Source: Alistipes sp. ZOR0009 (GTDB lineage Bacteria; Bacteroidota; Bacteroidia; Bacteroidales; ZOR0009). From it: a DNA stretch of 64,000 nucleotides. Both the position numbers and the translations under genes were made by a program. A model generated the notes under the pieces. The model was not told the origin of the DNA, ran no database searches, and saw nothing but the letters and a program-made list of their open reading frames with translations. Positions 1 to 64,000 of this stretch are shown one piece after another (position 1 is the first letter of the stretch; every line of letters begins with the position of its first letter). The stretch is taken from positions 62,001 through 126,000 of the forward strand of contig NZ_JTLD01000119.1 in NCBI RefSeq assembly GCF_000798815.1, read 5' to 3'.

Positions 1-2
1 TG

Positions 3-2183
3 ATGAAGGCAGCGCTTCCCTCCGGACTCAAGCTCGAGAGCGAAACCAAGATCACCGTCTCCTCCTCCGAGGAACTCGATGTTGAGGCGCTAGGCGAAAC
101 GGAAAAGACCGTACTCGCATTCATATCATCGCGCAAAAGCACCACCCTAGCAGATCTTGCCGAGCTGCTCCCAAGCTCGCGCATCCTCCCCACCATTCGC
201 ACCATGCTCGACGATAAGCTCGTGCTGCTCGACGAGGTGCTTACTGGTGGATTCAAACCCAAAAAAGAGTATTTCGTTAGGCTGCATCCATCCATCATTT
301 CGGAGGATGACGTGAATACCGCCTTCACCAAGCTCGACCGCGCTGCGGTACAGCAGAAGGCTTTTCTAGCCTACATCTCGATGGCCAGCCCCATCGACTT
401 TGCCAAGCCAAAGGAGATAGAGCGCAAGCTGATTATCGAGAAGGCGGAGGTGAGCGCACAGGTTATAAAGGGGCTAAAGGATAAGAATATTTTGGATGTG
501 TACGAGCGCGAAGTTGCCCGGCTGGGCTTCGACGATGACCCATCAAAGGCCATCAACCCGCTTTCGGAAACGCAGCAGGCGGCCATGGATTCCATCGGTA
601 CCGAATTTGAGACAAAAGACGTGGTGCTGCTACACGGCGTTACCGGCTCGGGAAAAACGGAGGTGTACATCCATCTGATAAATAAAATGCTCGACGAAGG
701 CAAACAGGTGCTATACCTGCTGCCCGAAATTGCCCTAACGGCGCAAATCATCAACCGCCTAAAAAATGTTTTTGGTTCGAAAATCGGCATATACCACTCC
801 AAGTTTAGCGACGAGCATCGCGTGGAGACCTACCTCAACCTGCTCGATGAGGACAACCCGAACCAGTACCAGATAATACTCGGCGTGCGCTCGTCCATAT
901 TTTTGCCCTTTAAAAATTTGGGACTGATAATTGTTGATGAGGAGCACGAAAACACCTACAAGCAGTACGACCCGGCCCCACGCTACAACGCCCGCGATGT
1001 GGCCGTGATTATGGCCCATATCGCCAAGGCAAAAGTGCTTATGGGAACTGCAACTCCCGCCATCGAAACCTACTTTAACGCCAAAACAGGCAAGTATGGG
1101 CTGGTAGAGCTGGCCAACCGCTTTAACGACGTGGCGCTACCATCCATCGAGATTGTAGACATACGCCGCGCCCGTAAGCAGAAGCAGCTGCACTCGCATT
1201 TTACCGCTACGCTGCTCGACACCATTGGCGCAGCCCTCGAAAAAAAGGAGCAGGTTATCCTCTTCCAAAACCGCCGAGGCTTTGCGCCCTTCCTCGAATG
1301 CGAGGAATGCGGCTGGGTACCCGAGTGCGAGCACTGTAACGTGAGCCTTACCTACCACAAACGCAGCAACCAGCTGGTATGCCACTACTGCGGCTACTCG
1401 GTGGCGGTGTACAACACCTGCCAGGCCTGCGGATCGCCATCGATGGTTACCAAAGGCTTTGGTACAGAAAAGATAGAGGAGGAGCTACAGATATTCTTCC
1501 CCAACGCCTCCATCGAGCGCCTCGACCTCGATACGGCTCGCAACCGCAACTCGTACGAGCGCATCATCAGCGACTTTGAGGAGCGGCGAATAGATATTTT
1601 GGTGGGCACACAGATGGTAACCAAGGGGCTCGATTTCGACAACGTGTCGCTAGTGGGCGTGCTCGATGCCGACACGATGCTGCGCTTCCCCGATTTCAGA
1701 GCCTACGAGCGCAGCTACCAGCTCATATCGCAGGTTAGCGGCCGGGCGGGACGAAAGGAGAAGCAGGGCCACGTAATTGTGCAAACCTCGCAGCCCGATA
1801 GCGACGTGCTGGCCCTAGTGAAGCGCAACGACTACAACGCCCTTTACCAATGGCAGCTGGTGGAGCGCCACGAGTACCTCTACCCTCCCTTTTACCGCAT
1901 CACCAAAATCACCATAAAGCATGTAGACCGCAGGCTACTCCACGAAATTTCCGAGGTGCTAGGCTACCGCCTGCGCGCAATATTCGGCGAGCGCATCCTC
2001 GGTCCCGAGGAGCCCGCCATCAACCGTATACAGAACCGCTACCTGCTCAACTTTGTGCTAAAGATGGAGCGCAACAAGCCCACCGCCAAGGTAAAGGAGC
2101 TGCTCTGGAACGCCATCTACGAGGTGCAGGGCCAGCCCCAGTACAAGGGCATGACTGTTAGCGTGGATGTTGATCCGATGTAA
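3..2183 (+). CDS. priA: Primosomal protein N' (PriA helicase), 5' end cut by the window
   Basis: PriA is the 3'-5' superfamily 2 helicase that reloads the replisome at stalled forks. The visible 726 residues hold the helicase core: Walker A GVTGSGKT at about residues 212-219, a DEEH box near 314, and an inserted zinc-binding region with paired cysteines (CEEC, CEHC, CHYC, CQAC) at about 436-480. The C-terminal region is complete and ends in TAA. PriA in this phylum usually exceeds 800 residues and the first visible codons already lie inside the N-terminal DNA-binding part, so the ATG at position 3 is almost certainly an internal Met and the true start lies left of the window. Base composition is clearly more GC-rich than the minus-strand genes that follow. 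Identification is secure. Confidence 0.96.
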   Translation: MKAALPSGLKLESETKITVSSSEELDVEALGETEKTVLAFISSRKSTTLADLAELLPSSRILPTIRTMLDDKLVLLDEVLTGGFKPKKEYFVRLHPSIISEDDVNTAFTKLDRAAVQQKAFLAYISMASPIDFAKPKEIERKLIIEKAEVSAQVIKGLKDKNILDVYEREVARLGFDDDPSKAINPLSETQQAAMDSIGTEFETKDVVLLHGVTGSGKTEVYIHLINKMLDEGKQVLYLLPEIALTAQIINRLKNVFGSKIGIYHSKFSDEHRVETYLNLLDEDNPNQYQIILGVRSSIFLPFKNLGLIIVDEEHENTYKQYDPAPRYNARDVAVIMAHIAKAKVLMGTATPAIETYFNAKTGKYGLVELANRFNDVALPSIEIVDIRRARKQKQLHSHFTATLLDTIGAALEKKEQVILFQNRRGFAPFLECEECGWVPECEHCNVSLTYHKRSNQLVCHYCGYSVAVYNTCQACGSPSMVTKGFGTEKIEEELQIFFPNASIERLDLDTARNRNSYERIISDFEERRIDILVGTQMVTKGLDFDNVSLVGVLDADTMLRFPDFRAYERSYQLISQVSGRAGRKEKQGHVIVQTSQPDSDVLALVKRNDYNALYQWQLVERHEYLYPPFYRITKITIKHVDRRLLHEISEVLGYRLRAIFGERILGPEEPAINRIQNRYLLNFVLKMERNKPTAKVKELLWNAIYEVQGQPQYKGMTVSVDVDPM

Positions 2184-2191
2184 GATTGCTT

Positions 2192-2224
2192 AAACGCAGA
2201 GGCGCGGAGATACAGAGGACACAG
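2192..2224. repeat. Purine-rich CGCAGAG-type intergenic repeat
   Basis: A 33-base stretch just after priA is built from near-repeats of a 7-9 base unit (CGCAGAGG, CGCGGAGA, TACAGAGG, ACACAG). Strings of this kind recur between genes in many unrelated bacterial genomes; that is recollection and not checked here. It marks the left edge of the two-gene insert that follows. No function is claimed. Confidence 0.45.
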
Positions 2225-2246
2225 TTATTTATTTCACCATGAACTG

Positions 2247-2741
2247 CTACTTCTTCAAATCGAAGAATTTATCCAGAAAAACTTCAATACAGATTGCTTC
2301 GAAAGGTGATTTAAGTTTATACAAGCGTCGTAGGTCGGCTTGTGCTTGAGAGACCATATTCTTTGGAGTAATCAGGTAGTACTTCTTTTCTATTTGAATG
2401 CAATGGCCGAGTATTTGTACCGATCCTGCAACCTTTGCATCAAGATCAGTAGTGCTAAAGTTCTTGGGCTGCTTTTTCCTAAACTTAAAGTCAGTGAGCA
2501 CCATTTTCCGATTACGTTCCCTTTCATCTGCAATCCCAAATGCAATATCCATTGTAGAAAGGGTTCGTCCGCTCCGCTGAGCATTAGCAATTTCATCGAG
2601 GCTAATTACAGGTTTATTATCCTCCGTTTTTACCAACTTTTTCCCTCCTTCCTGAGATATCATGGTGTTAAGACCAATAACAACAGAAGGGTACTTTCTA
2701 CATATTGGATGATCTAACGTGGTTTGTTTATGGTATAGCAT
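2247..2741 (-). CDS. Small protein paired with an AAA ATPase; possible PD-(D/E)XK-like fold
   Basis: I do not recognise a named family for this 164-residue protein. It has no signal peptide or membrane segment. Its start ATG overlaps the TAA of the upstream ATPase by one base (TAATG), so the two are almost certainly co-translated. The middle carries Asp65, then 18 residues, then Asp84-Phe-Lys86 within VLTDFKFRKK. The spacing and the hydrophobic strand before Asp84 resemble the D...(D/E)XK core of restriction-endonuclease-like nucleases. The following segment (GSVQILGHCIQ, then KKYYLIT) could supply the next strands. This nuclease reading is inference. There is no HNH motif, so it is not a PtuB-type Septu partner. 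An effector or antitoxin role alongside the ATPase is the most reasonable guess. Confidence 0.6.
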   Translation of the reverse strand: MLYHKQTTLDHPICRKYPSVVIGLNTMISQEGGKKLVKTEDNKPVISLDEIANAQRSGRTLSTMDIAFGIADERERNRKMVLTDFKFRKKQPKNFSTTDLDAKVAGSVQILGHCIQIEKKYYLITPKNMVSQAQADLRRLYKLKSPFEAICIEVFLDKFFDLKK

Positions 2742-4021
2742 TACTCTAATGTTCCGTATAGGTTTATTCTATCAAAGGCAATATTAAACGAGCCGAATAT
2801 ATCATCTATCTCGGTTCCCAAATGGCGGTAGGTGTAGGTGAATTCGTTCTCTTCCTTTTCTGCTAGATAGTAGTTGAGGTTGCCATCGGTTTGCTCCTTT
2901 TCGGAGATGTATTTTATGGCACTCACCATATCGGGGTTGTGGCTGGCAATAAAAAATTTTACTCCAAGTTCCTTGTTGAGCAGCACCATCAGGCGAGCAT
3001 ACTCTACAATCCATTGCGGGTGCAGGTGTACCTCTGGTTCGTCAATAATTAGCAGCGTTTTGTCGCTGAGGTGTCCATTCTTGTAGAGCAGCTGCAGTAT
3101 GGCAAACGATTTTACGCCTGTGGCGCAGTTCAGCAAGTCGAACTCTTTCCCGTCGTTGCGCTTGTAAAGAAAACGTTCGGTAATACTATTCTCAACAACA
3201 ACCTCTCCGCTTAGGATTTGGTGTTGAATTAAAGCCAAACTTCCATTGGCCGATTGGCCACGCACTTCGCTAAGCATTTCGTTAAGATCGTTCCAATGCT
3301 CATTCTTTTTTGACCTTTCAAGGCCGACCATCATTGGAGTATCTACATACACGGCTTGTCTTACCGTGCTAATGTATTCTATATCCTCTTTCTCAGTTGA
3401 AAAAATCTGAATACCGAACTCTTTTAACTCTAGATATTTTAAAGTACTGCCTACTCCAAACGAATTTTCGAATATTCTCTCAAAAAGTAGAGTGGGCCTT
3501 TTGTCTCGGATAGCATAGAAGTCTTCGAACTTTTGAACTACCAATTCCTCAACTTGCAAAAGCAAGTACTCAATACTAAGTTTAGCATCAAAAGGGTCGA
3601 TTTCTACTTTAAAATTATTATTGAGAGTATGAGCAATTCTTTGCAGCAATATAGTATCGGATAAGCCGCGATTCTTTCTGTCAGCGAAATCACGTTTTAA
3701 AGCTTGAATTCTTTTGGAAATATTCGAATAATAATCTTCAAGTGTAGAATTATGCTCAATTTGAAAAGGAAACTTTTCTGCTGTATTTTTCAGGATATAG
3801 TCTAGTATGAATGTAATGCTTTCCAGCTCATTTTTTACTACTCCTACTAGGTTAAACTCATACTCATTCGCCGTTTTAAACAGGTAGTAAAGCAGCTTCG
3901 AGAGGGTACTTTTTCCGCAGCCATTTTCGCCAGCTACCACGGTGATGCCGTCAAGTATTATTTCGGCTTTTTTAATAGCCCTAAAGCCTTCAATATCTAC
4001 AACAAGCTGATGATTTTTCAT
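2741..4021 (-). CDS. AAA family ATPase (AAA15/OLD-like, SMC-type fold)
   Basis: This 426-residue cytoplasmic ATPase has an ABC/SMC-type head. Walker A GENGCGKST lies at about residues 31-39. A helical insert of roughly 200 residues follows. Near residues 323-335 are Walker B LLIIDEPE and the following HLHPQW, and then a switch histidine in FIASHNPDMV. This layout is typical of the AAA15/AAA21 ATPases found in defence systems such as PARIS, Gabija-like and retron-associated modules, and in other DNA-linked roles. No TOPRIM domain is fused, so it is not a classical OLD nuclease. It is the first gene of a two-gene minus-strand unit with the small protein at 2247-2741. The pair sits between two plus-strand, more GC-rich genes, which fits an acquired insert. 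Confidence 0.85.
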   Translation of the reverse strand: MKNHQLVVDIEGFRAIKKAEIILDGITVVAGENGCGKSTLSKLLYYLFKTANEYEFNLVGVVKNELESITFILDYILKNTAEKFPFQIEHNSTLEDYYSNISKRIQALKRDFADRKNRGLSDTILLQRIAHTLNNNFKVEIDPFDAKLSIEYLLLQVEELVVQKFEDFYAIRDKRPTLLFERIFENSFGVGSTLKYLELKEFGIQIFSTEKEDIEYISTVRQAVYVDTPMMVGLERSKKNEHWNDLNEMLSEVRGQSANGSLALIQHQILSGEVVVENSITERFLYKRNDGKEFDLLNCATGVKSFAILQLLYKNGHLSDKTLLIIDEPEVHLHPQWIVEYARLMVLLNKELGVKFFIASHNPDMVSAIKYISEKEQTDGNLNYYLAEKEENEFTYTYRHLGTEIDDIFGSFNIAFDRINLYGTLE

Positions 4022-4720
4022 GGGAGTATAAATTCTACAAGCAAATATACTGATATAAACAACATGTTCATGCTTTACTTAAAACATCAATTATAGTGGC
4101 CTCATCAGCAAGTTCATTTCCTCCTGCTCCACCTTTTCACCGCTAACATCCCCAACCTAAAAGCTGCTGCAATTCTGGCTTCCGAAAAAATAGGGTAGAG
4201 ACAGCTCCATGAATACGCCCCTTTTTCGCTCTCCATAGCCGCTTTTAGCCAGAAGCAGGACGTTTTAAGCGGCAAGGCCAACGCTCTTACCCCCAAAATC
4301 GGCGGTTGAACGCTCCGTTTTTAGCTTAAAAGGGAAAAAGTTCTCCCAAAAAGGGAGAAAAAGGTCGTTCTGACCGAGAAAAAAGTCGGTTTTAGACTGG
4401 CCGTTGCTGCCGCCCCCCTCAAAAAGGTCGCTTTTTTCGAGAAAATGGAAGGAAAAAACCTTGGTTTCACCGCTTTCACCCTCCTTTTTGTGGCTCGAAG
4501 CGGCGGTTAACTCCCCAAAAGCGACCTTTTTCTCGGTTAAAGTGAGGATTTTCTCACTTTTTTGGAAGATTTTCTCGGTTTTTTAGTGGCAAATCGCCCC
4601 TAGCAACTCCCTAGGCTTAACATAAGCGACATCACAACTTTAGGCAATAGTAAAGAAGGGGTAGCTTAGCCGTCATACGTTTTTTGGAGCTTTGAGGAAA
4701 CCAACAAAAACCGACAAAAG
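4022..4720. repeat. Repeat-rich non-coding spacer with 15-bp inverted repeat
   Basis: About 700 bases without a credible gene. The stretch 4330-4590 is made of recurring short units (AAAAAGGTCG, TTTTCTCGGTT, GAGAAA). AAAAAGGTCGCTTTT at 4421-4435 is exactly complementary to 4517-4531, giving a perfect 15-bp inverted repeat with an 81-base interior. TTTTCTCGGTT occurs at 4528-4538 and 4570-4580, and AAAAAGGTCG at 4358-4367 and 4421-4430. The short open frames here are side effects of this composition. No promoter box for the downstream gene was clear. Confidence 0.6.
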
Positions 4721-6070
4721 ATGCTTTTAAGAACGTTGAAACGATGGCTACAAGCGATAACCTGCGCAGCTGCGCTCATTTTGGCAGCCTCGTGCTCCGA
4801 GAGCAACGACGGAGCCGACGAAAATCCGCTACAAAAGATTAAGATTGCCGTAATATCCGACACGCACCTGATGGCTCCTTCGCTGCTGGTACAGGACGGC
4901 AAGGCGTTTCAAACCTACCTGGCGGGCGACCGCAAGATGCTGGTAGAAAGTGAGGCGATCATGAAGGAGGTGGTCAGCCAGCTGCTCGCCGAGAAGCCAA
5001 ACATTGTGCTGGTAACGGGCGATTTAACCAAGGATGGCGAGCTGGAGTCGCACCAACTCATGGCCACCTACCTCAAGAAGCTTACCGACGCGGGCATTAA
5101 GGTGGTGGTAACTCCGGGCAACCACGATATCAACAACCCGCACGCCATGCGCTTCGACGGCGACGCCGCCACCAAGGTGGCCAGCATCAGCCCCACCGAA
5201 TTCAAAAATCTCTACAACCCCTTCGGATACGGCAACACCGTGGCGCAGGATAACGCCTCGCTGAGCTACGTTACCGAACCGGTGCCCGACTTCCGCATCA
5301 TCGCCATAGACGCCTGCGAGTACTACAAGAACGACGCCAGCACCTGCGTTACGGCAGGCACCATCAAACCCGAAACGCTGGCGTGGGTAAAGGCTCAGGT
5401 AGGCGAGGCGCGCGCCAAAAATAAGGAGGTGATCGCCATCATGCACCACGGGCTACTGCCGCACTACGCCTCGCAAACCACCTTCTTCCCCGAGTACGTG
5501 GTGGAGGGATGGGAAAACGCCTCCAGCCAGCTGGCTGCGGCGGGGCTTCGCGCCGTCTTTACGGGCCACTACCACGCGCAGGATATCGCGCTACGCAACA
5601 GCCTCCCCGAAGGGTTTATTTTTGATATCGAAACCGGATCGACAGTTACCTACCCATCGCCCTACCGCGTGATGGTGTACCAGAATGGGGTGCTCGACAT
5701 CACCACCAAGCAGGTAGAGCAAATTAGCGCAAGCTCGCTTCAGGGCAAGCCATTCCCCGACTTTGCAAAGAATTTTCTCGAAAAGGGACTAGAGGGACAG
5801 GCCAGCTACATGCTCACCCACGCGCCCTACAACCTCCCCGCCTCAACGGCTGCTGCCATTGCGCCATCCATACGCAACGCGTTTGTGGCCCACTACAGCG
5901 GCGACGAGAACCTATCTGCCACCGAAAAGGCCACCGTGGATCAGATAATTGCAGGTGCGGGCAGCTTCGGCACCACCTTCAAGGCGCTGCTCTACGGGCT
6001 CTGGTCCGATGGCGCCCCAGCCGACAGAAATGTATCGATCAACCTAAAAACTGGCGAGTATACGCGATAA
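4721..6070 (+). CDS. Calcineurin-like metallophosphoesterase lipoprotein
   Basis: A 449-residue secreted phosphoesterase anchored as a lipoprotein: hydrophobic signal followed by the lipobox LAASC with Cys25. The binuclear metal motifs of the calcineurin-like superfamily are all present: SDTH (Asp47, His49), GD (Asp101 in VTGDLT), GNHD (134-136), MHHG near 240 and GHYH near 285. The C-terminal 150 residues form an additional domain with no motif I recognise. The substrate cannot be told from sequence; phosphodiesters or nucleotides in the periplasm or at the cell surface are usual. The gene stands alone on the plus strand between the repeat spacer and the SH3-like gene and is GC-rich like priA. 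Confidence 0.88.
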   Translation: MLLRTLKRWLQAITCAAALILAASCSESNDGADENPLQKIKIAVISDTHLMAPSLLVQDGKAFQTYLAGDRKMLVESEAIMKEVVSQLLAEKPNIVLVTGDLTKDGELESHQLMATYLKKLTDAGIKVVVTPGNHDINNPHAMRFDGDAATKVASISPTEFKNLYNPFGYGNTVAQDNASLSYVTEPVPDFRIIAIDACEYYKNDASTCVTAGTIKPETLAWVKAQVGEARAKNKEVIAIMHHGLLPHYASQTTFFPEYVVEGWENASSQLAAAGLRAVFTGHYHAQDIALRNSLPEGFIFDIETGSTVTYPSPYRVMVYQNGVLDITTKQVEQISASSLQGKPFPDFAKNFLEKGLEGQASYMLTHAPYNLPASTAAAIAPSIRNAFVAHYSGDENLSATEKATVDQIIAGAGSFGTTFKALLYGLWSDGAPADRNVSINLKTGEYTR

Positions 6071-6173
6071 GCACACATTAAAGGATGTAAGGGGGCTTCT
6101 GCTGGGGCAACGAGGAGGGAACAAACCGCCGCGCTGCACCAACAACGCCCCCTTTACGCTGCAAAAGGGAGGT

Positions 6174-6198
6174 CGATTTATAAATCGCAATATTTTTG
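6174..6198 (+). promoter_or_regulatory. Promoter box TATTTTTG with adjoining 14-bp palindrome
   Basis: TATTTTTG at 6191-6198 matches the Bacteroidota -7 consensus TAnnTTTG, 34 bases before the next start codon. Immediately upstream, 6174-6187 is a perfect palindrome, CGATTTATAAATCG, placed where a repressor or activator would touch the promoter. Confidence 0.5.
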
Positions 6199-6232
6199 AT
6201 ATTTTTAGGCATCATTTAAAAATACGTTTAGC

Positions 6233-6961
6233 ATGAAAAAATGGCTATTGATTGTTGCCGGCTTGCTGGTTGTTATTGGCGGCGTTAGCTACTGGCTACT
6301 TACAAAGGATAAGGATGTTTCGGGCGGACTTGGCATTACCGAAAAGGATGCCGTTTGCCTTACTGATGGTGTTGCCCTAAAGGATGCTCCAGGAAAAGAA
6401 GGCGCCTACGTGGGTACCATCAACTTCGGAGAGAAGCTAACCATTACCGACAAGAAGGAGATCGAAACCTCGAAGGGATCGAAAATATACTACCAGGTGG
6501 AGCTTAAGGGTGGTCAGAAAGGATGGGTAAAAGAAACGGCCATCATCGTAGCCGCCCGTCCAGCAGCCATTGCCGAAGACGCCACCGTGTACAAGCGCCC
6601 CGACCTCATTACGCAAACCACCAAGGTATTTAGCCCGCTCGACATTATTGCCGTTACCAAAAAGCAGGGCGAATTTATTGAGGTGTACGGCAAAACCAAG
6701 GATGGCAAAAAGGTAAAAGGAGGATGGATTAAGAGCAGCGCCATCTCGTTTGAGGATGTAGACGTAGCTGTAGCCATCTACGTAGCTAAAGCCAACAAGA
6801 AGGGGAGCAACGATGCCCGCTTAGCCGCACTAAAAGAGATTGTAGAAAATCCCGACTTTAGCAGCTCGCGCTTTATCGGAGAGCTAACCGCCCTAACGGC
6901 TGAGGCTGCTCCCGTACCCGAACAGGTAACCGAAGAGCCAGATACTACCATGGCCGACTAA
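6233..6961 (+). CDS. Membrane-anchored SH3-like domain protein
   Basis: A 242-residue protein with one N-terminal membrane segment (about residues 4-23) and the rest probably periplasmic. Two beta-rich modules follow, about 38-105 and 106-175. Each resembles a bacterial SH3-like domain: each has a threshold segment such as ALKDAPGKEGAYVGTINFG or VYKRPDLITQTTKVFS and ends in a GWVK or GGWIK strand. Such domains bind cell-wall or protein ligands. The tail is Glu/Pro-rich (PVPEQVTEEPDTTMAD). It is monocistronic, with its own promoter box and a strong terminator just after the stop. The precise role is unknown. Confidence 0.7.
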   Translation: MKKWLLIVAGLLVVIGGVSYWLLTKDKDVSGGLGITEKDAVCLTDGVALKDAPGKEGAYVGTINFGEKLTITDKKEIETSKGSKIYYQVELKGGQKGWVKETAIIVAARPAAIAEDATVYKRPDLITQTTKVFSPLDIIAVTKKQGEFIEVYGKTKDGKKVKGGWIKSSAISFEDVDVAVAIYVAKANKKGSNDARLAALKEIVENPDFSSSRFIGELTALTAEAAPVPEQVTEEPDTTMAD

Positions 6962-6972
6962 ATAAAAAAACA

Positions 6973-7008
6973 AAAAGAAGGCGGAGAACATTTCTCCGCC
7001 TTCTTTTA
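6973..7008. terminator. Bidirectional terminator hairpin
   Basis: AAAGAAGGCGGAGAA, a short CAT loop, then TTCTCCGCCTTCTTT: a near-perfect 14-15 bp stem flanked by A and T runs. It serves both the SH3-like gene (plus) and the TIG lipoprotein gene (minus). Confidence 0.9.
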
Positions 7009-7013
7009 TTTTA

Positions 7014-9239
7014 CTATTTCACCTCAAATTCCGTTGAGAGCAAAACTGATCCCTGTATACTCTTTATAACTAAAGTGTGCTTTCCCACACTTAAAGAGGG
7101 AGGCGTAATCGAAATAGTTTTTAAATCCACAATCTTATATGAACTACCCCATTCACCATCAACAAGGATGTTCATCATCCTATTTTCAGTATTATCGTAA
7201 ATATATTTCCCATTTACAACAATCTCCTCGTTTGGTTTTACCGCAGAAGATGCTAATCCTGTTAGCGCTAGATTTCCATATGCTATACCAATCTTCGTCC
7301 CATATGAAGTAGTCTTTCCATTTGAAGTCACTTCAAGCGTATAATCAGAAGCCATTCTATCAGTAGGGAGCTGAACTTTTATTTGGGTAGCGCTTTCAGA
7401 AATAATAGTTGGCCTAAAATCGTATGCAAAAGATTCTTTAAACAACACCCCATTGCCAGATGCTGCAAAATTTGTTCCGTCGATGGTAAGAATATCACCA
7501 AAGAAAAGAGAGGTGGAACTTACAGTCGATATAGTAGGCGCTGGTTTTGTGTTTTCTAGAATGGTAACTTTAACAACACCTTCAACCTCTGAACCATCTG
7601 TATAACCCATATAAATTTCCTGTAGCCCCAAAGGAGAGCTCATTGGAACAACCAAAGAAGCCTGAGTCCCTGCATCGTTAACGCTAATATTGGTTAGATA
7701 ACTTCCTATTTGGACAGTTGGGATTTTTCCTGCCTGCTTTAGGTTTTTTCCAGAAAGAATAAGCAAGTCAATCCCTCTCATAAACGACTGCTTATTGACA
7801 CCCGTAATTACTGGTGCATTAGGATTAACAACCGTAATTTTTGAACCATAAGCCGTCTTCACTCCGTCTGACTTAACGGTTAGCGTATAGTTTCCTACCT
7901 TAATGTTTGCAGGAAGCATCACCTTCAATTCAGAAGATGATTCCGATGCTATCGTTAGCACATAGTTAGTTGTACCCTCTAGAACAACCTCTGTTTTTGA
8001 TGGAGCAAAATTTCCTTTAATTGTTAAAGATTCCCCCTGCCCAATGGTTGTTGAGCTAAGTTCCTTAATTTCTGTTTTGAAAGGTTCAACCACAACAGAA
8101 ACCGTATAGTTCACTTTAACCCCACTTTCTGAGGTCACAGCATAAACAACCGGATTAGAAAAATTTTGTGCCACTTCGGAATTAGGAGAAATAGCCGCAT
8201 TTGCAGAATAGGTAACTGAAGGAACTATGCTAGCAACATTAGTACCGTACGGTACAGTTAACTTAACTGTTTTTTCAGCCTCATTTACGACACCCTCAAC
8301 TGCTGGGTTAAGTCCGGCAAATTTAAATTTAAGAATCTTAGCTTCCGCATTTTTTGCCACCTCTACAGACACTATATATGCTTGCTTTGAACCATCCTGC
8401 GCGGTAACAGTATACTGTACATCACTGCTAAAATCCGTAGCAACACCAGATGCTGGATTAGCGGTAGCATTCGCAGAAACCGATAAAGTAGGTACTAAAG
8501 CCTTTACGTTAGTGCCAAAAGGAACAACTGCTTTAACGGTTTTCTTACCCTCATCAACTGCTGCAACAACAGCAGGCGAAATCCCTGCAAACTTGAACTC
8601 TAATAGCTGCTTTTCGGTGCTTTTACCAGCCTCTACAGTAACTGTATACTCTCTCTTGCTCCCATCTTCGGCAGCAACAGTATACACTACCGGTTTTGTA
8701 AAATCCTGCTTAACACCAGCGGCTGGAGTTACAGTTGCCTTTTCTGAAATCTCAATGGTGGGCACCAGCTCCTTTACGTTCGTTCCGAATGGAACAGACA
8801 GCCTAATCGCACCAGTCTCCTTATTAATTCCACCAACAACAGCAGGTGTCAAGCCCGCGAATTTAAACGACTTAATTTCCTTATCTCCGCTCATTACAAT
8901 TACCGTAACAGTAAAAGTTTGTTTTGAACCATCTTCTGCGGTAACAGTATAAGTCACGGGTGCTGTAAAATCTTGGCTAACGCCGCTAGCAGGAACTACA
9001 GTAGCATATTTCGAGACCATCACCATTGGAACTAACGCTTTCACATCAGTACCTGCAGGAACTTTAAAAGTCACCGTTTTAGCTTTCTGATCAACGATAC
9101 CTTTAGCATTTGCAGCTAATGATCCAATCGAAAATTCTGTAATCTCCTTTTCTGAACTCTTAAACTCTTCCTTCGAACAGGATAGAATAAAGGTTGCTCC
9201 AACCACAATCCCCAACACAAGGGACAAGAACTTTCTCAT
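7014..9239 (-). CDS. Surface lipoprotein with four DUF5018-type and several IPT/TIG modules
   Basis: A 741-residue lipoprotein with lipobox ILSC (Cys21). Residues about 33-385 are four tandem modules of 85-90 residues, each with the pattern VPxGTNVKxLVPT...S..A...PASGV.QDF..PV.YTV.AEDGSK, as in DUF5018-type Ig-like repeats of Bacteroidales. Residues about 388-741 carry IPT/TIG-type Ig folds, recognisable by GQGESLTIKG, GDILTIDGTNF and the closing SDYTLEVTSNGKTTSYG. There is no catalytic motif. The likely role is a surface stalk or a glycan- or protein-binding scaffold. Homologous modules often occur with SusCD systems, but no SusC or SusD gene is in this window. The gene is monocistronic. The module repeats are divergent enough at the DNA level to be stable. 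Confidence 0.82.
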   Translation of the reverse strand: MRKFLSLVLGIVVGATFILSCSKEEFKSSEKEITEFSIGSLAANAKGIVDQKAKTVTFKVPAGTDVKALVPMVMVSKYATVVPASGVSQDFTAPVTYTVTAEDGSKQTFTVTVIVMSGDKEIKSFKFAGLTPAVVGGINKETGAIRLSVPFGTNVKELVPTIEISEKATVTPAAGVKQDFTKPVVYTVAAEDGSKREYTVTVEAGKSTEKQLLEFKFAGISPAVVAAVDEGKKTVKAVVPFGTNVKALVPTLSVSANATANPASGVATDFSSDVQYTVTAQDGSKQAYIVSVEVAKNAEAKILKFKFAGLNPAVEGVVNEAEKTVKLTVPYGTNVASIVPSVTYSANAAISPNSEVAQNFSNPVVYAVTSESGVKVNYTVSVVVEPFKTEIKELSSTTIGQGESLTIKGNFAPSKTEVVLEGTTNYVLTIASESSSELKVMLPANIKVGNYTLTVKSDGVKTAYGSKITVVNPNAPVITGVNKQSFMRGIDLLILSGKNLKQAGKIPTVQIGSYLTNISVNDAGTQASLVVPMSSPLGLQEIYMGYTDGSEVEGVVKVTILENTKPAPTISTVSSTSLFFGDILTIDGTNFAASGNGVLFKESFAYDFRPTIISESATQIKVQLPTDRMASDYTLEVTSNGKTTSYGTKIGIAYGNLALTGLASSAVKPNEEIVVNGKYIYDNTENRMMNILVDGEWGSSYKIVDLKTISITPPSLSVGKHTLVIKSIQGSVLLSTEFEVK

Positions 9240-9376
9240 TTGTACTAAATATTTAAATTAAAATTAAAAAATGACTACAAAGGTAACCCTGAAAACGGTT
9301 AAGCCATGAGCAATTTAAAAACTTTCTCTACAGTATATCTTTCTTGGCTGAGTGACTTCCAAATACAATTCCTTTT

Positions 9377-9384
9377 TATCTTTG
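9377..9384 (+). promoter_or_regulatory. Promoter -7 box TATCTTTG
   Basis: An exact TAnnTTTG match 25 bases before the ATG at 9409. It lies downstream of an earlier in-frame ATG at 9352, which therefore cannot be the start of the transcript made from this promoter. Confidence 0.65.
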
Positions 9385-9408
9385 AAACTTACTAAAACCA
9401 CACGACCT

Positions 9409-10698
9409 ATGAAAAAAACAAAAGCAACATGCCTGCTACTATTACTGGTGGTGCAGGCATTTATTGGAACCGCGCAGTCAAACATTCCGCAGCAGCTAAA
9501 ATCGCTTTACGGCATTAAATCTGTAGAGGCGGTTAAGAGTGAGCAGTATCCCGAAAAGTATGAGGCATTCATTGAGCAGCCGCTCTCCTACGCCGATACC
9601 ACTTTAGGAAAATTCTCGCAGCGCTTTTTTGTGGCACACGTAGGTTACGACCGACCAACGGTTATTGTTACCGAAGGCTATAGCGCCGACTATGCGGCCA
9701 ACCCTCGCTACAAAGAAGAGCTATCTAAGCTTTTCAATGCAAACCTTGTGTTTGTAGAGCATCGCTACTTCTCCAAATCTACCCCACAAAATGCCGACTG
9801 GAAATACCTAACAGCCGAAGCCTCTGCCAACGATTTACACCGAATTACTCAGGCGCTAAAATCGATCTATAAAGGGAAATGGATTAGCACAGGCATCAGC
9901 AAGGGTGGGCAAACAACCCTTCTTTACCGTGCCTACTTCCCAAACGATGTAGATATCTCGGTTCCATACGTTGCCCCTCTTAATTTTGGAGAGGAAGATG
10001 GACGCCACGAACCCTTTATTGCCAGTTTTGTGGGCACTAAAACCGATCGTCAAAAGGTACTTGACTTTCAAACCGAAGTTTTAAAGCGTAGAGAAAATCT
10101 CCAGCCTATGTTCGAAGCGCTATGCAGTAAGGAAGGACTAAAGTTCAATGCGCCATTAAGCGAGATTTACGACTACTCGGTGCTTGAGTACTCATTCTCT
10201 CTATGGCAATGGGGCACACCAGTAAGTACAATCCCCAGCATAGACGCACCTGACTCCACCATTTTTAAGCATTTTATTGCCATCTCTCACCCCAGCTACT
10301 TCCAGAATACGAGCCCAACCACCTCCTTTTTTGTGCAGGCAGCCAAAGAACTTGGCTACTACGGCTACGATATAAAACCATTTAAAAAGCTGCTTACCAT
10401 TAAGAGTGCAAAAGGATACCTTCGCAAGCTCATGGTTCCTGAAAATGCAGCGCCGAAATTTAGCAAAGAACTCGCAAAAAAATGTCAGAAGTTCCTAAAC
10501 GAAAATGATCCTAAAATGATATTTATTTACGGCGAATGGGATCCATGGAGCGCTGTTGCCGCCAGCTACAAGGGAAAGAAGGAGAACCTCTCCAGATATT
10601 TCCAACCTGGAGGTAACCACAGAGCCCGAATTTCAACATTACCCGCTCCGTTAAAAAAAGAGGTAACTGAGAAGATTGAAAAATGGCTAAAGGAATAA
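9409..10698 (+). CDS. S37/PS-10 family serine peptidase, secreted
   Basis: A 429-residue secreted alpha/beta-hydrolase peptidase of the S37 (tripeptidyl aminopeptidase, PS-10) family. A cleavable signal peptide is visible (KKTKATCLLLLLVVQAFIGTAQ). The nucleophile is Ser164 in GISKGG. The likely charge-relay partners are Asp378 in YGEWDPWSA and His404 in GGNHRAR. The start at 9409 is preferred over 9352 because it begins the signal peptide and follows the promoter box at 9377-9384. The enzyme is expected to trim short peptides from protein N-termini outside the inner membrane. It is monocistronic with its own terminator, and faces two minus-strand protease-inhibitor genes. Confidence 0.87.
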   Translation: MKKTKATCLLLLLVVQAFIGTAQSNIPQQLKSLYGIKSVEAVKSEQYPEKYEAFIEQPLSYADTTLGKFSQRFFVAHVGYDRPTVIVTEGYSADYAANPRYKEELSKLFNANLVFVEHRYFSKSTPQNADWKYLTAEASANDLHRITQALKSIYKGKWISTGISKGGQTTLLYRAYFPNDVDISVPYVAPLNFGEEDGRHEPFIASFVGTKTDRQKVLDFQTEVLKRRENLQPMFEALCSKEGLKFNAPLSEIYDYSVLEYSFSLWQWGTPVSTIPSIDAPDSTIFKHFIAISHPSYFQNTSPTTSFFVQAAKELGYYGYDIKPFKKLLTIKSAKGYLRKLMVPENAAPKFSKELAKKCQKFLNENDPKMIFIYGEWDPWSAVAASYKGKKENLSRYFQPGGNHRARISTLPAPLKKEVTEKIEKWLKE

Positions 10699-10728
10699 AA
10701 AAGGGCGGTTTTTACCGCTCTTTTATTT
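10698..10728. terminator. Terminator hairpin
   Basis: AAAGGGCGGT, TTTT loop, ACCGCTCTTTT with one G-U pair, ending in a T-rich run. It closes the S37 peptidase gene and probably also the convergent inhibitor gene. Confidence 0.8.
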
Positions 10729-11079
10729 TACAACCAAAGAAACGCTCTTAACTTGAGCTGGATTTTTAGGATCCCAAGGCCTCACATACCTAAACTTCAA
10801 ACTAAAAACGCCCTTAGAAATTGCCTTAAAACTCCAAGTTTCAGTACCACCACAAACAACTAACCCATCAATCGATTTTTCATACCGGTGCCCAATAGAG
10901 TCAACTCCGTTTACAGAATCAGCCTTGTCCCAAACCCATGAAAAACCAGTAGTATGGTTGGCGCTCATAATGACATTAAAAACATCACCTTGTTGAACAT
11001 GAATGGAATCCTCCATTTCCACATGAATAGTTCCGACAAAAAGACTAGAGATAAAGAAATAAAAGACGGTTAAGTTCAT
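10723..11079 (-). CDS. Chagasin-like cysteine peptidase inhibitor (I42), copy 1
   Basis: A 118-residue protein with an N-terminal hydrophobic export segment. It carries the three loop signatures of the chagasin/I42 inhibitor fold: NHTTGFSW at 41-48 (usual NPTTGYxW), GGTETWSF at 77-84 and RPW at 100-102. Chagasins block papain-family peptidases by inserting these loops in the active-site cleft. The first loop has His for the usual Pro, so potency may differ. It lies 138 bases downstream of a second, more canonical copy on the same strand, and ends beside the S37 peptidase terminator. Confidence 0.82.
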   Translation of the reverse strand: MNLTVFYFFISSLFVGTIHVEMEDSIHVQQGDVFNVIMSANHTTGFSWVWDKADSVNGVDSIGHRYEKSIDGLVVCGGTETWSFKAISKGVFSLKFRYVRPWDPKNPAQVKSVSLVVK

Positions 11080-11217
11080 AGCATATTACTTATAAAAAAT
11101 TTCTATTAAAATAGTACAGCACCAATCATCTTCACAGATCAAACTATTACATACCAAATATAATTAATATTTTTAACACTATGCCGTTGTTTTTATAAAA
11201 ATGTTGCATAAAGATTA

Positions 11218-11598
11218 TCAATATACAATTATTACAATTTCCTTTCTTTTTACTACTACATCATTCTCCCATGGCCTAACATATGAAAAATGAAGATAGT
11301 AAACGCCTTCCTTTTTAACTTTAAATGTCCAAACATCAACTCCAGCGGCACCAATTGCTCCCGTTTTATTAGCGACAAATTTGCGCGATACAGAGTCTAC
11401 ATTAGCCACAGAACGATCTTTGTTCCATTTCCAGCTATACCCTGTAGTTGGGTTAGAAGGCATCTTCACTACAAAAGGCTTCCCCTTTTTCACCCGACAG
11501 CTATCAGAAAATGCAGCAGCCGACGCTCCTATTCCACTGAAAAACAGTAATGCAAAAAAAGGAATCATCATTCTTCCGAATATATATTTCATAATCAT
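11218..11598 (-). CDS. Chagasin-like cysteine peptidase inhibitor (I42), copy 2
   Basis: A 126-residue exported protein (hydrophobic segment about 10-29). The inhibitor loops are canonical: NPTTGYSW at 49-56, the GAAGVDVWTF loop at 83-92 and RPW at 108-110. The ATG at 11598 overlaps the TGA of the upstream oxidoreductase gene by four bases (ATGA), which suggests translational coupling. An alternative ATG two codons later at 11592 would begin a more typical signal peptide (MKYIFGRMMIPFF). No papain-type peptidase gene is seen in the window, so the target is unknown: a secreted host or own peptidase. Confidence 0.85.
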   Translation of the reverse strand: MIMKYIFGRMMIPFFALLFFSGIGASAAAFSDSCRVKKGKPFVVKMPSNPTTGYSWKWNKDRSVANVDSVSRKFVANKTGAIGAAGVDVWTFKVKKEGVYYLHFSYVRPWENDVVVKRKEIVIIVY

Positions 11599-12215
11599 CC
11601 TCGCTTAAGTAACTTAAATGCAATATTTCTTCCTTGCCCTTGAAATAAGGCTAGATTAATCCAGACCTTTGCGAAATCCTCAAGAAGTTCAACCTCTTCT
11701 ACTCCTCCAAAATCGTAGCATTCTGAGAACCCAATATCCCTTGCCAACTTGCGGACAACATCTTTCGAATGCTTATCACGCCCTGCCATAAAAGTGTCAA
11801 TCGAAATTCCTCCAAAATTGGGATGAAGAATATTTTCAAAGCCAGTAGTGTTGAAGGCCTTTACAACATGACACGAAGGATAGATATGAGATAGTGCTTC
11901 AAAAGTATTTTTATGAGTCTCGGGATGCGAGTGCACCGAGTTCATCGTATCAACTATAATTTTTTCTTGAAGAGGCCCTATTCGACTGCAAACATCAGTA
12001 ATAGCGGGAGGAACGGTGCAAAAAATAAAAATATCAGCCAATTCGCCCAGCTCTTCGATTGCATGAGTAGATATATTCTCGTGATAATTTTCGAGCGCAA
12101 CAATTTTTGCTTCTCTACTTTCGCGAATCCCTACATACACTCTATAGCCAACCCTTGCCAAAGCGCGTGCAAGTGCACCTCCCATATTTCCAGCTCCAAC
12201 AATAGCAATTTTCAT
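11595..12215 (-). CDS. NADP-binding oxidoreductase, F420-dependent reductase-like
   Basis: A 206-residue cytoplasmic protein with an N-terminal Rossmann fold (GAGNMGG at 7-13), related to the F420-dependent NADP reductase family. Further family features are TVPPAI near residue 70 and the VVKAFNTTGFENI stretch near 118. The family name comes from archaeal enzymes; bacterial members without F420 act as NAD(P)-dependent reductases of unknown substrate. It is the first gene of a minus-strand unit whose second gene is the chagasin-like inhibitor, with a 4-base overlap. That pairing has no obvious functional logic and may reflect shared transcription only. Confidence 0.78.
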   Translation of the reverse strand: MKIAIVGAGNMGGALARALARVGYRVYVGIRESREAKIVALENYHENISTHAIEELGELADIFIFCTVPPAITDVCSRIGPLQEKIIVDTMNSVHSHPETHKNTFEALSHIYPSCHVVKAFNTTGFENILHPNFGGISIDTFMAGRDKHSKDVVRKLARDIGFSECYDFGGVEEVELLEDFAKVWINLALFQGQGRNIAFKLLKRG

Positions 12216-12395
12216 AATTATAAGAATTAGGTATACTACATAAAACCAACATTATGTCAATTTGATCATAAAAAGAGCCTGTTTTTATCCTTACATTCTT
12301 CAACTCTCCATAAAACAAGACATGATTATCAATTTTAAATATATTTTTATACCGACAAGCAACGGAACAACCAACAATTAAACAGCTAATTTTAC

Positions 12396-13724
12396 ATGAG
12401 CAGAGCCCTACTTACGGCCCTATTGTTATTTCAAATACTTGCTGCTGCGGCTACTGACACAACCAGCACCCGTCAACCCGATCTTATAAAAAAAGGATGG
12501 AACCTTGGACCTATACCCGTCGTAGCATTTGACTCCGATTTAGGGTTCGAATATGGCGCCGTGATTAACTTTTTCAACTACGGAAATGGAAGTACCTATC
12601 CAGAATACCGGCACTCTATTTTTATGGAAGCCTCACGCTATACGAAAGGATCTGGTCAGTATCGTATTATCTACGACAGTAAATTTGTTCTAGAAGGCAT
12701 AAGAATCATGGCTGATCTGCAATACCTTCCAACATTAGCCGCTGAATTTTACGGCTTCAATGGTTCTGAAAGCAGGTATAATAAGCAATGGATAAGGCCA
12801 GGGAATAAGGATTACCACTCCGAACTTTTTTACAAAATGAACAAGGATATTCTAAGGGCTGGGCTTGATCTACAAGGCCACTTTGAAAATCCCAAATTTG
12901 GATGGATTGCAGGCACCTCGTTTCAAAGATATAATGTTGGCCCATTAAAGATGAATAAGTTGAATGCAGAACCAAGCCCTTACGATGAATCGGACGTGCT
13001 GTACAACAAGTATGTAAAATGGGGAATAATAAAAGAATGGGAAAAACGAGGAGGCGCCCATATCACCTTAAAAGGGGCATTAATTTACGATACACGCGAT
13101 AATGAGCCAAATCCAATGCGGGGCACTTGGGCTGACGCACTAATTTACTACGTGTCGCCAAATTTAAACGAAAAAGGAAAAGGTCATGCCAAACTTGCTC
13201 TTTCGATTCGAAAGTATTTTACCATTGTACCCAACGACCTGTCGTTTGCGTTTAGAGCAATGACACAAAATACAATTGCAGGAACATGCCCATTCTACAT
13301 GCTCTCACAAATAGTTACGGTATCTCCCCGTCGATCCTTTTTCGAAGGATTAGGAGGAGCATACTCCCTTCGTGGAATCATGCGCAACAGAGTTGTTGCT
13401 GATGGGTTTGCCCTTGCAAACGCCGAGTTTAGATACAAATTTTGGCGACTTCATCTATTACGTCAAAATTTTTACTGCGCAATTACGGCATTTGGTGATG
13501 TAGGCCTCATTACGCAAAAAACAAAGTTAGACCTCGCAAAAGTCCCCATATCGGAATACAACAGCTACTTCAGCAACACGGCTCAACGGCCCCACTATTC
13601 GGTTGGCATTGGAGGAAAGTTGGTCATGAATCAAAACTTTGTTATATCGGGTGACATCGGAAAAGCACTGGACAACCAAGACGGAAATATGGGCGTATAT
13701 ATTGGCGTAAACTTCCTATTTTAA
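12396..13724 (+). CDS. BamA/TamA-family outer membrane beta-barrel protein
   Basis: A 442-residue outer membrane protein with a signal peptide (ALLTALLLFQILAAAATD). It lacks POTRA domains; the whole length reads as the Omp85-type barrel. Alternating-hydrophobicity strands run throughout, LRGIMRNR near 326-333 matches the Omp85 barrel LRG motif, and the last strand ends in aromatic VYIGVNFLF, a classic BAM recognition signal. Such barrel-only relatives in Bacteroidota are common and of unknown cargo. It is preceded by a 180-base AT-rich spacer with no clear promoter box and is followed by an acetate transporter gene 125 bases on. Confidence 0.82.
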   Translation: MSRALLTALLLFQILAAAATDTTSTRQPDLIKKGWNLGPIPVVAFDSDLGFEYGAVINFFNYGNGSTYPEYRHSIFMEASRYTKGSGQYRIIYDSKFVLEGIRIMADLQYLPTLAAEFYGFNGSESRYNKQWIRPGNKDYHSELFYKMNKDILRAGLDLQGHFENPKFGWIAGTSFQRYNVGPLKMNKLNAEPSPYDESDVLYNKYVKWGIIKEWEKRGGAHITLKGALIYDTRDNEPNPMRGTWADALIYYVSPNLNEKGKGHAKLALSIRKYFTIVPNDLSFAFRAMTQNTIAGTCPFYMLSQIVTVSPRRSFFEGLGGAYSLRGIMRNRVVADGFALANAEFRYKFWRLHLLRQNFYCAITAFGDVGLITQKTKLDLAKVPISEYNSYFSNTAQRPHYSVGIGGKLVMNQNFVISGDIGKALDNQDGNMGVYIGVNFLF

Positions 13725-13849
13725 AGGTATTTTATTGCCGACATCAAATTTAACGAACTAATTTTGATCACTTCATTCCCTCCTATTTGAAAAATCAAAA
13801 AGCCGCTCTATTTTCGCGCGCCGCTGATGGCATAACCTAAAATTTAATC

Positions 13850-14443
13850 ATGGAAAAAAATGACGGCGTTCTTACGCTAAAAGACACGACCGCCAATCCC
13901 GCACCTCTTGGGCTTCTTGGCTTTGGAATGACTACCATTCTCCTAAACCTACACAATGTGGGCTTCTACGAATTAAATGCGATGATTATTGGCATGGGGA
14001 TATTTGTAGGAGGACTAGCACAAGTAATTGCAGGTGTAATGGAGTTCAAAAAAAACAACACGTTTGGGGCTACCGCCTTCTCCGCTTACGGCTTCTTTTG
14101 GATCACCCTTGTGGCAATATGGCTACTTCCTCGTACCGAAATGGGCGCAGAACTTAAGGCAACTGCAGATTCAATGGGATGGTTCTTATCTGTATGGGGA
14201 ATATTTTCTGCATTCATGTTTATAGGAACTCTCCGAATGAACAGAGTTATGCAAATTGTATTTGGTTCGTTGGTAGGTCTATTTGCGCTACTTGCAATTG
14301 CAGACTTTAGTGGCAACGAATCTATTAAAGTTCTTGCCGGTGTTGTCGGAATTTTTTGCGGAGCAATGGCCCTGTATGCCAGCGTTGCACAAATCCTGAA
14401 TGAAGTTTACGGAAAGGAACTTCTTCCTCTAGGAGCAAAGTAG
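13850..14443 (+). CDS. satP: Acetate/succinate:proton symporter (GPR1/FUN34/YaaH family)
   Basis: A 197-residue membrane protein with six predicted helices and the diagnostic NPAPLGLLGFG motif from Asn16. SatP-type proteins carry acetate, and in E. coli succinate, with protons across the inner membrane as a hexameric channel-like transporter. The length matches the family (about 190-200). A TAATTTTG sequence at 13759-13766 fits the promoter consensus, although the leader would be 84 bases. The gene is monocistronic, closed by a hairpin at 14485-14510. Acetate exchange fits a fermentative Bacteroidales lifestyle. Confidence 0.9.
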   Translation: MEKNDGVLTLKDTTANPAPLGLLGFGMTTILLNLHNVGFYELNAMIIGMGIFVGGLAQVIAGVMEFKKNNTFGATAFSAYGFFWITLVAIWLLPRTEMGAELKATADSMGWFLSVWGIFSAFMFIGTLRMNRVMQIVFGSLVGLFALLAIADFSGNESIKVLAGVVGIFCGAMALYASVAQILNEVYGKELLPLGAK

Positions 14444-14484
14444 TCTTGTTTAAAAAAGACCTTAAAACTACTTATAGCAAATAA

Positions 14485-14510
14485 CAAGAGGCTCTTCCCG
14501 GAGCCTCTTG
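14485..14510 (+). terminator. Terminator hairpin after satP
   Basis: CAAGAGGCTC, TTCCCG loop, GAGCCTCTTG: a perfect 10-bp stem followed by a moderately T-rich stretch (CTTGTTTT). Confidence 0.8.
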
Positions 14511-14838
14511 CTTGTTTTGGGATGTCTGTTACCTTCAACATTTAAGTTAATAAGGTAAATCCCTTGTTGATGCTCGTTTTCAGAATGGCATTGAAATTCA
14601 GCACCCATTCTCTTTCCCTTTTACACTCGTTGTCTCCTTTACACAAAAATTCTTCAGCAGGCTTACAATAAGAGCAAGCCAGAGGATGCTCTCGCAATTA
14701 AAGATTTCGTTAAAAGGACAGTTGAGAATAAAAGCATACGTGATTAGAATATTAGTTAGACCTTGAAATACAATCGCAAACTACACATTTTAACACAAAC
14801 AATCAATAGAAATAGCCCTTTTTTCGACGTTCTAAAAA
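14511..14838. other. Intergenic stretch with no recognised feature
   Basis: About 330 bases between two terminators, the satP hairpin on the left and the DUF2752 gene hairpin on the right. There is no open frame of useful length, no promoter box leading anywhere and no repeat. I see nothing functional in it. Confidence 0.5.
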
Positions 14839-14872
14839 ACAGGCTGCAAGAGCTTTCATACAGCCTATTTTT
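14833..14872 (-). terminator. Terminator hairpin after the DUF2752 gene
   Basis: AGGCTG at 14841-14846 pairs with CAGCCT at 14861-14866, flanked by AAAAAA on the left and TTTTT on the right. This gives a U-run in the minus-strand transcript. Confidence 0.7.
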
Positions 14873-14893
14873 ACGGAAGTACAAAATATGATT

Positions 14894-15292
14894 TTAGATA
14901 TTCCTAAAGATCCAAAAAGCAAGAACAACGGTAAACATTATCCAAATTGCATAAACTCCGTATATTTTTTTTCGAATTTCAAGCATCCGTTGTGTCAAAT
15001 TATTAGTCATATCAAACCAGATTCCTCCAAGAACGTATGGAATAAGTATAACTAACAGAGGATTTTGTCTAAAAGCCTGACCAATTTCCAAATTCAAAAG
15101 ATGGTGAATTGCTCTTTGAGAACCACATCCTGGACACTTAAACCCAGTTAATACAAGGAATGGGCATTTTGGAAAAAAATCAACCCCGCTTGGATTGTAA
15201 TTTTTGTATATAAAAACAAAAATTACAAAAAGCAAAAAAGCGAATATCCATTTTATACGGCTATAGCGCCATGAAAAGACTCGTTGCAACAC
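14894..15292 (-). CDS. DUF2752 small membrane protein
   Basis: A 132-residue membrane protein with three hydrophobic helices. The signature is CPFLVLTGFKCPGCGSQRAIHHLL starting at Cys43, with Cys53 and Cys56 (CPGC) and a following NPL. This matches DUF2752, a family of unknown function whose conserved cysteines could bind metal or take part in redox chemistry. Its start lies 32 bases inside the preceding CD225 gene, so the two are co-transcribed and probably translationally coupled. That pairing is common in Bacteroidota. Confidence 0.85.
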   Translation of the reverse strand: MLQRVFSWRYSRIKWIFAFLLFVIFVFIYKNYNPSGVDFFPKCPFLVLTGFKCPGCGSQRAIHHLLNLEIGQAFRQNPLLVILIPYVLGGIWFDMTNNLTQRMLEIRKKIYGVYAIWIMFTVVLAFWIFRNI

Positions 15293-15539
15293 CTGCCACT
15301 GCTAAAATAACATATAATATTACCACTACAAGTCCCAGCCAGAAGGCAACTTTCGTCCATTTTCCAGCTTCCTGAGAAGCACGCATAGCACCCTCAATAT
15401 CACCAGCATAATAACGAGATTCTACTCGAGAAGCATTAACGATACCAACAATACCAAAAGGTAAACAACAAAAAATCGTTACAAGAATAGATTCCACCAG
15501 CCATGATTTAGGCGGTTTTTGCCCAGTTTGAGTTTCCAT
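15261..15539 (-). CDS. CD225/dispanin family membrane protein
   Basis: A 92-residue protein with two hydrophobic helices, about 15-37 and 64-88, separated by a short polar loop containing RYYAGDIEGAMRASQEAGKWTKVAFWLG. This layout and the CLPFGIVGIVNASRVES segment are typical of the CD225 (dispanin) fold known from eukaryotic interferon-induced transmembrane proteins and widespread in bacteria without known function. It overlaps the downstream DUF2752 gene by 32 bases. Together they may form a small membrane complex. Confidence 0.82.
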   Translation of the reverse strand: METQTGQKPPKSWLVESILVTIFCCLPFGIVGIVNASRVESRYYAGDIEGAMRASQEAGKWTKVAFWLGLVVVILYVILAVAGVATSLFMAL

Positions 15540-15766
15540 TTTCTAAAATTTATATTGTTAAACAAAAATATCTGAGACTATTTAAAGATTTCCCTCTCAT
15601 CTTTTTCACAGTCCCAAATATGCATAAATAAATTTTATTTACAATATTTAGCTTAACAATCTTCAAAATAAGTGCTGTCCATACTGCCTTTTTATTTAAA
15701 AAGATGGAGGGTTAAATCCTACCATAAAAAGATAATACCCAACAGTTAAGTCCCATCCCATTTTAC

Positions 15767-15774
15767 TATCTTCG
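15767..15774 (+). promoter_or_regulatory. Probable promoter -7 box TATCTTCG
   Basis: One mismatch from TAnnTTTG, 25 bases before the start of the AddB-like nuclease gene. Confidence 0.4.
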
Positions 15775-15799
15775 CTTACATCGTAAACGAGATTACAAA

Positions 15800-18748
15800 A
15801 TGACCGCATTCCTCTCCGATCTAGCTCAAGTTCTGTATCAAAAATATGGCAATAACATCCATACGCTTACCATTGTATTCCCTTCTAGACGTGCACGCTA
15901 CTACTTTTCGCGCAGCTTAGCCGCATTGATAGATCAACCTATATGGCAGCCTAACTATGTGGGTATTGACGAGTTTATACATGGGCACACGCAGCTTAAG
16001 GTGGCCGACAGCTACCGACTGCTAATTGAGCTATACCGCGTTTTTGAAGAGGTAAAACGGTCCAACGAAACCTTTGATCAGTTCTATTTTTGGGGAGAAG
16101 CTCTACTAAACGATTTTGATGGTATCGATAAATATCTGGTCGACCCCGAAATGATGTTTCGCAACCTAGCCGAAGAAAAGGTGCTAACTGACGACTTCTC
16201 CTTCTTGACCAGTGAGCAAAAAGAGCTAATCGCCTCGTTCTGGAAGGCTTTTGAAACTTCTGAAGGAAAAAATCGGGAATACCAAAGCCACTTTTTATCC
16301 GTATGGGAAGCGCTATTCCCCATATATCGCCGGTTTAACGAACGATTACGAAGTCAAGGCATTGCCTATTCAGGAATGATATACCGCGACATGGCAGAAC
16401 GCCTACAGGCTGGAGAAGAACTATTTAAAAAAAACGGTCCGATCGTATTTGCTGGATTCAATGCCCTAAATCGATGCGAGCAGGTTCTTTTTGACCATCT
16501 CAAAAAGCGGAATGCCGAATTTTACTACGACTACGATAGCTACTACGTAAACAATAAGGATCAAGAGGCAGGCCTTTTTCTGCGTAAAAATCTTGAAATG
16601 TTCCCTGAGTCAACCAACCTGAACCCTAACGGACTGTTTTCTAACAGCAGTAAATGTATTGATATAGTTGCAACCCCATCAGACACTGTACAGGCCAAAT
16701 ATGCAGCCGAACTGGCCACAAGCATAATTAGTTCAGGAGGAAAAGCAGAACAAACTGCCATTATTTTTACCGACGAAAATCTACTTACACCAGTGCTTTC
16801 TGCCATCTCTGAAGATGATAAAGCAATTAGCGGCAAGATCGAAACAGTAAACGTAACAATGGGATACCCCCTCAAAATTACACCTGTATACTCTCTAATT
16901 GAGCATATACTCTCGCTATACCGAACTCTAAAATCTAATAGCGAAGGTATTTTCTTTTACCATAAAGATGTAGCTGCAATTGTTGGCCACCAGCTGCTAA
17001 AAGGACTAAACATTGTAGAGTTTGACAAAATACGAACATCCATAAAAGAAGAAAACCAGATATTCCTTACGCAGCAGAAACTTATGCAACTTCCTATTAT
17101 TGGACCAATATTTGGAATAGAAGCCTCGAACAATAAAGGTAAAGAAGGGAAAGTTAGCTACAAAGCTCTGTCTGCTGCACTAATATCCATACTTGAAGAG
17201 CTGCTCAACCGCGAACATGAGCAAAAAAATGAGCAATCAATACACTACACCGAATTTATCAACACGACTATTGTATCCCTACGCAAGCTGCACTCTGCAT
17301 TACTACGTGAGGGAATGGATATATCGCTACAAGTCTACATCAGCTTAGTAAGAAAAGCGCTTAGCGGTATCCGTATTCCGTTCGAGGGATTTCCTGTAGC
17401 AGGACTACAGCTAATGGGTATTCTAGAAACACGTAACCTCGACTTCGAAAATGTGATTATCCTATCGCTAAACGACGACCGATTCCCAGCTGTAGCACAA
17501 CAGCCCTCTTTTGTTCCCTACAGCATCAAACGAGCATTTGGCATGCCCACCTACGAGCAGCAGGAATCCATGTACGCATACTATTTCTACCGGCTGCTAC
17601 AGCGTGCAAAAAATATCAAGCTACTATACAACACCAAAGCCGACGAACGCAGTACTGGAGAAATGAGCCGCTTTTTACAGCAGCTTAAGTTTGAAAGTGG
17701 GCTAGCGATAACCGAGCAAAGTATTGGCTATACGCTAGGTTTTAAAACAACCTCTCCAATAACCATCGATAAAAGTCCAGAGGTAATGGAAAAGCTACGC
17801 ACCTACATAAATGGAAGCGGTAGCCGAACCCTCTCGCCGAGTGCTCTTTCGTCCTACCTAACGTGCAGGCTTAAATTTTATTTCAACTATGTGGCTGGCA
17901 TTAAGGAGCAAGACGATGTAGAGGAAGATATCAGCAACCAAATATTTGGAAAAATACTGCACGAGGCTGTGGACAAAATCTACAGTGACATGGGCAAAAA
18001 CCCGCTAACCGCGGAACAGCTAGAATCGATCGCCAAAAATGAGCTGCTAATCGGCGAAATAATAGACGCCGCCTTTGCCAAAGAGTTTATCCGTAGCGAG
18101 GAGGGAAAATCCCTTTTAAAGATGAATGGCAAATTTTTGCTAGTACGAAGAGTCGTGTCCAAATATCTCCAAGGAATACTTCGCTACGATGCCTCGCTTA
18201 TACGCAGCGGCATGCAGCTCCAAATGGTAGCGCTAGAGCAAGATCTTAAAGCTTTTTATCCTTTTACTGTTGATGGAGAAAGCAGGCAGCTTTGCCTAAA
18301 AGGACGCCTCGACCGCGTAGACCGGCTAGGCGGTATAACCCGAATTGTGGACTATAAAACAGGAGCCTACAAGGACAAAAACACCTTTACTTCTTTCGAA
18401 AAAATGTTTATTGGGAAGGATACACAAAAGTATGCAGGCTCCATGCAAACATTCCTTTACTCGTTGATGTTTGACATCGCCAGCGAAGGAAAAGCCCACA
18501 ATATAAAACCAGCGCTCTACTTCGTACGTGGTATCCAAACCAACGATTTTGACCCCTATCTTGCGATTAAGGAAGGACGAAATAAAACAACTATCGAAAA
18601 CTATTTTGACCATAAGGAGGAGTACCTTCAGTACCTAAATCTAGCCTTAACCGATCTTTTTGGAGCCACCCAACCCTTCGATCAAACGGGAGATCCTGCT
18701 CAAATGTGTCGAAAATATTGTCCCTACAACGTAATTTGCAAGCGATAA
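15800..18748 (+). CDS. AddB-like PD-(D/E)XK nuclease with Fe-S cysteines
   Basis: A 982-residue protein of the AddB type, the nuclease/inactive-helicase subunit of AddAB double-strand-break processing. The N-terminal two thirds are helicase-like but begin with IVFPSRRARYYF in place of a Walker A motif, as in degenerate AddB proteins of this phylum. The nuclease core is visible as GRLDRVD (Asp838) and IVDYKTG (Asp851, Lys853). Four cysteines suited to a 4Fe-4S cluster are Cys689 (LTCRLKFYF) and Cys970, Cys974 and Cys980 at the very C-terminus. The expected AddA-type UvrD helicase partner, often adjacent, is not here: the next gene is a convergent transporter. The partner must lie elsewhere or be absent. 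Confidence 0.88.
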   Translation: MTAFLSDLAQVLYQKYGNNIHTLTIVFPSRRARYYFSRSLAALIDQPIWQPNYVGIDEFIHGHTQLKVADSYRLLIELYRVFEEVKRSNETFDQFYFWGEALLNDFDGIDKYLVDPEMMFRNLAEEKVLTDDFSFLTSEQKELIASFWKAFETSEGKNREYQSHFLSVWEALFPIYRRFNERLRSQGIAYSGMIYRDMAERLQAGEELFKKNGPIVFAGFNALNRCEQVLFDHLKKRNAEFYYDYDSYYVNNKDQEAGLFLRKNLEMFPESTNLNPNGLFSNSSKCIDIVATPSDTVQAKYAAELATSIISSGGKAEQTAIIFTDENLLTPVLSAISEDDKAISGKIETVNVTMGYPLKITPVYSLIEHILSLYRTLKSNSEGIFFYHKDVAAIVGHQLLKGLNIVEFDKIRTSIKEENQIFLTQQKLMQLPIIGPIFGIEASNNKGKEGKVSYKALSAALISILEELLNREHEQKNEQSIHYTEFINTTIVSLRKLHSALLREGMDISLQVYISLVRKALSGIRIPFEGFPVAGLQLMGILETRNLDFENVIILSLNDDRFPAVAQQPSFVPYSIKRAFGMPTYEQQESMYAYYFYRLLQRAKNIKLLYNTKADERSTGEMSRFLQQLKFESGLAITEQSIGYTLGFKTTSPITIDKSPEVMEKLRTYINGSGSRTLSPSALSSYLTCRLKFYFNYVAGIKEQDDVEEDISNQIFGKILHEAVDKIYSDMGKNPLTAEQLESIAKNELLIGEIIDAAFAKEFIRSEEGKSLLKMNGKFLLVRRVVSKYLQGILRYDASLIRSGMQLQMVALEQDLKAFYPFTVDGESRQLCLKGRLDRVDRLGGITRIVDYKTGAYKDKNTFTSFEKMFIGKDTQKYAGSMQTFLYSLMFDIASEGKAHNIKPALYFVRGIQTNDFDPYLAIKEGRNKTTIENYFDHKEEYLQYLNLALTDLFGATQPFDQTGDPAQMCRKYCPYNVICKR

Positions 18749-18766
18749 ACGTAATCAACAATAAAA

Positions 18767-18797
18767 AAGAGGCGCAGTTTCTTTCTGCGCCTCTTCC
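18767..18797. terminator. Bidirectional terminator hairpin
   Basis: AAGAGGCGCAG at 18767-18777 pairs perfectly with 18785-18795 across a TTTCTTT loop, with A-rich sequence on the left. It separates the convergent nuclease and YfcC genes. Confidence 0.85.
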
Positions 18798-18813
18798 ATA
18801 TACGTTAGCCAAC

Positions 18814-20418
18814 CTACTTGGCAAGGTGAATATTCTGCTCAAAACCACTTAGGTTCATCGTTACTGTTGGTATAAGCAGCAGCGCTCCAATAATAACTAC
18901 CACTACAATGTAGGGCAATACCCAACGTATCCATTTAGCGTAAGGAACCTTTGCTACTCCCAAAACACCAATCAGCACACCAGATATAGGGGTAATCATT
19001 TCGGTAAAACCGCCACCCAGCTGGAAAGCCATCACTGTTGATTGACGCGAGATGCCCACGATATCGGAAAATGGGGCAAATATTGGCATGGTAAGAGCTG
19101 CTTTTGCGCTACCCGATGGCATAATTAAATTAATTAGGGTGATGATCCCATAAATAGTTTCGGTAGCTGCAATTTTTCCGTAGGCGCCAAGCGTCGACGA
19201 CAAACCGTGAAGAATGGTATCAACCACCTTACCATCTTTTAGTATAACAATTATTCCACCAGCAAATCCAACAATCAGCGCTGCCGACATAAAATCTTTA
19301 GCCCCGTCCATAAACTGCTTTACCAGCTCGTTGGCATTATATCCGATAGCTATTCCGCTTAAAATTCCCATTGCAAAAAAGAGTCCGGCTATTTTATCTA
19401 TTCCCCAACCGTAACCCATTACCCCAACAATAAGGTAAACAATGGTAAAAGCCAACAGCTGCAGAATGAAAAAATGTACCGATTTACGCAAGCTTAGTAC
19501 GCAAAGAATCGCGTACATCACCACTGATATAGGAATAATAGGAAGCGGCGCCAGCTGCGTTTTTCCCACCACAATGGTAGTTGTAGGATAAACGATAGCG
19601 AAAACAATAAGAGCGATCATGCTTAGTCCAAAGGCAATCCAAGCCGTTTTGGGAGTGCTATACTCCACATGAGATTTTTCTTCACTAAAGCGTTTACGCC
19701 AAAACTCGTCCTCCTCATATACTATCGATTTTTTAGGATCCTTCTTTATCTTGGCCGCATAACTAAGAATAAAAATTAGCAGGGCAACATTTAAAATCAT
19801 CCATACCACAAAACGGTACTCCAACCCCGAGAACAGTGGAATGCCTGATAGCTCCTGCGCAATACCAATGGTAAAAGGATTTAGCATGGCACCTGCAAAT
19901 CCGGTGTGAGCGGCCACGTACACAAGCCCTAACCCGACTAGCGAATCGTAGCCCATCGAAATAGCAAGCGGAATAATAACCACCGCAAAGGCAATAGTCT
20001 CCTCACTCATCCCAAATACTGCTCCAAAAAGGCTAAAAATAATCATAATGCTTACCATGATTACATTATTTACACCCAGCTTGCGCACAAGCCAAAATCG
20101 CTCCCAACCTTTCGAGCGGCGAAGAAAGGAGTAAATCCCCACATCAATAGCACCGTTCGAGTTAACGACCCAAAAGGCACCGCCTACCACCAAAATAAAG
20201 ATGATGATCCCAGCCCCCTTCTCGAATCCAGCAAAAAACGAGGTGAAAATTTGGTAGGTTTGCGGAACGCTCTCTACCTGATTAAAGGTTACCGTGCCAT
20301 CGGCTGCTTTCACATACTCGCCTCCTGGCAAAAACCACGTCAGCGTGGCGCAAATAAGGATAATCCAAAAAACAATAACAAAGTTATTGGGTATGGTAAA
20401 TTTACTTTTCGTTCCCAT
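18814..20418 (-). CDS. YfcC family transporter (DcuC/ArcD-like)
   Basis: A 534-residue inner membrane protein with about 12 hydrophobic helices. Sequences such as TWFLPGGEY near the first helix, GMSEETIAFA, HTGFAGAMLNPFTIGIAQ and LIMPSGSAKAALTMPI mark the YfcC/C4-dicarboxylate-anaerobic superfamily (YfcC, DcuC, ArcD relatives). Members move carboxylates, or basic amino acids against a product; the substrate here is not determinable. It is monocistronic with a canonical promoter at 20443-20472 and a shared terminator. Confidence 0.85.
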   Translation of the reverse strand: MGTKSKFTIPNNFVIVFWIILICATLTWFLPGGEYVKAADGTVTFNQVESVPQTYQIFTSFFAGFEKGAGIIIFILVVGGAFWVVNSNGAIDVGIYSFLRRSKGWERFWLVRKLGVNNVIMVSIMIIFSLFGAVFGMSEETIAFAVVIIPLAISMGYDSLVGLGLVYVAAHTGFAGAMLNPFTIGIAQELSGIPLFSGLEYRFVVWMILNVALLIFILSYAAKIKKDPKKSIVYEEDEFWRKRFSEEKSHVEYSTPKTAWIAFGLSMIALIVFAIVYPTTTIVVGKTQLAPLPIIPISVVMYAILCVLSLRKSVHFFILQLLAFTIVYLIVGVMGYGWGIDKIAGLFFAMGILSGIAIGYNANELVKQFMDGAKDFMSAALIVGFAGGIIVILKDGKVVDTILHGLSSTLGAYGKIAATETIYGIITLINLIMPSGSAKAALTMPIFAPFSDIVGISRQSTVMAFQLGGGFTEMITPISGVLIGVLGVAKVPYAKWIRWVLPYIVVVVIIGALLLIPTVTMNLSGFEQNIHLAK

Positions 20419-20442
20419 TATTTAGTTAGATGTTAATGGATG

Positions 20443-20472
20443 CAAATATAAAAAGTTAATTAGGGGGCACAA
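20443..20472 (-). promoter_or_regulatory. Bacteroidota promoter for the YfcC gene (TTG-N19-TATATTTG)
   Basis: Reading leftward, TTG at 20472-20470 is followed after 19 bases by TATATTTG at 20450-20443. This is the expected -33/-7 arrangement for the primary sigma factor of this phylum. It sits just downstream of the hairpin that ends the preceding minus-strand gene. Confidence 0.7.
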
Positions 20473-20474
20473 CG

Positions 20475-20500
20475 AAAAAAGCCGCTGCAAAACAGCGGCC
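20475..20500 (-). terminator. Terminator hairpin after the SRPBCC gene
   Basis: GCCGCTG at 20481-20487 pairs with CAGCGGC at 20493-20499. AAAAAA to the left gives a U-run on the minus-strand transcript. Confidence 0.8.
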
Positions 20501-20531
20501 AACCCAAAATAAGGAGAAATGAAGCAGGTGG

Positions 20532-21062
20532 CTACATCCCTTCCTCGCAAATAGACGAGATATTTTTAAAGCCTCTCTCGTAGCTATCCTGCATCATGCC
20601 GTTCATAAATAGTCCCATAATGCGCCCCATCGGATATGATAATCCCTCGACAGTGGTAGACCAGGTAACCTTAACCCCTTTCCCCTGCTTCTCGAAGATC
20701 CACTCGCTCGAAGCCTGCCCGTTTTTCATAAAATCGAGAGCAAAAACAATGCGCCTATATGGCTCCGATCGGGTAATAATCATCATTCCATCGCCCTGCT
20801 TTTTGCTGGTCCAAAACATCTGCGCGCCCACTCCTGCATCTGGCCCGTGAAACTGATTTTCCATTGTAGAGTCTCCTTCGGCAAATGGCGACCACTGCTC
20901 CCAGGCATGCAGGTTATTTACCATTCCAAAAACCACGCTATCTGGAGCATTAATGGTAGCGCTCGCCTTCATCTCAACGCGGCTAGGAGCAAATGCAGCT
21001 ACTATAAGAACAAGAGCGAAAAGAATAAGAATAGAAAAACCAATCCAATTAAAAACTTTCAT
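20532..21062 (-). CDS. Membrane-anchored SRPBCC (START-like) domain protein
   Basis: A 176-residue protein with one N-terminal membrane helix (about 5-22), then a START-like lipid/ligand-binding domain: ASATINAPDSVVFGMVNNLHAWEQWSPF near 35-60 is the typical SRPBCC opening. ASSEWIFEKQGKGVKVTWSTTVEGL is the sheet region. It resembles polyketide-cyclase/dehydrase-like proteins of unknown ligand. A longer reading frame extends upstream to 21149, but the ATG at 21062 is preferred because it begins the membrane anchor and the extra 29 residues are unlike the family. It is monocistronic. Confidence 0.75.
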   Translation of the reverse strand: MKVFNWIGFSILILFALVLIVAAFAPSRVEMKASATINAPDSVVFGMVNNLHAWEQWSPFAEGDSTMENQFHGPDAGVGAQMFWTSKKQGDGMMIITRSEPYRRIVFALDFMKNGQASSEWIFEKQGKGVKVTWSTTVEGLSYPMGRIMGLFMNGMMQDSYERGFKNISSICEEGM

Positions 21063-21265
21063 AGCATCAATAATTAAGTCAAGGCTGTTGTATCTTTCTT
21101 TAACACTTTTACGGCAATATTGGTCGGTATGCCGCCAAGTATTTAGCACAAGTTAATAAATACTTGCGAATAAAGTCAAGTATTTCATGAAACTTTACTG
21201 CCAAAGACATCCTCTTTAATGTTGTAAGGCAGCATTAAAAATGGACAAGCTGATTTATTAACTGC

Positions 21266-21273
21266 TATCTTTG
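21266..21273 (+). promoter_or_regulatory. Promoter -7 box TATCTTTG for fumarase
   Basis: An exact TAnnTTTG match, giving a leader of about 55 bases before the ATG at 21335. Confidence 0.65.
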
Positions 21274-21334
21274 TGAATCTAAAAACAAAATAAAAACCGA
21301 CGCCCCTCGTGCGGGACGTATAAATGAGGAAGCA

Positions 21335-22945
21335 ATGGCAGAATTCATCTATCAAAAACCTTTCCCGATAAAGGAAGATACCACCGAGTATCGTTTACTT
21401 ACCAAAGACTACGTATCGACCATCGAGGTTGATGGCCGCAAGATTTTGAAGGTTGCCCCAGAGGCACTTCAGCTAATCGCCCGCGAGGCTATAGCCGACG
21501 TTTCGTTCTACCTCCGCGCCTCTCATCTCACCAGCCTTCGTGCCATACTCGACGATCCAGAAGCTACAGACAACGACCGCTTCGTGGCCTACACCATGCT
21601 GCTTAATCAAGTGGTTGCCGCCGAAGGCGAGCTGCCAACCTGCCAGGATACCGGTACCGCTATCGTAATCGGAAAGAAGGGCGAGGGCGTTTGGACCAAC
21701 GTAGAGGATGCAGAGCACCTTTCGAAGGGTATCTTCGAAACCTACCGCGACCGTAACCTGCGCTACTCGCAGGTGGTGCCATTTACCATGACCGAGGAGA
21801 AGAATACAGGAACCAACCTTCCTGCTCAAATAGACCTATACGCCGAAAAGGGCAACAAGTACGAGTTCCTGTTCATCACCAAGGGTGGTGGTTCGGGTAA
21901 CAAGACCTTCCTTTACCAGCAAACCAAGGCGCTGCTCAACGAGGCTTCGCTAACCAAGTTTATCAAGGAGAAGATTAACGACCTAGGCACATCGGCCTGC
22001 CCACCCTACCATCTGGCCATCGTTATTGGCGGTACTTCGGCAGAAATGAACCTAGCCACCGTTAAGAAGGCTTCGGCTGGCTACCTCGATCATCTACCAA
22101 CCTCGGGCAACGAGGGGGGACAGGCATTCCGCGACCTAGAGTGGGAAGCTAAGGTGAAGGAAATTTGCCAAAAGTCGGGTATCGGTGCTCAATTTGGTGG
22201 AAAATACTTTGTACACGACGTTCGCGTCATCCGTCTTCCACGCCACGCGGCATCGTGCCCCGTAGGAATGGGCGTTAGCTGTAGCGCGGACCGCAACATC
22301 AAGGGAAAGATTACCGAAGAGGGTATCTTCCTAGAGCAGCTGGAGAAAAATCCTCGCCGATTCCTTCCTACCGAGGCTCCTTACCTGGCTCCTGCCGTAG
22401 AAATCGACCTTGACCGTCCAATGGAGGAGGTGCTTGCCGAGTTAACCAAGTATCCAATCAAAACCCGCCTCAACCTTAAGGGAACCCTTATCGTTGCCCG
22501 CGACATTGCCCACGCGCAAATCAAGGCGATGATTGATGCCGGACAGCCAATGCCCGAGTACTTCAAAAAGCATCCTGTTTACTATGCTGGTCCAGCAAAA
22601 ACGCCAACAGGAATGGCTTCGGGCAGTTTTGGGCCAACTACCGCAGGCCGTATGGACAGCTACGTAGACCTATTCCAAAGCCTAGGTGGTTCGATGGTTA
22701 TGGTCGCTAAGGGTAACCGCTCTAAGGAGGTAACCGACGCCTGCAAGAAGCACGGAGGTTTCTACCTTGGCTCAATTGGTGGTCCAGCCGCCATCCTTGC
22801 TAAGGATAGCATCAAGAGCGTAGAGGTGGTTGACTTCCCCGAACTGGGCATGGAGGCCGTTCGTAAAATTCGAGTGGAGAATTTCCCTGCCTTCATCATT
22901 GTAGATGACAAGGGCAACGATTTCTTTGAGAGCATGAGACACTAG
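21335..22945 (+). CDS. fumB: Fumarate hydratase, class I (4Fe-4S)
   Basis: A 536-residue cytoplasmic [4Fe-4S] hydratase that interconverts fumarate and malate. The cluster ligands align with those of the E. coli class I enzymes: Cys103 in PTCQDTGTA, Cys222 in TSACPPYH and Cys316 in [12 protein letters not shown]. The length is normal and both alpha- and beta-type domains are fused in one chain. In anaerobic Bacteroidales it works in the reductive branch from oxaloacetate to succinate. It is monocistronic with its own promoter and terminator. Codons are GC-richer than in surrounding genes, as expected for high expression. The symbol fumA would be equally acceptable. Confidence 0.95.
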
Positions 22946-22970
22946 TCGTACACGTTAAATTTTAGATAGC

Positions 22971-23003
22971 AAAAAGGCGGAGCTCGTAAACTTCGCCTTT
23001 TTG
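22971..23003 (+). terminator. Terminator hairpin after fumarase
   Basis: AAAAAGGCGGAG, an 8-base loop, CTTCGCCTTTTT: a 12-bp stem with one G-U pair and a terminal T-run. Confidence 0.88.
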
Positions 23004-23025
23004 TATTGATAGCCCTATCCCCAAT

Positions 23026-23193
23026 ATTGTAGCAACAGTAGTAGAAATACACTTGTTTTTCTACTACATTGCAGCAACAGTAGCACAATTACAGATGCTT
23101 TTCTGCAACATTGAAACCGCAACAGTAAAATTACGCTCGCACTTCCAACACCTTGCAGCAAAAGGAGCACCTCAACAGATGTGCTTACGAAAC
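23026..23193. repeat. Degenerate tandem repeat, four 42-bp units
   Basis: Four consecutive units of exactly 42 bases start at 23026, 23068, 23110 and 23152. Units 1 and 2 are closest: ATTGTAGCAACAGTAG against ATTGCAGCAACAGTAG, each ending CTACTAC or CTGCAAC. Units 3 and 4 keep the ATTG/CTTG opening, the CAACAG core and the -AAC/-CAC ending. A fifth, poorly preserved unit may follow from 23194. Because 42 is a multiple of three, an open frame crosses the array from 23053 to 23334 with a 14-residue periodicity (FCNIET.., YYIAAT..), but it starts inside unit 1, has no promoter or ribosome site and is probably not a gene. There are no constant repeats with variable spacers, so it is not CRISPR. 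Confidence 0.65.
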
Positions 23194-23330
23194 ATTACAT
23201 CAAGGGCTCGAATTCGGGCAACCTGGTTCACTTGGTCAAGGTTATTACAATACGCCAGCGGATTACCAATAAAAAAAACCCTTGCAGGAATAAATGCCTA
23301 CAAGGGTAATACAATTATTTTGAAGCAACT

Positions 23331-24743
23331 TTAAAACAATAACTCATTCAAAACACTTTGGTCTCCATCCTTTAATCTCTGAAATTTATCTTTCAGATTT
23401 TTCATCTTCTCCTCATAAGCAGAGTTTGTCATCAAGTCAAGTTGAAAGGATTTACCCTTATTTACTCCATGCTTTGCATTTTTAGCCAACCGCGACAAAG
23501 TGTAGCTTTTGAAATCTGTATTTTGGTGTTTCGACAAGATGCCATTATCAGCATAATGCTTACCATCTATCCATAGACCAAAAGTAGACGTATTACTCCA
23601 CTCCTTCATTTGTGCATTAGTTGGAACTTTGAGTTCAAATCGCTTCATCCACTCTTTCTCCAAACCTTCAAGTTCTTCCTTCGAAAGATCGGTTAAATTA
23701 CACCATGTTTTGCCATTATCTTTTGTGACCTTAGCCACAACAGAAGCACCATTTGCCGCATCATTTCGAATTATTTTAATCAGATAAGGCTGAGGTTTGC
23801 CTGAAGCAACTCGACCCCTATTTTGAGTTTGAGGATCAACAGCCCCCTCTTTTGCTTGTGCTGATACCACACACATAGAGGTAGTAAGCAATGTCGCTAT
23901 ACTAATACAAATAAATCCTAGCAGCACTTTTTTGTGTAAAGATGTTTTCCTTGTCATCATAATTAATCGTTTTTTTGTAAGTGAAAATCCAATGTTACTT
24001 ACCAAGCTTGGGGTATTCTTCCGGAATATCGTATCCAGCAGCAAATGCTGGTATTTATGTACGTCTTGATGATGAGTAATCACATGCTCATCGGCAAGGT
24101 ATTCATGCGTGAGTTTAACCTGCTTTTTATAGAGATAAATAAGCGGATTAAACCACAGGGCAACCTGCAGCAACTCCAGCAGCAGCACGTCTAGCGAGTG
24201 CCGCTGACAAACGTGGGTCATCTCGTGGCTGATGATCTCCGAAGCCACATTTCCTTCCTGATAGTCGATCTTATGAACAAAAATGTACCTGTAAAAGCTA
24301 AATGGAGAAATCAGATCATCAACAAGGACAATGGTTGCTCGTTCATTTTTCAGATGCAGACTCGTCCTAATTAAGCGCAGCATTGCCTCAACATTAGCCA
24401 CCAATCGACCCAACATTACCGCAGCACCGAGCAGATAGAGGGCCAAAGCAATCAGCCCAAAATCAACCTTAATACCTCGCGAGTCTTCCGCTACCGCAGA
24501 GTTAAGTGGTAACACATCGGTGCTCAACATCATCCTTTCCACAATGCGATTGCTACTAATGGCTGGTAAAGAGGATGGTTGTATTTCGAAATGAATAAGC
24601 GGAACTACTAGCGACAAAATAAGTGCCCCCATCAAATAACATCGACTAAAACGGAGCAAACGTTCTCGACTAAGAAATAAATGGTACACCGCTAATAGCA
24701 GCGCCATCATAAGCGTCAGTTTAAGCAGGTAGAGCAGCATCAC
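23331..24743 (-). CDS. blaR1: BlaR1/MecR1-type M56 antirepressor metallopeptidase
   Basis: A 470-residue membrane sensor peptidase. Four N-terminal helices surround a cytoplasmic zinc-peptidase domain with SHEMTH near residues 167-172 and the partner glutamate region LTHEYLADEHVI near 215. A further helix near 275-295 (LLGFICISIATLLTTSMCVVSAQA) leads to an external C-terminal domain of about 170 residues that is not the penicillin-binding sensor of classical BlaR1. The signal it detects is therefore unknown. Its start overlaps the blaI stop by four bases. On activation the peptidase is expected to destroy BlaI. No beta-lactamase gene is nearby. Confidence 0.85.
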   Translation of the reverse strand: MMLLYLLKLTLMMALLLAVYHLFLSRERLLRFSRCYLMGALILSLVVPLIHFEIQPSSLPAISSNRIVERMMLSTDVLPLNSAVAEDSRGIKVDFGLIALALYLLGAAVMLGRLVANVEAMLRLIRTSLHLKNERATIVLVDDLISPFSFYRYIFVHKIDYQEGNVASEIISHEMTHVCQRHSLDVLLLELLQVALWFNPLIYLYKKQVKLTHEYLADEHVITHHQDVHKYQHLLLDTIFRKNTPSLVSNIGFSLTKKRLIMMTRKTSLHKKVLLGFICISIATLLTTSMCVVSAQAKEGAVDPQTQNRGRVASGKPQPYLIKIIRNDAANGASVVAKVTKDNGKTWCNLTDLSKEELEGLEKEWMKRFELKVPTNAQMKEWSNTSTFGLWIDGKHYADNGILSKHQNTDFKSYTLSRLAKNAKHGVNKGKSFQLDLMTNSAYEEKMKNLKDKFQRLKDGDQSVLNELLF

Positions 24744-25108
24744 TTCTTATTTTTTAGCTGTTCGTCAACGATCTTTTTTAGTTCCTCCAGCTCCTTCTTC
24801 GAAAGGTTTGCCTCAGCGGTAAAAAATGAGGCAAACTGAGAGACGGAGTTTCCGAAGTAGCTTTTAATAAGTCCCTTTATATGTTTGGAGAAGTAGTCCT
24901 TTTTTTGAACCAAAGGTCGGTACTCTCGCGAATTTCCATATACCTCAAATCCAACAAAACCTTTATCCGCCATACGCTTTAAAAGAGTTGCAACGGTAGT
25001 TGCTGCAGGTTTGGGCTCTGGCAAAATCTCTAGAATATCTTTCATAAAGACTTTTTCCTTCTCCCAGATAATGTTCATCAGCTGCTCTTCTGTCTTAGTC
25101 AACTTCAT
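24740..25108 (-). CDS. blaI: BlaI/MecI/CopY family repressor
   Basis: A 122-residue dimeric winged-helix repressor. The N-terminal part (MKLTKTEEQLMNIIWEKEK, then ATTVATLLKRMADKGFVG) is the DNA-binding domain, with the recognition helix around residues 36-50. The C-terminal helices form the dimer and contain the usual protease-sensitive region. It is the first gene of a two-gene unit with blaR1. Two matching operators lie immediately upstream at 25112-25143, so the pair autoregulates. Confidence 0.9.
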   Translation of the reverse strand: MKLTKTEEQLMNIIWEKEKVFMKDILEILPEPKPAATTVATLLKRMADKGFVGFEVYGNSREYRPLVQKKDYFSKHIKGLIKSYFGNSVSQFASFFTAEANLSKKELEELKKIVDEQLKNKK

Positions 25109-25111
25109 ATT

Positions 25112-25143
25112 CTACATTTGTAGTTTTACTTCTACAATTGTAG
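25112..25143 (-). promoter_or_regulatory. Twin BlaI operators
   Basis: Two 12-bp dyads, CTACATTTGTAG at 25112-25123 and CTACAATTGTAG at 25132-25143, have centres 20 bp apart, about two helical turns. Both match the BlaI/MecI consensus TACA-N4-TGTA. Read on the minus strand, the distal dyad includes TACAATTG, one mismatch from the TAnnTTTG promoter box, so bound BlaI would cover the promoter. Confidence 0.8.
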
Positions 25144-25183
25144 AAGCTTTTATTCTAAAAAGCAAATTTTTATCCAATTTTAT

Positions 25184-25214
25184 AAAAAAAGGCCATGGAA
25201 TAACTCCCATAGCC
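25184..25214 (-). terminator. Probable terminator after carbonic anhydrase
   Basis: An imperfect hairpin, GGCCATGG against CCCATAGCC, preceded by AAAAAAA on the plus strand, which gives a U-run in the minus-strand transcript. Confidence 0.6.
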
Positions 25215-25238
25215 TCTCTAGCTCAGCACGTACAACTG

Positions 25239-25865
25239 CTACTCTATTTTTTCGAAGGTTTCCGTTGCAAAGTTGTAGTTAAACACCTCTCCCGTTTCGA
25301 TGATGTAGTGCCAACCGTACACATTAAGTTCACCGCTTTTAACCTTCTTCTTTACCGTTGGGTAAGTCATCAGATGGCGCAGCTGGTGAACTACGTTAAC
25401 CTGCTCGGTCAGCCATTCGCGCTTGGCAAGGTTATCCTCTCCGTTCATCATCTTCATCACCTGAGGCTTCACGCACGCCGAAAGTTCGAGCCACTTCCGC
25501 ATATGCGGAACGGTAACCAGCTCGTCTGGCTCCATAAATAGCGCCTTGCAGCCGCCGCAGTTCGAATGGCCGCATATAACGATGCTCTTCACGTTTAGGA
25601 TCATCAGCGCAAACTCGATGGCCGAAGTGGTGGCCAGATACTCCCCGCTCTCGCGGTACATGGGCACTATGTTGGCGATGTTCCGAACCACAAAAAGTTC
25701 ACCAGGTAGCGTACGCGTTATCAGGTTAGGCACAACCCTAGAGTCGGCACAACCAATGAATAGCGTATGCGGATTTTGCTTCTTTCCGAGCTCCTTAAAT
25801 AGTTCTTCGTGCTCCTCAAAGTCTTTCTGATTAAAATGGATGACACCCTCAAATAGTTCCTTCAT
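25239..25865 (-). CDS. can: Beta-class carbonic anhydrase
   Basis: A 208-residue cytoplasmic zinc enzyme that hydrates CO2 to bicarbonate. All ligands and catalytic residues of the beta class are visible: Cys39, Asp41 and Arg43 in GCADSR, then His100 and Cys103 in CGHSNCGG. The length is normal. In capnophilic Bacteroidales it supplies bicarbonate for PEP carboxykinase and fatty-acid synthesis. It is monocistronic. CATCTTTG on the minus strand at 25892-25885 is a near-consensus promoter box 20 bases before the start. Confidence 0.93.
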   Translation of the reverse strand: MKELFEGVIHFNQKDFEEHEELFKELGKKQNPHTLFIGCADSRVVPNLITRTLPGELFVVRNIANIVPMYRESGEYLATTSAIEFALMILNVKSIVICGHSNCGGCKALFMEPDELVTVPHMRKWLELSACVKPQVMKMMNGEDNLAKREWLTEQVNVVHQLRHLMTYPTVKKKVKSGELNVYGWHYIIETGEVFNYNFATETFEKIE

Positions 25866-25884
25866 TGTTGCTCAATCGTGTTTT

Positions 25885-25892
25885 CAAAGATG
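25885..25892 (-). promoter_or_regulatory. Probable promoter -7 box CATCTTTG for carbonic anhydrase
   Basis: One mismatch from TAnnTTTG, read on the minus strand, about 20 bases upstream of the ATG at 25865. Confidence 0.45.
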
Positions 25893-26005
25893 AAGTGCTT
25901 GTATTAAACATTCAAGTCTCGCTAAAAACCGAATAAAACACAAAATGTTTAGCTATTTATAAAGATGTCTACCAATTTTTTAAGCCAGTAAGCGCATCTC
26001 CGTTC

Positions 26006-26013
26006 TATCTTTG
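26006..26013 (+). promoter_or_regulatory. Promoter -7 box TATCTTTG directly ahead of the ttcA-like ATG
   Basis: An exact TAnnTTTG match ending only six bases before ATG 26020. If transcription starts the usual 5-8 bases downstream of the box, the mRNA begins at or almost at the initiator codon, which would make it leaderless. A TTG at 26011 overlaps the box and cannot be the start. Confidence 0.6.
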
Positions 26014-26019
26014 CGCGCT

Positions 26020-26832
26020 ATGAAATCGGTAGAAAAACGTGCGATAGAAAAGGCTTTTAAAAAGATCAGCGCCAAAGTCATACAGTATATCTACAAGGTA
26101 AACCTCCTATGCGATAACGATCATATCATGGTAGGCCTATCAGGAGGAAAAGACTCCTACCTTCTCCTCGAAATTTTGTCCGAATGCAAGCGTAGGCTAC
26201 CGTACAACATAACCGTAAGCGCAGTTCACATTGCGCTAGATAATGTAGGATACGAAGTCGACACGAATTACATGGCTACACTATGCCAAAAGCTCAACAT
26301 TCCGCTGCACATCGTTCACCAAGACATCGCTACCGACGAGGAAAAGAAAAAGGGAATGTGCTTCGTTTGCTCATGGACCCGACGCAAGCTAATCTTTAAC
26401 CTCCTGCACGCACAGCAATGCACAAAGCTGGCATTTGGCCATCACATGGACGATGCCGTACAAACCATGCTCATGAACCAGGTTTGGCACGGGACTCTCA
26501 GCTCCATGCCCTGCTCGCTCTCCATGCTCGACAATAAGGTAGAGCTTATCCGCCCGCTTCTATGCCTTACAGAAGATGATGTGCTTGCCTACATATCGCT
26601 ACGCGACTACCCTGCATCCATAAAAGTTTGTCCCCACGACGACAAAACAAAAAGGCAAGAAATTCGGAATATCATGTCGCAGATAAAGAATTTGAATAGA
26701 GCGGCTCTTAAAAACATGTTTCGCTCCATGGAAAATATTTTCCCCGAGTATTTACCGCAATCAGGAAAAGATCTAAAAACAAGGAATAGCGAAAATCTTA
26801 TAGAAAAAAATAAGGCATCACGGATTTCGTAA
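26020..26832 (+). CDS. ttcA: TtcA-like tRNA 2-thiolation enzyme (PP-loop ATPase)
   Basis: A 270-residue cytoplasmic ATP-pyrophosphatase. The PP-loop SGGKDS is at residues 41-46. The cysteines that in TtcA hold an iron-sulfur cluster are present as Cys114 and Cys117 (CFVC) and Cys204 (VCPHDDKTKR). TtcA makes 2-thiocytidine at position 32 of certain tRNAs; close relatives act on other positions, so the exact base is uncertain. The start at 26020 is chosen because the upstream TTG lies inside the promoter box. It is monocistronic. Confidence 0.85.
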   Translation: MKSVEKRAIEKAFKKISAKVIQYIYKVNLLCDNDHIMVGLSGGKDSYLLLEILSECKRRLPYNITVSAVHIALDNVGYEVDTNYMATLCQKLNIPLHIVHQDIATDEEKKKGMCFVCSWTRRKLIFNLLHAQQCTKLAFGHHMDDAVQTMLMNQVWHGTLSSMPCSLSMLDNKVELIRPLLCLTEDDVLAYISLRDYPASIKVCPHDDKTKRQEIRNIMSQIKNLNRAALKNMFRSMENIFPEYLPQSGKDLKTRNSENLIEKNKASRIS

Positions 26833-26840
26833 TGCCTTAT
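26810..26840 (+). terminator. Hairpin overlapping the ttcA-like stop codon
   Basis: ATAAGGCAT at 26810-26818 pairs perfectly with 26832-26840. There is no T-run, so it may stabilise the mRNA end and not terminate by itself. The remaining gap up to 27060 shows nothing else. Confidence 0.45.
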
Positions 26841-27065
26841 CGCTAAATTAAATTTAACACTGCCGTTGATACAAAATCTTCTTATTCTTAAAGTATTATC
26901 TATAATATACCAATTAATCGCCTCAAAAAAATCATGCAAACAATCTAAAAACAGGGTGTCGTTTTTGCTGTTGCTGTGTTTTGAGAACAAGACAAAGGTG
27001 CGCAAAAAGCCCCCTCTCTTCTAGGTAGAAAATACCTGTTTTTGCAAAAGAGGTAAAAATACGGG

Positions 27066-27092
27066 GCAAAAAAAGGAGCCCTTCGCCCCTTA
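27066..27092 (-). terminator. Terminator after the response regulator
   Basis: On the minus strand AAGGGGC, GAAG loop, GGCTCCTT followed by seven T: a 7-bp stem with one wobble pair. Confidence 0.75.
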
Positions 27093-27117
27093 ATTTAGAA
27101 TACTACGATACAGTTGA

Positions 27118-27810
27118 TTATTGGGCAAAGAGACATTCGTCAATACTAATAATGCCCTTCTGGATGGCATATACAACTAGTCCAGCCGTATTTTTCGCCC
27201 CTGTTTTAAGCAAAAGATTCCCCTTATGACCTTCCACTGTCCTTTTTGTGATGAACAGTTTATCAGCAATTTGCTGGGCCGTTAGCTGCTGGCAAATCAG
27301 CTTAAGAATTTCCACCTCCCTGTCCGATAAAGACTCTTCCGTTGTCAGCGCAGGTTCTGGCACATTCGAGGATATTTGGTTTCTCATAACCTCAACCTGC
27401 TCGTTCATAAAGTAAAATCCTTTTGCCTGCACCTCAAGAATTGCCTCTACAAGAAGGTTGGGTGCGATTCCCTTAGGAAGAAATGCATTTACACCCAACT
27501 TAAGCATGTATCCCATAAATGACTTTTTGTAATGGGATGATATGATTACAATTTTTAAGTTCGGATGATCTTGCTTTAAAGCAGAGGCTGCTTCCATACC
27601 GTCCATACCGCCCATTTGAAGATCTAGCAATATCACATCAGGAGTTGGCTTTTTCGTTTGGAGCAACTTTATAATTTCTTCTCCACTAGAAGCAGTATAA
27701 AGAACTTTTAACCCATCGTATCTAGAAAAATACTCGGCAAGAAGCGTAGTAATCAGCGCTTCGTCATCAACAATAGCAATTTTAATTGCTTCACCCCCAT
27801 TATTAGTCAT
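27118..27810 (-). CDS. NarL/LuxR-type response regulator
   Basis: A 230-residue two-component regulator. The receiver domain occupies residues 10-125, with acidic pocket Asp15-Asp16, phospho-acceptor Asp63 in LLDLQMGG and Lys of the PKG motif near 113. The C-terminal LuxR-type helix-turn-helix is at about 165-220 (LSDREVEILKLICQQLTAQQIADKLF). It lies 107 bases downstream of the cognate-looking histidine kinase in the same orientation. It is the last gene of a four-gene minus-strand signalling unit. Confidence 0.92.
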   Translation of the reverse strand: MTNNGGEAIKIAIVDDEALITTLLAEYFSRYDGLKVLYTASSGEEIIKLLQTKKPTPDVILLDLQMGGMDGMEAASALKQDHPNLKIVIISSHYKKSFMGYMLKLGVNAFLPKGIAPNLLVEAILEVQAKGFYFMNEQVEVMRNQISSNVPEPALTTEESLSDREVEILKLICQQLTAQQIADKLFITKRTVEGHKGNLLLKTGAKNTAGLVVYAIQKGIISIDECLFAQ

Positions 27811-27917
27811 CTAAATAATTTTTAGTAGCACTCCACACCGATGCCTAACACAATAAGTCCGCATACGAGTACCATTAAATTTTCAGCAATATTAAATTAT
27901 GGGAGAAAGTTAGCTAA

Positions 27918-28715
27918 TTAACTCTTAGCATCAATCTTGAACACCAATAAAAAGCGAGATCCTCTCCCTTTAATAGATTTAAATTTCCAAGAAGCCTTTA
28001 AAAGCTGAGCTCGGAGTTCAATATTTTTCAAGCCTAGTCCTTTTGCTTGAATATCGACATCAAAACCAACACCATTATCACCTACGACAAGAGCAATACT
28101 TTCCTTAAATAGATGAACCCTCACAAAAAGAGTAGATGCCTTTGCGTGCTTTAGCGCATTATTAATAACCTCCTGAACAATTCGAAACAGCTGCAGCTTC
28201 ACCTCTGCATTCAAGTCAACTTCTCGACAATAGCTATAGTGGCAATCTAAAGCGTACGCCGACTTTAGAGGTGACATAAAATCATCTATCAGCTCGCATA
28301 ACGTCGTTTGCTCCAGCAATGGTGGACGTAAATCGTGAGTAATTCTACGCGCTATCGTAATTGAATTCCCCAACAATTCAGCAGGATTAACCTTATCGCT
28401 TTTCATTTGCAAAGCATAGGTAAGAACCGTTAACTTAGAAATAAGCTCATCATGAAGATCTGAAGCGATCCTATTTCGCTCCTTTTCCTGCACCCGAACA
28501 CTATTCCATAGCAACTCCTGCTGATGCTCCATTTTTGCCTTTACAAATTTCCGTTGCTCGGCAACAACCCTCTTTATGTAACTTCTGGTAATAACAATAA
28601 TGCTCCCAACCAAAAGCACAACAAATAGTAGCGCTATTCCTAAACCAAACGCAAAGACTTGCGGGTCTTGCCATTCCGCCATATTAGATAAATTATTATT
28701 ATGTAGTAGAGACAA
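27918..28715 (-). CDS. NarX-type sensor histidine kinase (HisKA_3)
   Basis: A 265-residue kinase with one membrane helix (about 23-42) and no extracellular sensor domain. A short coiled coil leads to the HisKA_3 dimerisation box ERNRIASDLHDEL with phospho-His88. The C-terminal HATPase_c domain shows GDNGVGFD and GLGLKNIELRA. The absence of its own sensor suggests it listens to a partner. The two upstream genes in the same direction encode a six-helix membrane protein and a soluble protein and are the obvious candidates. A second possible start at Met12 exists. Confidence 0.9.
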   Translation of the reverse strand: MSLLHNNNLSNMAEWQDPQVFAFGLGIALLFVVLLVGSIIVITRSYIKRVVAEQRKFVKAKMEHQQELLWNSVRVQEKERNRIASDLHDELISKLTVLTYALQMKSDKVNPAELLGNSITIARRITHDLRPPLLEQTTLCELIDDFMSPLKSAYALDCHYSYCREVDLNAEVKLQLFRIVQEVINNALKHAKASTLFVRVHLFKESIALVVGDNGVGFDVDIQAKGLGLKNIELRAQLLKASWKFKSIKGRGSRFLLVFKIDAKS

Positions 28716-28756
28716 ACAATGGTAAGATTAAAAAACCAAAAAAACATTACAATACC

Positions 28757-29308
28757 TTAATTTGCATTTACCAAAAAATTAATTGCCAAAAAAATAATCA
28801 AGTTTAGTGAAAAGAAAATGAGACTTGCAGCATTAAGTACATTAAGTTCAAATGTCGGCTTTATCTTACCTTTAACAACATCTAAATAGTAGATCAAACA
28901 GAAAATAACAATACCAGCATCTGCAATAACCTTACCATAAGATTGAAAGCTAGACGCATTAAACATACTTCCAATTCGAGATAAATCAATCAATATTAAG
29001 CCTAGCAAGACAAAAATAAAATATAAAAAATATCTATTTTTACTTTTAACTACATGCTTGTAATACAATATTGAAAACAGCAACAACTCCAACAATGCAT
29101 ATATTGGAATTAAGAATAGATTATATTTTAAATTAGAAAAAGATCCAAAATATTTGGACATAACTTCTGTTACAAAGCCAAGAATTAGATATAACAACAA
29201 TAAACGAAAGCATCCTGTAAGATGCTTTCTACAATAGATCCCAATAGCAATTCCCAATATAAGAATTATGGGAGAAATCAACGTTATCGCAAAAAGAGAT
29301 TTAAACAT
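28757..29308 (-). CDS. Six-helix membrane protein upstream of the histidine kinase
   Basis: I do not recognise a named family. The 183 residues are almost entirely hydrophobic, with about six helices: around 5-25, 32-50, 63-82, 92-112, 126-146 and 155-178. There are few conserved polar residues apart from Asp and Arg in LIDLSRIG. Its start codon overlaps the stop of the 225-residue gene by one base (TAATG), and the kinase begins 41 bases downstream. It may be the membrane sensor for the sensorless kinase that follows. Confidence 0.65.
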   Translation of the reverse strand: MFKSLFAITLISPIILILGIAIGIYCRKHLTGCFRLLLLYLILGFVTEVMSKYFGSFSNLKYNLFLIPIYALLELLLFSILYYKHVVKSKNRYFLYFIFVLLGLILIDLSRIGSMFNASSFQSYGKVIADAGIVIFCLIYYLDVVKGKIKPTFELNVLNAASLIFFSLNLIIFLAINFLVNAN

Positions 29309-29985
29309 TAAAACAGAGTCATCTCATTAGGTCTAAAAGGAGGAACAGGACTAGTAAAATCCTCAACAGGCACACCATCCCTAGATTGAGCAGCAGCAAA
29401 AGCAGTTGTCCGCATTCTTCCCTCCATATGTTTTGCTTTAGGAGCCATAGTTACGCCCCAAAGCATCAAATCTGCGGCATCTCCATTAAGACCAAAAACA
29501 AACATGCTTTCCTCTACTCCTGCTTCGGCAAAGTGACTAACAAGGTTGCTAAACGGAATTATGAAAGCCTTAAACAAACCTGCCTCGGTGTTAACCTGAT
29601 TGCTAACCCAAGCATCCATGGTGGTATTCCAACGCATAATACGTTTTAAGGCATCCATTACTGTAATACTGCCGTTTACAGCATTGTCTATAAAGTTTCC
29701 ATCCAAGATGTCTAGACTTGGAAGATAAGGTTGTGCAAAAATACGATCAGTATTTGCAGCAATATCTTTGCTAGACTCACTATCAACAAAGATGAACTTT
29801 AGTTCTTCACCAAAAATCCCGATATATGCATGAAGCTCGCTAGGGGCATTTTGGTTCCAAACCTCGAATTGCTGACGGTTAATAATTACACAAGCACCTT
29901 GATTTAAGTAAGAGAGGGCTTGTTCTGCAGAATTCCTTACTGAATCCCACTTTTGAATGGCTTGTTTTACTTCGTTAAGTTCCAT
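29308..29985 (-). CDS. Uncharacterised soluble protein, first gene of the signalling unit
   Basis: A 225-residue protein without signal peptide, membrane helix or any motif I can name. It is mixed alpha/beta, with an N-terminal helical stretch, a central Asp-rich region (VDSESSKDIAANTDR) and a Pro-rich end (TSPVPPFRPNEM). It overlaps the membrane-protein gene by one base and so shares its transcript. It could be a cytoplasmic partner or a ligand-binding input to the kinase. This is positional inference only. Confidence 0.6.
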   Translation of the reverse strand: MELNEVKQAIQKWDSVRNSAEQALSYLNQGACVIINRQQFEVWNQNAPSELHAYIGIFGEELKFIFVDSESSKDIAANTDRIFAQPYLPSLDILDGNFIDNAVNGSITVMDALKRIMRWNTTMDAWVSNQVNTEAGLFKAFIIPFSNLVSHFAEAGVEESMFVFGLNGDAADLMLWGVTMAPKAKHMEGRMRTTAFAAAQSRDGVPVEDFTSPVPPFRPNEMTLF

Positions 29986-30116
29986 GTTTAGTTAATTTTT
30001 AAGTTAGATTATCGAACTCACAATAATACTTTTTTAAACTCAAATATTAGCATTTAACATAGAACTTTTTTCAGCACAACCTTCATTTTTCAATAATCAT
30101 TCGTATACAAACAAAC

Positions 30117-30151
30117 TGTAGGCAAGATCCTTGTTATAAATCTTGCCTACA
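30117..30151. terminator. Hairpin between the beta-barrel gene and the signalling unit
   Basis: TGTAGGCAAGAT at 30117-30128 is perfectly complementary to 30140-30151 with an 11-base loop. It probably ends the minus-strand outer membrane protein transcript, leaving a 110-base 3' tail. Confidence 0.55.
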
Positions 30152-30260
30152 AGCCGCCATCTAAAGAATATGAAATTAATAACAAAAAGACACAACAACT
30201 TCAATTACTCACAGCACAACAATCACATAATCAAAATTATGTAACATTAAAATCAAACTA

Positions 30261-30851
30261 TTAAAAATTAAATCCTGCACCAAAAGTTATATTTAACGCC
30301 TGCACCTTTTGCTCTCCATAGTCGTACCGATACTTTATTTTCGCATCAAAATAATCTAAAGAGGCATTAACTGTCCAATGCGTTCCTATAAAACAACGTA
30401 AGCTAACCCCTGCATCATAAGAAAAACCACAGCCAGAGACATCCATCGCAAAGCCATCATTTATTTGAAGCTGAGAATACCCTCCCATCATCCGCATATC
30501 GATTCTTACTCTTTGAGAAGCGGGAACGCTAAATACAGGCCCCACCAACAAAGCATTGTAAAGATATTTTGGATTATCCCCCCAATTAGAATCTGACATT
30601 TTAGAGAAAGTTGCATTGGCCATAACCCCAAAACCGAAGTTGCTATTAAACAAAACTCCACCATTAAGCAGAACATTAAAACCTGTTTTGGCAAAACCTC
30701 CTGAATTGGAATTTTTACTTGCAAAATCTCCCACCGCAAAAGATGGACCAACTGATAAATTGGCGAATACGGGAAAACGCTGTGGAAAAGAACGTTGATA
30801 GGTAGCCACTAACAGTAGCATAAAACCTACCATTTTAAATAGCCTTCTCAT
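30261..30851 (-). CDS. Outer membrane beta-barrel protein (OmpA/PorT-like, small)
   Basis: A 196-residue exported protein: signal peptide FKMVGFMLLLVATYQRSFPQ, then alternating strands such as FPVFANLSVGPSFAVGDF and VNASLDYFDAKIKYRY, closing with VQALNITFGAGFNF whose terminal Phe is a barrel-assembly signal. It resembles the eight-strand porin-like barrels common in Bacteroidota (PF13568-like), of unknown ligand. It is monocistronic and divergent from the OPT transporter gene across a 230-base spacer. Confidence 0.78.
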   Translation of the reverse strand: MRRLFKMVGFMLLLVATYQRSFPQRFPVFANLSVGPSFAVGDFASKNSNSGGFAKTGFNVLLNGGVLFNSNFGFGVMANATFSKMSDSNWGDNPKYLYNALLVGPVFSVPASQRVRIDMRMMGGYSQLQINDGFAMDVSGCGFSYDAGVSLRCFIGTHWTVNASLDYFDAKIKYRYDYGEQKVQALNITFGAGFNF

Positions 30852-31083
30852 AATAATGCTCCTCCTTCAACACAAAATCTACATCCCAAAAGCATTAATC
30901 AAGTGAGAATCGCCTGAATATGTGCCATTGTACATATAAGACAAAAGCGACAAAAACTAGTTCATGTGTAACACATAAATAAAGCTCAACCGCAAGTTTT
31001 GAAGTGTTATAAAATCTAACCATCATAATAGCAACCAGAAAGAGTATTTGCTATATTGGCAAATCATTTGAAAACTTAACACT

Positions 31084-33084
31084 ATGCATACAGACACTGA
31101 CGAAAAACCAAAAGGGTTACCAGAAAATGCCTATCGCGAACTAGGTGAAGGTGAGGCTTACGAGCCTATCCTATCTCCGCAAAAAAGCTACCCTGAAGTT
31201 ACAACCTACTCTCTTCTCATGGGAGTTGTAATGGCAATCATCTTCTCTGCAGCAGCAGCCTATCTAGGCCTCAAAGTCGGGCAAGTTTTTGAAGCGGCAA
31301 TTCCAATTGCCATTATTGCTGTCGGCCTTTCGACCGTACTTGGACGAAAAAATTCGCTTGGAGAAAACGTAATCATACAATCCATCGGAGCCTGCTCAGG
31401 AGTAATTGTTGCTGGAGCGATCTTTACGCTTCCTGCACTCTATATTCTTCAGGCAAAATATCCTGAACTAACAGTTAATTTTTTGGAGGTATTCCTATCC
31501 TCGCTTTTTGGAGGTGTACTCGGGATTCTTTTTTTAATTCCATTCCGTAAATACTTTGTATCAGATCAGCACGGGAAATACCCATTCCCTGAGGCTACAG
31601 CTACGACTGAAGTTCTTGTATCGGGTGCAAAAGGAGGAAACCAGGCAAAAGTGCTTGTAGTGGCAGGTTTAGTTGGTGGACTGTACGACTTTATTGTTGC
31701 CACCTTCGGAGCATGGAGCGAAGTTGTTACAACCCGTATAATCCCTGCAGGAGCAGAACTTGCCGACAAGGCTAAAATGGTATTTAAAGTAAACGTTGGC
31801 TCCGCACTTCTTGGCCTTGGCTACATTATCGGGCTTAAGTATGCGGCAATTATCTGCGCGGGTTCATTTGTTGCTTGGTTCGTGCTTATCCCTATTATAT
31901 CATACTTTGCCGATGGACAAACACTAGCCGTTGGTGCGAATGTGGTGAAATTGCTAAGCCAAATGTCAGCCGAAGAAATCTTCCGTTCTTAGGTACGTAA
32001 TATTGGAATTGGAGGTATTGCCATGGCTGGAATCATCGGAATTATTCGCTCTTCTGGCATCATCAAAAATGCTATTGGATTGGCTGGGAAAGAACTTGGA
32101 GGAAAGCACACGTCTAATAAAAATCAACCTCGCACGCAACTCGATCTTCCCATGAAGTTCATTGCAATAGGAACCATCGTTGCCGCCATTCTCATTTTCG
32201 TATTTTTCCAGCTGGGAGTTGTTCAAAACCTAACATTTGCTCTTGTTGGTTTAGTAATTGTAATGATTATAGCCTTCCTTTTTACCACCGTTGCCGCTAA
32301 CGCTATCGCCATTGTAGGCACCAACCCCGTATCGGGGATGACCCTTATGACTCTAATTATCTCTTCAGGAATTTTGGTTGCTGTTGGACTTAAAGGAACA
32401 TCAGGGATGGTTGCAGCCCTCGTTATTGGCGGCGTTGTTTGTACAGCACTCTCAATGGCTGGCGGATTTATTACCGACCTTAAGATTGGATACTGGATTG
32501 GAACAACCCCTCGCAAGCAGGAGACTTACAAATTTTTAGGAACGCTAGTGTCCGCCGCTACCGTAGGTGGTGTAATTATGGTTCTAAACAAAACTTACGG
32601 ATTTTCAGGAGAAGGTGCGCTTGTAGCGCCACAGGCCAACGCGATGGCCGCCGTAATTGAGCCAATGATGTCTGGACAACCAGCGCCTTGGATGCTTTAC
32701 GGAGCAGGAGCAGTTCTATCGCTTATCCTTACTATGATTGGGGTTCCAGCTCTAGCATTTGCTCTTGGAATGTTTATTCCTCTTGAACTAAATACCCCAT
32801 TACTAATTGGTGGACTTGTAGCCCATTTCGTTGCAACGCGCGCTAAAAACCCAGCCATCAACAAGGCAAGAAAGGAAAGAGGAACGTTAATTGCCTCCGG
32901 ATTTATTGCAGGTGGCGCACTGATGGGTGTTGTAAGTGCCATCATTCGTTTTGCGGGAACAAATCTAACCCTAAAAGGATGGGCCGAGAGCCACGGTGCA
33001 GAAATTCTCGCAGTTGTAATGTATGCCGCCATTATCGGATACTTTATCTGGGACTCTCTCCGAGCTAAACCTGAGGAGGAATAA
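31084..33084 (+). pseudogene. OPT family oligopeptide transporter interrupted by in-frame TAG
   Basis: Read through, this is one 666-codon frame encoding a normal-length OPT transporter: about 14-16 helices, N-terminal NAYRELGEGEAYEPI, and motif-rich LGLKVGQVFEAAIP. A TAG at 31990-31992 splits it after IFRS. The same frame resumes at once with VRNIGIGGIAMAGIIG, which is conserved OPT sequence, so nothing else is missing or shifted. A Tyr codon (TAT or TAC) to TAG change would explain it. The two halves would otherwise be 302 residues (31084-31992) and 353 residues (from ATG 32023). TAG ends other genes here, for example fumarase and satP, so it is not a sense codon in this organism. Peptidase T follows after 46 bases and would hydrolyse imported peptides. 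A sequencing error is also possible. Confidence 0.85.
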
Positions 33085-33130
33085 TTTGTTAGTGCGAACA
33101 GAAGTAAAAACAGACAAATAAAACATAGAA

Positions 33131-34357
33131 ATGTCAGAGAATATTTTAGACAAATTTTTGCGTTACGTAAAGATCGATACAGAATCCGACCCTAACTCAA
33201 AATCATATCCAAGCACCGAAAAGCAAAGAGTACTTGGTCGCCTGCTCGAAGAAGAACTTAAAGCGATTGGCCTAGCAAACGTAGATGTTGATGAACATGG
33301 CTACGTAACGGCAACCTTACCTTCGAATGTAGACAAAAAGGTGCCAACCATTGCCTTTATGGCGCACATGGATACTAGCCCAGATATGTCTGGAGCCAAC
33401 GTTAAGCCTCAGCTTTGGCCAAACTACGACGGAAACGACATACTTCTAAATAAGGAAACAGGCCTTACCCTAAAGGTGGCCGACTTCCCAGAAATTGCTG
33501 ATTACGTAGGTCAAACCATTATTACTACCGACGGAACCACCCTTTTGGGTGCAGATGATAAAGCGGGGATTGCAGCCATTATGTCGGCCATGGAATACAT
33601 GGTACAGCACCCTGAAATTAAGCATGGAGACATTCGAGTTGCCTTTTCGCACGACGAGGAGATTGGCTGCGGTGTAGACTACTTCAACGTAGAGAAACTA
33701 AACGCCGATTTTGGCTACACCATTGATGGAGGTGCAATTGGCGAACTCGAGTTCGAAAATTTCAACGCGGCAGGTGCTGTGGTAAAGATTCAGGGTCGCA
33801 ACATACATCCAGGCTATGCTAAAGACAAAATGCTAAATGCCATCCTTATTGGACAAGAATTTAACGCCATGCTACCCGTAAATCAGCGCCCAGAATATAC
33901 CACTGGCTACGATGGTTTCTACCACCTAATGAAATTTGACGGAACAGTAGAGCATGCCACCTTCCAGTACATCATCCGCGACCACGATCGCGCCAAGTTT
34001 GAGGCAAAAAAAATAGAGATTCAGCGCGTAGCCGAATTCCTAAATCAACGTTATGGAGCAGGCTGCGTTACCGTGGAGATTAAAGATCAATACTTTAACA
34101 TGCGCGAAATGGTTGAACCTCATTACCACATCATCGAAAATGCGGTGAAAGCAATGGAGATGGCCGACGTTAAACCACACATCATGCCAATCCGCGGTGG
34201 TACCGATGGCGCTAGACTTTCGTTCATGGGACTACCATGCCCTAATATATTTGCCGGTGGCCATAACTTCCACGGAAAATTTGAGTACATTCCTTTAGAG
34301 TCCATGGTAAAAGCAAAAGAAGTTATTGTTAATATTGCATCGCTTTACGCTGAGTAA
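33131..34357 (+). CDS. pepT: Peptidase T (tripeptide aminopeptidase)
   Basis: A 408-residue cytoplasmic M20 dizinc aminopeptidase that removes the N-terminal residue of tripeptides. The M20 metal-site residues are visible: His79 and Asp81 in AHMDTSPD, Asp142 in GADDKAG, catalytic Glu176 with Glu177 in SHDEEIG, and a late His in AGGHNFHGKFE. Length and order match PepT. It lies 46 bases after the OPT transporter with no terminator between them, so the pair forms a peptide uptake-and-hydrolysis operon. It ends with a strong terminator. Confidence 0.95.
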   Translation: MSENILDKFLRYVKIDTESDPNSKSYPSTEKQRVLGRLLEEELKAIGLANVDVDEHGYVTATLPSNVDKKVPTIAFMAHMDTSPDMSGANVKPQLWPNYDGNDILLNKETGLTLKVADFPEIADYVGQTIITTDGTTLLGADDKAGIAAIMSAMEYMVQHPEIKHGDIRVAFSHDEEIGCGVDYFNVEKLNADFGYTIDGGAIGELEFENFNAAGAVVKIQGRNIHPGYAKDKMLNAILIGQEFNAMLPVNQRPEYTTGYDGFYHLMKFDGTVEHATFQYIIRDHDRAKFEAKKIEIQRVAEFLNQRYGAGCVTVEIKDQYFNMREMVEPHYHIIENAVKAMEMADVKPHIMPIRGGTDGARLSFMGLPCPNIFAGGHNFHGKFEYIPLESMVKAKEVIVNIASLYAE

Positions 34358-34383
34358 GCAAAATGGAATGCTAGACCATACAC

Positions 34384-34416
34384 GGAGGAGTAAGGGCAAC
34401 CTTACTCCTCTTTTTT
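34384..34416 (+). terminator. Terminator hairpin after pepT
   Basis: GAGGAGTAAGG, GCAA loop, CCTTACTCCTC followed by TTTTTT: a perfect 11-bp stem. Confidence 0.92.
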
Positions 34417-34438
34417 ATTAAGGAGTCCCACATTTGTA

Positions 34439-34480
34439 GATATGTTTAGCGCCAAGAAAAATCTTGGCGCTAAACATATC
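34439..34480. repeat. Perfect 19-bp inverted repeat (hairpin with AAAA loop)
   Basis: 34439-34457 and 34462-34480 are exactly complementary over 19 bases, joined by AAAA. It lies 11 bases beyond the stop of the minus-strand cyclotransferase gene but lacks a T-run on either side. It is probably an mRNA 3'-end stabiliser or unusual terminator. Confidence 0.75.
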
Positions 34481-34491
34481 CGCAAAAGGAA

Positions 34492-35577
34492 TTACTTTTT
34501 CTGTACCTTGATTTCAAACAATTTTGGCCATTTTTTCCCAGTTACAAATAGCTGCCCCGTATGAGAATTGTAAGCAATTCCATTTAGAACATCAGTATCA
34601 GGACCGTAATCGGCCTTAGGAAGTAGCCCTTTAAAATCAATATAACCAAGAACTTGTCCTGTTTTGGGATCAATTCGAGCAATATTATCTGTCATATAAA
34701 TATTTGCCCATATTTCTCCATTAATATACTCAAGCTCATTCAAATAAGCCACAGAACTTTTATCATCGTATACCTCAATACGCGAAATTTCAATCAGCTT
34801 TTCAGGATCAAAAACTCTGATGACATTCGTCCCATCGCTGAGAAATAAAACGGTTCCATCGGTAGTAAGCCCCCAACCTTCACAAGGGTACATAAACTCA
34901 CGAAGCTTTTCAAACGACCGCTTGTCGTACACAAAGCCGCGCTGTTCTTGCCATGATAGCTGAAAAATCTTATCTCCTAAAATCGCAATTCCTTCCCCAA
35001 ATATATCACTAGGAAGCTGAAGACTTTTCTTAACAGCGCCCGATTTGAGATCAACAATCCTCAACTCCGATTCTCCTTTTTGTCCCGTTCCTTCGTACAA
35101 AATATTATTATCGAAAGTTAATCCTTGCGTATAGGCACGAGTATCGTGTGGATATGTTTTAAGGACGTTATAAGTATATTGTGTTGGCTTATTTGCAGAT
35201 TTAATGCTGATTGAGCTATACTTCTCAGCGGCAACGGCACCTCCTTTATAGGCTTCTATCTTAATTTCCTGACGCCCCATTTTCAATCCCGTTGTTTGTA
35301 TAACCACCGCTGGTTCCGTTCCTCTCGAGACTACCTTTCCATTAAAAGAGATCACGGTAGAGTCTACATCCTTCACGCCCTCGGGAAGTGAATATTTTAC
35401 AGGCACAGAAGTTCCTTCTGCGATCAGCTCTCCATCCTTCGGAGATGACATTTCAATTAAAGGCAGCGCCTTTATTTCCTCTGCGCTGCTTGCTACCTTA
35501 TTTGAGTTTCCATCACATGACTGAAAAATTACAGAAACGACAGAAACAGCAAGTAGCTTACCTAAATTCACTATCAT
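34492..35577 (-). CDS. Glutaminyl-peptide cyclotransferase lipoprotein (beta-propeller type)
   Basis: A 361-residue lipoprotein (signal NLGKLLAVSVVSVIFQSC, lipobox QSC). The N-terminal part, about 30-115, is an Ig-like domain (PLIEMSSPKDGELIAEGTSV). The C-terminal 245 residues form the plant/bacterial glutaminyl cyclase beta-propeller, with the family landmarks YTQGLTFD, YEGTGQKGES, GEGIAILGDKIFQLSW and LNGIAYNSHTGQLFVTGKKWP. The enzyme converts N-terminal Gln to pyroglutamate on exported proteins, common in Bacteroidales where signal peptidase exposes Gln. The start at 35577 is preferred over an upstream in-frame ATG at 35703, which would overlap the preceding gene and bury the signal peptide. 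Four bases separate it from the HAD gene. Confidence 0.88.
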   Translation of the reverse strand: MIVNLGKLLAVSVVSVIFQSCDGNSNKVASSAEEIKALPLIEMSSPKDGELIAEGTSVPVKYSLPEGVKDVDSTVISFNGKVVSRGTEPAVVIQTTGLKMGRQEIKIEAYKGGAVAAEKYSSISIKSANKPTQYTYNVLKTYPHDTRAYTQGLTFDNNILYEGTGQKGESELRIVDLKSGAVKKSLQLPSDIFGEGIAILGDKIFQLSWQEQRGFVYDKRSFEKLREFMYPCEGWGLTTDGTVLFLSDGTNVIRVFDPEKLIEISRIEVYDDKSSVAYLNELEYINGEIWANIYMTDNIARIDPKTGQVLGYIDFKGLLPKADYGPDTDVLNGIAYNSHTGQLFVTGKKWPKLFEIKVQKK

Positions 35578-35581
35578 TCGT

Positions 35582-35962
35582 CTAAAATATTTTAAAACGT
35601 TTTTTCTTAAAAGATCTCCCATCATCAGGGAAAAGATACTGAAAAGTTTCGCCCCACCCCATGAAGGCTGGCAACCCTCTATCATCCAAATAGTACTGGG
35701 CATCTATTTTTCTTGACGACGGACTCTCAAGTGATTCTTCGGGATAGTTTTTATTTACGGCATAAAACTCTACCCCCATCGCAGAACAATACTTCACGGC
35801 ATCCTCCAATAGGGTTCCTTCGCGACACGTCCACAAAATGAGCATACAACCCTTCTGTTGCAATGCCTTTAGCGTTTCAAATGCAAAAGGTAGCGGCTTT
35901 CCTATTTTAGGGTAGCAATTCTCTACAATAGTTCCATCAAAATCTACTGCAATTCTGTACAT
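35582..35962 (-). CDS. Small HAD-like hydrolase (BT0820-type)
   Basis: A 126-residue minimal HAD-superfamily protein without cap domain. The nucleophile motif DFDGT (Asp7, Asp9) is at the N-terminus, LWTCREG supplies motif II near 42-49 and YYLDDRG near 90-96 the acidic motif. It resembles the small Bacteroides hydrolases typified by BT0820; the substrate is unknown. It is the first gene of a two-gene minus-strand unit with the glutaminyl cyclase, with a 4-base gap between stop and start. Confidence 0.8.
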   Translation of the reverse strand: MYRIAVDFDGTIVENCYPKIGKPLPFAFETLKALQQKGCMLILWTCREGTLLEDAVKYCSAMGVEFYAVNKNYPEESLESPSSRKIDAQYYLDDRGLPAFMGWGETFQYLFPDDGRSFKKKRFKIF

Positions 35963-36227
35963 CTGAGACTTATTTTGGGTCGTTATTGTTCGCGATAAAA
36001 GTAACGAGTTTATTAATTTTCACCAAAGATGGTGGCACTTCTTCCGTTTTGATGCAGATAGTTTATTTTCATCTCAGATTTCAATAACCTAAAGAATTAC
36101 TCTCCGAACAAAATGATCTAACAGCCTACAGATTACCTAAAGATAAATACAGCGTTAAATTATCTAATAATAAGGTTATACGATTTTGGTTAATACTGCA
36201 AAATACGGGTTCGTACAGATTTTAGGT

Positions 36228-36235
36228 TACATTTG
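36228..36235 (+). promoter_or_regulatory. Promoter -7 box TACATTTG for pssA
   Basis: An exact TAnnTTTG match 23 bases before the pssA start. The rest of the 296-base divergent spacer shows no further signal. Confidence 0.6.
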
Positions 36236-36258
36236 CAACAAAGAAAAACATTATAATA

Positions 36259-37095
36259 ATGACCCAATCAGGTTTTATTAAGAATATTCCTAATAGCATA
36301 ACCTCCCTAAATTTAGTCTCGGGGATAATTGCAATAGCCTTAGCGTTTCATGGTCAACTAACAGGTGCTGGAATCTTCATACTACTTGCTGCTGTTTTCG
36401 ATTTTTTTGACGGAATGGTCGCTCGCCTTTTAAATGTTCACTCAGAAATTGGCAAGGAGCTTGATTCTCTTGCTGATGTGGTTAGTTTTGGGGTAGCACC
36501 GGCTGTTATCATGCTTCAAATGATGGCTCAATCGTTAATGCCCGAAGATTTATTTATCGGTTTCTTTGAATCTTTTTCGAACAACGGAATAGATCCGCTC
36601 GCAAAACTTCTTTTATACCTAAATGCTGGAGGCATGAACTTCTGGGTTTACTTCTTTTTAGCTATACCTTTCTTTATAGCCGTTTTTTCGGCCTTTCGAC
36701 TAGCAAAATTCAACCTAGATACACGCCAAACAACCTCCTTCATTGGGCTTCCAACTCCAGCAAACGCAATCTTCATTTTGTCATTGGGAATAATTGTTGA
36801 GCACACCCACTCCACATCACTCCTAAACTTCATTCTTCACCCAATGACACTGTTCTCCATCACCGCACTATTTTCATTTTTGCTTGTTTGTGAGCTCCCG
36901 ATGTTTGCCCTAAAGTTTAAAAATTTCAGCTTTAAAAATAACGCTCTGAAATACGGATTTATCACCGTTTCGGTAACATTACTAGCCGCATTACAGCTAT
37001 ACGCTTTGCCCCTTATCATACTACTTTACATTGCCACCTCCTTTGTAATATGGGTTACCACTGAGCTTAAAAGCGATAACAAGATGCTTTACTAG
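36259..37095 (+). CDS. pssA: CDP-diacylglycerol-serine O-phosphatidyltransferase
   Basis: A 278-residue inner membrane enzyme that joins CDP-diacylglycerol and serine to give phosphatidylserine, the precursor of phosphatidylethanolamine. The CDP-alcohol phosphotransferase signature D-G-x2-A-R-x8-G-x3-D-x3-D is complete in DFFDGMVARLLNVHSEIG and the following KELDSLAD. About eight helices follow. It is monocistronic and ends at a very strong shared hairpin. A decarboxylase partner (psd) is not in the window. Confidence 0.92.
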   Translation: MTQSGFIKNIPNSITSLNLVSGIIAIALAFHGQLTGAGIFILLAAVFDFFDGMVARLLNVHSEIGKELDSLADVVSFGVAPAVIMLQMMAQSLMPEDLFIGFFESFSNNGIDPLAKLLLYLNAGGMNFWVYFFLAIPFFIAVFSAFRLAKFNLDTRQTTSFIGLPTPANAIFILSLGIIVEHTHSTSLLNFILHPMTLFSITALFSFLLVCELPMFALKFKNFSFKNNALKYGFITVSVTLLAALQLYALPLIILLYIATSFVIWVTTELKSDNKMLY

Positions 37096-37110
37096 CATTC
37101 GTCATACTGT

Positions 37111-37153
37111 TATAGCAGAAGGGCCGTAAATAATTTACGGCCCTTCTGCTATA
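37111..37153. terminator. Perfect 20-bp hairpin between convergent genes
   Basis: 37111-37130 and 37134-37153 are exactly complementary over 20 bases with a three-base loop (TAA). It separates pssA and the YkgJ gene and would act on both transcripts, although flanking T-runs are weak. Confidence 0.8.
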
Positions 37154-37645
37154 CTATCCCAAACGCTGCTGCAGTCGCTCTACAACTAGCGCAACTGCGG
37201 GACAGAAGAACGTATTTTTATAGGTTATACTCAGTATCTGCTGCATATTCACGCGGTCTGTATGCGGATACTCGCGGCAGGCTCTAGGCCTAACCTCATA
37301 TACACTACAACACTTATCGTCCATTAAAAAGGGACAAGGTGTCACCTTAAACACATAGTCGCTGTCCGAATCCATATATAAATATTGGTCTAGCATCTGA
37401 GAAGGTTTTATGCGCAAATGCTTTGCCACCCGAGATATATCATTATCTGTAACTATAGGGCTGATCGTAGAACAGCATCCTGCACAATCGAGGCAATCAA
37501 CTTCTTGAAAAACCTCATCGTGTAACTCATGAAATAGCGAGTCTAAATTTTTCACCTTTCGTTGCTTCAGCCGCTCAAAAAACGCCTTGATTTTTTTCTG
37601 GTTATCCTTAGCTCTACGAAGTATATCAGCAAGTTCTGTTGTCAT
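37154..37645 (-). CDS. YkgJ-family cysteine cluster protein
   Basis: A 163-residue cytoplasmic protein with the cysteine pattern of the YkgJ/Fliw-like zinc or iron chelatase family (CxxCxxCC): CLDCAGCCSTI near 72-82, then TPCPFL, DKCCSVYEVRPRACREYP with three further cysteines, and FFCPAVALV. The cysteines probably bind a metal or Fe-S cluster; the function of the family is unknown. The start at 37645 is chosen over a longer frame to 37714 because MTTELADILRRAKDNQKK is the usual family opening. It is monocistronic. Confidence 0.82.
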   Translation of the reverse strand: MTTELADILRRAKDNQKKIKAFFERLKQRKVKNLDSLFHELHDEVFQEVDCLDCAGCCSTISPIVTDNDISRVAKHLRIKPSQMLDQYLYMDSDSDYVFKVTPCPFLMDDKCCSVYEVRPRACREYPHTDRVNMQQILSITYKNTFFCPAVALVVERLQQRLG

Positions 37646-37991
37646 ACAACCGTTTAAATTTCTGCAAAGAAAAGAAATCTTTTTTCGAGGTTCAACAGAG
37701 AGCACCTCAGCCATGTCTGCTTAGGATTACTTTTATGTTCTCCTCATTTTTCACCCAAAAAAAAGGGATCAGCCTGATGTTCAGAATACAGGCTCCGAAA
37801 AACAATATAGTAATTAACCGTACTGAGTTAAAATGAACTAAAAGAAAGGAATAAGTTTTTTATCCCATCTATGTTTAGTAATATTGAGCTAATTTTCAAT
37901 GTTGTAAAACAGAAAAATTGTTGCAAGACATACTTTCTGCAAGTTGAAATGGTTCAATAGTTACTGATTAAAAAATGGTGGGTTAGATAAC
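37646..37991. other. Divergent spacer between the YkgJ and Crp/Fnr genes
   Basis: About 345 AT-rich bases, which must hold two divergent promoters. No exact TAnnTTTG box is present on the plus strand; TATGTTTA near 37869 and TAATTTTC near 37890 are weak candidates. No gene or repeat is seen. Confidence 0.4.
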
Positions 37992-38693
37992 ATGAGGCAT
38001 CACGAAATTGACGCAAACTTTTACATCGAGAATGTCTACAGCGTATTTGCACATCTCACACCTGAAGACAGAGAACAGATAAAAGAACACTGCACATGGC
38101 ATAGATACCGTAAAGGAGACATCATCTTCAAAGAGGGTGATAAACCTGCAGGGTTGGTAATACTTGTAAGCGGAAAGATTAAGCTATTCAAGGAGGGAGT
38201 TGGAGGACGCGAACAGATAGTAAGAATGTCCAGACCAAGCAGCATGATAGGCTATCGCGCGCTTTTTGCTGAAGAAAATTACATTTCCTCGGTACAGGCC
38301 ATTGAGGAGAGCATTATTTGCGTGGTAGACAAAGCAACTCTTTATCGAATTATGCGCAGCAATATCGATATGACATTTGCAATACTAAAAGCGGTTGCTT
38401 CCGAATTAGGATTCTCTACAAACAGAACCGTAACGCTTACCCAAAAGCACATTCGAGGACGGCTTGCCGAGTCCCTTGTTTTTCTAAAGGAAACTTATGG
38501 TTATGAAGATGATGGAGCGACTCTAAAGGTTTACCTATCACGTGAAGATCTGGCAAATCTATCCAACATGACCACCTCAAATGCGATTCGAACGCTTTCC
38601 AGCTTTGCCTCAGAGGATATAATCCATTTAGATGGACGACGCATTAAAATTCTCGATTTTAACAAACTTGAACGAATTAGTGAGCTAGGTTAA
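37992..38693 (+). CDS. Crp/Fnr family transcriptional regulator
   Basis: A 233-residue regulator. The cyclic-nucleotide-binding-like beta roll spans about 20-140 (RYRKGDIIFKEGDKPAGLVILVSGKIKLF). It lacks the cysteine quartet of Fnr, so a redox cluster is unlikely. The C-terminal winged helix is at about 160-215 (LSREDLANLSNMTTSNAIRTLSSF), with a recognition helix typical of the family. The effector is unknown; in Bacteroidota such proteins often answer to redox state or nitric oxide. It is monocistronic with a clear terminator. Confidence 0.9.
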   Translation: MRHHEIDANFYIENVYSVFAHLTPEDREQIKEHCTWHRYRKGDIIFKEGDKPAGLVILVSGKIKLFKEGVGGREQIVRMSRPSSMIGYRALFAEENYISSVQAIEESIICVVDKATLYRIMRSNIDMTFAILKAVASELGFSTNRTVTLTQKHIRGRLAESLVFLKETYGYEDDGATLKVYLSREDLANLSNMTTSNAIRTLSSFASEDIIHLDGRRIKILDFNKLERISELG

Positions 38694-38700
38694 TATATCC

Positions 38701-38735
38701 AACAGGCCCATCATTGCGATGGGCTTGTTCTTTTT
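38701..38735 (+). terminator. Terminator hairpin after the Crp/Fnr gene
   Basis: AACAGGCCCATC pairs with GATGGGCTTGTT (one G-U) across ATTGC, followed by a C and TTTTT. Confidence 0.88.
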
Positions 38736-38741
38736 CTATAC

Positions 38742-38749
38742 TATCTTTG
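38742..38749 (+). promoter_or_regulatory. Promoter -7 box TATCTTTG for the lysO pair
   Basis: An exact TAnnTTTG match immediately after the Crp/Fnr terminator, 22 bases before the first lysO start. Confidence 0.65.
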
Positions 38750-38771
38750 TGGCTCAAACCATTTCGATATT

Positions 38772-39056
38772 ATGCTTGCGGTAATTATTCTCTTTATTAT
38801 TGGTTTTGGTGTAGGATTACTCATTCGCCGATGGCTTAAAACCACGAAGCCAATAGAATATATGGTAACCATTGCAATCTGGCTACTACTATTTATCCTT
38901 GGCGCAAGCGTTGGAACAAACCGGGTCGTAATGGAAAACCTGCCCACGCTTGGTATATGGGCTCTTGTAATTGCAGCAGGAGCAATTGGTGGCAGCATTG
39001 CGACTGTATCCCTCATTCAACACTATTTTTTCAGCCAAAATAAAAGTAAGAAATGA
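38772..39056 (+). CDS. lysO: LysO family lysine exporter, N-terminal subunit
   Basis: A 94-residue membrane protein with three helices that matches the first part of the LysO (YbjE, DUF340) lysine exporter: LIIGFGVGLLIRRW, then LLLFILGASVGTNRVVMENLPTLG. In E. coli LysO is one chain of about 300 residues; here and in relatives it is divided into two genes. Its stop overlaps the start of the second part by four bases (ATGA), so both halves are made together, presumably forming one exporter in the inner membrane. Confidence 0.85.
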   Translation: MLAVIILFIIGFGVGLLIRRWLKTTKPIEYMVTIAIWLLLFILGASVGTNRVVMENLPTLGIWALVIAAGAIGGSIATVSLIQHYFFSQNKSKK

Positions 39057-39655
39057 AAGGCAGCCTAATTGTACTAGCCATATTCCTACTAGGAATGGTA
39101 CTTGCATACCTTGGTGTGCTCCCTCAACAAATGGAAGAATACGACCTAAGTACCGCATCTCTTTATTTTCTAATGTTCATGGTAGGAGTAAGCATTGGGG
39201 TAGATGAGCATGCCATCAGCATACTAAAATCGGTAAACTACAAAATAGTTCTAGTCCCAATAGGTATTGTGGTAGGAACTATACTAGGCTCATTGCTGGT
39301 CTCCATAATAGTAAAAGGAATAGACACCAAAAATGTACTTGCGATCGGCTCTGGTTTCGGGTACTATAGCCTATCAAGCATTTTTATTGGCCGAGCAAGC
39401 GGCAATGAAATGGGGGTTGTTGCTCTTCTTGCCAACATGATTCGTGAAATTTCTACGCTCATGCTAGCACCGCTTTATGTACGTTTATTTGGCAAGTTAG
39501 CACCAGTTGCAGCAGCAGGCGCTACATCAATGGATACATGCCTTCCGATGATAATGAAATACTCGGGAAAGGATGTTGCAATAATAGCCTTATTCAGCGG
39601 TATTGCCCTAACTGTGCTCGTACCATTTTTAGTTGTCTTTATACTTTCAATTTAA
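39053..39655 (+). CDS. lysO: LysO family lysine exporter, C-terminal subunit
   Basis: A 200-residue membrane protein covering the rest of LysO: FLMFMVGVSIGVDEHAI, then ALGSGFGYYSLSSIFIG-like sequence (AIGSGFGYYSLSSIFI) and ATSMDTCLPMIMKYSGKDVAIIALFSG, all hallmarks of the family. About six helices. It is translationally coupled to the N-terminal subunit gene. It probably exports excess lysine or a toxic analogue such as thialysine. Its 3' end overlaps a small minus-strand frame by 17 bases. Confidence 0.87.
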   Translation: MKGSLIVLAIFLLGMVLAYLGVLPQQMEEYDLSTASLYFLMFMVGVSIGVDEHAISILKSVNYKIVLVPIGIVVGTILGSLLVSIIVKGIDTKNVLAIGSGFGYYSLSSIFIGRASGNEMGVVALLANMIREISTLMLAPLYVRLFGKLAPVAAAGATSMDTCLPMIMKYSGKDVAIIALFSGIALTVLVPFLVVFILSI

Positions 39656-39767
39656 CAGCAGCACCTAAGCTTCCTGCAATCTTAACCATTATTAAAACAC
39701 CAACAGCGAGGTTAATAATCACCAATAGCAAAACTACAGCCAATGCGATCTTTTCTTTCTTGGTCAT
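39639..39767 (-). CDS. Possible 42-residue single-helix membrane protein
   Basis: A short minus-strand frame from ATG 39767 to TAA 39641-39639 encodes a Lys-rich start (MTKKEKIA) followed by one hydrophobic helix (LAVVLLLVIINLAVGVLIMV) and a short basic tail. This has the look of a small membrane protein and would occupy the otherwise empty convergent spacer after lysO, overlapping its last 17 bases. No ribosome-binding site is evident, but these are often absent in this phylum. Real or chance is uncertain. Confidence 0.4.
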   Translation of the reverse strand: MTKKEKIALAVVLLLVIINLAVGVLIMVKIAGSLGAAVKLKV

Positions 39768-39903
39768 TCTAAAATAATTTTAAACAAAAATAGCTATTGA
39801 TTAGGTTCAAAGTGACATAGGCGATAATTTATATTTCAGATATCAACCTTTACCTCAAGCCTCTTGTTTACACTAAAGGATCTCAAAAAAAGAAAAGAGG
39901 CAG

Positions 39904-42243
39904 GTGAAAACAAACGATGCAAATATTAAGGATACGAATGTAGCAACAAAGGAGAGTTTCCAAATCAAGTTGCATGGATGTGTTCAAGGTGTTGGACTTA
40001 GAAGGCTTGCTTGCACAATTGCCAGCAAAATGGGAGTAGCAGGAACTGCAAAATACGATGGAGATGGATTAAAACTTACAATTTCTGCGGATAAAGACAC
40101 TGTAAATATCTTTCTAAAAAAAATTTTAGGGGAGTCATCCACACAAGCCATAATAGAACGATTTGAAGTAAGTCCTACAAAAGGAGCATCATACAAGAAC
40201 TTCATCATAGAAGAATCCGAATCGTGTGAAACCCCAACTGCAAGACCAACCCCAGATTTAGGTCTCTGCACAAGCTGCCGGAACGAACTCTTTGATCCAG
40301 CAAGCCCCTGGTACAGATTTCCCTTTATTTCGTGCAATAACTGCGGTTGGAGGTTTTCTATTACAGAGCATCTTCCGTCTATTAGAGACAACCTCACAAT
40401 ACGAAATTTTCGGATTGCTCCCAAGGATGATGCATTTAGCGCTGAGAGCCGGAGATATTTGGCAGAAACAGTTATTTCGCAAAACGACCATCCAGAAATT
40501 TCGATGTTTGACAGTAATAATACAATTATTGCAAACGGAGAAGACGAAGTCATTACGGCTGCCGTTTTACTGCTAAAACAAGGAAAGATAATAGCTTTAA
40601 AGGAAACATCCTGCTTCTATCTAATTGCAGATGCAAATGCCGATAATGCAGTAAAAACCATACGAAAACGTAAAAACAGCGGAAAACCTTTCAATTTTAT
40701 ATATCCAAACTTAACCTTAATCGAAAAAGATTTCTCAATCGAGGAGCACCATCGTACTGAACTACTAGAAAATTCAGGATTCGTTCTACTACATAAACAG
40801 GCATTAGCCGAACTTTCAGAGTCGGCCACATTAGGTCTATCCAAGATTGGGGTAATGCTCCCCAGTAGCCCCATAATGGCCCTAATTGCCCACGATTTTG
40901 AAAAACCAATTGCTATCACCAGCGCAAACCATAGTGGTGAAGCCGCGTTCTTTGAAAATGAACGCTACCTCGAAGCAAACTCCTCGTTAGGAGACTACAC
41001 TGTTCTGTACAATGCAGACATGACAACAACTCAAGAAGAAAGCATTATCCAATTTACAAATATTAAGAAACGAAAAATAATAGTACGGCGCTCTAGAGGG
41101 ATGGCACCTAACCACTACGGCTATACACCAAAGTCTGAAAGGACACTACTAGCTACAGGAGCGTCAACTCGCGGTGGCTTTGCCTTGATACACAACAGAA
41201 ACACCTTTGTTTGCCAAAATCTGGGAGACAGTTCAAATCTGCAAGTTCAACACTCCTATAAAGAAACACTCGAATACTACAAAACACTACTTAAAGCTAA
41301 TCCCAAAGTCGTTTTATCAGACTTTCATCCCAACTATTTTAGCCATCAAATTGCGGAAAAAATTGCCGAAGAATTGAGAATTCCATCAGACACAATCCAG
41401 CACCACAAGGCTCATTTCGCCGCTGTTCTTGCCGAAAATGGATTATTTAACACCACCTCTCCAGTACTAGGAGTTATTTGGGATGGAGCAGGCCTCGGCG
41501 ATGACTCCCACTTTTGGGGTGGAGAGTTTTTTTTGTACAATTCAGGATCAATGAGCCGAATAGCACATCTTAGCTACTACCCCTACTTAATTGGAGAAAA
41601 AACGGCTTTTGAACCCCGCATAAGCGCTATCTCCTTATGCTCGCATATAGAACCCAAAGAAAATCTCGAATCCAGATTTAGCGAGCGAGAATGGCTTTAC
41701 TACAACAAACTTCTAGGAGCCCGAGTGTCTACTCAATGCTCATCTATAGCACGTCTAATAGATGGAGTTGCCTCGATACTTAACCTATGCAACCGGCAAT
41801 CTTTCGAAGACAATGCGGCTATTCTATTGGAAGATGAGGCTTCTAAATTTGTATCAAAAAATGGCCACTCTAAAGTCCAACTCTACGTTCATGAAGATAC
41901 CGAGCTGGACGAAGCATTAGATCCTACACTAATATTAGAACAGATTTTTGAAGACCTTAAAAAAAATATTGAGACTGATTTTATTGCCTATAAATTCTTT
42001 TACACGCTAGCTTATGTAGCCATTCTTGCAGCAAAGAAACAAAATACAACACAAATAGCCTTTAGTGGATCTGTCTTTCAGCATGTGCTGCTTGTTGACA
42101 TTCTTGACCTTTTTTATGGAGACAAGTATCAACTTTACTTCCATAAGCAGCTTTCTCCAAATGATGAATGCGTCTCTTTTGGCCAGCTCGTTTATTACGA
42201 TCAAGCCATAGACAGTCTTTTTTCTGACATTACACTTGGTTAG
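39904..42243 (+). CDS. hypF: Divergent HypF-like carbamoyltransferase, solitary
   Basis: A 779-residue protein with the HypF domain order: acylphosphatase (about 18-105, VQGVGLRR), zinc-finger region, YrdC-like domain (about 205-390, KRKNSGKPFNF, GVMLPSSPIMAL, TSANHSGEA) and Kae1-like domain (about 405-775, HHKAH at 500-504 and WDGAGLGDDSHFWGGE). HypF makes the carbamoyl group that becomes the cyanide ligands of NiFe hydrogenase. Only one zinc finger remains (Cys122, 125, 144, 147); where the second CxxC pair should be, the sequence reads FRIAPKDDAF. Several signature residues differ (CGWR for CGPR, DGAG for DGTG, HHKAH for HHHAH). No other hyp gene is nearby. The start is GTG, supported by AAGAGGCAG eight bases upstream. 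Confidence 0.82.
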   Translation: MKTNDANIKDTNVATKESFQIKLHGCVQGVGLRRLACTIASKMGVAGTAKYDGDGLKLTISADKDTVNIFLKKILGESSTQAIIERFEVSPTKGASYKNFIIEESESCETPTARPTPDLGLCTSCRNELFDPASPWYRFPFISCNNCGWRFSITEHLPSIRDNLTIRNFRIAPKDDAFSAESRRYLAETVISQNDHPEISMFDSNNTIIANGEDEVITAAVLLLKQGKIIALKETSCFYLIADANADNAVKTIRKRKNSGKPFNFIYPNLTLIEKDFSIEEHHRTELLENSGFVLLHKQALAELSESATLGLSKIGVMLPSSPIMALIAHDFEKPIAITSANHSGEAAFFENERYLEANSSLGDYTVLYNADMTTTQEESIIQFTNIKKRKIIVRRSRGMAPNHYGYTPKSERTLLATGASTRGGFALIHNRNTFVCQNLGDSSNLQVQHSYKETLEYYKTLLKANPKVVLSDFHPNYFSHQIAEKIAEELRIPSDTIQHHKAHFAAVLAENGLFNTTSPVLGVIWDGAGLGDDSHFWGGEFFLYNSGSMSRIAHLSYYPYLIGEKTAFEPRISAISLCSHIEPKENLESRFSEREWLYYNKLLGARVSTQCSSIARLIDGVASILNLCNRQSFEDNAAILLEDEASKFVSKNGHSKVQLYVHEDTELDEALDPTLILEQIFEDLKKNIETDFIAYKFFYTLAYVAILAAKKQNTTQIAFSGSVFQHVLLVDILDLFYGDKYQLYFHKQLSPNDECVSFGQLVYYDQAIDSLFSDITLG

Positions 42244-42248
42244 AAATA

Positions 42249-42281
42249 AAAAAGGCCTGCAAAATACATGCAGGCCTTTTC
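42249..42281. terminator. Bidirectional terminator hairpin
   Basis: AAAAGGCCTGCA at 42250-42261 pairs exactly with 42269-42280, flanked by A and T runs, between the convergent hypF and ctp genes. Confidence 0.9.
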
Positions 42282-42282
42282 T

Positions 42283-43920
42283 CTATCTCTTGGCTTTCGA
42301 TGCCACATATTTCTTCGTGTGCATCTCTTTTATTGCTCTCTTTAGAACATTGTCTATAGGCTCTATAAAAGGGTAAAAACCTTCATCATTCAAAGGGGTA
42401 TTACGCCCAATAAACGCTTTGATCTGAGCATCGATCAGTTTATACGATTGACCTAACTCCCTACCCTTTGGATAAACACCATTATTAACGGCAAATTGAA
42501 CAAACTGTCCCATTAGATTGTGACCCGTCAAGTATGCTTTTAGATTTCTTAATGATGTTATTTTTTGAAGATCATGCCTGTGTTTATCTGAAAAATCGGC
42601 GGTAAACTTAAAAATCAGGCTCTGCTCGTACACCTTTTTATAGAAATTTCCAACACCAACAGTATCTAAAGGAACAAAGATATCTGGCATAATACCACCA
42701 CCTCCATATACTATTTTTCCACTAGGAGTCTTATACTTTAACTTTTCGTTTTGCTTAATGCTATCTTGGTTTGCCATCTCTCCATGTGCGTAACGCTTGT
42801 TGAGATCCATGTAGTAGTCAACTCCATCACCAAGCTTGTATGGTTTCTGAATTGAACGACCTGTTGGCGTATAGTATCGAGCAACGGTAAGCCTAATGGC
42901 AGAGCCATCGGTTAAGCTAGCCTGCTCTTGCACCAATCCTTTTCCAAATGAGCGACGACCAATAATCATCCCTCTATCATTATCCTGAATTGCTCCTGCA
43001 ACAATTTCGCTGGCAGAAGCACTTTCCTCATCTATAAGAATTACCAACTCATCCTTTTTCGCAGCCCCATTAGACTCTGCATACAAATTCTGGCGAGGTC
43101 GCGCTTTCCCCTGAGTGTAAACAATCAAACTCCCTTCCGGCAAAAACTCATTAACAATTTTGACGGCCTGATCTAAATAACCTCCAGTATTCCCCCTAAG
43201 ATCCATAATAACTTTGGTCATGCCTTGATTATGCAACTTATCAAGAGCCTGCACAAATTCTTCATAGGTATCTTTCGCAAATTTAGAAATCTTGATATAC
43301 CCCACTCGAGGTTCTACCATATAGGCTACATCGACACTTTTAACAGGAATCTTCCCTCTTGTTATGGAAAAATTTATGAGTTGAGCCACGCCTAAGCGCC
43401 TAACACTCACTTTTACCTTAGAACCAGTTACTCCTCTCAGCCTTTTCATTATTTGGTCTTGAGGAAATTTTATTCCAGCAACAAGGGTATCGTTTATTTT
43501 CACAATCCTATCTCCAGACATGATTCCTACTTTTTGGGAAGGACCACCTGGTATCGTATTTAAAACTACAATTGTATCCTTGGGCATATTGAACTCTACA
43601 CCAATACCAGTAAATTCCCCGTCCAAAGATTCATTTACCCCATCCAACTCTTTTGCTGGTATGTAAACGGAGTGAGGATCCAAATTTGACATCATCAAAG
43701 GAATGGTTTTCTCTACCAAAGAATCCTTTGCTATGGTATCGACATACTCTTCCTCTATGTAGTTCATAATGGCATTTAGTTTATCTGATTTTGAACTAAA
43801 AAGCCGACTACGCTTAATGTCATTCTCTCGCAGCTGAAGGCCTATAAGAATTCCTACAATAAGCGAGGATGCTATTAAAATGGGAAGAAGAATATCGCGT
43901 TTCTTATTGTCGTATGACAT
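42283..43920 (-). CDS. ctpA: S41 family C-terminal processing peptidase
   Basis: A 545-residue exported or membrane-anchored serine peptidase (N-terminal helix about 9-26, ILLPILIASSLIVGILIG). It has a PDZ domain at about 90-175 (GIGVEFNMPKDTIVVLNTIPGGPSQKVGI begins it) and an S41 catalytic domain with Ser in EESASASEIVAGA near 304 and the base Lys in RRSFGKGLVQ near 330. The C-terminal 150 residues are an extension seen in Bacteroidota. Ctp enzymes trim C-termini of periplasmic proteins. The gene follows dCMP deaminase by 11 bases and is co-transcribed with it. Confidence 0.9.
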   Translation of the reverse strand: MSYDNKKRDILLPILIASSLIVGILIGLQLRENDIKRSRLFSSKSDKLNAIMNYIEEEYVDTIAKDSLVEKTIPLMMSNLDPHSVYIPAKELDGVNESLDGEFTGIGVEFNMPKDTIVVLNTIPGGPSQKVGIMSGDRIVKINDTLVAGIKFPQDQIMKRLRGVTGSKVKVSVRRLGVAQLINFSITRGKIPVKSVDVAYMVEPRVGYIKISKFAKDTYEEFVQALDKLHNQGMTKVIMDLRGNTGGYLDQAVKIVNEFLPEGSLIVYTQGKARPRQNLYAESNGAAKKDELVILIDEESASASEIVAGAIQDNDRGMIIGRRSFGKGLVQEQASLTDGSAIRLTVARYYTPTGRSIQKPYKLGDGVDYYMDLNKRYAHGEMANQDSIKQNEKLKYKTPSGKIVYGGGGIMPDIFVPLDTVGVGNFYKKVYEQSLIFKFTADFSDKHRHDLQKITSLRNLKAYLTGHNLMGQFVQFAVNNGVYPKGRELGQSYKLIDAQIKAFIGRNTPLNDEGFYPFIEPIDNVLKRAIKEMHTKKYVASKAKR

Positions 43921-43931
43921 TTGTTGGAAAT

Positions 43932-44378
43932 TTAAATGGTAATACGGTCTACTTGAATTCCTGCTTTCAGGAGTAGATCGATTCCATCTGTATTATGATA
44001 TAGGTCTATATAAACAACTCGTATGATACCTGCTTGAATAATCAACTTAGAGCACTCTACGCAGGGAGATGCCGTAATGTAAAGCGTAGCACCTTGACTT
44101 GAGTTATTACTTTTGGCGACTTTGCTAATGGCATTTGCTTCGGCATGCAAAACAAAAGGAAAAGTTTTACCCTCCTCGTCCTCGCACACATTGGCAAAGC
44201 CCGCAGGCGTTCCATTATATCCATCGGAAATTATCATCCGATCCTTTACGATAAGCGCACCAACCTTACGTCTTACACAGTAAGAATTTTTCGCCCATAT
44301 TCGAGCCATTTCAAGGTAGCGCTGGTCGAATTGAAGCTGTTTTTCGGTGCTGTTAGTCAATTCTTGGCATGAGTCCAT
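43932..44378 (-). CDS. Deoxycytidylate (dCMP) deaminase
   Basis: A 148-residue cytoplasmic zinc deaminase converting dCMP to dUMP for thymidylate synthesis. The zinc/catalytic signature is complete: His78-Ala-Glu80 in LHAEANAI, and Cys106 with Cys109 in SPCVECSKLI. TSDGYNG-type sequence (ISDGYNGTPAG) near 50-60 is typical of the dCMP/ComEB branch. It is the first gene of a two-gene unit with the S41 peptidase, a combination conserved in Bacteroidota by recollection. Confidence 0.9.
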   Translation of the reverse strand: MDSCQELTNSTEKQLQFDQRYLEMARIWAKNSYCVRRKVGALIVKDRMIISDGYNGTPAGFANVCEDEEGKTFPFVLHAEANAISKVAKSNNSSQGATLYITASPCVECSKLIIQAGIIRVVYIDLYHNTDGIDLLLKAGIQVDRITI

Positions 44379-44552
44379 ACCACAATTTTTTGGGGTGCAA
44401 AAAACGCAAACCCGTGGTTAAAATTCTGCAACAAGGCTAATTTATTCCTTACAACGATTAATTAGCAAATATAGAACTTTTCCCCTATTCCTGTTAGCAA
44501 CTATTTTACTTAACAAAATTTAAACGCGAAAGATTCTTCCTCATCCAAGAAA

Positions 44553-44582
44553 AATGGCTGCAGAAAATATTCTGCAGCCATT
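44553..44582 (-). terminator. Hairpin after the M13 peptidase gene
   Basis: AATGGCTGCAGAA at 44553-44565 pairs exactly with 44570-44582 across AATA: a 13-bp stem with an A-rich left flank. Confidence 0.8.
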
Positions 44583-44602
44583 ACCAATTCTATCATAACC
44601 GA

Positions 44603-46639
44603 TCACCATATTTTCACCCTTTGGTTTTCGGGAATATACATCTTATTGCCGGGTTTCACATTAAAGGCAGCATAAAAAGCATCAACATTTGAGAATGGTC
44701 CATTAACACGCACTTTTGCAGGCGAGTGGACATCCGTCATAATTTGGTTTGCAAGCGCCTCATCTCGATGATGCCCCAACCAGCCTAACGCATAACCCAG
44801 GAAGTAGCGCTGAGCTGGTGTCAATCCATTAATCTTTTTACCCTCCTTGTACTGCTTGGTTTTAGTAAATGCGTCCCAAGCAATTACAATTCCGCCTAAA
44901 TCCGCAATATTTTCGCCTTGAGTAGCCTCTCCATTTACATGCAAGCTATCAAGAACTACATACCCATTGAATTGCTTCACAATTTTCTGTGTTCTCTCTT
45001 TAAATTTGGCCTCATCGGTAGGCGTCCACCACTTGACAAGGTTTCCTTTTTCATCATATTGGCTACCTTGATCGTCAAAACCATGGGTAATTTCATGACC
45101 AATGGTTGATGCTGCAGCATAACCATAAACTATAGCATCATCAATATCATCATCACTCCACCCTGGTATTGTAAAGATTGCTGCAGGTAAACAAATCTCA
45201 TTATTGGAAGGATTGTAGTATGCATTGTAGGTTTGAGGTGTCATCCCCCATTCGCTTCTATCCACCGGTTTACCCAGCTTACTAATGTTATCTGCATACC
45301 AAAACTCACCTGCTCTTTTCATGTTTAGCACATAAGGACCTCTGTCAATCGTCAACTTGGAAAAATCCTTCCATTTATTAGGATAACCCACCTTTTTTGA
45401 GACCTTGGCCAGCTTATGAATTGCTTTTGCCTTAGTCGAATCGTTCATCCAGTCTAACTTCTTTATCCGCTCGCCAAAGGCTGCCTTCACATTTTCAACC
45501 ATATCCTCATAGCGCTTTTTTGTGTGCGCTGGAAAAAATTCCTTCACAAAAAGTTGACCTAAAACCTCTCCCATTGCACCTTCTTCTGCCCCTAGCACTC
45601 TTTTCCATCGGGGACGCTGTTCTTTTGCTCCAGAAATTACGGTTCCGTAAAATCTAAACGTCTCCTTATTAATTTCGTTATGAAGGTAAGACGAATACTC
45701 TCCAACTAAGCTTAACGTTAAGTACGATTTCCAAGTATCAATAGAAGATGATTTTAGGCTAGCAGCTACCTGCTTAAAGAATTCGGGCTGCCCTACAATC
45801 ACAGACTCAACCTTCTGGATTTTCATCATTGGAAACATTTTTGCCCAATCTATCCCTGGTGTTAACCGATTAAGATCAGCGACTGCCATCTTATTATAGT
45901 TTTTATAGGGATCACGTAGCGCCTCTAACTTACGCGAAGCCTTAGCCAAATTTTCCTCCAAGCTGTATATTTTACCAGCCTCAGAGGTTGGAAGTCCAAC
46001 CAACCTCAACATATTAACGAGGTAACCAGATTGGTACTCCTTCCTAATCTTACTTGTTCGAGCATCTGTATTAAAAAAATAGTCGCGATCTGGAAGCCCA
46101 ATTCCTCCTTGCTCCAAATAGAGAGCCATTACTGCTGAATTTTTTTGATCCTGACCGACATACATAGAAAACAAAGGCTGTATCCCAAGTGTATGCTGGT
46201 AGGCTACCTCTGCAAGCACACCTTCCACATTGCTTATTTTGGCAATTCGATCAAAATCTGACTTTAACGGACTAAACTTATCCCGCTCAATAGCAACGGT
46301 ATCCATTCCGCTATACCAAAAATCTCCAATTTTTTGAGCGTTACTTCCAACCTTTCCGCCATCTTTTAGGGCATCCTCGTTGATCTTCTTTAAGCGGTCA
46401 TAAATTTCATCGTTAATAACATTCCCAATCCCCCAGCTGCTGTAGGCCGCCGGAATAGGATTATTCTTTATCCATAAACCATTAGCGTATGAAAAAAAGT
46501 CATCAGCAGGATTTACCGTTGTATCCATCGTTGAAAGAAGCAAGTCTTTCGATTCTGATTTTGACTTCGAGCATCCCGCTGCAATTAAACCAAGAATGGC
46601 CAATCCTAGCAGCGATTGCCCAATAAACCTGTTGTTCAT
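44603..46639 (-). CDS. pepO: M13 family (neprilysin/PepO) metalloendopeptidase lipoprotein
   Basis: A 678-residue zinc endopeptidase exported as a lipoprotein (lipobox IAAGC, Cys23). The zinc motif HEITH is near residue 518 within TIGHEITHGFDDQGSQYD, and the third-ligand Glu is in ENIADLGG about 60 residues later. The NAYYNPSNNEICLPAAIF substrate-binding segment and the C-terminal VRVNGPFSN with W at the end are typical of M13. It degrades oligopeptides of a few kDa outside the inner membrane. It is monocistronic. Confidence 0.94.
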   Translation of the reverse strand: MNNRFIGQSLLGLAILGLIAAGCSKSKSESKDLLLSTMDTTVNPADDFFSYANGLWIKNNPIPAAYSSWGIGNVINDEIYDRLKKINEDALKDGGKVGSNAQKIGDFWYSGMDTVAIERDKFSPLKSDFDRIAKISNVEGVLAEVAYQHTLGIQPLFSMYVGQDQKNSAVMALYLEQGGIGLPDRDYFFNTDARTSKIRKEYQSGYLVNMLRLVGLPTSEAGKIYSLEENLAKASRKLEALRDPYKNYNKMAVADLNRLTPGIDWAKMFPMMKIQKVESVIVGQPEFFKQVAASLKSSSIDTWKSYLTLSLVGEYSSYLHNEINKETFRFYGTVISGAKEQRPRWKRVLGAEEGAMGEVLGQLFVKEFFPAHTKKRYEDMVENVKAAFGERIKKLDWMNDSTKAKAIHKLAKVSKKVGYPNKWKDFSKLTIDRGPYVLNMKRAGEFWYADNISKLGKPVDRSEWGMTPQTYNAYYNPSNNEICLPAAIFTIPGWSDDDIDDAIVYGYAAASTIGHEITHGFDDQGSQYDEKGNLVKWWTPTDEAKFKERTQKIVKQFNGYVVLDSLHVNGEATQGENIADLGGIVIAWDAFTKTKQYKEGKKINGLTPAQRYFLGYALGWLGHHRDEALANQIMTDVHSPAKVRVNGPFSNVDAFYAAFNVKPGNKMYIPENQRVKIW

Positions 46640-46761
46640 AGCAGTATATTTTAAATGTTGTGGTAAATATATACGAATAGCAGCAACAAGACACCATCGC
46701 GAGAAAATTTAGATAAGAAATTCACCGAAAAACACCTACCAACCACCAGCCAACCTCACAA

Positions 46762-47976
46762 TCATCTACGGATTACGGAGTGGTGATTGAACGAATATCC
46801 CAAAGAAATGAACGTACAGTTTGCTTTACGCGAAGGAACCATCTGAACGCCAAAACTGGCGTTGAATCCTTTATAAACATATGTTTTTGCCCCAATATTT
46901 GCGCACATGGTACTATAAAAACCTTCCGTCCTACTAAATATGTAGCCCACGTCCGCGAATCCAGAAATATACCCCATTGAAATCTCCAGCTTCCCAAGAA
47001 ATCCAGGAGAGAATCTTTTCGATATCTTAGATGGCTCATACTCATAGCTAACCTGAGCACTTTCCTTATCGATTAGCTGCTCTACAACAATACCTGTACT
47101 TTCATCATAAATCAAAGAAAGTCCGACCCCTGCTCTAACATAAGGCAAACCAACAAACATCAAAAAAGCATTTACATTTGTAGTCTTAAACGAATGGTCG
47201 ATAATTCCCGTTGACTTAGTATTTTCTGGCTGCCCCCGTATTTGACGAGATCCGTACATTACATTTAGGTCGTACTCAAAATGTGGTACCATCCTATAGT
47301 TCTGTTTTGTCCCTTTGGAGAAGCTAGTCTTATCTTCACTGAAATTGTAAAGGAGATCACCATACCCTCCCAACGTATTTAAGCCTGTATTCGGAAGCCG
47401 ATATCCACCATTGGAGTTGTGAGTAAACGTTACTCCAAACCGCGCTTGTATCCTTTTTCCCAAAGCATATTTCAGATAAAGATCTGCAGCAGCATGATAG
47501 TTATTTCGTCCTCCAAGTAGCCTATTCGCTGGATTATCATTCTTGTCATATGATTTCCATCGAAAGGCACCCCCGAGTTTTATCTCAAAACCTAGCGACA
47601 ATGCTTTGCTTGGCTCAAGGATAGTCAGCCCATAAGATAAGTAAATGGAGTAGGGATTCCCTAAAAAATCGGATTGATGAAAGTAGGGCTTATTGAAGCC
47701 TATACCAAAATAGGGATTGCCAAAAAGAGAGTCGACAAGAGCCGCCCGATTAGGCCTGAAGTACAGATTGACAGAAAATGATTCTGCATTTGGAAAGTGC
47801 AAATTCATATTGCGCGCATATTCAGGCCTAAAGACATAGCTGTAGCTACCTCCAGCAGAAATTGCAAGTGGCACAACCTGCCTAACGGATATGCTATCGG
47901 AAGGTTGAGCAGACAAGTAGCTCTGAGTGGTCGTACAAATCAAGAGCGCTAAAAATGCAGCTATTCTAACTCTCAT
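46762..47976 (-). CDS. PagL-like acyloxyacyl hydrolase (lipid A 3-O-deacylase)
   Basis: A 404-residue exported protein (signal to about residue 23, SYLSAQ) forming an outer membrane barrel. The catalytic signature of PagL is clear: FTHNSNGGYRLPNTGLN, with His186 and Ser188. PagL removes the 3-linked acyl chain of lipid A. The chain is much longer than the 150-residue Pseudomonas enzyme; the extra N- and C-terminal strands are usual in Bacteroidota. It is monocistronic, upstream of pepO in the same direction with a 120-base gap. Confidence 0.82.
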   Translation of the reverse strand: MRVRIAAFLALLICTTTQSYLSAQPSDSISVRQVVPLAISAGGSYSYVFRPEYARNMNLHFPNAESFSVNLYFRPNRAALVDSLFGNPYFGIGFNKPYFHQSDFLGNPYSIYLSYGLTILEPSKALSLGFEIKLGGAFRWKSYDKNDNPANRLLGGRNNYHAAADLYLKYALGKRIQARFGVTFTHNSNGGYRLPNTGLNTLGGYGDLLYNFSEDKTSFSKGTKQNYRMVPHFEYDLNVMYGSRQIRGQPENTKSTGIIDHSFKTTNVNAFLMFVGLPYVRAGVGLSLIYDESTGIVVEQLIDKESAQVSYEYEPSKISKRFSPGFLGKLEISMGYISGFADVGYIFSRTEGFYSTMCANIGAKTYVYKGFNASFGVQMVPSRKANCTFISLGYSFNHHSVIRR

Positions 47977-48161
47977 TATTAGAAATCATAAATAATAAAC
48001 AACAAATTATCCGCTAAGGGCATTTTGTGTTCAATATTTCTAGAAGAAGGTATGACCTTAAATCATCAAAAACACTCCATTTTAACAAATTCGCAAAAGA
48101 ATATTGGGCAACATTTCACGCAAGTGTTTGTTTACCTGTCTCTTTTTTTGAAACATGTTCC

Positions 48162-48182
48162 GTACTAAATTTAGTACATTTG
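48162..48182 (+). promoter_or_regulatory. Promoter TACATTTG overlapped by perfect 16-bp palindrome
   Basis: GTACTAAATTTAGTAC at 48162-48177 is a perfect palindrome whose last three bases run into the TAnnTTTG box TACATTTG at 48175-48182. The start codon is 17 bases further on. This placement fits an operator controlling the radical SAM/exonuclease pair. Confidence 0.6.
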
Positions 48183-48199
48183 TACGTTAAACCAAACAA

Positions 48200-49156
48200 A
48201 TGAGCAGCGAACCAACATTTTTATGGGGAGATAACCGTCGATTCAACTCGTACTCCCGATATTTTAAAGGGCTCTTTGGAGAGCGAGTTCAAAAGTTAAC
48301 CATCGATGCTGGCTTTACCTGCCCCAATAGGGATGGTAAGGTTGCACACGGAGGATGCACCTTTTGCCTAAACGACGCCTTCAACCCCTCATACTGTACT
48401 CCCGAAAAAAGCATCAGGCAACAGCTCGAAGAGGGCATTGAGTTTCATGTTAAACGTTACCAAAAAGCAACCAAATACCTCGCCTATTTTCAGGCCTACT
48501 CCAACACCTACGCTCCTTTAGAGCGACTAAAGGAGATATACAGCCAAGCATTTGAGGTTCCTGAGGTAATCGGAGTGGTCATTGGGACTCGCCCTGACTG
48601 TGTAGATGAAGAAAAGCTAGACTATTTTGCAGAACTCTCGAAAGATAAGTATGTAACTATAGAGTACGGTATCGAAAGTTGCTATAACAAAACTCTCGAA
48701 AAAGTTAATCGTGGCCATACCTACGAACAAGCCATTTGGGCAATCGAAGAAACAGCCAAAAGACATATAAAAGTTGGCGCCCATATGATTTTTGGGTTTC
48801 CAGGCGAAACTCGCCAAGAAATGCTCGCGCAAGCGGAGATCCTATCCAAACTTCCCTTAGATACAATTAAATTTCACCAACTACAGATATTTAAGGCAAC
48901 GCAAATGGCTAAAGAGTACGCACTTTTCCCTGAGCGATTCAGCTTCTTTGAGTTGGAAGAATATATTGATTTTTTTGTTCATTTTTTGGAACGACTAAAC
49001 CCAAAATTTGTTGTGGAGCGCTTTGCAGGAGAGGTACCTCCTCGCTTTCAGGCTGGTCCTGGCTGGGGAATGGTTCGCAATGAGCAGCTCGTTTCCATGC
49101 TCGACAAGCGTCTTAACGAGCTAAATACTTGGCAAGGTAGGCTATATCACCCTTAA
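48200..49156 (+). CDS. YhcC-type radical SAM protein (TIGR01212)
   Basis: A 318-residue cytoplasmic radical SAM enzyme of the YhcC family. The cluster cysteines are Cys41, Cys53 and Cys56 in FTCPNRDGKVAHGGCTFC, with the wide first spacing characteristic of the family and not the usual CxxxCxxC. FQAYSNTYAP and IEYGIES are further family landmarks. The reaction is unknown; a link to tRNA or sulfur chemistry has been suggested for relatives. The exonuclease gene follows after 20 bases. Confidence 0.9.
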   Translation: MSSEPTFLWGDNRRFNSYSRYFKGLFGERVQKLTIDAGFTCPNRDGKVAHGGCTFCLNDAFNPSYCTPEKSIRQQLEEGIEFHVKRYQKATKYLAYFQAYSNTYAPLERLKEIYSQAFEVPEVIGVVIGTRPDCVDEEKLDYFAELSKDKYVTIEYGIESCYNKTLEKVNRGHTYEQAIWAIEETAKRHIKVGAHMIFGFPGETRQEMLAQAEILSKLPLDTIKFHQLQIFKATQMAKEYALFPERFSFFELEEYIDFFVHFLERLNPKFVVERFAGEVPPRFQAGPGWGMVRNEQLVSMLDKRLNELNTWQGRLYHP

Positions 49157-49176
49157 CAACACCCAATACTAATAGC

Positions 49177-49749
49177 ATGTACCTATTTTTTGACACAGAA
49201 ACCACAGGTCTTCCCAAAAACTGGAAAGCACCAATCGAAGATTTAAACAACTGGCCTCGATTAGTACAGCTAGCATGGCTCGTGTACGACAGGAATGGAA
49301 ACCAAATCTGCGGCAAAGATTACATTGTACGTCCTGATGGGTTTACAATACCTGCAGATTCTTCAAAAGTACATGGAATTACCACAGAACGGGCAATCAG
49401 CGAAGGCATGCCGCTGGCATACGTAATGTCAGAATTTCAAAAAGATATCAATCAGGCAGAATACCTTGTTGCCCACAACATGAGCTTTGACGAGAAAATT
49501 GTTGGCGCCGAATTTCTCCGTTTACGCCAAGCAAACCCTGTTGCGTTCAAAAAGAAGATCTGCACCATGCAAAAGACAACTGACTTTTGCGCCATCCCAG
49601 GTCCATATGGCTATAAGTGGCCCAAACTATCGGAGCTGCATATCAAGCTTTTCAACAAAGATTTTGAAGAAGCACACAACGCCGCTGTAGACATTAATGC
49701 AACAGCCCGTTGCTTTTGGGAACTAAAAAAAATTGGAATAATACGCTAA
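49177..49749 (+). CDS. DnaQ-like 3'-5' exonuclease (DEDDh)
   Basis: A 190-residue stand-alone exonuclease domain. The DEDDh residues are visible: Asp6 and Glu8 in FFDTETTG, Asp in NMSFDEKI near 105, and His with Asp in EEAHNAAVDINAT near 167-172. It resembles the proofreading subunit of DNA polymerase III but lacks any other domain. It probably trims DNA or RNA ends. It is second in a two-gene unit with the radical SAM protein and ends in a strong terminator. Confidence 0.88.
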   Translation: MYLFFDTETTGLPKNWKAPIEDLNNWPRLVQLAWLVYDRNGNQICGKDYIVRPDGFTIPADSSKVHGITTERAISEGMPLAYVMSEFQKDINQAEYLVAHNMSFDEKIVGAEFLRLRQANPVAFKKKICTMQKTTDFCAIPGPYGYKWPKLSELHIKLFNKDFEEAHNAAVDINATARCFWELKKIGIIR

Positions 49750-49775
49750 AAAGGCAGCCTAGGCTGCCTTTTTTC
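49747..49775. terminator. Terminator hairpin
   Basis: AAAAAGGCAGCC and GGCTGCCTTTTTT around a TA centre: an almost loop-less perfect dyad with flanking A and T runs. Confidence 0.88.
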
Positions 49776-49796
49776 ACTTTTTCATTAATTTCTGAG

Positions 49797-50528
49797 CTAT
49801 TTCACTTCAACGAAATTCGATAGATTTTTCACCGTTTTGGTTACCTGTGCCGCCTTGTTAGACCAATCATAGGTAACTTCAAAAGTGCTTACGGTTCCAT
49901 TTTGATCTGTAGAGCTAACCTTTAACTTAACAGAAGTTTGCCCTTCTTTCTTCAGCTTGGTCAAATCAAAAGAAACAATGCCTCGATACCAGTATCTCTT
50001 CTCATCGCCATAACCATTTTGCCTAAATTGAAGGTTAACCGCGTCGCCGCCATTGTCAAACAAATCGCTATATACAAGGTTCACCATATGACGCTTATTA
50101 TAACCTGGGTATTCAAACTCAATATTTAGGTAATCAGAACCGACCCAAGCATCAAGAACTCGTAATGGGTCATTTCCAATACTATCGGCATTAGCTTGCG
50201 TAAGTTCCATCACGGGCTTGGTTAGCACTTGATATACATCGTTTAACTTGATATCGTGATCGTAGCGGCTATTGCCATCCGACAGAATAGTATAGTTGGC
50301 AACCACCCGTTGCCCATCCTTTGGATTGTACAACGGCAGGTTGGTCGCTGCAGGCCACAACTTATCGCCATTATCAAGTATCAGGTAAAAATCATTGGAG
50401 CTCTCTGAAATTTTATCTACGGTAGCCATACCTATCCAGTAGTTATCCAGCGAATAGCCGTCGTTATCGTCGCAACTTGTAAATGCGAAAGCCGATACTA
50501 GACCTAAAAGGAATATAATCTTCTTCAT
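49797..50528 (-). CDS. NigD-like lipoprotein
   Basis: A 243-residue lipoprotein (signal KKIIFLLGLVSAFAFTSC, Cys19). It matches the NigD-like family of Bacteroidales: an N-terminal OB-like domain with NYWIGMATVDKI and LILDNGDKLWPA, then GQRVVANYTIL, and a C-terminal beta-sandwich. The founding members lie in a bacteriocin-related operon, but most copies are solitary and of unknown function. The start at 50528 is chosen because it begins the signal peptide; an upstream Met at 50561 would add 11 unlikely residues. It is monocistronic. Confidence 0.82.
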   Translation of the reverse strand: MKKIIFLLGLVSAFAFTSCDDNDGYSLDNYWIGMATVDKISESSNDFYLILDNGDKLWPAATNLPLYNPKDGQRVVANYTILSDGNSRYDHDIKLNDVYQVLTKPVMELTQANADSIGNDPLRVLDAWVGSDYLNIEFEYPGYNKRHMVNLVYSDLFDNGGDAVNLQFRQNGYGDEKRYWYRGIVSFDLTKLKKEGQTSVKLKVSSTDQNGTVSTFEVTYDWSNKAAQVTKTVKNLSNFVEVK

Positions 50529-50730
50529 ACGATTTTGTTTGGTTCTACATGAACCTGACAAATATTGTGCCTTTCTGCTACAGCATCATGCTTATTTAAA
50601 AAGATTACCACCTACAAATGACATTTTTTAGATCTTGTTAGCTTATTTCATCATGGCTTAATAGCACTGACACATCCAGAAGACCATTCAAAATATTATC
50701 GTTCTTCGAGTTTTCCCACGGCTAGCCATA

Positions 50731-50760
50731 AAAAAGAAGCCCCGCTAATGCAGGGCTCCA
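50731..50760 (-). terminator. Terminator after nadB
   Basis: AGCCCCGC and GCAGGGCT form a short stem with one bulge, preceded by AAAAAAG on the plus strand. Confidence 0.65.
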
Positions 50761-50787
50761 AAATATAAGTTGAGTATGTCGCTACCA

Positions 50788-52368
50788 TTAAAACTCATAA
50801 CCAGTTTTATTGCTAGGATAGTCGAGCGAATAGTGAAGTCCTACGCTCTCCCTCATCGCCTTTGCATGCTTTATAATCAGATATCCAACGGCAACAAGGT
50901 TACGAAGTTCGCAGAGACTTTGCGTAAGAATTGATTTTTTGTAAAGTTCCTCGGTCTCTTGATACAGAATTTCCAAACGCTTAAGCGCCCTTTCAAGCCG
51001 AAGGTTAGAGCGAACAATTCCTACATAGTTGCTCATTATCTGCTGCATCTCCTTATAGTTTTGGGTAATCAGCACCATCTCTTCGGTGTGCGTTGTTCCT
51101 CCATGATCCCAATCAGGAATATTCTCCTGAAAAGAAATGGTTTCAAGCTTAGCAAGCGCATCCTGATACGCTTTTTCCGCATAAACAACGGCCTCTATTA
51201 GCGAGTTCGACGCCAAACGGTTACCTCCATGAAGTCCCGTACAAGAGCACTCTCCAACAGCATACAGCTTATGAATTGTGGTCTCTCCCTTCAAATCGAC
51301 CTTAATACCTCCACAAAGGTAGTGAGCAGCAGGAACCACCGGGATATAGTCCTTTGTAATATCAATCCCAATGGATAGGCATTTTTTGTAGATATTCGGG
51401 AAGTGATATCGTGTTTTGTCGGCATCCTTATGGGTAACATCGAGGTAAACAAAATCATCACCTCGCTGCTTCATTTCATTGTCGATAGCTCTGGCTACAA
51501 TATCGCGGGGAGCAAGGTTGCTGCGCTTGTCGTACTTAGGCATAAACTCTCGCCCATCGATGGTACGAAGAATCGCTCCGTAGCCACGCATTGCCTCTGT
51601 AATAAGATACGATGGCCGCTCGTTGGGGTTATACAGCGATGTAGGATGAAACTGTATAAACTCCATATTCTCGATAATTCCTTTGGCCCTATGCACCATT
51701 GCAATACCATCACCGGTAGCTATCGATGGGTTCGTCGTTGTGTGATAGGCATTACCTGTACCTCCAGTAGCCAGCACCGTAACCTTCGACCTAAACGTAT
51801 GGACTGTTTGGGTCTTTAGGTCAAGTACGTAAGCACCATAGCACTCTATGTCGTTCATATTACGCTTTACCAACCTTCCTAAGTGATGCTGCGTAATAAT
51901 CTCAACCGCAAAGTGGTGCTCCAGCACCGTGATATTCTTATGTGCTCTCGCCGCCGCCGATAGCCTACGCTGCACCTCAAAGCCTGTATTATCCTTGTGA
52001 TGAAGAATTCGGTGTTCCGAATGGCCCCCTTCCCGGTTAAGGTCGTACTTTCCCGATTCCTCTTTGTCAAACTTGACACCCCAGTTTATGAGCTGTCTTA
52101 TTTGGTTGGGTGCTTCACGAACCACCATCTCTACCACCTCTCGGTTGCAAAGTCCTGCTCCAGCTTCTAGCGTATCCGAGATATGCTTTTCAAAAGTATC
52201 AGGATCGTACATTACCGAAGCAATTCCCCCCTGTGCATAGCTGGTGTTGGTCTCCTCAATATTTGTTTTGCTGATAATTATCACTCGTCCATGCTCGGCT
52301 GCCTTTAGGGCAAAACTCAAACCGCCGATACCAGCTCCAACCACCAGAAAATCCGCTTCTCTATTCAT
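50788..52368 (-). CDS. nadB: L-aspartate oxidase
   Basis: A 526-residue FAD enzyme that oxidises aspartate to iminoaspartate, the first step of de novo NAD synthesis. The FAD-binding GAGIGGLS lies near residue 11. Family motifs include TSYAQGGIA, GGHSEHRILH with its catalytic-region Arg, QFHPTSLY and the ARDIVARAID segment. In anaerobes fumarate serves as the electron acceptor. The ATG at 52368 is preferred to one 14 codons upstream; TATATTTG lies 22 bases before it. nadA and nadC are not in the window. The neighbouring pnuC also serves NAD supply. Confidence 0.95.
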   Translation of the reverse strand: MNREADFLVVGAGIGGLSFALKAAEHGRVIIISKTNIEETNTSYAQGGIASVMYDPDTFEKHISDTLEAGAGLCNREVVEMVVREAPNQIRQLINWGVKFDKEESGKYDLNREGGHSEHRILHHKDNTGFEVQRRLSAAARAHKNITVLEHHFAVEIITQHHLGRLVKRNMNDIECYGAYVLDLKTQTVHTFRSKVTVLATGGTGNAYHTTTNPSIATGDGIAMVHRAKGIIENMEFIQFHPTSLYNPNERPSYLITEAMRGYGAILRTIDGREFMPKYDKRSNLAPRDIVARAIDNEMKQRGDDFVYLDVTHKDADKTRYHFPNIYKKCLSIGIDITKDYIPVVPAAHYLCGGIKVDLKGETTIHKLYAVGECSCTGLHGGNRLASNSLIEAVVYAEKAYQDALAKLETISFQENIPDWDHGGTTHTEEMVLITQNYKEMQQIMSNYVGIVRSNLRLERALKRLEILYQETEELYKKSILTQSLCELRNLVAVGYLIIKHAKAMRESVGLHYSLDYPSNKTGYEF

Positions 52369-52389
52369 GTCTTCGCGAAAATGGTTGAG

Positions 52390-52397
52390 CAAATATA
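52390..52397 (-). promoter_or_regulatory. Promoter -7 box TATATTTG for nadB
   Basis: An exact TAnnTTTG match on the minus strand, 22 bases upstream of the nadB ATG. It supports that start and rules out the ATG at 52410. Confidence 0.65.
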
Positions 52398-52482
52398 GAA
52401 ATAACCACAAAACCAGTGAAACAACTTTCCGTGTCTTACAGCAGGGAATTTGATGCTTTGGGCAAAATAACGCTACCTTTTT

Positions 52483-53145
52483 TCACGATTTTGAGACAGA
52501 CTGAAAGCGAAATTCATTAAACCATGATCGATAACCATAAATACATAAACCAAACAAAATAAGATATTCAAAAGACATCAAAAGAATGCCTTGCATCAGA
52601 TATACAACTACACAGATTATGTCAACAAACATCCATAAATACCAATTCTCAAGTTTTCTAGTAGCCATCAGACAATTAGCAATCATACTTAAGATTACTG
52701 AGGAGGCATTTACAAAAGGAAATGATGCGGGTTCTGGAAATATGCTTGGAATTAGCAGGTGAATTCGGCTCATGAAGACCCCTAAACTCCCAGCACCAAC
52801 AATTGCTATTCCTGCAACCACAAAGTAATCGCTCCTTCTCAGCCGCTCAACAGGCTTGGTCGCTTCAGCGCAGCCACGACGCCAGTAGTACCATCCATAA
52901 ATGGCTATACAAAAAAAGTAAATCTGCAACAGCATGTCCGAGTAGAGCCTTACCTGATAAAACACAAGAAAAAATGCGATGGTATTTATAAGTGTCACAG
53001 GCCATGCGAGCACTTTTGAACGAGCAGCAAACCAAACAGAAAGCAAGCCAAAAATTGTCCCAACAAACTCAACAAGGCTCATATTGTAACCCATTAAGCT
53101 AAATAGAACGCAGTCAATATCCAATAAATATCCCATAATCACCAT
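52483..53145 (-). CDS. pnuC: PnuC-type nicotinamide riboside transporter
   Basis: A 220-residue inner membrane protein with about seven helices and the PnuC pattern: LSVWFAARSKVLAWPVTLINTIAF, then YSDMLLQIYFFCIAIYGWYYW, and near the end a second aromatic cluster (ENWYLWMFVDIICVVVYL). It takes up nicotinamide riboside, or thiamine in some relatives, by facilitated diffusion. The adjacent nadB, in the same direction 114 bases downstream, supports the NAD-precursor role. Alternative starts at Met4, Met18 and Met22 are possible. Confidence 0.88.
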   Translation of the reverse strand: MVIMGYLLDIDCVLFSLMGYNMSLVEFVGTIFGLLSVWFAARSKVLAWPVTLINTIAFFLVFYQVRLYSDMLLQIYFFCIAIYGWYYWRRGCAEATKPVERLRRSDYFVVAGIAIVGAGSLGVFMSRIHLLIPSIFPEPASFPFVNASSVILSMIANCLMATRKLENWYLWMFVDIICVVVYLMQGILLMSFEYLILFGLCIYGYRSWFNEFRFQSVSKS

Positions 53146-53258
53146 TAAACATAGACGGCAATATACTTTTTTTAAGATATCTGAAAAAGAGTTTTGTTAA
53201 GGAGAATGATTGATTCCAAAATTCGCCAAATGCAAAAATTTAATATCTCAAAAGATTT

Positions 53259-53266
53259 TATCTTTG
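53259..53266 (+). promoter_or_regulatory. Promoter -7 box TATCTTTG for the glycan/acyl operon
   Basis: An exact TAnnTTTG match 79 bases before the first gene start at 53345. It lies inside an extended open frame that begins at 53210, which argues that the longer frame is not translated. Confidence 0.55.
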
Positions 53267-53344
53267 TTCGCTTGGCAATTGCTGCCTATTCTGAAGTTTT
53301 GCATTTGCAAGCAATTCAGACAAAAAACATTTAAGAGAGATAGC

Positions 53345-54079
53345 ATGAAAGTCACTGATGCTTTTTGGGAAGAACGAAATTTAGGAGTAAAAACTGTTGA
53401 GTTGCTGATCAACAGAGATGACTCCTGTTTAGAGATCGAAGAAACCCTTGCTGCATGCGAGAACTACCAATATTGCGTTGCAAAAGTAGAGGTTCCTAAT
53501 GTTGAGGCCCAAAGACTATTATCTAAACACGGTTTCTACTACGCAGAATCAAGCTTAAACATGTATTTAGATGTACGCAACTTCAGACTCTCTCCCTTAG
53601 AATCTCGAATAAACAAGCAGGTTACCTATAAGCCTATAAGTAGCTCTGAAATACCTCGGTTCGAAGAACGAATTCGAGAAGGAATTTTTGATACTGACAG
53701 AATTTTTCTAGACAGCGAATTTTCTGCAGAAAAAGCTGCCCAAAGATATTTAAACTGGATAAATGATGAGCGAACTAGGGGAACCGAACTCTTTGAAATT
53801 CTATACAAAGACACTCCTATAGGCTTTTTTACGCAAAAGCAGGTTGCGGAAAACACATACTATCCCTTTCTAGCCGGTTTATACAAGGAGTCCAATGCAA
53901 TTATAGGTGTTGGATTTTCGGTACTTGCCAAGCCAATTGAAAATGCTATATCAAAAGGAGGAAAGTTCATATCTACGTATGTATCCTCAAACAACCTACC
54001 AATTGTTAGATTGCATATCCAGCTCGGTTTCGTGCCGAACCACTTATACAGCGTTTTTGTAAAACATAATAGACAATAA
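53345..54079 (+). CDS. GNAT family acyltransferase (WecD-like)
   Basis: A 244-residue protein whose C-terminal half is a GNAT fold (about 130-235, with FEILYKDTPIGFFTQKQ, LAGLYKESNAIIGVGFSVLAKPIENA and STYVSSNNLPIVRLHIQLGF, the last being the usual acyl-CoA/Asn motif). It resembles WecD, which acetylates TDP-4-amino-4,6-dideoxygalactose. The two partners of WecD, a WecE-type transaminase and a WecF-type transferase, are encoded at the other end of this locus. The next gene is an acyl carrier protein only five bases away, so an acyl-ACP may be its donor. The start at 53345 follows the promoter box. Confidence 0.75.
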   Translation: MKVTDAFWEERNLGVKTVELLINRDDSCLEIEETLAACENYQYCVAKVEVPNVEAQRLLSKHGFYYAESSLNMYLDVRNFRLSPLESRINKQVTYKPISSSEIPRFEERIREGIFDTDRIFLDSEFSAEKAAQRYLNWINDERTRGTELFEILYKDTPIGFFTQKQVAENTYYPFLAGLYKESNAIIGVGFSVLAKPIENAISKGGKFISTYVSSNNLPIVRLHIQLGFVPNHLYSVFVKHNRQ

Positions 54080-54084
54080 ATAGA

Positions 54085-54324
54085 ATGACTGCAATAGAAA
54101 AGTACAACCAAGCCTTCATTGCTAATTTTAATATTACCGATGAGCAACTAAAAGGACTTACCTACCAATCTGTAGAACTTTGGGACTCTGTTGGGCATAT
54201 GAACCTCGTTGCTTCACTGGAAGATGCTTTTGACATTATGATGGAGACTGACGATATCATCGATTTATCTTCGTACGAAAAAGGGATGGAGATACTAAAC
54301 CAAAAGTATGCAGTTGAGTTCTAA
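54085..54324 (+). CDS. Acyl carrier protein
   Basis: A 79-residue acidic helical protein with the phosphopantetheine attachment Ser35 in LWDSVGHMNLVASLE. The usual DSL is DSV here, as in many dedicated, pathway-specific carriers. It is not the housekeeping AcpP, which lies with fatty-acid genes. It probably carries the acyl chain handled by the SDR, ligase, LuxE and LuxC encoded downstream. Its end overlaps the SDR start by 17 bases. Confidence 0.88.
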   Translation: MTAIEKYNQAFIANFNITDEQLKGLTYQSVELWDSVGHMNLVASLEDAFDIMMETDDIIDLSSYEKGMEILNQKYAVEF

Positions 54325-55063
54325 TGAAGGGAGAAAGCCAACAGCGCTAATAACAGGTTGTAATAGAGGCATTGGTAAAGCAATCCTTGAATGCTATGCA
54401 TCGCATGGAATCAATGTAATAGCATGCATCAGAACTATAACTCCAGATTTTGAAAACTTCACAAAAGAGCTTGCGAACAAAAATAGCGTCAGCATAACCA
54501 TCTACCCAATTGACCTTGCCGATCAGTCAAGCATCTCTTCCACTATGAAAGAGATATTTAGTAGCAAGGTTAGAATTGATATCTTGGTAAATAATGCAGG
54601 TGTTGCTTTTGGCAGTTTTTTCGCAATGACTTCTATCGCCAAAATGAAAGAAGTTTTCGAAATAAATTTCTTTGGACAGGTTGCAATTACCCAGTATGTC
54701 TCCAAGTGGATGCAAAAATGGGGTGGTGGCTCAATAATAAACTTAGCCTCAGTTGCAGGAATTGATGGAATGGAAGGATATTCGGCCTATGGTTCCAGCA
54801 AAGCTGCGTTAATCTACCTCACAAAAACGCTGGCTAAAGAGCTGGCGGGATATGGCATTCGAGTGAATGCTATTGCTCCGGGGCTCGTAGAAACTAATAT
54901 GGCCGACCAAATGGAAGTGAAAGCCGCAGATAAAATGATCGCAGGCAGCGCCATGAAGAGGTTGGGTACGCCATCGGAAATCGCAGAGCTAGCTCTATTT
55001 CTGGGTAGCGATAACTCTTCTTTTATTACAGGACAAGTAATCCGCATAGACGGAGGAATGTAA
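54308..55063 (+). CDS. SDR oxidoreductase, 3-oxoacyl-ACP reductase (FabG)-like
   Basis: A 251-residue NAD(P)-dependent reductase. The dinucleotide motif GCNRGIG is at 17-23, NNAG near 95-98, the catalytic Ser near 148, and Tyr161 with Lys165 in YGSSK. PGLVETNMA and the terminal FITGQVIRIDGGM are typical of FabG-like proteins. Next to a dedicated ACP it would reduce a 3-keto or alpha-hydroxy-keto group on the carrier-bound chain. The start overlaps the ACP gene by 17 bases, indicating coupling. Confidence 0.87.
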   Translation: MQLSSNEGRKPTALITGCNRGIGKAILECYASHGINVIACIRTITPDFENFTKELANKNSVSITIYPIDLADQSSISSTMKEIFSSKVRIDILVNNAGVAFGSFFAMTSIAKMKEVFEINFFGQVAITQYVSKWMQKWGGGSIINLASVAGIDGMEGYSAYGSSKAALIYLTKTLAKELAGYGIRVNAIAPGLVETNMADQMEVKAADKMIAGSAMKRLGTPSEIAELALFLGSDNSSFITGQVIRIDGGM

Positions 55064-55076
55064 ACTAGAACATGCC

Positions 55077-55907
55077 ATGATGAATACTGAAGAACTGAAG
55101 TTGTTATCCTACAACTTGCGAAAAAAATCGCTAGAAGTGGCTTATGGAGCAGGTAGAAATGGGGCTCACTTAGGAGGAGGCCTTTCGACAATAGAAATAT
55201 TTGCGGTCCTCTTTGGATCTATTATGAAATACGACAGTAAAAATCCTTTATCAGAAGAAAGAGATCGCTTAGTTATTAGCAAAGGGCATTGCGTTTTAGC
55301 ATACTACTCTGCTCTAAATTTGTTTGGATTCCTTTCTGATGAAGAATTGGCACTTTTCGAAAACAATGGCGCTTTTTTACATGGACATGCAACTCGCTCT
55401 TTGGAACGAGGTATTGAATTCTCAGGTGGCAGCTTAGGCATGGGACTCCCATTTGCTGTTGGAGTAGCTCTTGCTCTTAAAAGAAAAGGCTCTCCAAACA
55501 AAGTCTATTGCCTAGTTGGCGATGGCGAATGCGATGAAGGTTCCATATGGGAGGCCTTAATGTCGGCTTCTCATTTTGGCCTCAACAATTTAGTTGTGAT
55601 CGTAGACAAAAACGGGCTTCAGTACGATGGTAAAACAAGCGACGTAATGAGCGCTGACTCCTTGAGCGCTAAATTTCAAAGTTTTGGCTTTGAAGTTTCT
55701 GATGTAGATGGCCATTCTACCAAAAAATTGGTGAACGCTTTTTGTTCTTTTTCAAATACAACCCAACCTAAAGCTGTAATCGCAAATACGGTAAAAGGGA
55801 AGGGAGTTTCCTTTATGGAAAACGTAAAAGAATGGCACCATTCCGTATTATCCGAAGCCCAATACACAGCTGCACTCGAAGAAATAAAAAACGAATATGC
55901 CAATTAG
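55077..55907 (+). CDS. Transketolase-like TPP enzyme, N-terminal subunit
   Basis: A 276-residue subunit carrying the thiamine-diphosphate/Mg site: GDGECDEGSIWEA with Gly148-Asp149-Gly150-Glu151 and, about 30 residues on, DKNGLQYDG. Histidines of the transketolase family appear in GAHLGGGLS, SKGHC and LHGH. The C-terminal half of transketolase is encoded by the next gene with an 11-base overlap. Such split enzymes inside polysaccharide loci are believed to transfer two-carbon ketol units to special acceptors; they are not pentose-pathway enzymes. The acceptor here is unknown; an aldehyde made by LuxC is a candidate. Confidence 0.87.
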   Translation: MMNTEELKLLSYNLRKKSLEVAYGAGRNGAHLGGGLSTIEIFAVLFGSIMKYDSKNPLSEERDRLVISKGHCVLAYYSALNLFGFLSDEELALFENNGAFLHGHATRSLERGIEFSGGSLGMGLPFAVGVALALKRKGSPNKVYCLVGDGECDEGSIWEALMSASHFGLNNLVVIVDKNGLQYDGKTSDVMSADSLSAKFQSFGFEVSDVDGHSTKKLVNAFCSFSNTTQPKAVIANTVKGKGVSFMENVKEWHHSVLSEAQYTAALEEIKNEYAN

Positions 55908-56862
55908 TATAAACTCTCTAAAGGCGCGCACCTTCTCTAAGTTAGGACAGCGTGGATCAATCTTCGGAATGGCTATTTTTGATATTGTCGAAGAGACTCC
56001 TAATTTGGCTGTTTTAACAGCAGATCTTGCATCTTTATCTGGCTTGGATAGATTTGTAGCTCAGCATCCTGATAAATTCTATAACATCGGCATTGCAGAA
56101 CAAAACATGCTTGGTGTCGCTGCGGGATTATGTGCCGAAGGCTACAAACCAGTTTTGACAACCTATGCTACGTTCCTCTCGCTTCGAAGCTGCGAGCAGG
56201 TACGCCATTATATGGGATACATGAACCTAAATATGGTGCTGGTTGGCTCTGGCGCTGGTTTTGCAATGGGCTTTTCGGGAAATACGCACTACTCCATCGA
56301 AGATTTAGCGGTAATGAGGGCTATTCCTAACATTGTTGTGCTATCCCCTTCCGATTCGACGTTGGCTGTAAAAGCCTTTGAAGCAGCAATAAAAATAGAT
56401 AAACCCGTTTACATTCGCCTTACAGGTGGACTAAACTGCCCAATGCTCTACAAGGAAGACTTTCCGTATGAAATAGGGAAAGCCATTAAAATTAGAGATG
56501 GAGCAGACATTCAAATTATTGCTACAGGAATAATGGTTAATCGGGCATTACAGGCTGCTGCAATGCTTGAAGAAAAAGGCATTTCTGCAGAAGTTATCGA
56601 CATGCATACAATAAAACCTCTCGATACAAGCGCAATAGCACTTAACAAGAAACTGATTGTGACAATCGAAGAGCACAATATAATCGGAGGTTTAGGTGGT
56701 GCCGTAGCAGAACACTTGACCAGCAAAGGTGCTGGTGTAAAACTCCTTAGGCTAGGAATTCAAGATCAGTTTCTTAAATCGGGCGATGCAGAGTACCTGC
56801 TTGAGCAGTGTGGGCTCACCTCAAATTTAATCGCAGAGCGGATCTTAGAGACGTTGAAATAG
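55897..56862 (+). CDS. Transketolase-like TPP enzyme, C-terminal subunit
   Basis: A 321-residue subunit with the pyrimidine-binding domain (catalytic Glu68 in GIAEQNMLG, which activates TPP) and the C-terminal transketolase domain (about 190-310, IIATGIMVNRALQAA and VTIEEHNIIGGLGGAVAE). It resembles the DXS/transketolase C-terminal half. The overlap with the N-subunit gene enforces equal synthesis. Two bases separate its stop from the ligase start. Confidence 0.87.
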   Translation: MPISINSLKARTFSKLGQRGSIFGMAIFDIVEETPNLAVLTADLASLSGLDRFVAQHPDKFYNIGIAEQNMLGVAAGLCAEGYKPVLTTYATFLSLRSCEQVRHYMGYMNLNMVLVGSGAGFAMGFSGNTHYSIEDLAVMRAIPNIVVLSPSDSTLAVKAFEAAIKIDKPVYIRLTGGLNCPMLYKEDFPYEIGKAIKIRDGADIQIIATGIMVNRALQAAAMLEEKGISAEVIDMHTIKPLDTSAIALNKKLIVTIEEHNIIGGLGGAVAEHLTSKGAGVKLLRLGIQDQFLKSGDAEYLLEQCGLTSNLIAERILETLK

Positions 56863-56864
56863 TT

Positions 56865-58271
56865 ATGGATAGACTAACTAACATTTTTAGCAGATATCGC
56901 AGCAATACGTTGGCTATTGATGAGAACGGGCAAACTGCGAATTATGGAGATATCTGCGAGTTTTCTGAACGGATTAAATCCCTAGATCCCCAAAAGAAGT
57001 TGGTCTTTTGCCTTTCGGATAATACCTTAGGTTCGCTTGTTGGCTATCTATCCTTTTTATCGGCTGGCTGGGTGCCACTTATGCTCGATAAAAACATTGA
57101 TCGCAAGTTGCTTGATGACTTAATCTCGCAATATTCACCTAATTATATATGGACAGCAAAGAATTGCATCGACACCTTAACAGCAACCTCTTTAAACCAA
57201 GAAATATTTTCCTACCAACTTTATAGAACTGAAAGTTCGAAATGTATTTCCTTGAATAAGCAGCTCGCGCTGCTACTCACAACATCAGGAAGCACAGGCA
57301 GCCCCAAGTTGGTACGCATATCCTACAGTAATATTTTGGAAAATGCGGCATCAATAGCCAAATATCTCGATATAAATTCACAGGAACGGCCCATCACAAC
57401 CCTTCCGATGTACTACTCTTATGGACTCTCTGTTATTCATAGTCACATACTTTGCGGTGCAACCATTCTGCTGACATCGCGAAGCATCATGGAAAAAGAG
57501 TTTTGGAGTATGCTAAAGGAACAGCAGGCTTCCAGCATTGCTGGTGTTCCATACACCTTCGAAATGCTTCATCGCTTACGTTTTGAGAGAATGAACCTAC
57601 CTCATCTTAAAACCATAACGCAAGCAGGAGGAAAGCTTAATCCCAAGCTCGTGGAATACTTTGCCAACTCATGTAACATTAGCGGTAAGCGTTTTTTTGT
57701 GATGTACGGCCAAACAGAAGCAACTGCCCGTATGAGCTACCTGCCTTCTGAACTCGTAAGCCTAAAACCATCAAGCATCGGAATCGCGATTCCTGGTGGA
57801 GATTTCCATCTTACCGATGAAAATGGAAATGAAATAACCTTACCAAATATTTCAGGGGAACTTCTTTATAAAGGAGCAAACGTCTCTATGGGGTATGCCG
57901 AATCTATCTTGGACCTCGAAAAAGGAGATGAAAACAAAGGGCTTCTTTACACTGGAGATATTGCTCACCGTGACGAAGATGGCCTATATTATATTGTTGG
58001 ACGTAAAAAGCGGTTTATCAAAATATTTGGGAATAGGGTAAGCCTCGACGCAGCAGAGCAACTTCTGAAGGAAATTATAGGTGAGGTTGCATGTGTTGGA
58101 GTTGATGACAAGCTTACTGTTTTTATTACAGACCCAAGCAAAAGCGAGGAAGTAAAACGCTTTATATCGACTAAAACAGGAATCCACGTATCTGCTTTTG
58201 ACATACAGGTAATAAAAGAGATCCCAAAAAGTTCTTCAGGAAAAGTACTCTACTCTCAACTCCACTTTTAG
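56865..58271 (+). CDS. AMP-dependent acyl-CoA/acyl-ACP ligase
   Basis: A 468-residue member of the ANL adenylation family. The P-loop TTSGSTGSPK is at about residues 139-148, the YGQTEATARMSYL motif near 285, TGDIAHRDEDG near 367 and the catalytic C-terminal Lys in PKSSSGKVLY. It activates a carboxylate as acyl-AMP and passes it to CoA or, given the neighbouring carrier, to ACP. The start at 56865 lies two bases after the transketolase stop; a longer frame reaching back to 56808 would overlap that gene. Confidence 0.87.
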   Translation: MDRLTNIFSRYRSNTLAIDENGQTANYGDICEFSERIKSLDPQKKLVFCLSDNTLGSLVGYLSFLSAGWVPLMLDKNIDRKLLDDLISQYSPNYIWTAKNCIDTLTATSLNQEIFSYQLYRTESSKCISLNKQLALLLTTSGSTGSPKLVRISYSNILENAASIAKYLDINSQERPITTLPMYYSYGLSVIHSHILCGATILLTSRSIMEKEFWSMLKEQQASSIAGVPYTFEMLHRLRFERMNLPHLKTITQAGGKLNPKLVEYFANSCNISGKRFFVMYGQTEATARMSYLPSELVSLKPSSIGIAIPGGDFHLTDENGNEITLPNISGELLYKGANVSMGYAESILDLEKGDENKGLLYTGDIAHRDEDGLYYIVGRKKRFIKIFGNRVSLDAAEQLLKEIIGEVACVGVDDKLTVFITDPSKSEEVKRFISTKTGIHVSAFDIQVIKEIPKSSSGKVLYSQLHF

Positions 58272-58274
58272 CAA

Positions 58275-59357
58275 ATGGTTGATATCGAAAAAATACTTGA
58301 TATAGCTCCTTATTCATTAAACCATGCGGAAAAGGATTCCCTTATGAACGAGGTACAACAGGAGCTTACTCAAATGCACTATCAGAAGTGTTCTGCTTAC
58401 AAAAAAATGCTTGATGCGCATGGTCTTTGCATAGCACATCTGCCACACTACCACAAGATCCCATTTTTACCAGTACGACTCTTCAAAGAATTTGAATTAA
58501 GAAGCGTTCCTCAGGAAGATGTCGTGAAAACAATGACGTCATCAGGAACTTCAGGGCAAGCCGTCTCTCGAATTTATCTTGATAGGGAAACTTCTAGCCT
58601 TCAAACAAAAGCGTTGGTAAAAATAGTATCATCGTTCATTGGCAGCCAACGCATTCCCATGCTAATACTCGACAGTTCAGAAGTGGTGAAAAACAGAGCT
58701 ATGTTCTCAGCAAGAGGTGCTGGAATATTAGGTTTTTCCATGTTCGGGTCTAAGCGCTGCTATGCCCTTAACGAAAACATGGAGTTGGATGTAGATGGGG
58801 TTCAAAAGTTCCTCGAAGAGCATAAAGAATCTCCCATCTTCCTGTTTGGTTTTACGTTTATGATCTGGCTCCATTTCTACAACGAGCTGGTAAAAAAAGG
58901 CACTAAGTTAGACCTTAGCAAGGGCATCCTAATACATGGCGGAGGGTGGAAAAAGCTTGTTGGCGAATCCGTAACTCCCGAAGAATTCAAAAAAAGGCTT
59001 TTTGATGTTTGTGGCATACAAAAGGTTTACGATTACTACGGAATGGTCGAGCAAACAGGAACTATCTATATGGAATGCGAGCAAGGGCACCTACATTGCT
59101 CTATTTTTTCTGACATCATCATACGACGTACTGAAGATTTCTCTGTCGCCAATATTGGAGAAAAAGGGCTAATTCAGGTTGTTTCAATGCTCCCTAAAAG
59201 CTATCCTGGCCATAGCCTCCTAACGGAAGACGAAGGTGTAATACTTGGCGAGGATGACTGCCCCTGCGGAAGAAAGGGAAAATATTTTAAGATTTTTGGA
59301 CGATTGAAGAATGCTGAAGTGAGAGGCTGCAGCGATACATACAGCAAAAAGAGTTAG
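58275..59357 (+). CDS. luxE: LuxE-family acyl-protein synthetase
   Basis: A 360-residue ligase of the LuxE family. The adenylate-binding signature SSGTSGQ lies near residues 88-95, followed by YDYYGMVEQTGTIYMECEQG and a Cys-rich end CPCGRKGKYFKIFGR. In luminous bacteria LuxE activates a fatty acid and loads it on LuxC, which reduces it to an aldehyde. The next gene here is LuxC, so the same two-step reduction is expected. There are no luciferase genes (luxA, luxB), so the aldehyde has another purpose. Three-base gaps on both sides. Confidence 0.87.
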   Translation: MVDIEKILDIAPYSLNHAEKDSLMNEVQQELTQMHYQKCSAYKKMLDAHGLCIAHLPHYHKIPFLPVRLFKEFELRSVPQEDVVKTMTSSGTSGQAVSRIYLDRETSSLQTKALVKIVSSFIGSQRIPMLILDSSEVVKNRAMFSARGAGILGFSMFGSKRCYALNENMELDVDGVQKFLEEHKESPIFLFGFTFMIWLHFYNELVKKGTKLDLSKGILIHGGGWKKLVGESVTPEEFKKRLFDVCGIQKVYDYYGMVEQTGTIYMECEQGHLHCSIFSDIIIRRTEDFSVANIGEKGLIQVVSMLPKSYPGHSLLTEDEGVILGEDDCPCGRKGKYFKIFGRLKNAEVRGCSDTYSKKS

Positions 59358-59360
59358 CCA

Positions 59361-60545
59361 ATGGATATCCTTTTTAGCAAATATTCCGAAGTTACCCATC
59401 TGAAAGAGGTTAAACCTGATGCTATCTTTTCTCATGAGGTAATAGCTTATTTAAATAGCCTTTCTTCCATCTTGATGAAGGATAGGTCGGCTCGCCTCTA
59501 CCCTGATGTGGCTACCTTTGCCTTTTTCTGTAGAAAAGGGAACATTGCAGCCTTAGCCGAAAGCTACAGCGCTCTTAGCAACCTACTCGGTCGCGGCGTG
59601 GTGTTTCACGTAACGCCATCAAATGTTCCAGTCAACTTTGCCTATTCTTTGGTTGCAGGACTACTTGCCGGAAATGCCAATATCGTCAGAGTACCTTCCA
59701 AAAAATTCGAGCAGGTAGATATTATCGTAAATGCCATTAAGCAGCTTTCCTTACAGGAAGAGTTCAACCAGGTATCCGAACGGATTGCCCTTATACGCTA
59801 CGAAAGAAATGGAAGTGAAACCGATATTTTTTCTGGCATTGCCGACGTTAGGGTGATTTGGGGCGGTGACGAAACGATCAATCAAATAAGAAAATCAGCG
59901 ATTCCTCCTAGGAGTTTCGACATAACTTTTGCCGATAGGTACTCATGTGCAGTTATTGATGCCGAATCCATTGTAAAAGAGGCCAACTTGGACTCCCTTG
60001 CCGAAGGCTTTTACAATGATACCTTTCTGTTCGATCAGAATGCATGCTCGTCACCTCATCTTGTTATCTGGTTAGGCGCTACCGATGCCATAAATAAGGC
60101 ACAAAAGAGGTTCTGGAAAGCCTTTCATGAGTATGTCGACAAACGTTACAAGTTCGAGCCCATTTTGGCCGTAAATAAGCTTACAGCCTTTTATCGCCAA
60201 GCGATAGAAACCGACATATCCATCAACAATGATTCGGATAACACTATCTGGCGGGTAAAGCTGAACAGCCTCCCTTCAAATATCGACTTGTACAGATGTG
60301 CAGGTGGGTACTTCTCCGAATTCAGCACCACAAATCTCGACGAAATTGCTCCAATTATTAGCAGCAAGTACCAAACGTTAGCCTATTTCGGCGTAAATAA
60401 AAGTGTGCTGGAAGGGTTTGTTCTCAAAAACAGAGTCCGAGGAATCGACCGCGTTGTTCCTATCGGAAAAACTACCGATTTTGCCCTTGTTTGGGATGGC
60501 TACGACCTTATCCAGAAGCTAAGCCGAAGGGTATCATTTTTATAA
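59361..60545 (+). CDS. luxC: LuxC-family acyl-CoA/acyl-protein reductase
   Basis: A 394-residue NADPH-dependent reductase of the LuxC family, related to aldehyde dehydrogenases. The acyl-accepting Cys229 is in QNACSSPH. VTPSNVPVNFAYSLVAGLLAGNANIVRVPSK near 90-120 is the cofactor region. It reduces an activated acyl group to a fatty aldehyde. It is the last gene of the eight-gene plus-strand operon and ends at a perfect bidirectional terminator shared with the convergent glycosyltransferase operon. Confidence 0.9.
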   Translation: MDILFSKYSEVTHLKEVKPDAIFSHEVIAYLNSLSSILMKDRSARLYPDVATFAFFCRKGNIAALAESYSALSNLLGRGVVFHVTPSNVPVNFAYSLVAGLLAGNANIVRVPSKKFEQVDIIVNAIKQLSLQEEFNQVSERIALIRYERNGSETDIFSGIADVRVIWGGDETINQIRKSAIPPRSFDITFADRYSCAVIDAESIVKEANLDSLAEGFYNDTFLFDQNACSSPHLVIWLGATDAINKAQKRFWKAFHEYVDKRYKFEPILAVNKLTAFYRQAIETDISINNDSDNTIWRVKLNSLPSNIDLYRCAGGYFSEFSTTNLDEIAPIISSKYQTLAYFGVNKSVLEGFVLKNRVRGIDRVVPIGKTTDFALVWDGYDLIQKLSRRVSFL

Positions 60546-60550
60546 AAACC

Positions 60551-60586
60551 AAAAGATATTTGGGTTAATCCCCAAATATCTTTTTG
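60551..60586. terminator. Bidirectional terminator between converging operons
   Basis: AAAAGATATTTGGG at 60551-60564 pairs exactly with 60571-60584 across a six-base loop. It overlaps the last codons of the WecF-like gene on the minus strand. Confidence 0.88.
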
Positions 60587-61602
60587 CTCTGCAATATCAG
60601 CATCTCTTTACTGAAAAACTCTTTTATCTTAGCAATATTACGCTCCTTTTCATCAGGCGTTAGCAGCTCTATCGATGTAATTCCATCTCTTCCAATCGGA
60701 AATAGCTTAACCCCAACTCGCTCCAAAAGCTCTGTTGTTGTCACATCTTCCCTTATATAAACCGACTTCCCAAATCCCAATAGGGTTACAATATTCCCTA
60801 CAGCCTGCTGCCTTTTATGATTAAAGATGGCCACATCTATTTTCGAGAGCAGCTTCACATACTCATCAAGGTTCATGAAGGTGGTTAAAGGAATAAACGA
60901 TTCTCCTAGCTGCTCCTGCCCATACTGCTTCACTAGCTCTGCATGCTTAGCATTTCCGTAGGATAGCGGACACACAACCTTATATCGAGGAAGATTTAGC
61001 GTCTTTATCCAGTCAATGGCTTCGAGATGGTTATTCGATGGATCGGCAGAATTTCCTACCTGAATCCAAATCTCGTCCTTTACTGGTGCTGATATGTCTA
61101 TATTCTTAAACAGATTGCTCGGATACAAAAAGCTTTCAAGGTGCTCCGCTTGGGTATTGAACTCATCCTTTACTATCTGATAATCTCCCCTATTGGAAAC
61201 AATGCATCCCAGATTTCTCACAACCTTGCGGTAGGCAATATTTCTAAAGTAGTAATACTTCAAGCTTCCTTTCTCTACAATATTGTAGTACAAATCGGCT
61301 CCCCACAGGTACCAATAGCACTTGCGCGCAAGCCAAGGAAAGAAGAAAAGAAACCTTATAACGCTCCATTTAGAAAGGCTATGTAAAACAACCTTATCAG
61401 CCTTTAGCATATAGATCAGAAGCTCTATGTAAAAGAGTACTCCAAACCTGTAGTAGCGAGAGAACACCACGTTGGGTGCCGTCTTGCTGTTTTTTCCTTT
61501 TTTTAGAAAAAAGAAGGTATGCCTATCTACCTCAAAGTTGTCGTTGACAAAATCAATGTAATCATTAAAGAACTTCTCCGGAAAAGCAATATGAAGAATC
61601 AT
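60565..61602 (-). CDS. WecF-like TDP-4-acetamido-4,6-dideoxygalactose transferase (GT56)
   Basis: A 345-residue glycosyltransferase of the family that in enterobacteria adds Fuc4NAc to lipid II of enterobacterial common antigen. Family features: LHSLSKWSV and YLWGADLYYN in the N-domain; WIQVGNSADPSNNHLEAI and LTTFMNLDEYVKLLSKIDVAIFNHKRQQAVGNI in the C-domain. It follows the WecE-type transaminase gene by four bases, so the sugar made by that enzyme is probably the one transferred. The acyl group on the sugar may not be acetyl, given the acyl operon opposite. Confidence 0.86.
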   Translation of the reverse strand: MILHIAFPEKFFNDYIDFVNDNFEVDRHTFFFLKKGKNSKTAPNVVFSRYYRFGVLFYIELLIYMLKADKVVLHSLSKWSVIRFLFFFPWLARKCYWYLWGADLYYNIVEKGSLKYYYFRNIAYRKVVRNLGCIVSNRGDYQIVKDEFNTQAEHLESFLYPSNLFKNIDISAPVKDEIWIQVGNSADPSNNHLEAIDWIKTLNLPRYKVVCPLSYGNAKHAELVKQYGQEQLGESFIPLTTFMNLDEYVKLLSKIDVAIFNHKRQQAVGNIVTLLGFGKSVYIREDVTTTELLERVGVKLFPIGRDGITSIELLTPDEKERNIAKIKEFFSKEMLILQSKKIFGD

Positions 61603-61606
61603 CTGT

Positions 61607-62728
61607 TTAGCTTATAAATTCCAAGATATGCTGCGATATCCTATCAACCTCTTCCAATGTCAGCTCAAAGTAGAAGGGCAGCCTAACCAGCGTATCCGAA
61701 AAATTATCGCTGTTTGTCAATACCCTACCGTCGTGCTTATCCTTGTAGTAATCGCTGGCATGTAAGCTTTGGTAATGGAATACCGGCAGTATTTCCTTCT
61801 CCTTTAGATACGATATCAGCGCGTTTCTTTGATCGAGCGATTGGCATATCAGGTAAAACATATGCGCATTATTGGTTGCGTAATCAGGAATCGTCGGTAG
61901 CTGCACTCCTTTCTCTCTTAAGCTGCTCAAGTTACCGTAGTACCGATCCCATATCGACTTCCTCTTTTGCTGAATTGCCTCAATATTCTCAAGCTGCGCA
62001 TATAAAAAGGCTGCTATAATCTCCGATGGCAAAAACGAAGAGCCAATATCAACCCATCCATACTTATTTATCTCACCTCTAAAAAACTCTGCCCTATTGG
62101 TTCCCTTCTCCCATAGAATCTCAGATCGCTTGGCCAACGATGGATCATTTATTGCAAGTAATCCACCTTCTCCCGCAATCACATTCTTTGTCTCATGAAA
62201 AGAGAAGCATCCCAAATGGCCTATACTCCCCAGCGGCTTCCCCTTGTAGTACGAGTCAATTGCCTGCGCAGCATCTTCTATTACAAGCAAATTATATTTC
62301 TGGGCCAATCCCATTATCTTATCCATGTCACACGCAACTCCGGCGTAATGAACCGGAACAATAGCCTTCGTTCTTTCCGTTATAAGGCCTTCGATCAAAT
62401 CCTCATCAATATTTGGCTGATCGCTATGGCTATCTGCAAATATGATTGTTGCTCCTTGTCGAATAAATGCTATTGCTGTTGATACAAAGGTGTAGGAAGG
62501 AATTATCACCTCATCCCCTTGCTTTATATCCGCCAAAATTGCGGCCATTTCCAACGCATCGGTGCACGATGTGGTCAAAAGGCACTTGTGGAAGCCGTAC
62601 TTAGCGGAGAAAAATTCGTGGCATTTTTTTGTGTACATGCCATTCCCCGAAATCTTACCAGAAAGAACAGCTTCGGTTATATATTTTGTTTCGTTGCCCG
62701 TTAAAAATGGCTTATTAAATGGAATCAT
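61607..62728 (-). CDS. WecE-like dTDP-4-amino-4,6-dideoxy sugar transaminase
   Basis: A 373-residue PLP enzyme of the DegT/DnrJ/EryC1 family. The internal aldimine Lys181 is in FHETKNVIAGEGG, and Asp152 in EDAAQAIDS holds the pyridine ring. The opening MIPFNKPFLTGNE and the KISGNGMYTKKC segment match WecE (RffA), which aminates TDP-4-keto-6-deoxyglucose to the 4-amino-galacto sugar. The rmlA and rmlB genes that make its substrate are not in the window. Middle gene of a three-gene minus-strand unit. Confidence 0.9.
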   Translation of the reverse strand: MIPFNKPFLTGNETKYITEAVLSGKISGNGMYTKKCHEFFSAKYGFHKCLLTTSCTDALEMAAILADIKQGDEVIIPSYTFVSTAIAFIRQGATIIFADSHSDQPNIDEDLIEGLITERTKAIVPVHYAGVACDMDKIMGLAQKYNLLVIEDAAQAIDSYYKGKPLGSIGHLGCFSFHETKNVIAGEGGLLAINDPSLAKRSEILWEKGTNRAEFFRGEINKYGWVDIGSSFLPSEIIAAFLYAQLENIEAIQQKRKSIWDRYYGNLSSLREKGVQLPTIPDYATNNAHMFYLICQSLDQRNALISYLKEKEILPVFHYQSLHASDYYKDKHDGRVLTNSDNFSDTLVRLPFYFELTLEEVDRISQHILEFIS

Positions 62729-62774
62729 ATCTTTTCAATTTATCAGATACTACGTCTAACTTCAAAAAGCAGCT

Positions 62775-63608
62775 CTACAAGGGCTGCTTACTAATCCCAT
62801 TACTTGCCCAAGTAATGCGTTCTGCCTTAACCCTATCTCGTATCTCCCTGTTTTTGGTTAAAGTATCGGCAGTTCTATATGGTCGTGGATGGTCAAGGTG
62901 CATGCATATGGCGCTATAACGGATCTGCTTCCCCGCAATCCCATTATTCATCAGGCGTTCGCCAAGCTCCCTATCCAGTCCGCCGTACTGCATATCCTCG
63001 TTGTAGCCATTTACGGCAACAATATCAGCCTTCCATCCGCTTGCATTATGCCCGTTCCAAGTAGCTTTCGTCGGCGTTAGCATGTTCATCAGATACTTGT
63101 AAACACGATTGCGAGACAGCTTAATAAACTTGAACGAAAAGGGCTGCCCATTATCTAGCAACCATTTAATGCTAAATATTCTTTTGCTCGCCACGTCTTC
63201 GTAGGTAACTGCATCCGATACCGGCTTAGCCAGCTTAAAGTATCCGCCACTTAAAAAGTAGCCCGCTCTTGCCTTCTTGGCATGTATCTCAACGTAGTCG
63301 AAATGTGGTATGCAATCTCCATCTGTAAACAGCAGGTAATCGTACTTCGATGCAACAATTGCCTTATTCAGGATCTCACATTTTTTGAACCCATCATCTG
63401 CATGCCAAATATGCTGAATGGACAGCTTACCTCTCTCCTGATACCTCTTAATCAGATCGGTAGTTTCCTGCCTCGAACCGTCATCAGCAATAACAACCTC
63501 AAAGTTTTTGTACGATTGCAATTCGAATCCCCACAACGTCTTCTCCAACCAAGCAGGCTGGTTGTATGTGGTAATAATTACAGATATCCATAATTCTCTT
63601 GAGGCCAT
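62775..63608 (-). CDS. Family 2 glycosyltransferase
   Basis: A 277-residue cytoplasmic GT-A glycosyltransferase. The nucleotide-binding start SVIITTYNQPAWLEKTL, ADDGS near 40-44 and the metal motif DGDC near 96-99 are clear. The C-terminal part has YNEDMQYGGLDRELGERLMNNGI, the domain found in galactosyl/GalNAc-type transferases that recognise the nucleotide sugar. The start at 63608 is preferred because it directly precedes the catalytic fold; a frame reaching to 63680 would add a spurious hydrophobic leader. It is the first gene of the three-gene unit, 46 bases before wecE. Confidence 0.87.
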   Translation of the reverse strand: MASRELWISVIITTYNQPAWLEKTLWGFELQSYKNFEVVIADDGSRQETTDLIKRYQERGKLSIQHIWHADDGFKKCEILNKAIVASKYDYLLFTDGDCIPHFDYVEIHAKKARAGYFLSGGYFKLAKPVSDAVTYEDVASKRIFSIKWLLDNGQPFSFKFIKLSRNRVYKYLMNMLTPTKATWNGHNASGWKADIVAVNGYNEDMQYGGLDRELGERLMNNGIAGKQIRYSAICMHLDHPRPYRTADTLTKNREIRDRVKAERITWASNGISKQPL

Positions 63609-64000
63609 TGTAAAAAGAAACTTTTCGTGAATTGTGTGTAAGACTGATTCAAATAAGATAACAAATATAGAAAAAAGCATTTGGAAAATTACCTATATCC
63701 GCTTTTGCTTCAAACGCATCGCAGGCATCACCAATGCTTCCCTCCGCTCAAAGCTCCTTTGCTGCTTTTTTTAAGGCAGCGCTCCAATAGCGCTACGTAA
63801 GGTTACTTTTTTATTAAATATTCAGCAAGCGAGAATTTTCGAAAAAAGTGCAACCCAAAAATCGAGGTATCTTAAGCAAAGAGATACCGCTGCTCCACAA
63901 ACGGCACAACGGCAGCTCAAAAGCGCCATCTATCACGAGTTCACCGCTACCACCTATAGTACTTTGCCTTTAGCCGCATTTTGATTTTACGAATAAGATT
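63609..64000. other. Right-end spacer, no gene recognised
   Basis: About 390 bases upstream of the glycosyltransferase gene. It must contain that gene's promoter, but no clean TAnnTTTG box is seen on the minus strand. AGCGCT appears twice around CCAAT near 63778-63795, a small hairpin. No open frame is convincing. A gene may begin or end just outside. Confidence 0.4.

Follow-up and report, generated by a model that had tools for sequence, protein, structure and literature searches.

An eight-gene operon in a glycan locus

The window analysed here, a stretch of 64,000 nucleotides from Alistipes sp. ZOR0009, carries eight intact open reading frames between positions 53345 and 60545. All lie on the forward strand, in the order GNAT, ACP, SDR, transketolase N half (TKN), transketolase C half (TKC), ANL, LuxE and LuxC. 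Consecutive genes are separated by 5 (GNAT-ACP), 13 (SDR-TKN), 2 (TKC-ANL), 3 (ANL-LuxE) and 3 bases (LuxE-LuxC) or overlap by 17 (ACP-SDR) and 11 (TKN-TKC), in agreement with the preliminary description, which had reported eight one-strand genes with gaps of 2 to 13 bases or overlaps. The residues it had named (ACP Ser35, SDR Tyr161/Lys165, TKC Glu68 and LuxC Cys229) are likewise all correct. An ATG was taken as the start of both the GNAT (53345) and ANL (56865) genes, for which the mechanical reading frames begin with TTG at 53210 and GTG at 56808, respectively. The operon and its convergent neighbours comprise the following features:

53345..54079, + strand: WecD-like GNAT N-acyltransferase (AF2 model with pLDDT 91.5; best solved PDB match by Foldseek, WecD 2fs5)
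54085..54324, + strand: acyl carrier protein with Ser35 in a DSVGHM motif
54308..55063, + strand: FabG-like SDR reductase with Tyr161/Lys165 (Pfam and NCBIfam)
55077..55907, + strand: transketolase N half, ThDP-binding (PF00456), core motifs retained
55897..56862, + strand: transketolase C half with Glu68, and with Gly, Ser and Gly at the His461, Asp469 and Arg520 positions (Pfam and residue alignment)
56865..58271, + strand: ANL (AMP-binding) acyl ligase (PF00501)
58275..59357, + strand: LuxE acyl-protein synthetase family (PF04443)
59361..60545, + strand: LuxC acyl reductase family with Cys229 (PF05893)
60551..60584, - strand: terminator-like 14-pair stem between the convergent units
60565..61602, - strand: WecF-like GT56 glycosyltransferase (PF07429, 94.2 bits against 25; WecF models below their cut-offs, the best at 323 against 457)
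61607..62728, - strand: WecE, dTDP-4-amino-4,6-dideoxygalactose transaminase (NF008687, 562 against 375 bits; TIGR02379, 515 against 434.85)
62775..63680, - strand: GT2 glycosyltransferase (PF00535)

The SDR, transketolase N, transketolase pyr/C, AMP-binding, LuxE and LuxC families all exceed their Pfam cut-offs. By sequence the other two proteins are weak: the GNAT has no Pfam match at 1e-3 and a single WecD match (25.3 bits against a cut-off of 219), and the ACP reaches 14.5 bits in the PP-binding family against 20.8. The GNAT label holds because of the predicted fold together with recurrence across related loci, and the ACP label because of such recurrence. Cys229 of LuxC is invariant (6/6 aligned LuxC proteins), and among solved structures LuxC has a single, distant relative (48.7 bits). 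Pfam scans of the operon gave neither a lipoyl nor an E2-type domain, and they found no iron alcohol dehydrogenase among the proteins of 53345-63680, where the SDR and the transketolase pair are present instead.

The surrounding DNA adds little. Promoter-like and terminator-like sites are no commoner than in shuffled sequence (for the latter, 6 found and 6.8 expected), and no Rfam family matched at the gathering score in 52000-64000. A foreign origin was rejected on composition, as G+C shows no signal (41.6% in the operon, 42.4% in positions 1-53000). LuxE and LuxC gave no match in the two genus mates searched. The source genome contains an rmlB gene, and neither flagellin nor pseudaminic acid genes were recognised among the operon's neighbours read or scanned in the window.

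Recurrence across LuxE loci

The preliminary description had called for a search for conserved synteny. Across 53 close LuxE loci, the neighbours of LuxE are indeed conserved: 52 have ANL and as many have LuxC, 49 have the ACP, and 19 have the transketolase pair. Because the partners recur in this way, the gene set is beyond chance. All eight families occur together in seven of these loci, the window included, the GNAT of one (L144) being a weak 36-bit match. The counts leave out eight LuxE loci with weak E-values of 1e-30 to 1e-59 (L018, L036 to L042), which have no ANL, ACP or transketolase match. Two pairs of neighbouring stretches, each pair from one contig (L112 and L113; L117 and L118), were counted as one locus apiece with their sequences unjoined. 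No transketolase is in view in 34 of the 53 loci, some of which are cut stretches; the SDR and ACP are unseen in two of the 19 transketolase loci (L033, L131), both of which start within the transketolase gene.

WecE scores above its cut-off in all five loci that show both a GNAT and a DegT gene (the window, L112/113, L117/118, L135 and L143) and in 1/16 of the GNAT-less loci with a DegT gene, the sole exception being L132, which bears WecE with no GNAT in view. The earlier proposal that the GNAT is the N-acyltransferase of an amino sugar is thus supported as far as sequence can support it, by the predicted WecD fold, the adjoining WecE and the rmlB gene in the genome. The enzyme could instead take acetyl-CoA, like WecD. 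In Flavobacterium psychrophilum, an ACP and an acyltransferase have been proposed to attach a structurally characterised hydroxyacyl group to an amino sugar (PMC6519341).

The SDRs that adjoin the transketolase do not form a single clade (5 changes on the tree), and the idea of one SDR clade bound to the transketolase was rejected on that tree. The case for a dedicated ketone reductase is weakened because of this.

The LuxE-linked transketolases

The transketolases linked to LuxE form one clade in both trees built (22 rows, 94/98; 23 rows, 100/100), from which, as from the residue comparison, the distant ThDP paralogues L107 and L108 were excluded. The catalytic core is retained: the ThDP motif of the window protein reads GDGECDEG, and Glu411 (E. 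coli numbering) is kept in 23/23 lux-linked rows and His473 in 22/23. Equivalents of E. coli His461, Asp469 and Arg520, however, are absent from all 23 rows; Leu, Phe, Met or Ser occupies position 469 in the clade. Among 23 other transketolase and DXS-type proteins, His461 is kept in 17, Asp469 in 20 and Arg520 in 19. Both window halves find their best PDB match in the two-chain split transketolase of Carboxydothermus hydrogenoformans (6yaj/6yak), which nevertheless keeps all three equivalents.

The lineage is thus altered at two positions, 469 and 520, that protein engineers have changed as well. In E. coli transketolase, activity on propionaldehyde, the unphosphorylated aliphatic aldehyde of those tests, was 5-fold higher with D469T, and D469T/R520Q gave 9.6-fold over wild type (PMC6310800). 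Yeast R528, which we equate with E. coli R520, binds the substrate phosphate (PMC5573996). By sequence, the lux-linked clade should accept plain unphosphorylated aldehydes. The published engineered changes at position 469 are to Thr or Glu, not to Leu, Phe, Met or Ser, and loss of polarity alone has been argued to be a minor factor (PMC5573996). Xylulose 5-phosphate, one of the donors first suggested for this enzyme, becomes less likely because the phosphate-site residues are lost.

A separate, known route for the transketolase pair, which the preliminary description had considered, did not emerge. Among 250 genomes of the Selenomonas class there are 10 lux-type copies in 9 genomes, all of them LuxE-positive, and the 12 other genomes with matches are absent from the LuxE-positive list. 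These data bear on an improbable reading in which the pair builds part of a sugar, for example a branched or extended one, and the adjacent acyl genes serve a function of their own. ThDP enzymes do make two-carbon branched sugars; the pair, however, accompanies the Lux core beside sugar genes that vary from locus to locus (WecE in some, other DegT families elsewhere, NeuB-like genes as judged by eye), and lux-type copies were unseen outside LuxE-positive genomes in the class searched. It is scarcely credible that the transketolase leaves the LuxC aldehyde untouched and instead supplies a small unit, such as a glycolyl group for the ACP. Carrier proteins do receive C2 units from ThDP enzymes in some antibiotic pathways, but the operon's lack of a lipoyl or E2-type domain argues against such supply, which would also leave LuxC with no partner reaction.

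A proposed route and its known relatives

With a probability of roughly one half, the product of the operon is a short acyl group with several hydroxyls, which is N-linked to the 4-amino group of dTDP-4-amino-4,6-dideoxygalactose (Fuc4N) for a surface glycan, the substrates and order of steps being inferred. LuxE would use ATP to activate a small free acid and hand it to Cys229 of LuxC, which would reduce it to the aldehyde; by analogy with the tetronate genes of Vibrio cholerae, the favoured starter is a hydroxyacid with two carboxyl groups, for example malate. The split transketolase, with its core kept and its phosphate-site and Asp469 residues lost, would then add a C2 ketol to the unphosphorylated aldehyde, and the SDR would reduce the ketone. 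The ANL ligase would load the resulting acid onto the ACP, and the GNAT, WecD-like in its predicted fold, would N-acylate the sugar that WecE (assigned by curated cut-offs) may make from the RmlB product. Finally, the adjoining WecF-like enzyme could add the acylated Fuc4N to the surface glycan. Since loading by ANL needs a remaining free carboxylate, the scheme assumes a dicarboxylic starter or another source. Most of its elements (one operon, a glycan setting, LuxE/LuxC as aldehyde source, ketol addition and SDR reduction) had been put forward in the preliminary description and are supported to the extent that sequence allows.

The order of steps proposed there fares less well. In it, ANL loads the ACP first, LuxE and LuxC reduce from the ACP, and extension and transfer follow. 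This sequence of events is unlikely, though the near-constant presence of ACP and ANL with LuxE/LuxC agrees with it, as does the FabG-like character of the window SDR, whose family acts on ACP thioesters. Five loci (L010, L112, L117, L129 and L133, of which L112/L117 and L129/L133 are look-alikes) hold two LuxE/LuxC sets with a single ANL and a single ACP, which is why loading as one late step fits. Reduction by LuxC would, moreover, free the aldehyde from the ACP, leaving the GNAT with no transferable chain unless it were reloaded. One locus, L110, has one LuxE/LuxC set and three ANL matches, and speaks for early loading and against a single late one.

The tetronate genes VC0248-VC0252 of V. 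cholerae O1 encode an ACP, a ligase, an alcohol dehydrogenase, a LuxE-LuxC fusion and an acyltransferase; the dehydrogenase is of the iron type, and no transketolase is known among them. On these identities, that module and the window both place an ACP, ANL, LuxE and LuxC in a glycan locus for an amino sugar and differ in the sugar, in the transketolase and in the iron alcohol dehydrogenase; the V. cholerae pathway is likewise putative. Its small hydroxyacid N-acylates the 4-amino-4,6-dideoxyhexose perosamine (PMC3441752). With the WecD-WecE-WecF enzymes of enterobacterial common antigen (ECA) the window shares a WecE above cut-off, a WecD-like predicted fold and a GT56 enzyme, whereas its GNAT and WecF-like proteins fall below equivalog cut-offs and the acyl donor proposed for it is an unusual one, linked to ACP. 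The O-polysaccharide R-group genes of F. psychrophilum similarly include a dedicated ACP and acyltransferase proposed to put a hydroxylated acyl on an amino sugar; there a ketosynthase-built chain is proposed, the acceptor is Qui2NAc4N, and the available text mentions no transketolase.

The Aeromonas flagellin island group II (98 strains) shares the ACP, 3-oxoacyl-ACP reductase (an SDR in the window), AMP-dependent ligase, LuxE and LuxC (PMC7874193), and matching ACP-reductase-ligase-LuxE-LuxC genes lie in enterobacterial flagellin islands, in 71 to 80 strains depending on the gene (PMC4875605). Both are linked to flagellin, the Aeromonas island also to pseudaminic acid, and the word "transketolase" is absent from the main texts of these papers. 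A fatty aldehyde or liposugar product has been suggested for these related islands (PMC4875605, PMC7874193), a reading that the family names LuxC, LuxE and FabG would favour; for the window it is very improbable. Measured by the equivalog models for luminescence, its LuxE (69.6 bits, cut-off 550) and LuxC (40.3 bits, cut-off 750) both fall far short, and the transketolase would have no evident role in fatty aldehyde synthesis, so that fatty aldehyde or luminescence was set aside. The Aeromonas flagellin glycan also carries an unexplained 102 Da unit, too small for a fatty acyl (PMC7874193). Its nominal mass is that of C4H6O3, dihydroxybutyryl (102.03), our own candidate assignment; no paper came up in a literature search for flagellin with dihydroxybutyryl or tetronic groups.

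The closest list is that of the Dickeya zeae EC1 flagellar-region cluster: acyl-CoA reductase, LuxE, FadD-like, TktA, TktB, two FabG, ACP and maltose O-acetyltransferase (PMC4522980, PMC6206727). Compared by list alone, it equals the window's set except in acyltransferase type and its second FabG. The cluster lies among flagellar genes and is called fatty acid biosynthesis, with no product proposed in the available text of the two papers. The earlier statement that no pathway with this exact set is described must therefore be narrowed: a near-identical list is in print (PMC4522980), its product is not given there. In the literature searched, the set with a transketolase was met in these two Dickeya papers, and no explanation in print was found.

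Related gene sets are thus already published, for V. cholerae O1, for Aeromonas and enterobacterial flagellin islands and for Dickeya. What the proposed route would add is a testable pathway for a list printed as fatty acid biosynthesis or liposugar, and a transketolase clade that by its sequence would accept unphosphorylated aldehydes, a trait chemists had to engineer. Starting from malate, the route would yield an acyl residue of formula C6H10O5 (162.05); being isobaric with a hexose, it could have gone unnoticed in mass spectrometry. It is possible, though doubtful, that in at least three phyla (the Bacteroidota window, a Lachnospiraceae genome and Rhizobium plasmids) a natural transketolase lineage extends unphosphorylated LuxE/LuxC aldehydes to yield 3-deoxyaldonate-like acyls on amino sugars. 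The scheme predicts specific acyl groups on the glycans of widely differing bacteria, and offers a candidate for the 102 Da unit that the flagellin glycan of Aeromonas carries.

The operon and its surroundings

The operon lies in a draft genome of 4.4 Mb, of which the window represents C119:62001-126000.

Features of the operon
53345-60545, operon of GNAT (an N-acyltransferase), ACP, SDR, transketolase N half, transketolase C half, ANL (an AMP-binding acyl ligase), LuxE and LuxC, neighbouring genes being -17 to 13 bases apart
60551-60584, terminator-like stem of 14 pairs, beyond LuxC

The preliminary description held the catalytic residues to be intact (ACP Ser35, SDR Tyr161/Lys165, transketolase Glu68, LuxC Cys229), and a check of the sequence finds all of them in place. 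On the opposite strand, 19 bases from LuxC, stand a GT56 WecF-like enzyme, then WecE, then a GT2 enzyme. WecE exceeds the cut-offs of two curated models (562 bits against 375; 515 bits against 434.85). The genome encodes one dTDP-glucose dehydratase over cut-off, on the separate contig C17, which provides a source for the WecE substrate. A second split transketolase C half, on C110 of the same genome, has an ordinary active site.

NigD-type domains, identified in a domain scan, point to Bacteroidota as the source group. A match to PagL (lipid A 3-O-deacylase) at 46762-47976 scores 31.9 bits against a cut-off of 23. Past the window's right end, beyond the glycan genes, a glycerophosphotransferase-like gene (PF04464) is followed by CysN, CysD, APS kinase and CysQ genes, these four named by eye (L002:948-7422; L-numbers denote DNA stretches fetched around LuxE or transketolase matches). 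These genes perhaps reflect a sulfated or glycerophosphate-bearing glycan.

Recurrence of the gene set in LuxE loci

LuxE profile searches were positive in 14 of 393 genomes of the order at 1e-30 and, at 1e-60, in 4 of 395 genomes of the phylum, 15 of 391 from the class of a Lachnospiraceae genome and 26 of 250 from the class of a Selenomonas genome, counts to which the genome of the window and both centre genomes contribute. Two genus mates were negative for the LuxE profile. The surroundings of the LuxE matches, further loci and the window gave 61 loci, from which 8 weak ones were set aside. Among the remaining 53, several of which end early at contig ends or fetch limits so that counts are lower bounds, at least 52 carry LuxC, 52 ANL, 49 ACP, 31 SDR, 21 a DegT enzyme, 19 the transketolase pair and 9 a GNAT. 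All eight families occur in seven loci (the window, L112, L117, L119, L141, L143 and L144), although the L144 GNAT is weak at 36 bits and L112 closely resembles L117. L119 and L141 share one strand and the order GNAT, SDR, transketolase N half, C half, ACP, ANL, LuxE, LuxC.

Transketolase pairs keep close to the core: 14 of 20 lie at most 55 bases from an ACP, ANL, LuxE or LuxC gene, five at distances up to about 1.7 kb and the last at 6.7 kb, and the SDR adjoins the N half in 16. The set also occurs on Rhizobium plasmids, where the 10 records matching LuxE likewise rank as the top ten of that genus for the transketolase; in three that were examined, the two genes lie some 4-6 kb apart, accompanied by ACP or ACP-sized, AMP-binding and SDR genes. 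Plasmid stretches of Ponticoccus and Deinococcus carry the core genes with no transketolase annotated.

Several LuxE loci (L017, L034, L035, L130, L132, L138, L139, L142 and L143) also contain FabH-like ketosynthases, identified by eye, which perhaps offer an alternative route to the chain. More distant LuxE genes, lacking ANL, ACP or transketolase matches, are found in L018 and L036 to L042, several adjoining a long protein that matches both LuxE and LuxC profiles; these belong to another system. LuxE matches with one internal stop codon occur in five Selenomonas-class genomes (L093, L094, L096, L097, L098).

A transketolase clade with an altered substrate site

Alignment to TktA of E. coli MG1655, whose numbering is used here, covered 23 C halves from LuxE loci, three of them near-copies from Rhizobium. 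Glu411 is kept in all 23, while His461, Asp469 and Arg520 are each kept in none; position 469 is occupied by Leu (14 rows), Ser (4), Phe (3) or Met (2), and at position 520 7 rows have Lys and 16 a residue that is not basic. Among 23 other ThDP proteins, DXS-like ones included, His461 is present in 17, Asp469 in 20 and Arg520 in 19. The lux-linked rows form a single clade (support 94/98 with 22 rows, 100/100 with 23), whose nearest neighbours are PAR_L052 together with transketolases from plasmids of Phaeobacter, Mesorhizobium and Ensifer.

Split transketolases of alphaproteobacterial plasmids that neighbour the lux-linked clade and have Tyr in place of Asp469
L185:7111-8969
L186:6114-7969
L187:7001-7879

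These three keep His461 and Arg520. Succinate-semialdehyde dehydrogenase and aminotransferase genes lie near those of Phaeobacter and Mesorhizobium (L185, L186); L187 lacks annotation. Loss of Asp469 alone therefore reaches wider than the link to LuxE.

The linkage also holds from the transketolase side. A transketolase profile at 1e-88 found 22 places in 21 of the 250 Selenomonas-class genomes, with misses possible as only part of each genome's candidates was scored in the first pass. The lux-type site, lacking the three residues, occurs at 10 of the 22; these fall in nine genomes, every one of them positive for LuxE. None of the remaining twelve genomes is in the LuxE-positive list, and 11 of their 12 proteins keep all three residues; the twelfth (L178) keeps Asp469 and the Arg, with Tyr in place of His461.

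We take yeast R528 to be the equivalent of E. coli R520, and His461 presumably acts at the substrate site. According to a yeast study, R528 binds the substrate phosphate, and R528 changes alone brought minor gains, D477E being the best variant (PMC5573996). Read against these mutants, the sequence argues for, without proving, an unphosphorylated acceptor aldehyde, probably one without an alpha-hydroxyl.

Two lux-type pairs, one strongly diverged, share a single locus at L128:2475-7877. The halves at L010:7109-8915 have Tyr at the His100 position, as do L113 and L118, and Leu at the His473 position, features perhaps indicative of another donor.

Proposed pathway, known relatives and acceptor sugar

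Sequence evidence supports the gene set with its intact active sites, the change at the transketolase substrate site, the WecD-like fold of the GNAT, the identity of WecE and the cross-phylum linkage; substrates and step order are inferred. We presume the individual identities of V. cholerae VC0248-VC0252, and the malate-like chemistry proposed for them. As these tetronate genes of serotype O1 (PMC3441752) suggest, LuxE and LuxC would convert a small acid to an aldehyde. Where a transketolase is present, the chain would be lengthened by a C2 unit; elsewhere an SDR or other reductase would make the hydroxyacid directly. A late ACP loading step is favoured by five loci that pair two LuxE/LuxC sets with one ANL and one ACP, though L110, with three ANL matches, runs against this.

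Like the window, the Aeromonas AH-3 island contains ACP, reductase, ligase, LuxE and LuxC, and the flagellin glycan of this strain bears an unassigned unit of nominal 102 Da (PMC7874193). Its nominal mass matches dihydroxybutyryl (C4H6O3, computed 102.03), a candidate assignment of our own; no single-gene deletion in the papers examined ties the unit to island genes. The flagellar region of Dickeya zeae EC1 holds acyl-CoA reductase, LuxE, FadD, TktA, TktB, two FabG, ACP and maltose O-acetyltransferase, genes whose role in flagellar biogenesis the genome paper's authors judge unlikely (PMC4522980). An enterobacterial survey interprets the core as genes for fatty acid synthesis and possibly a liposugar (PMC4875605). 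Literature searches that paired transketolase with flagellin, O-antigen, LuxE or LuxC gave no product proposal for the set in the papers examined, which does not prove that none exists. In our reading the set is a hydroxyacyl module of the LuxE/LuxC type, extended by a transketolase.

The GNAT is too diverged for a Pfam match. Its predicted structure (pLDDT 91.5, from a seven-row alignment) ranks WecD 2fs5 first in Foldseek (E 2.6e-14, 14% identity), ahead of other GNATs at 1e-12 and weaker, which suggests a WecD-like fold. GNATs of this family exceed 100 bits in 8 loci. A DegT gene is in view in five of them, and all five enzymes surpass both WecE cut-offs (the window, L135, L143, and L113 and L118, which neighbour L112 and L117). 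DegT without such a GNAT occurs in 16 loci, of which only L132 encodes a true WecE; in the others, where the L035 gene is incomplete, the enzymes are DesI-, PseC- or LegC-like below cut-off or without a match at the threshold used. L132 apart, GNAT and WecE thus co-occur, which links the acyl group in GNAT loci to dTDP-Fuc4N (dTDP-4-amino-4,6-dideoxygalactose). Since NeuB-like genes, named by eye, appear in other LuxE loci, further amino sugars seem to be served by this acyl machinery as well.
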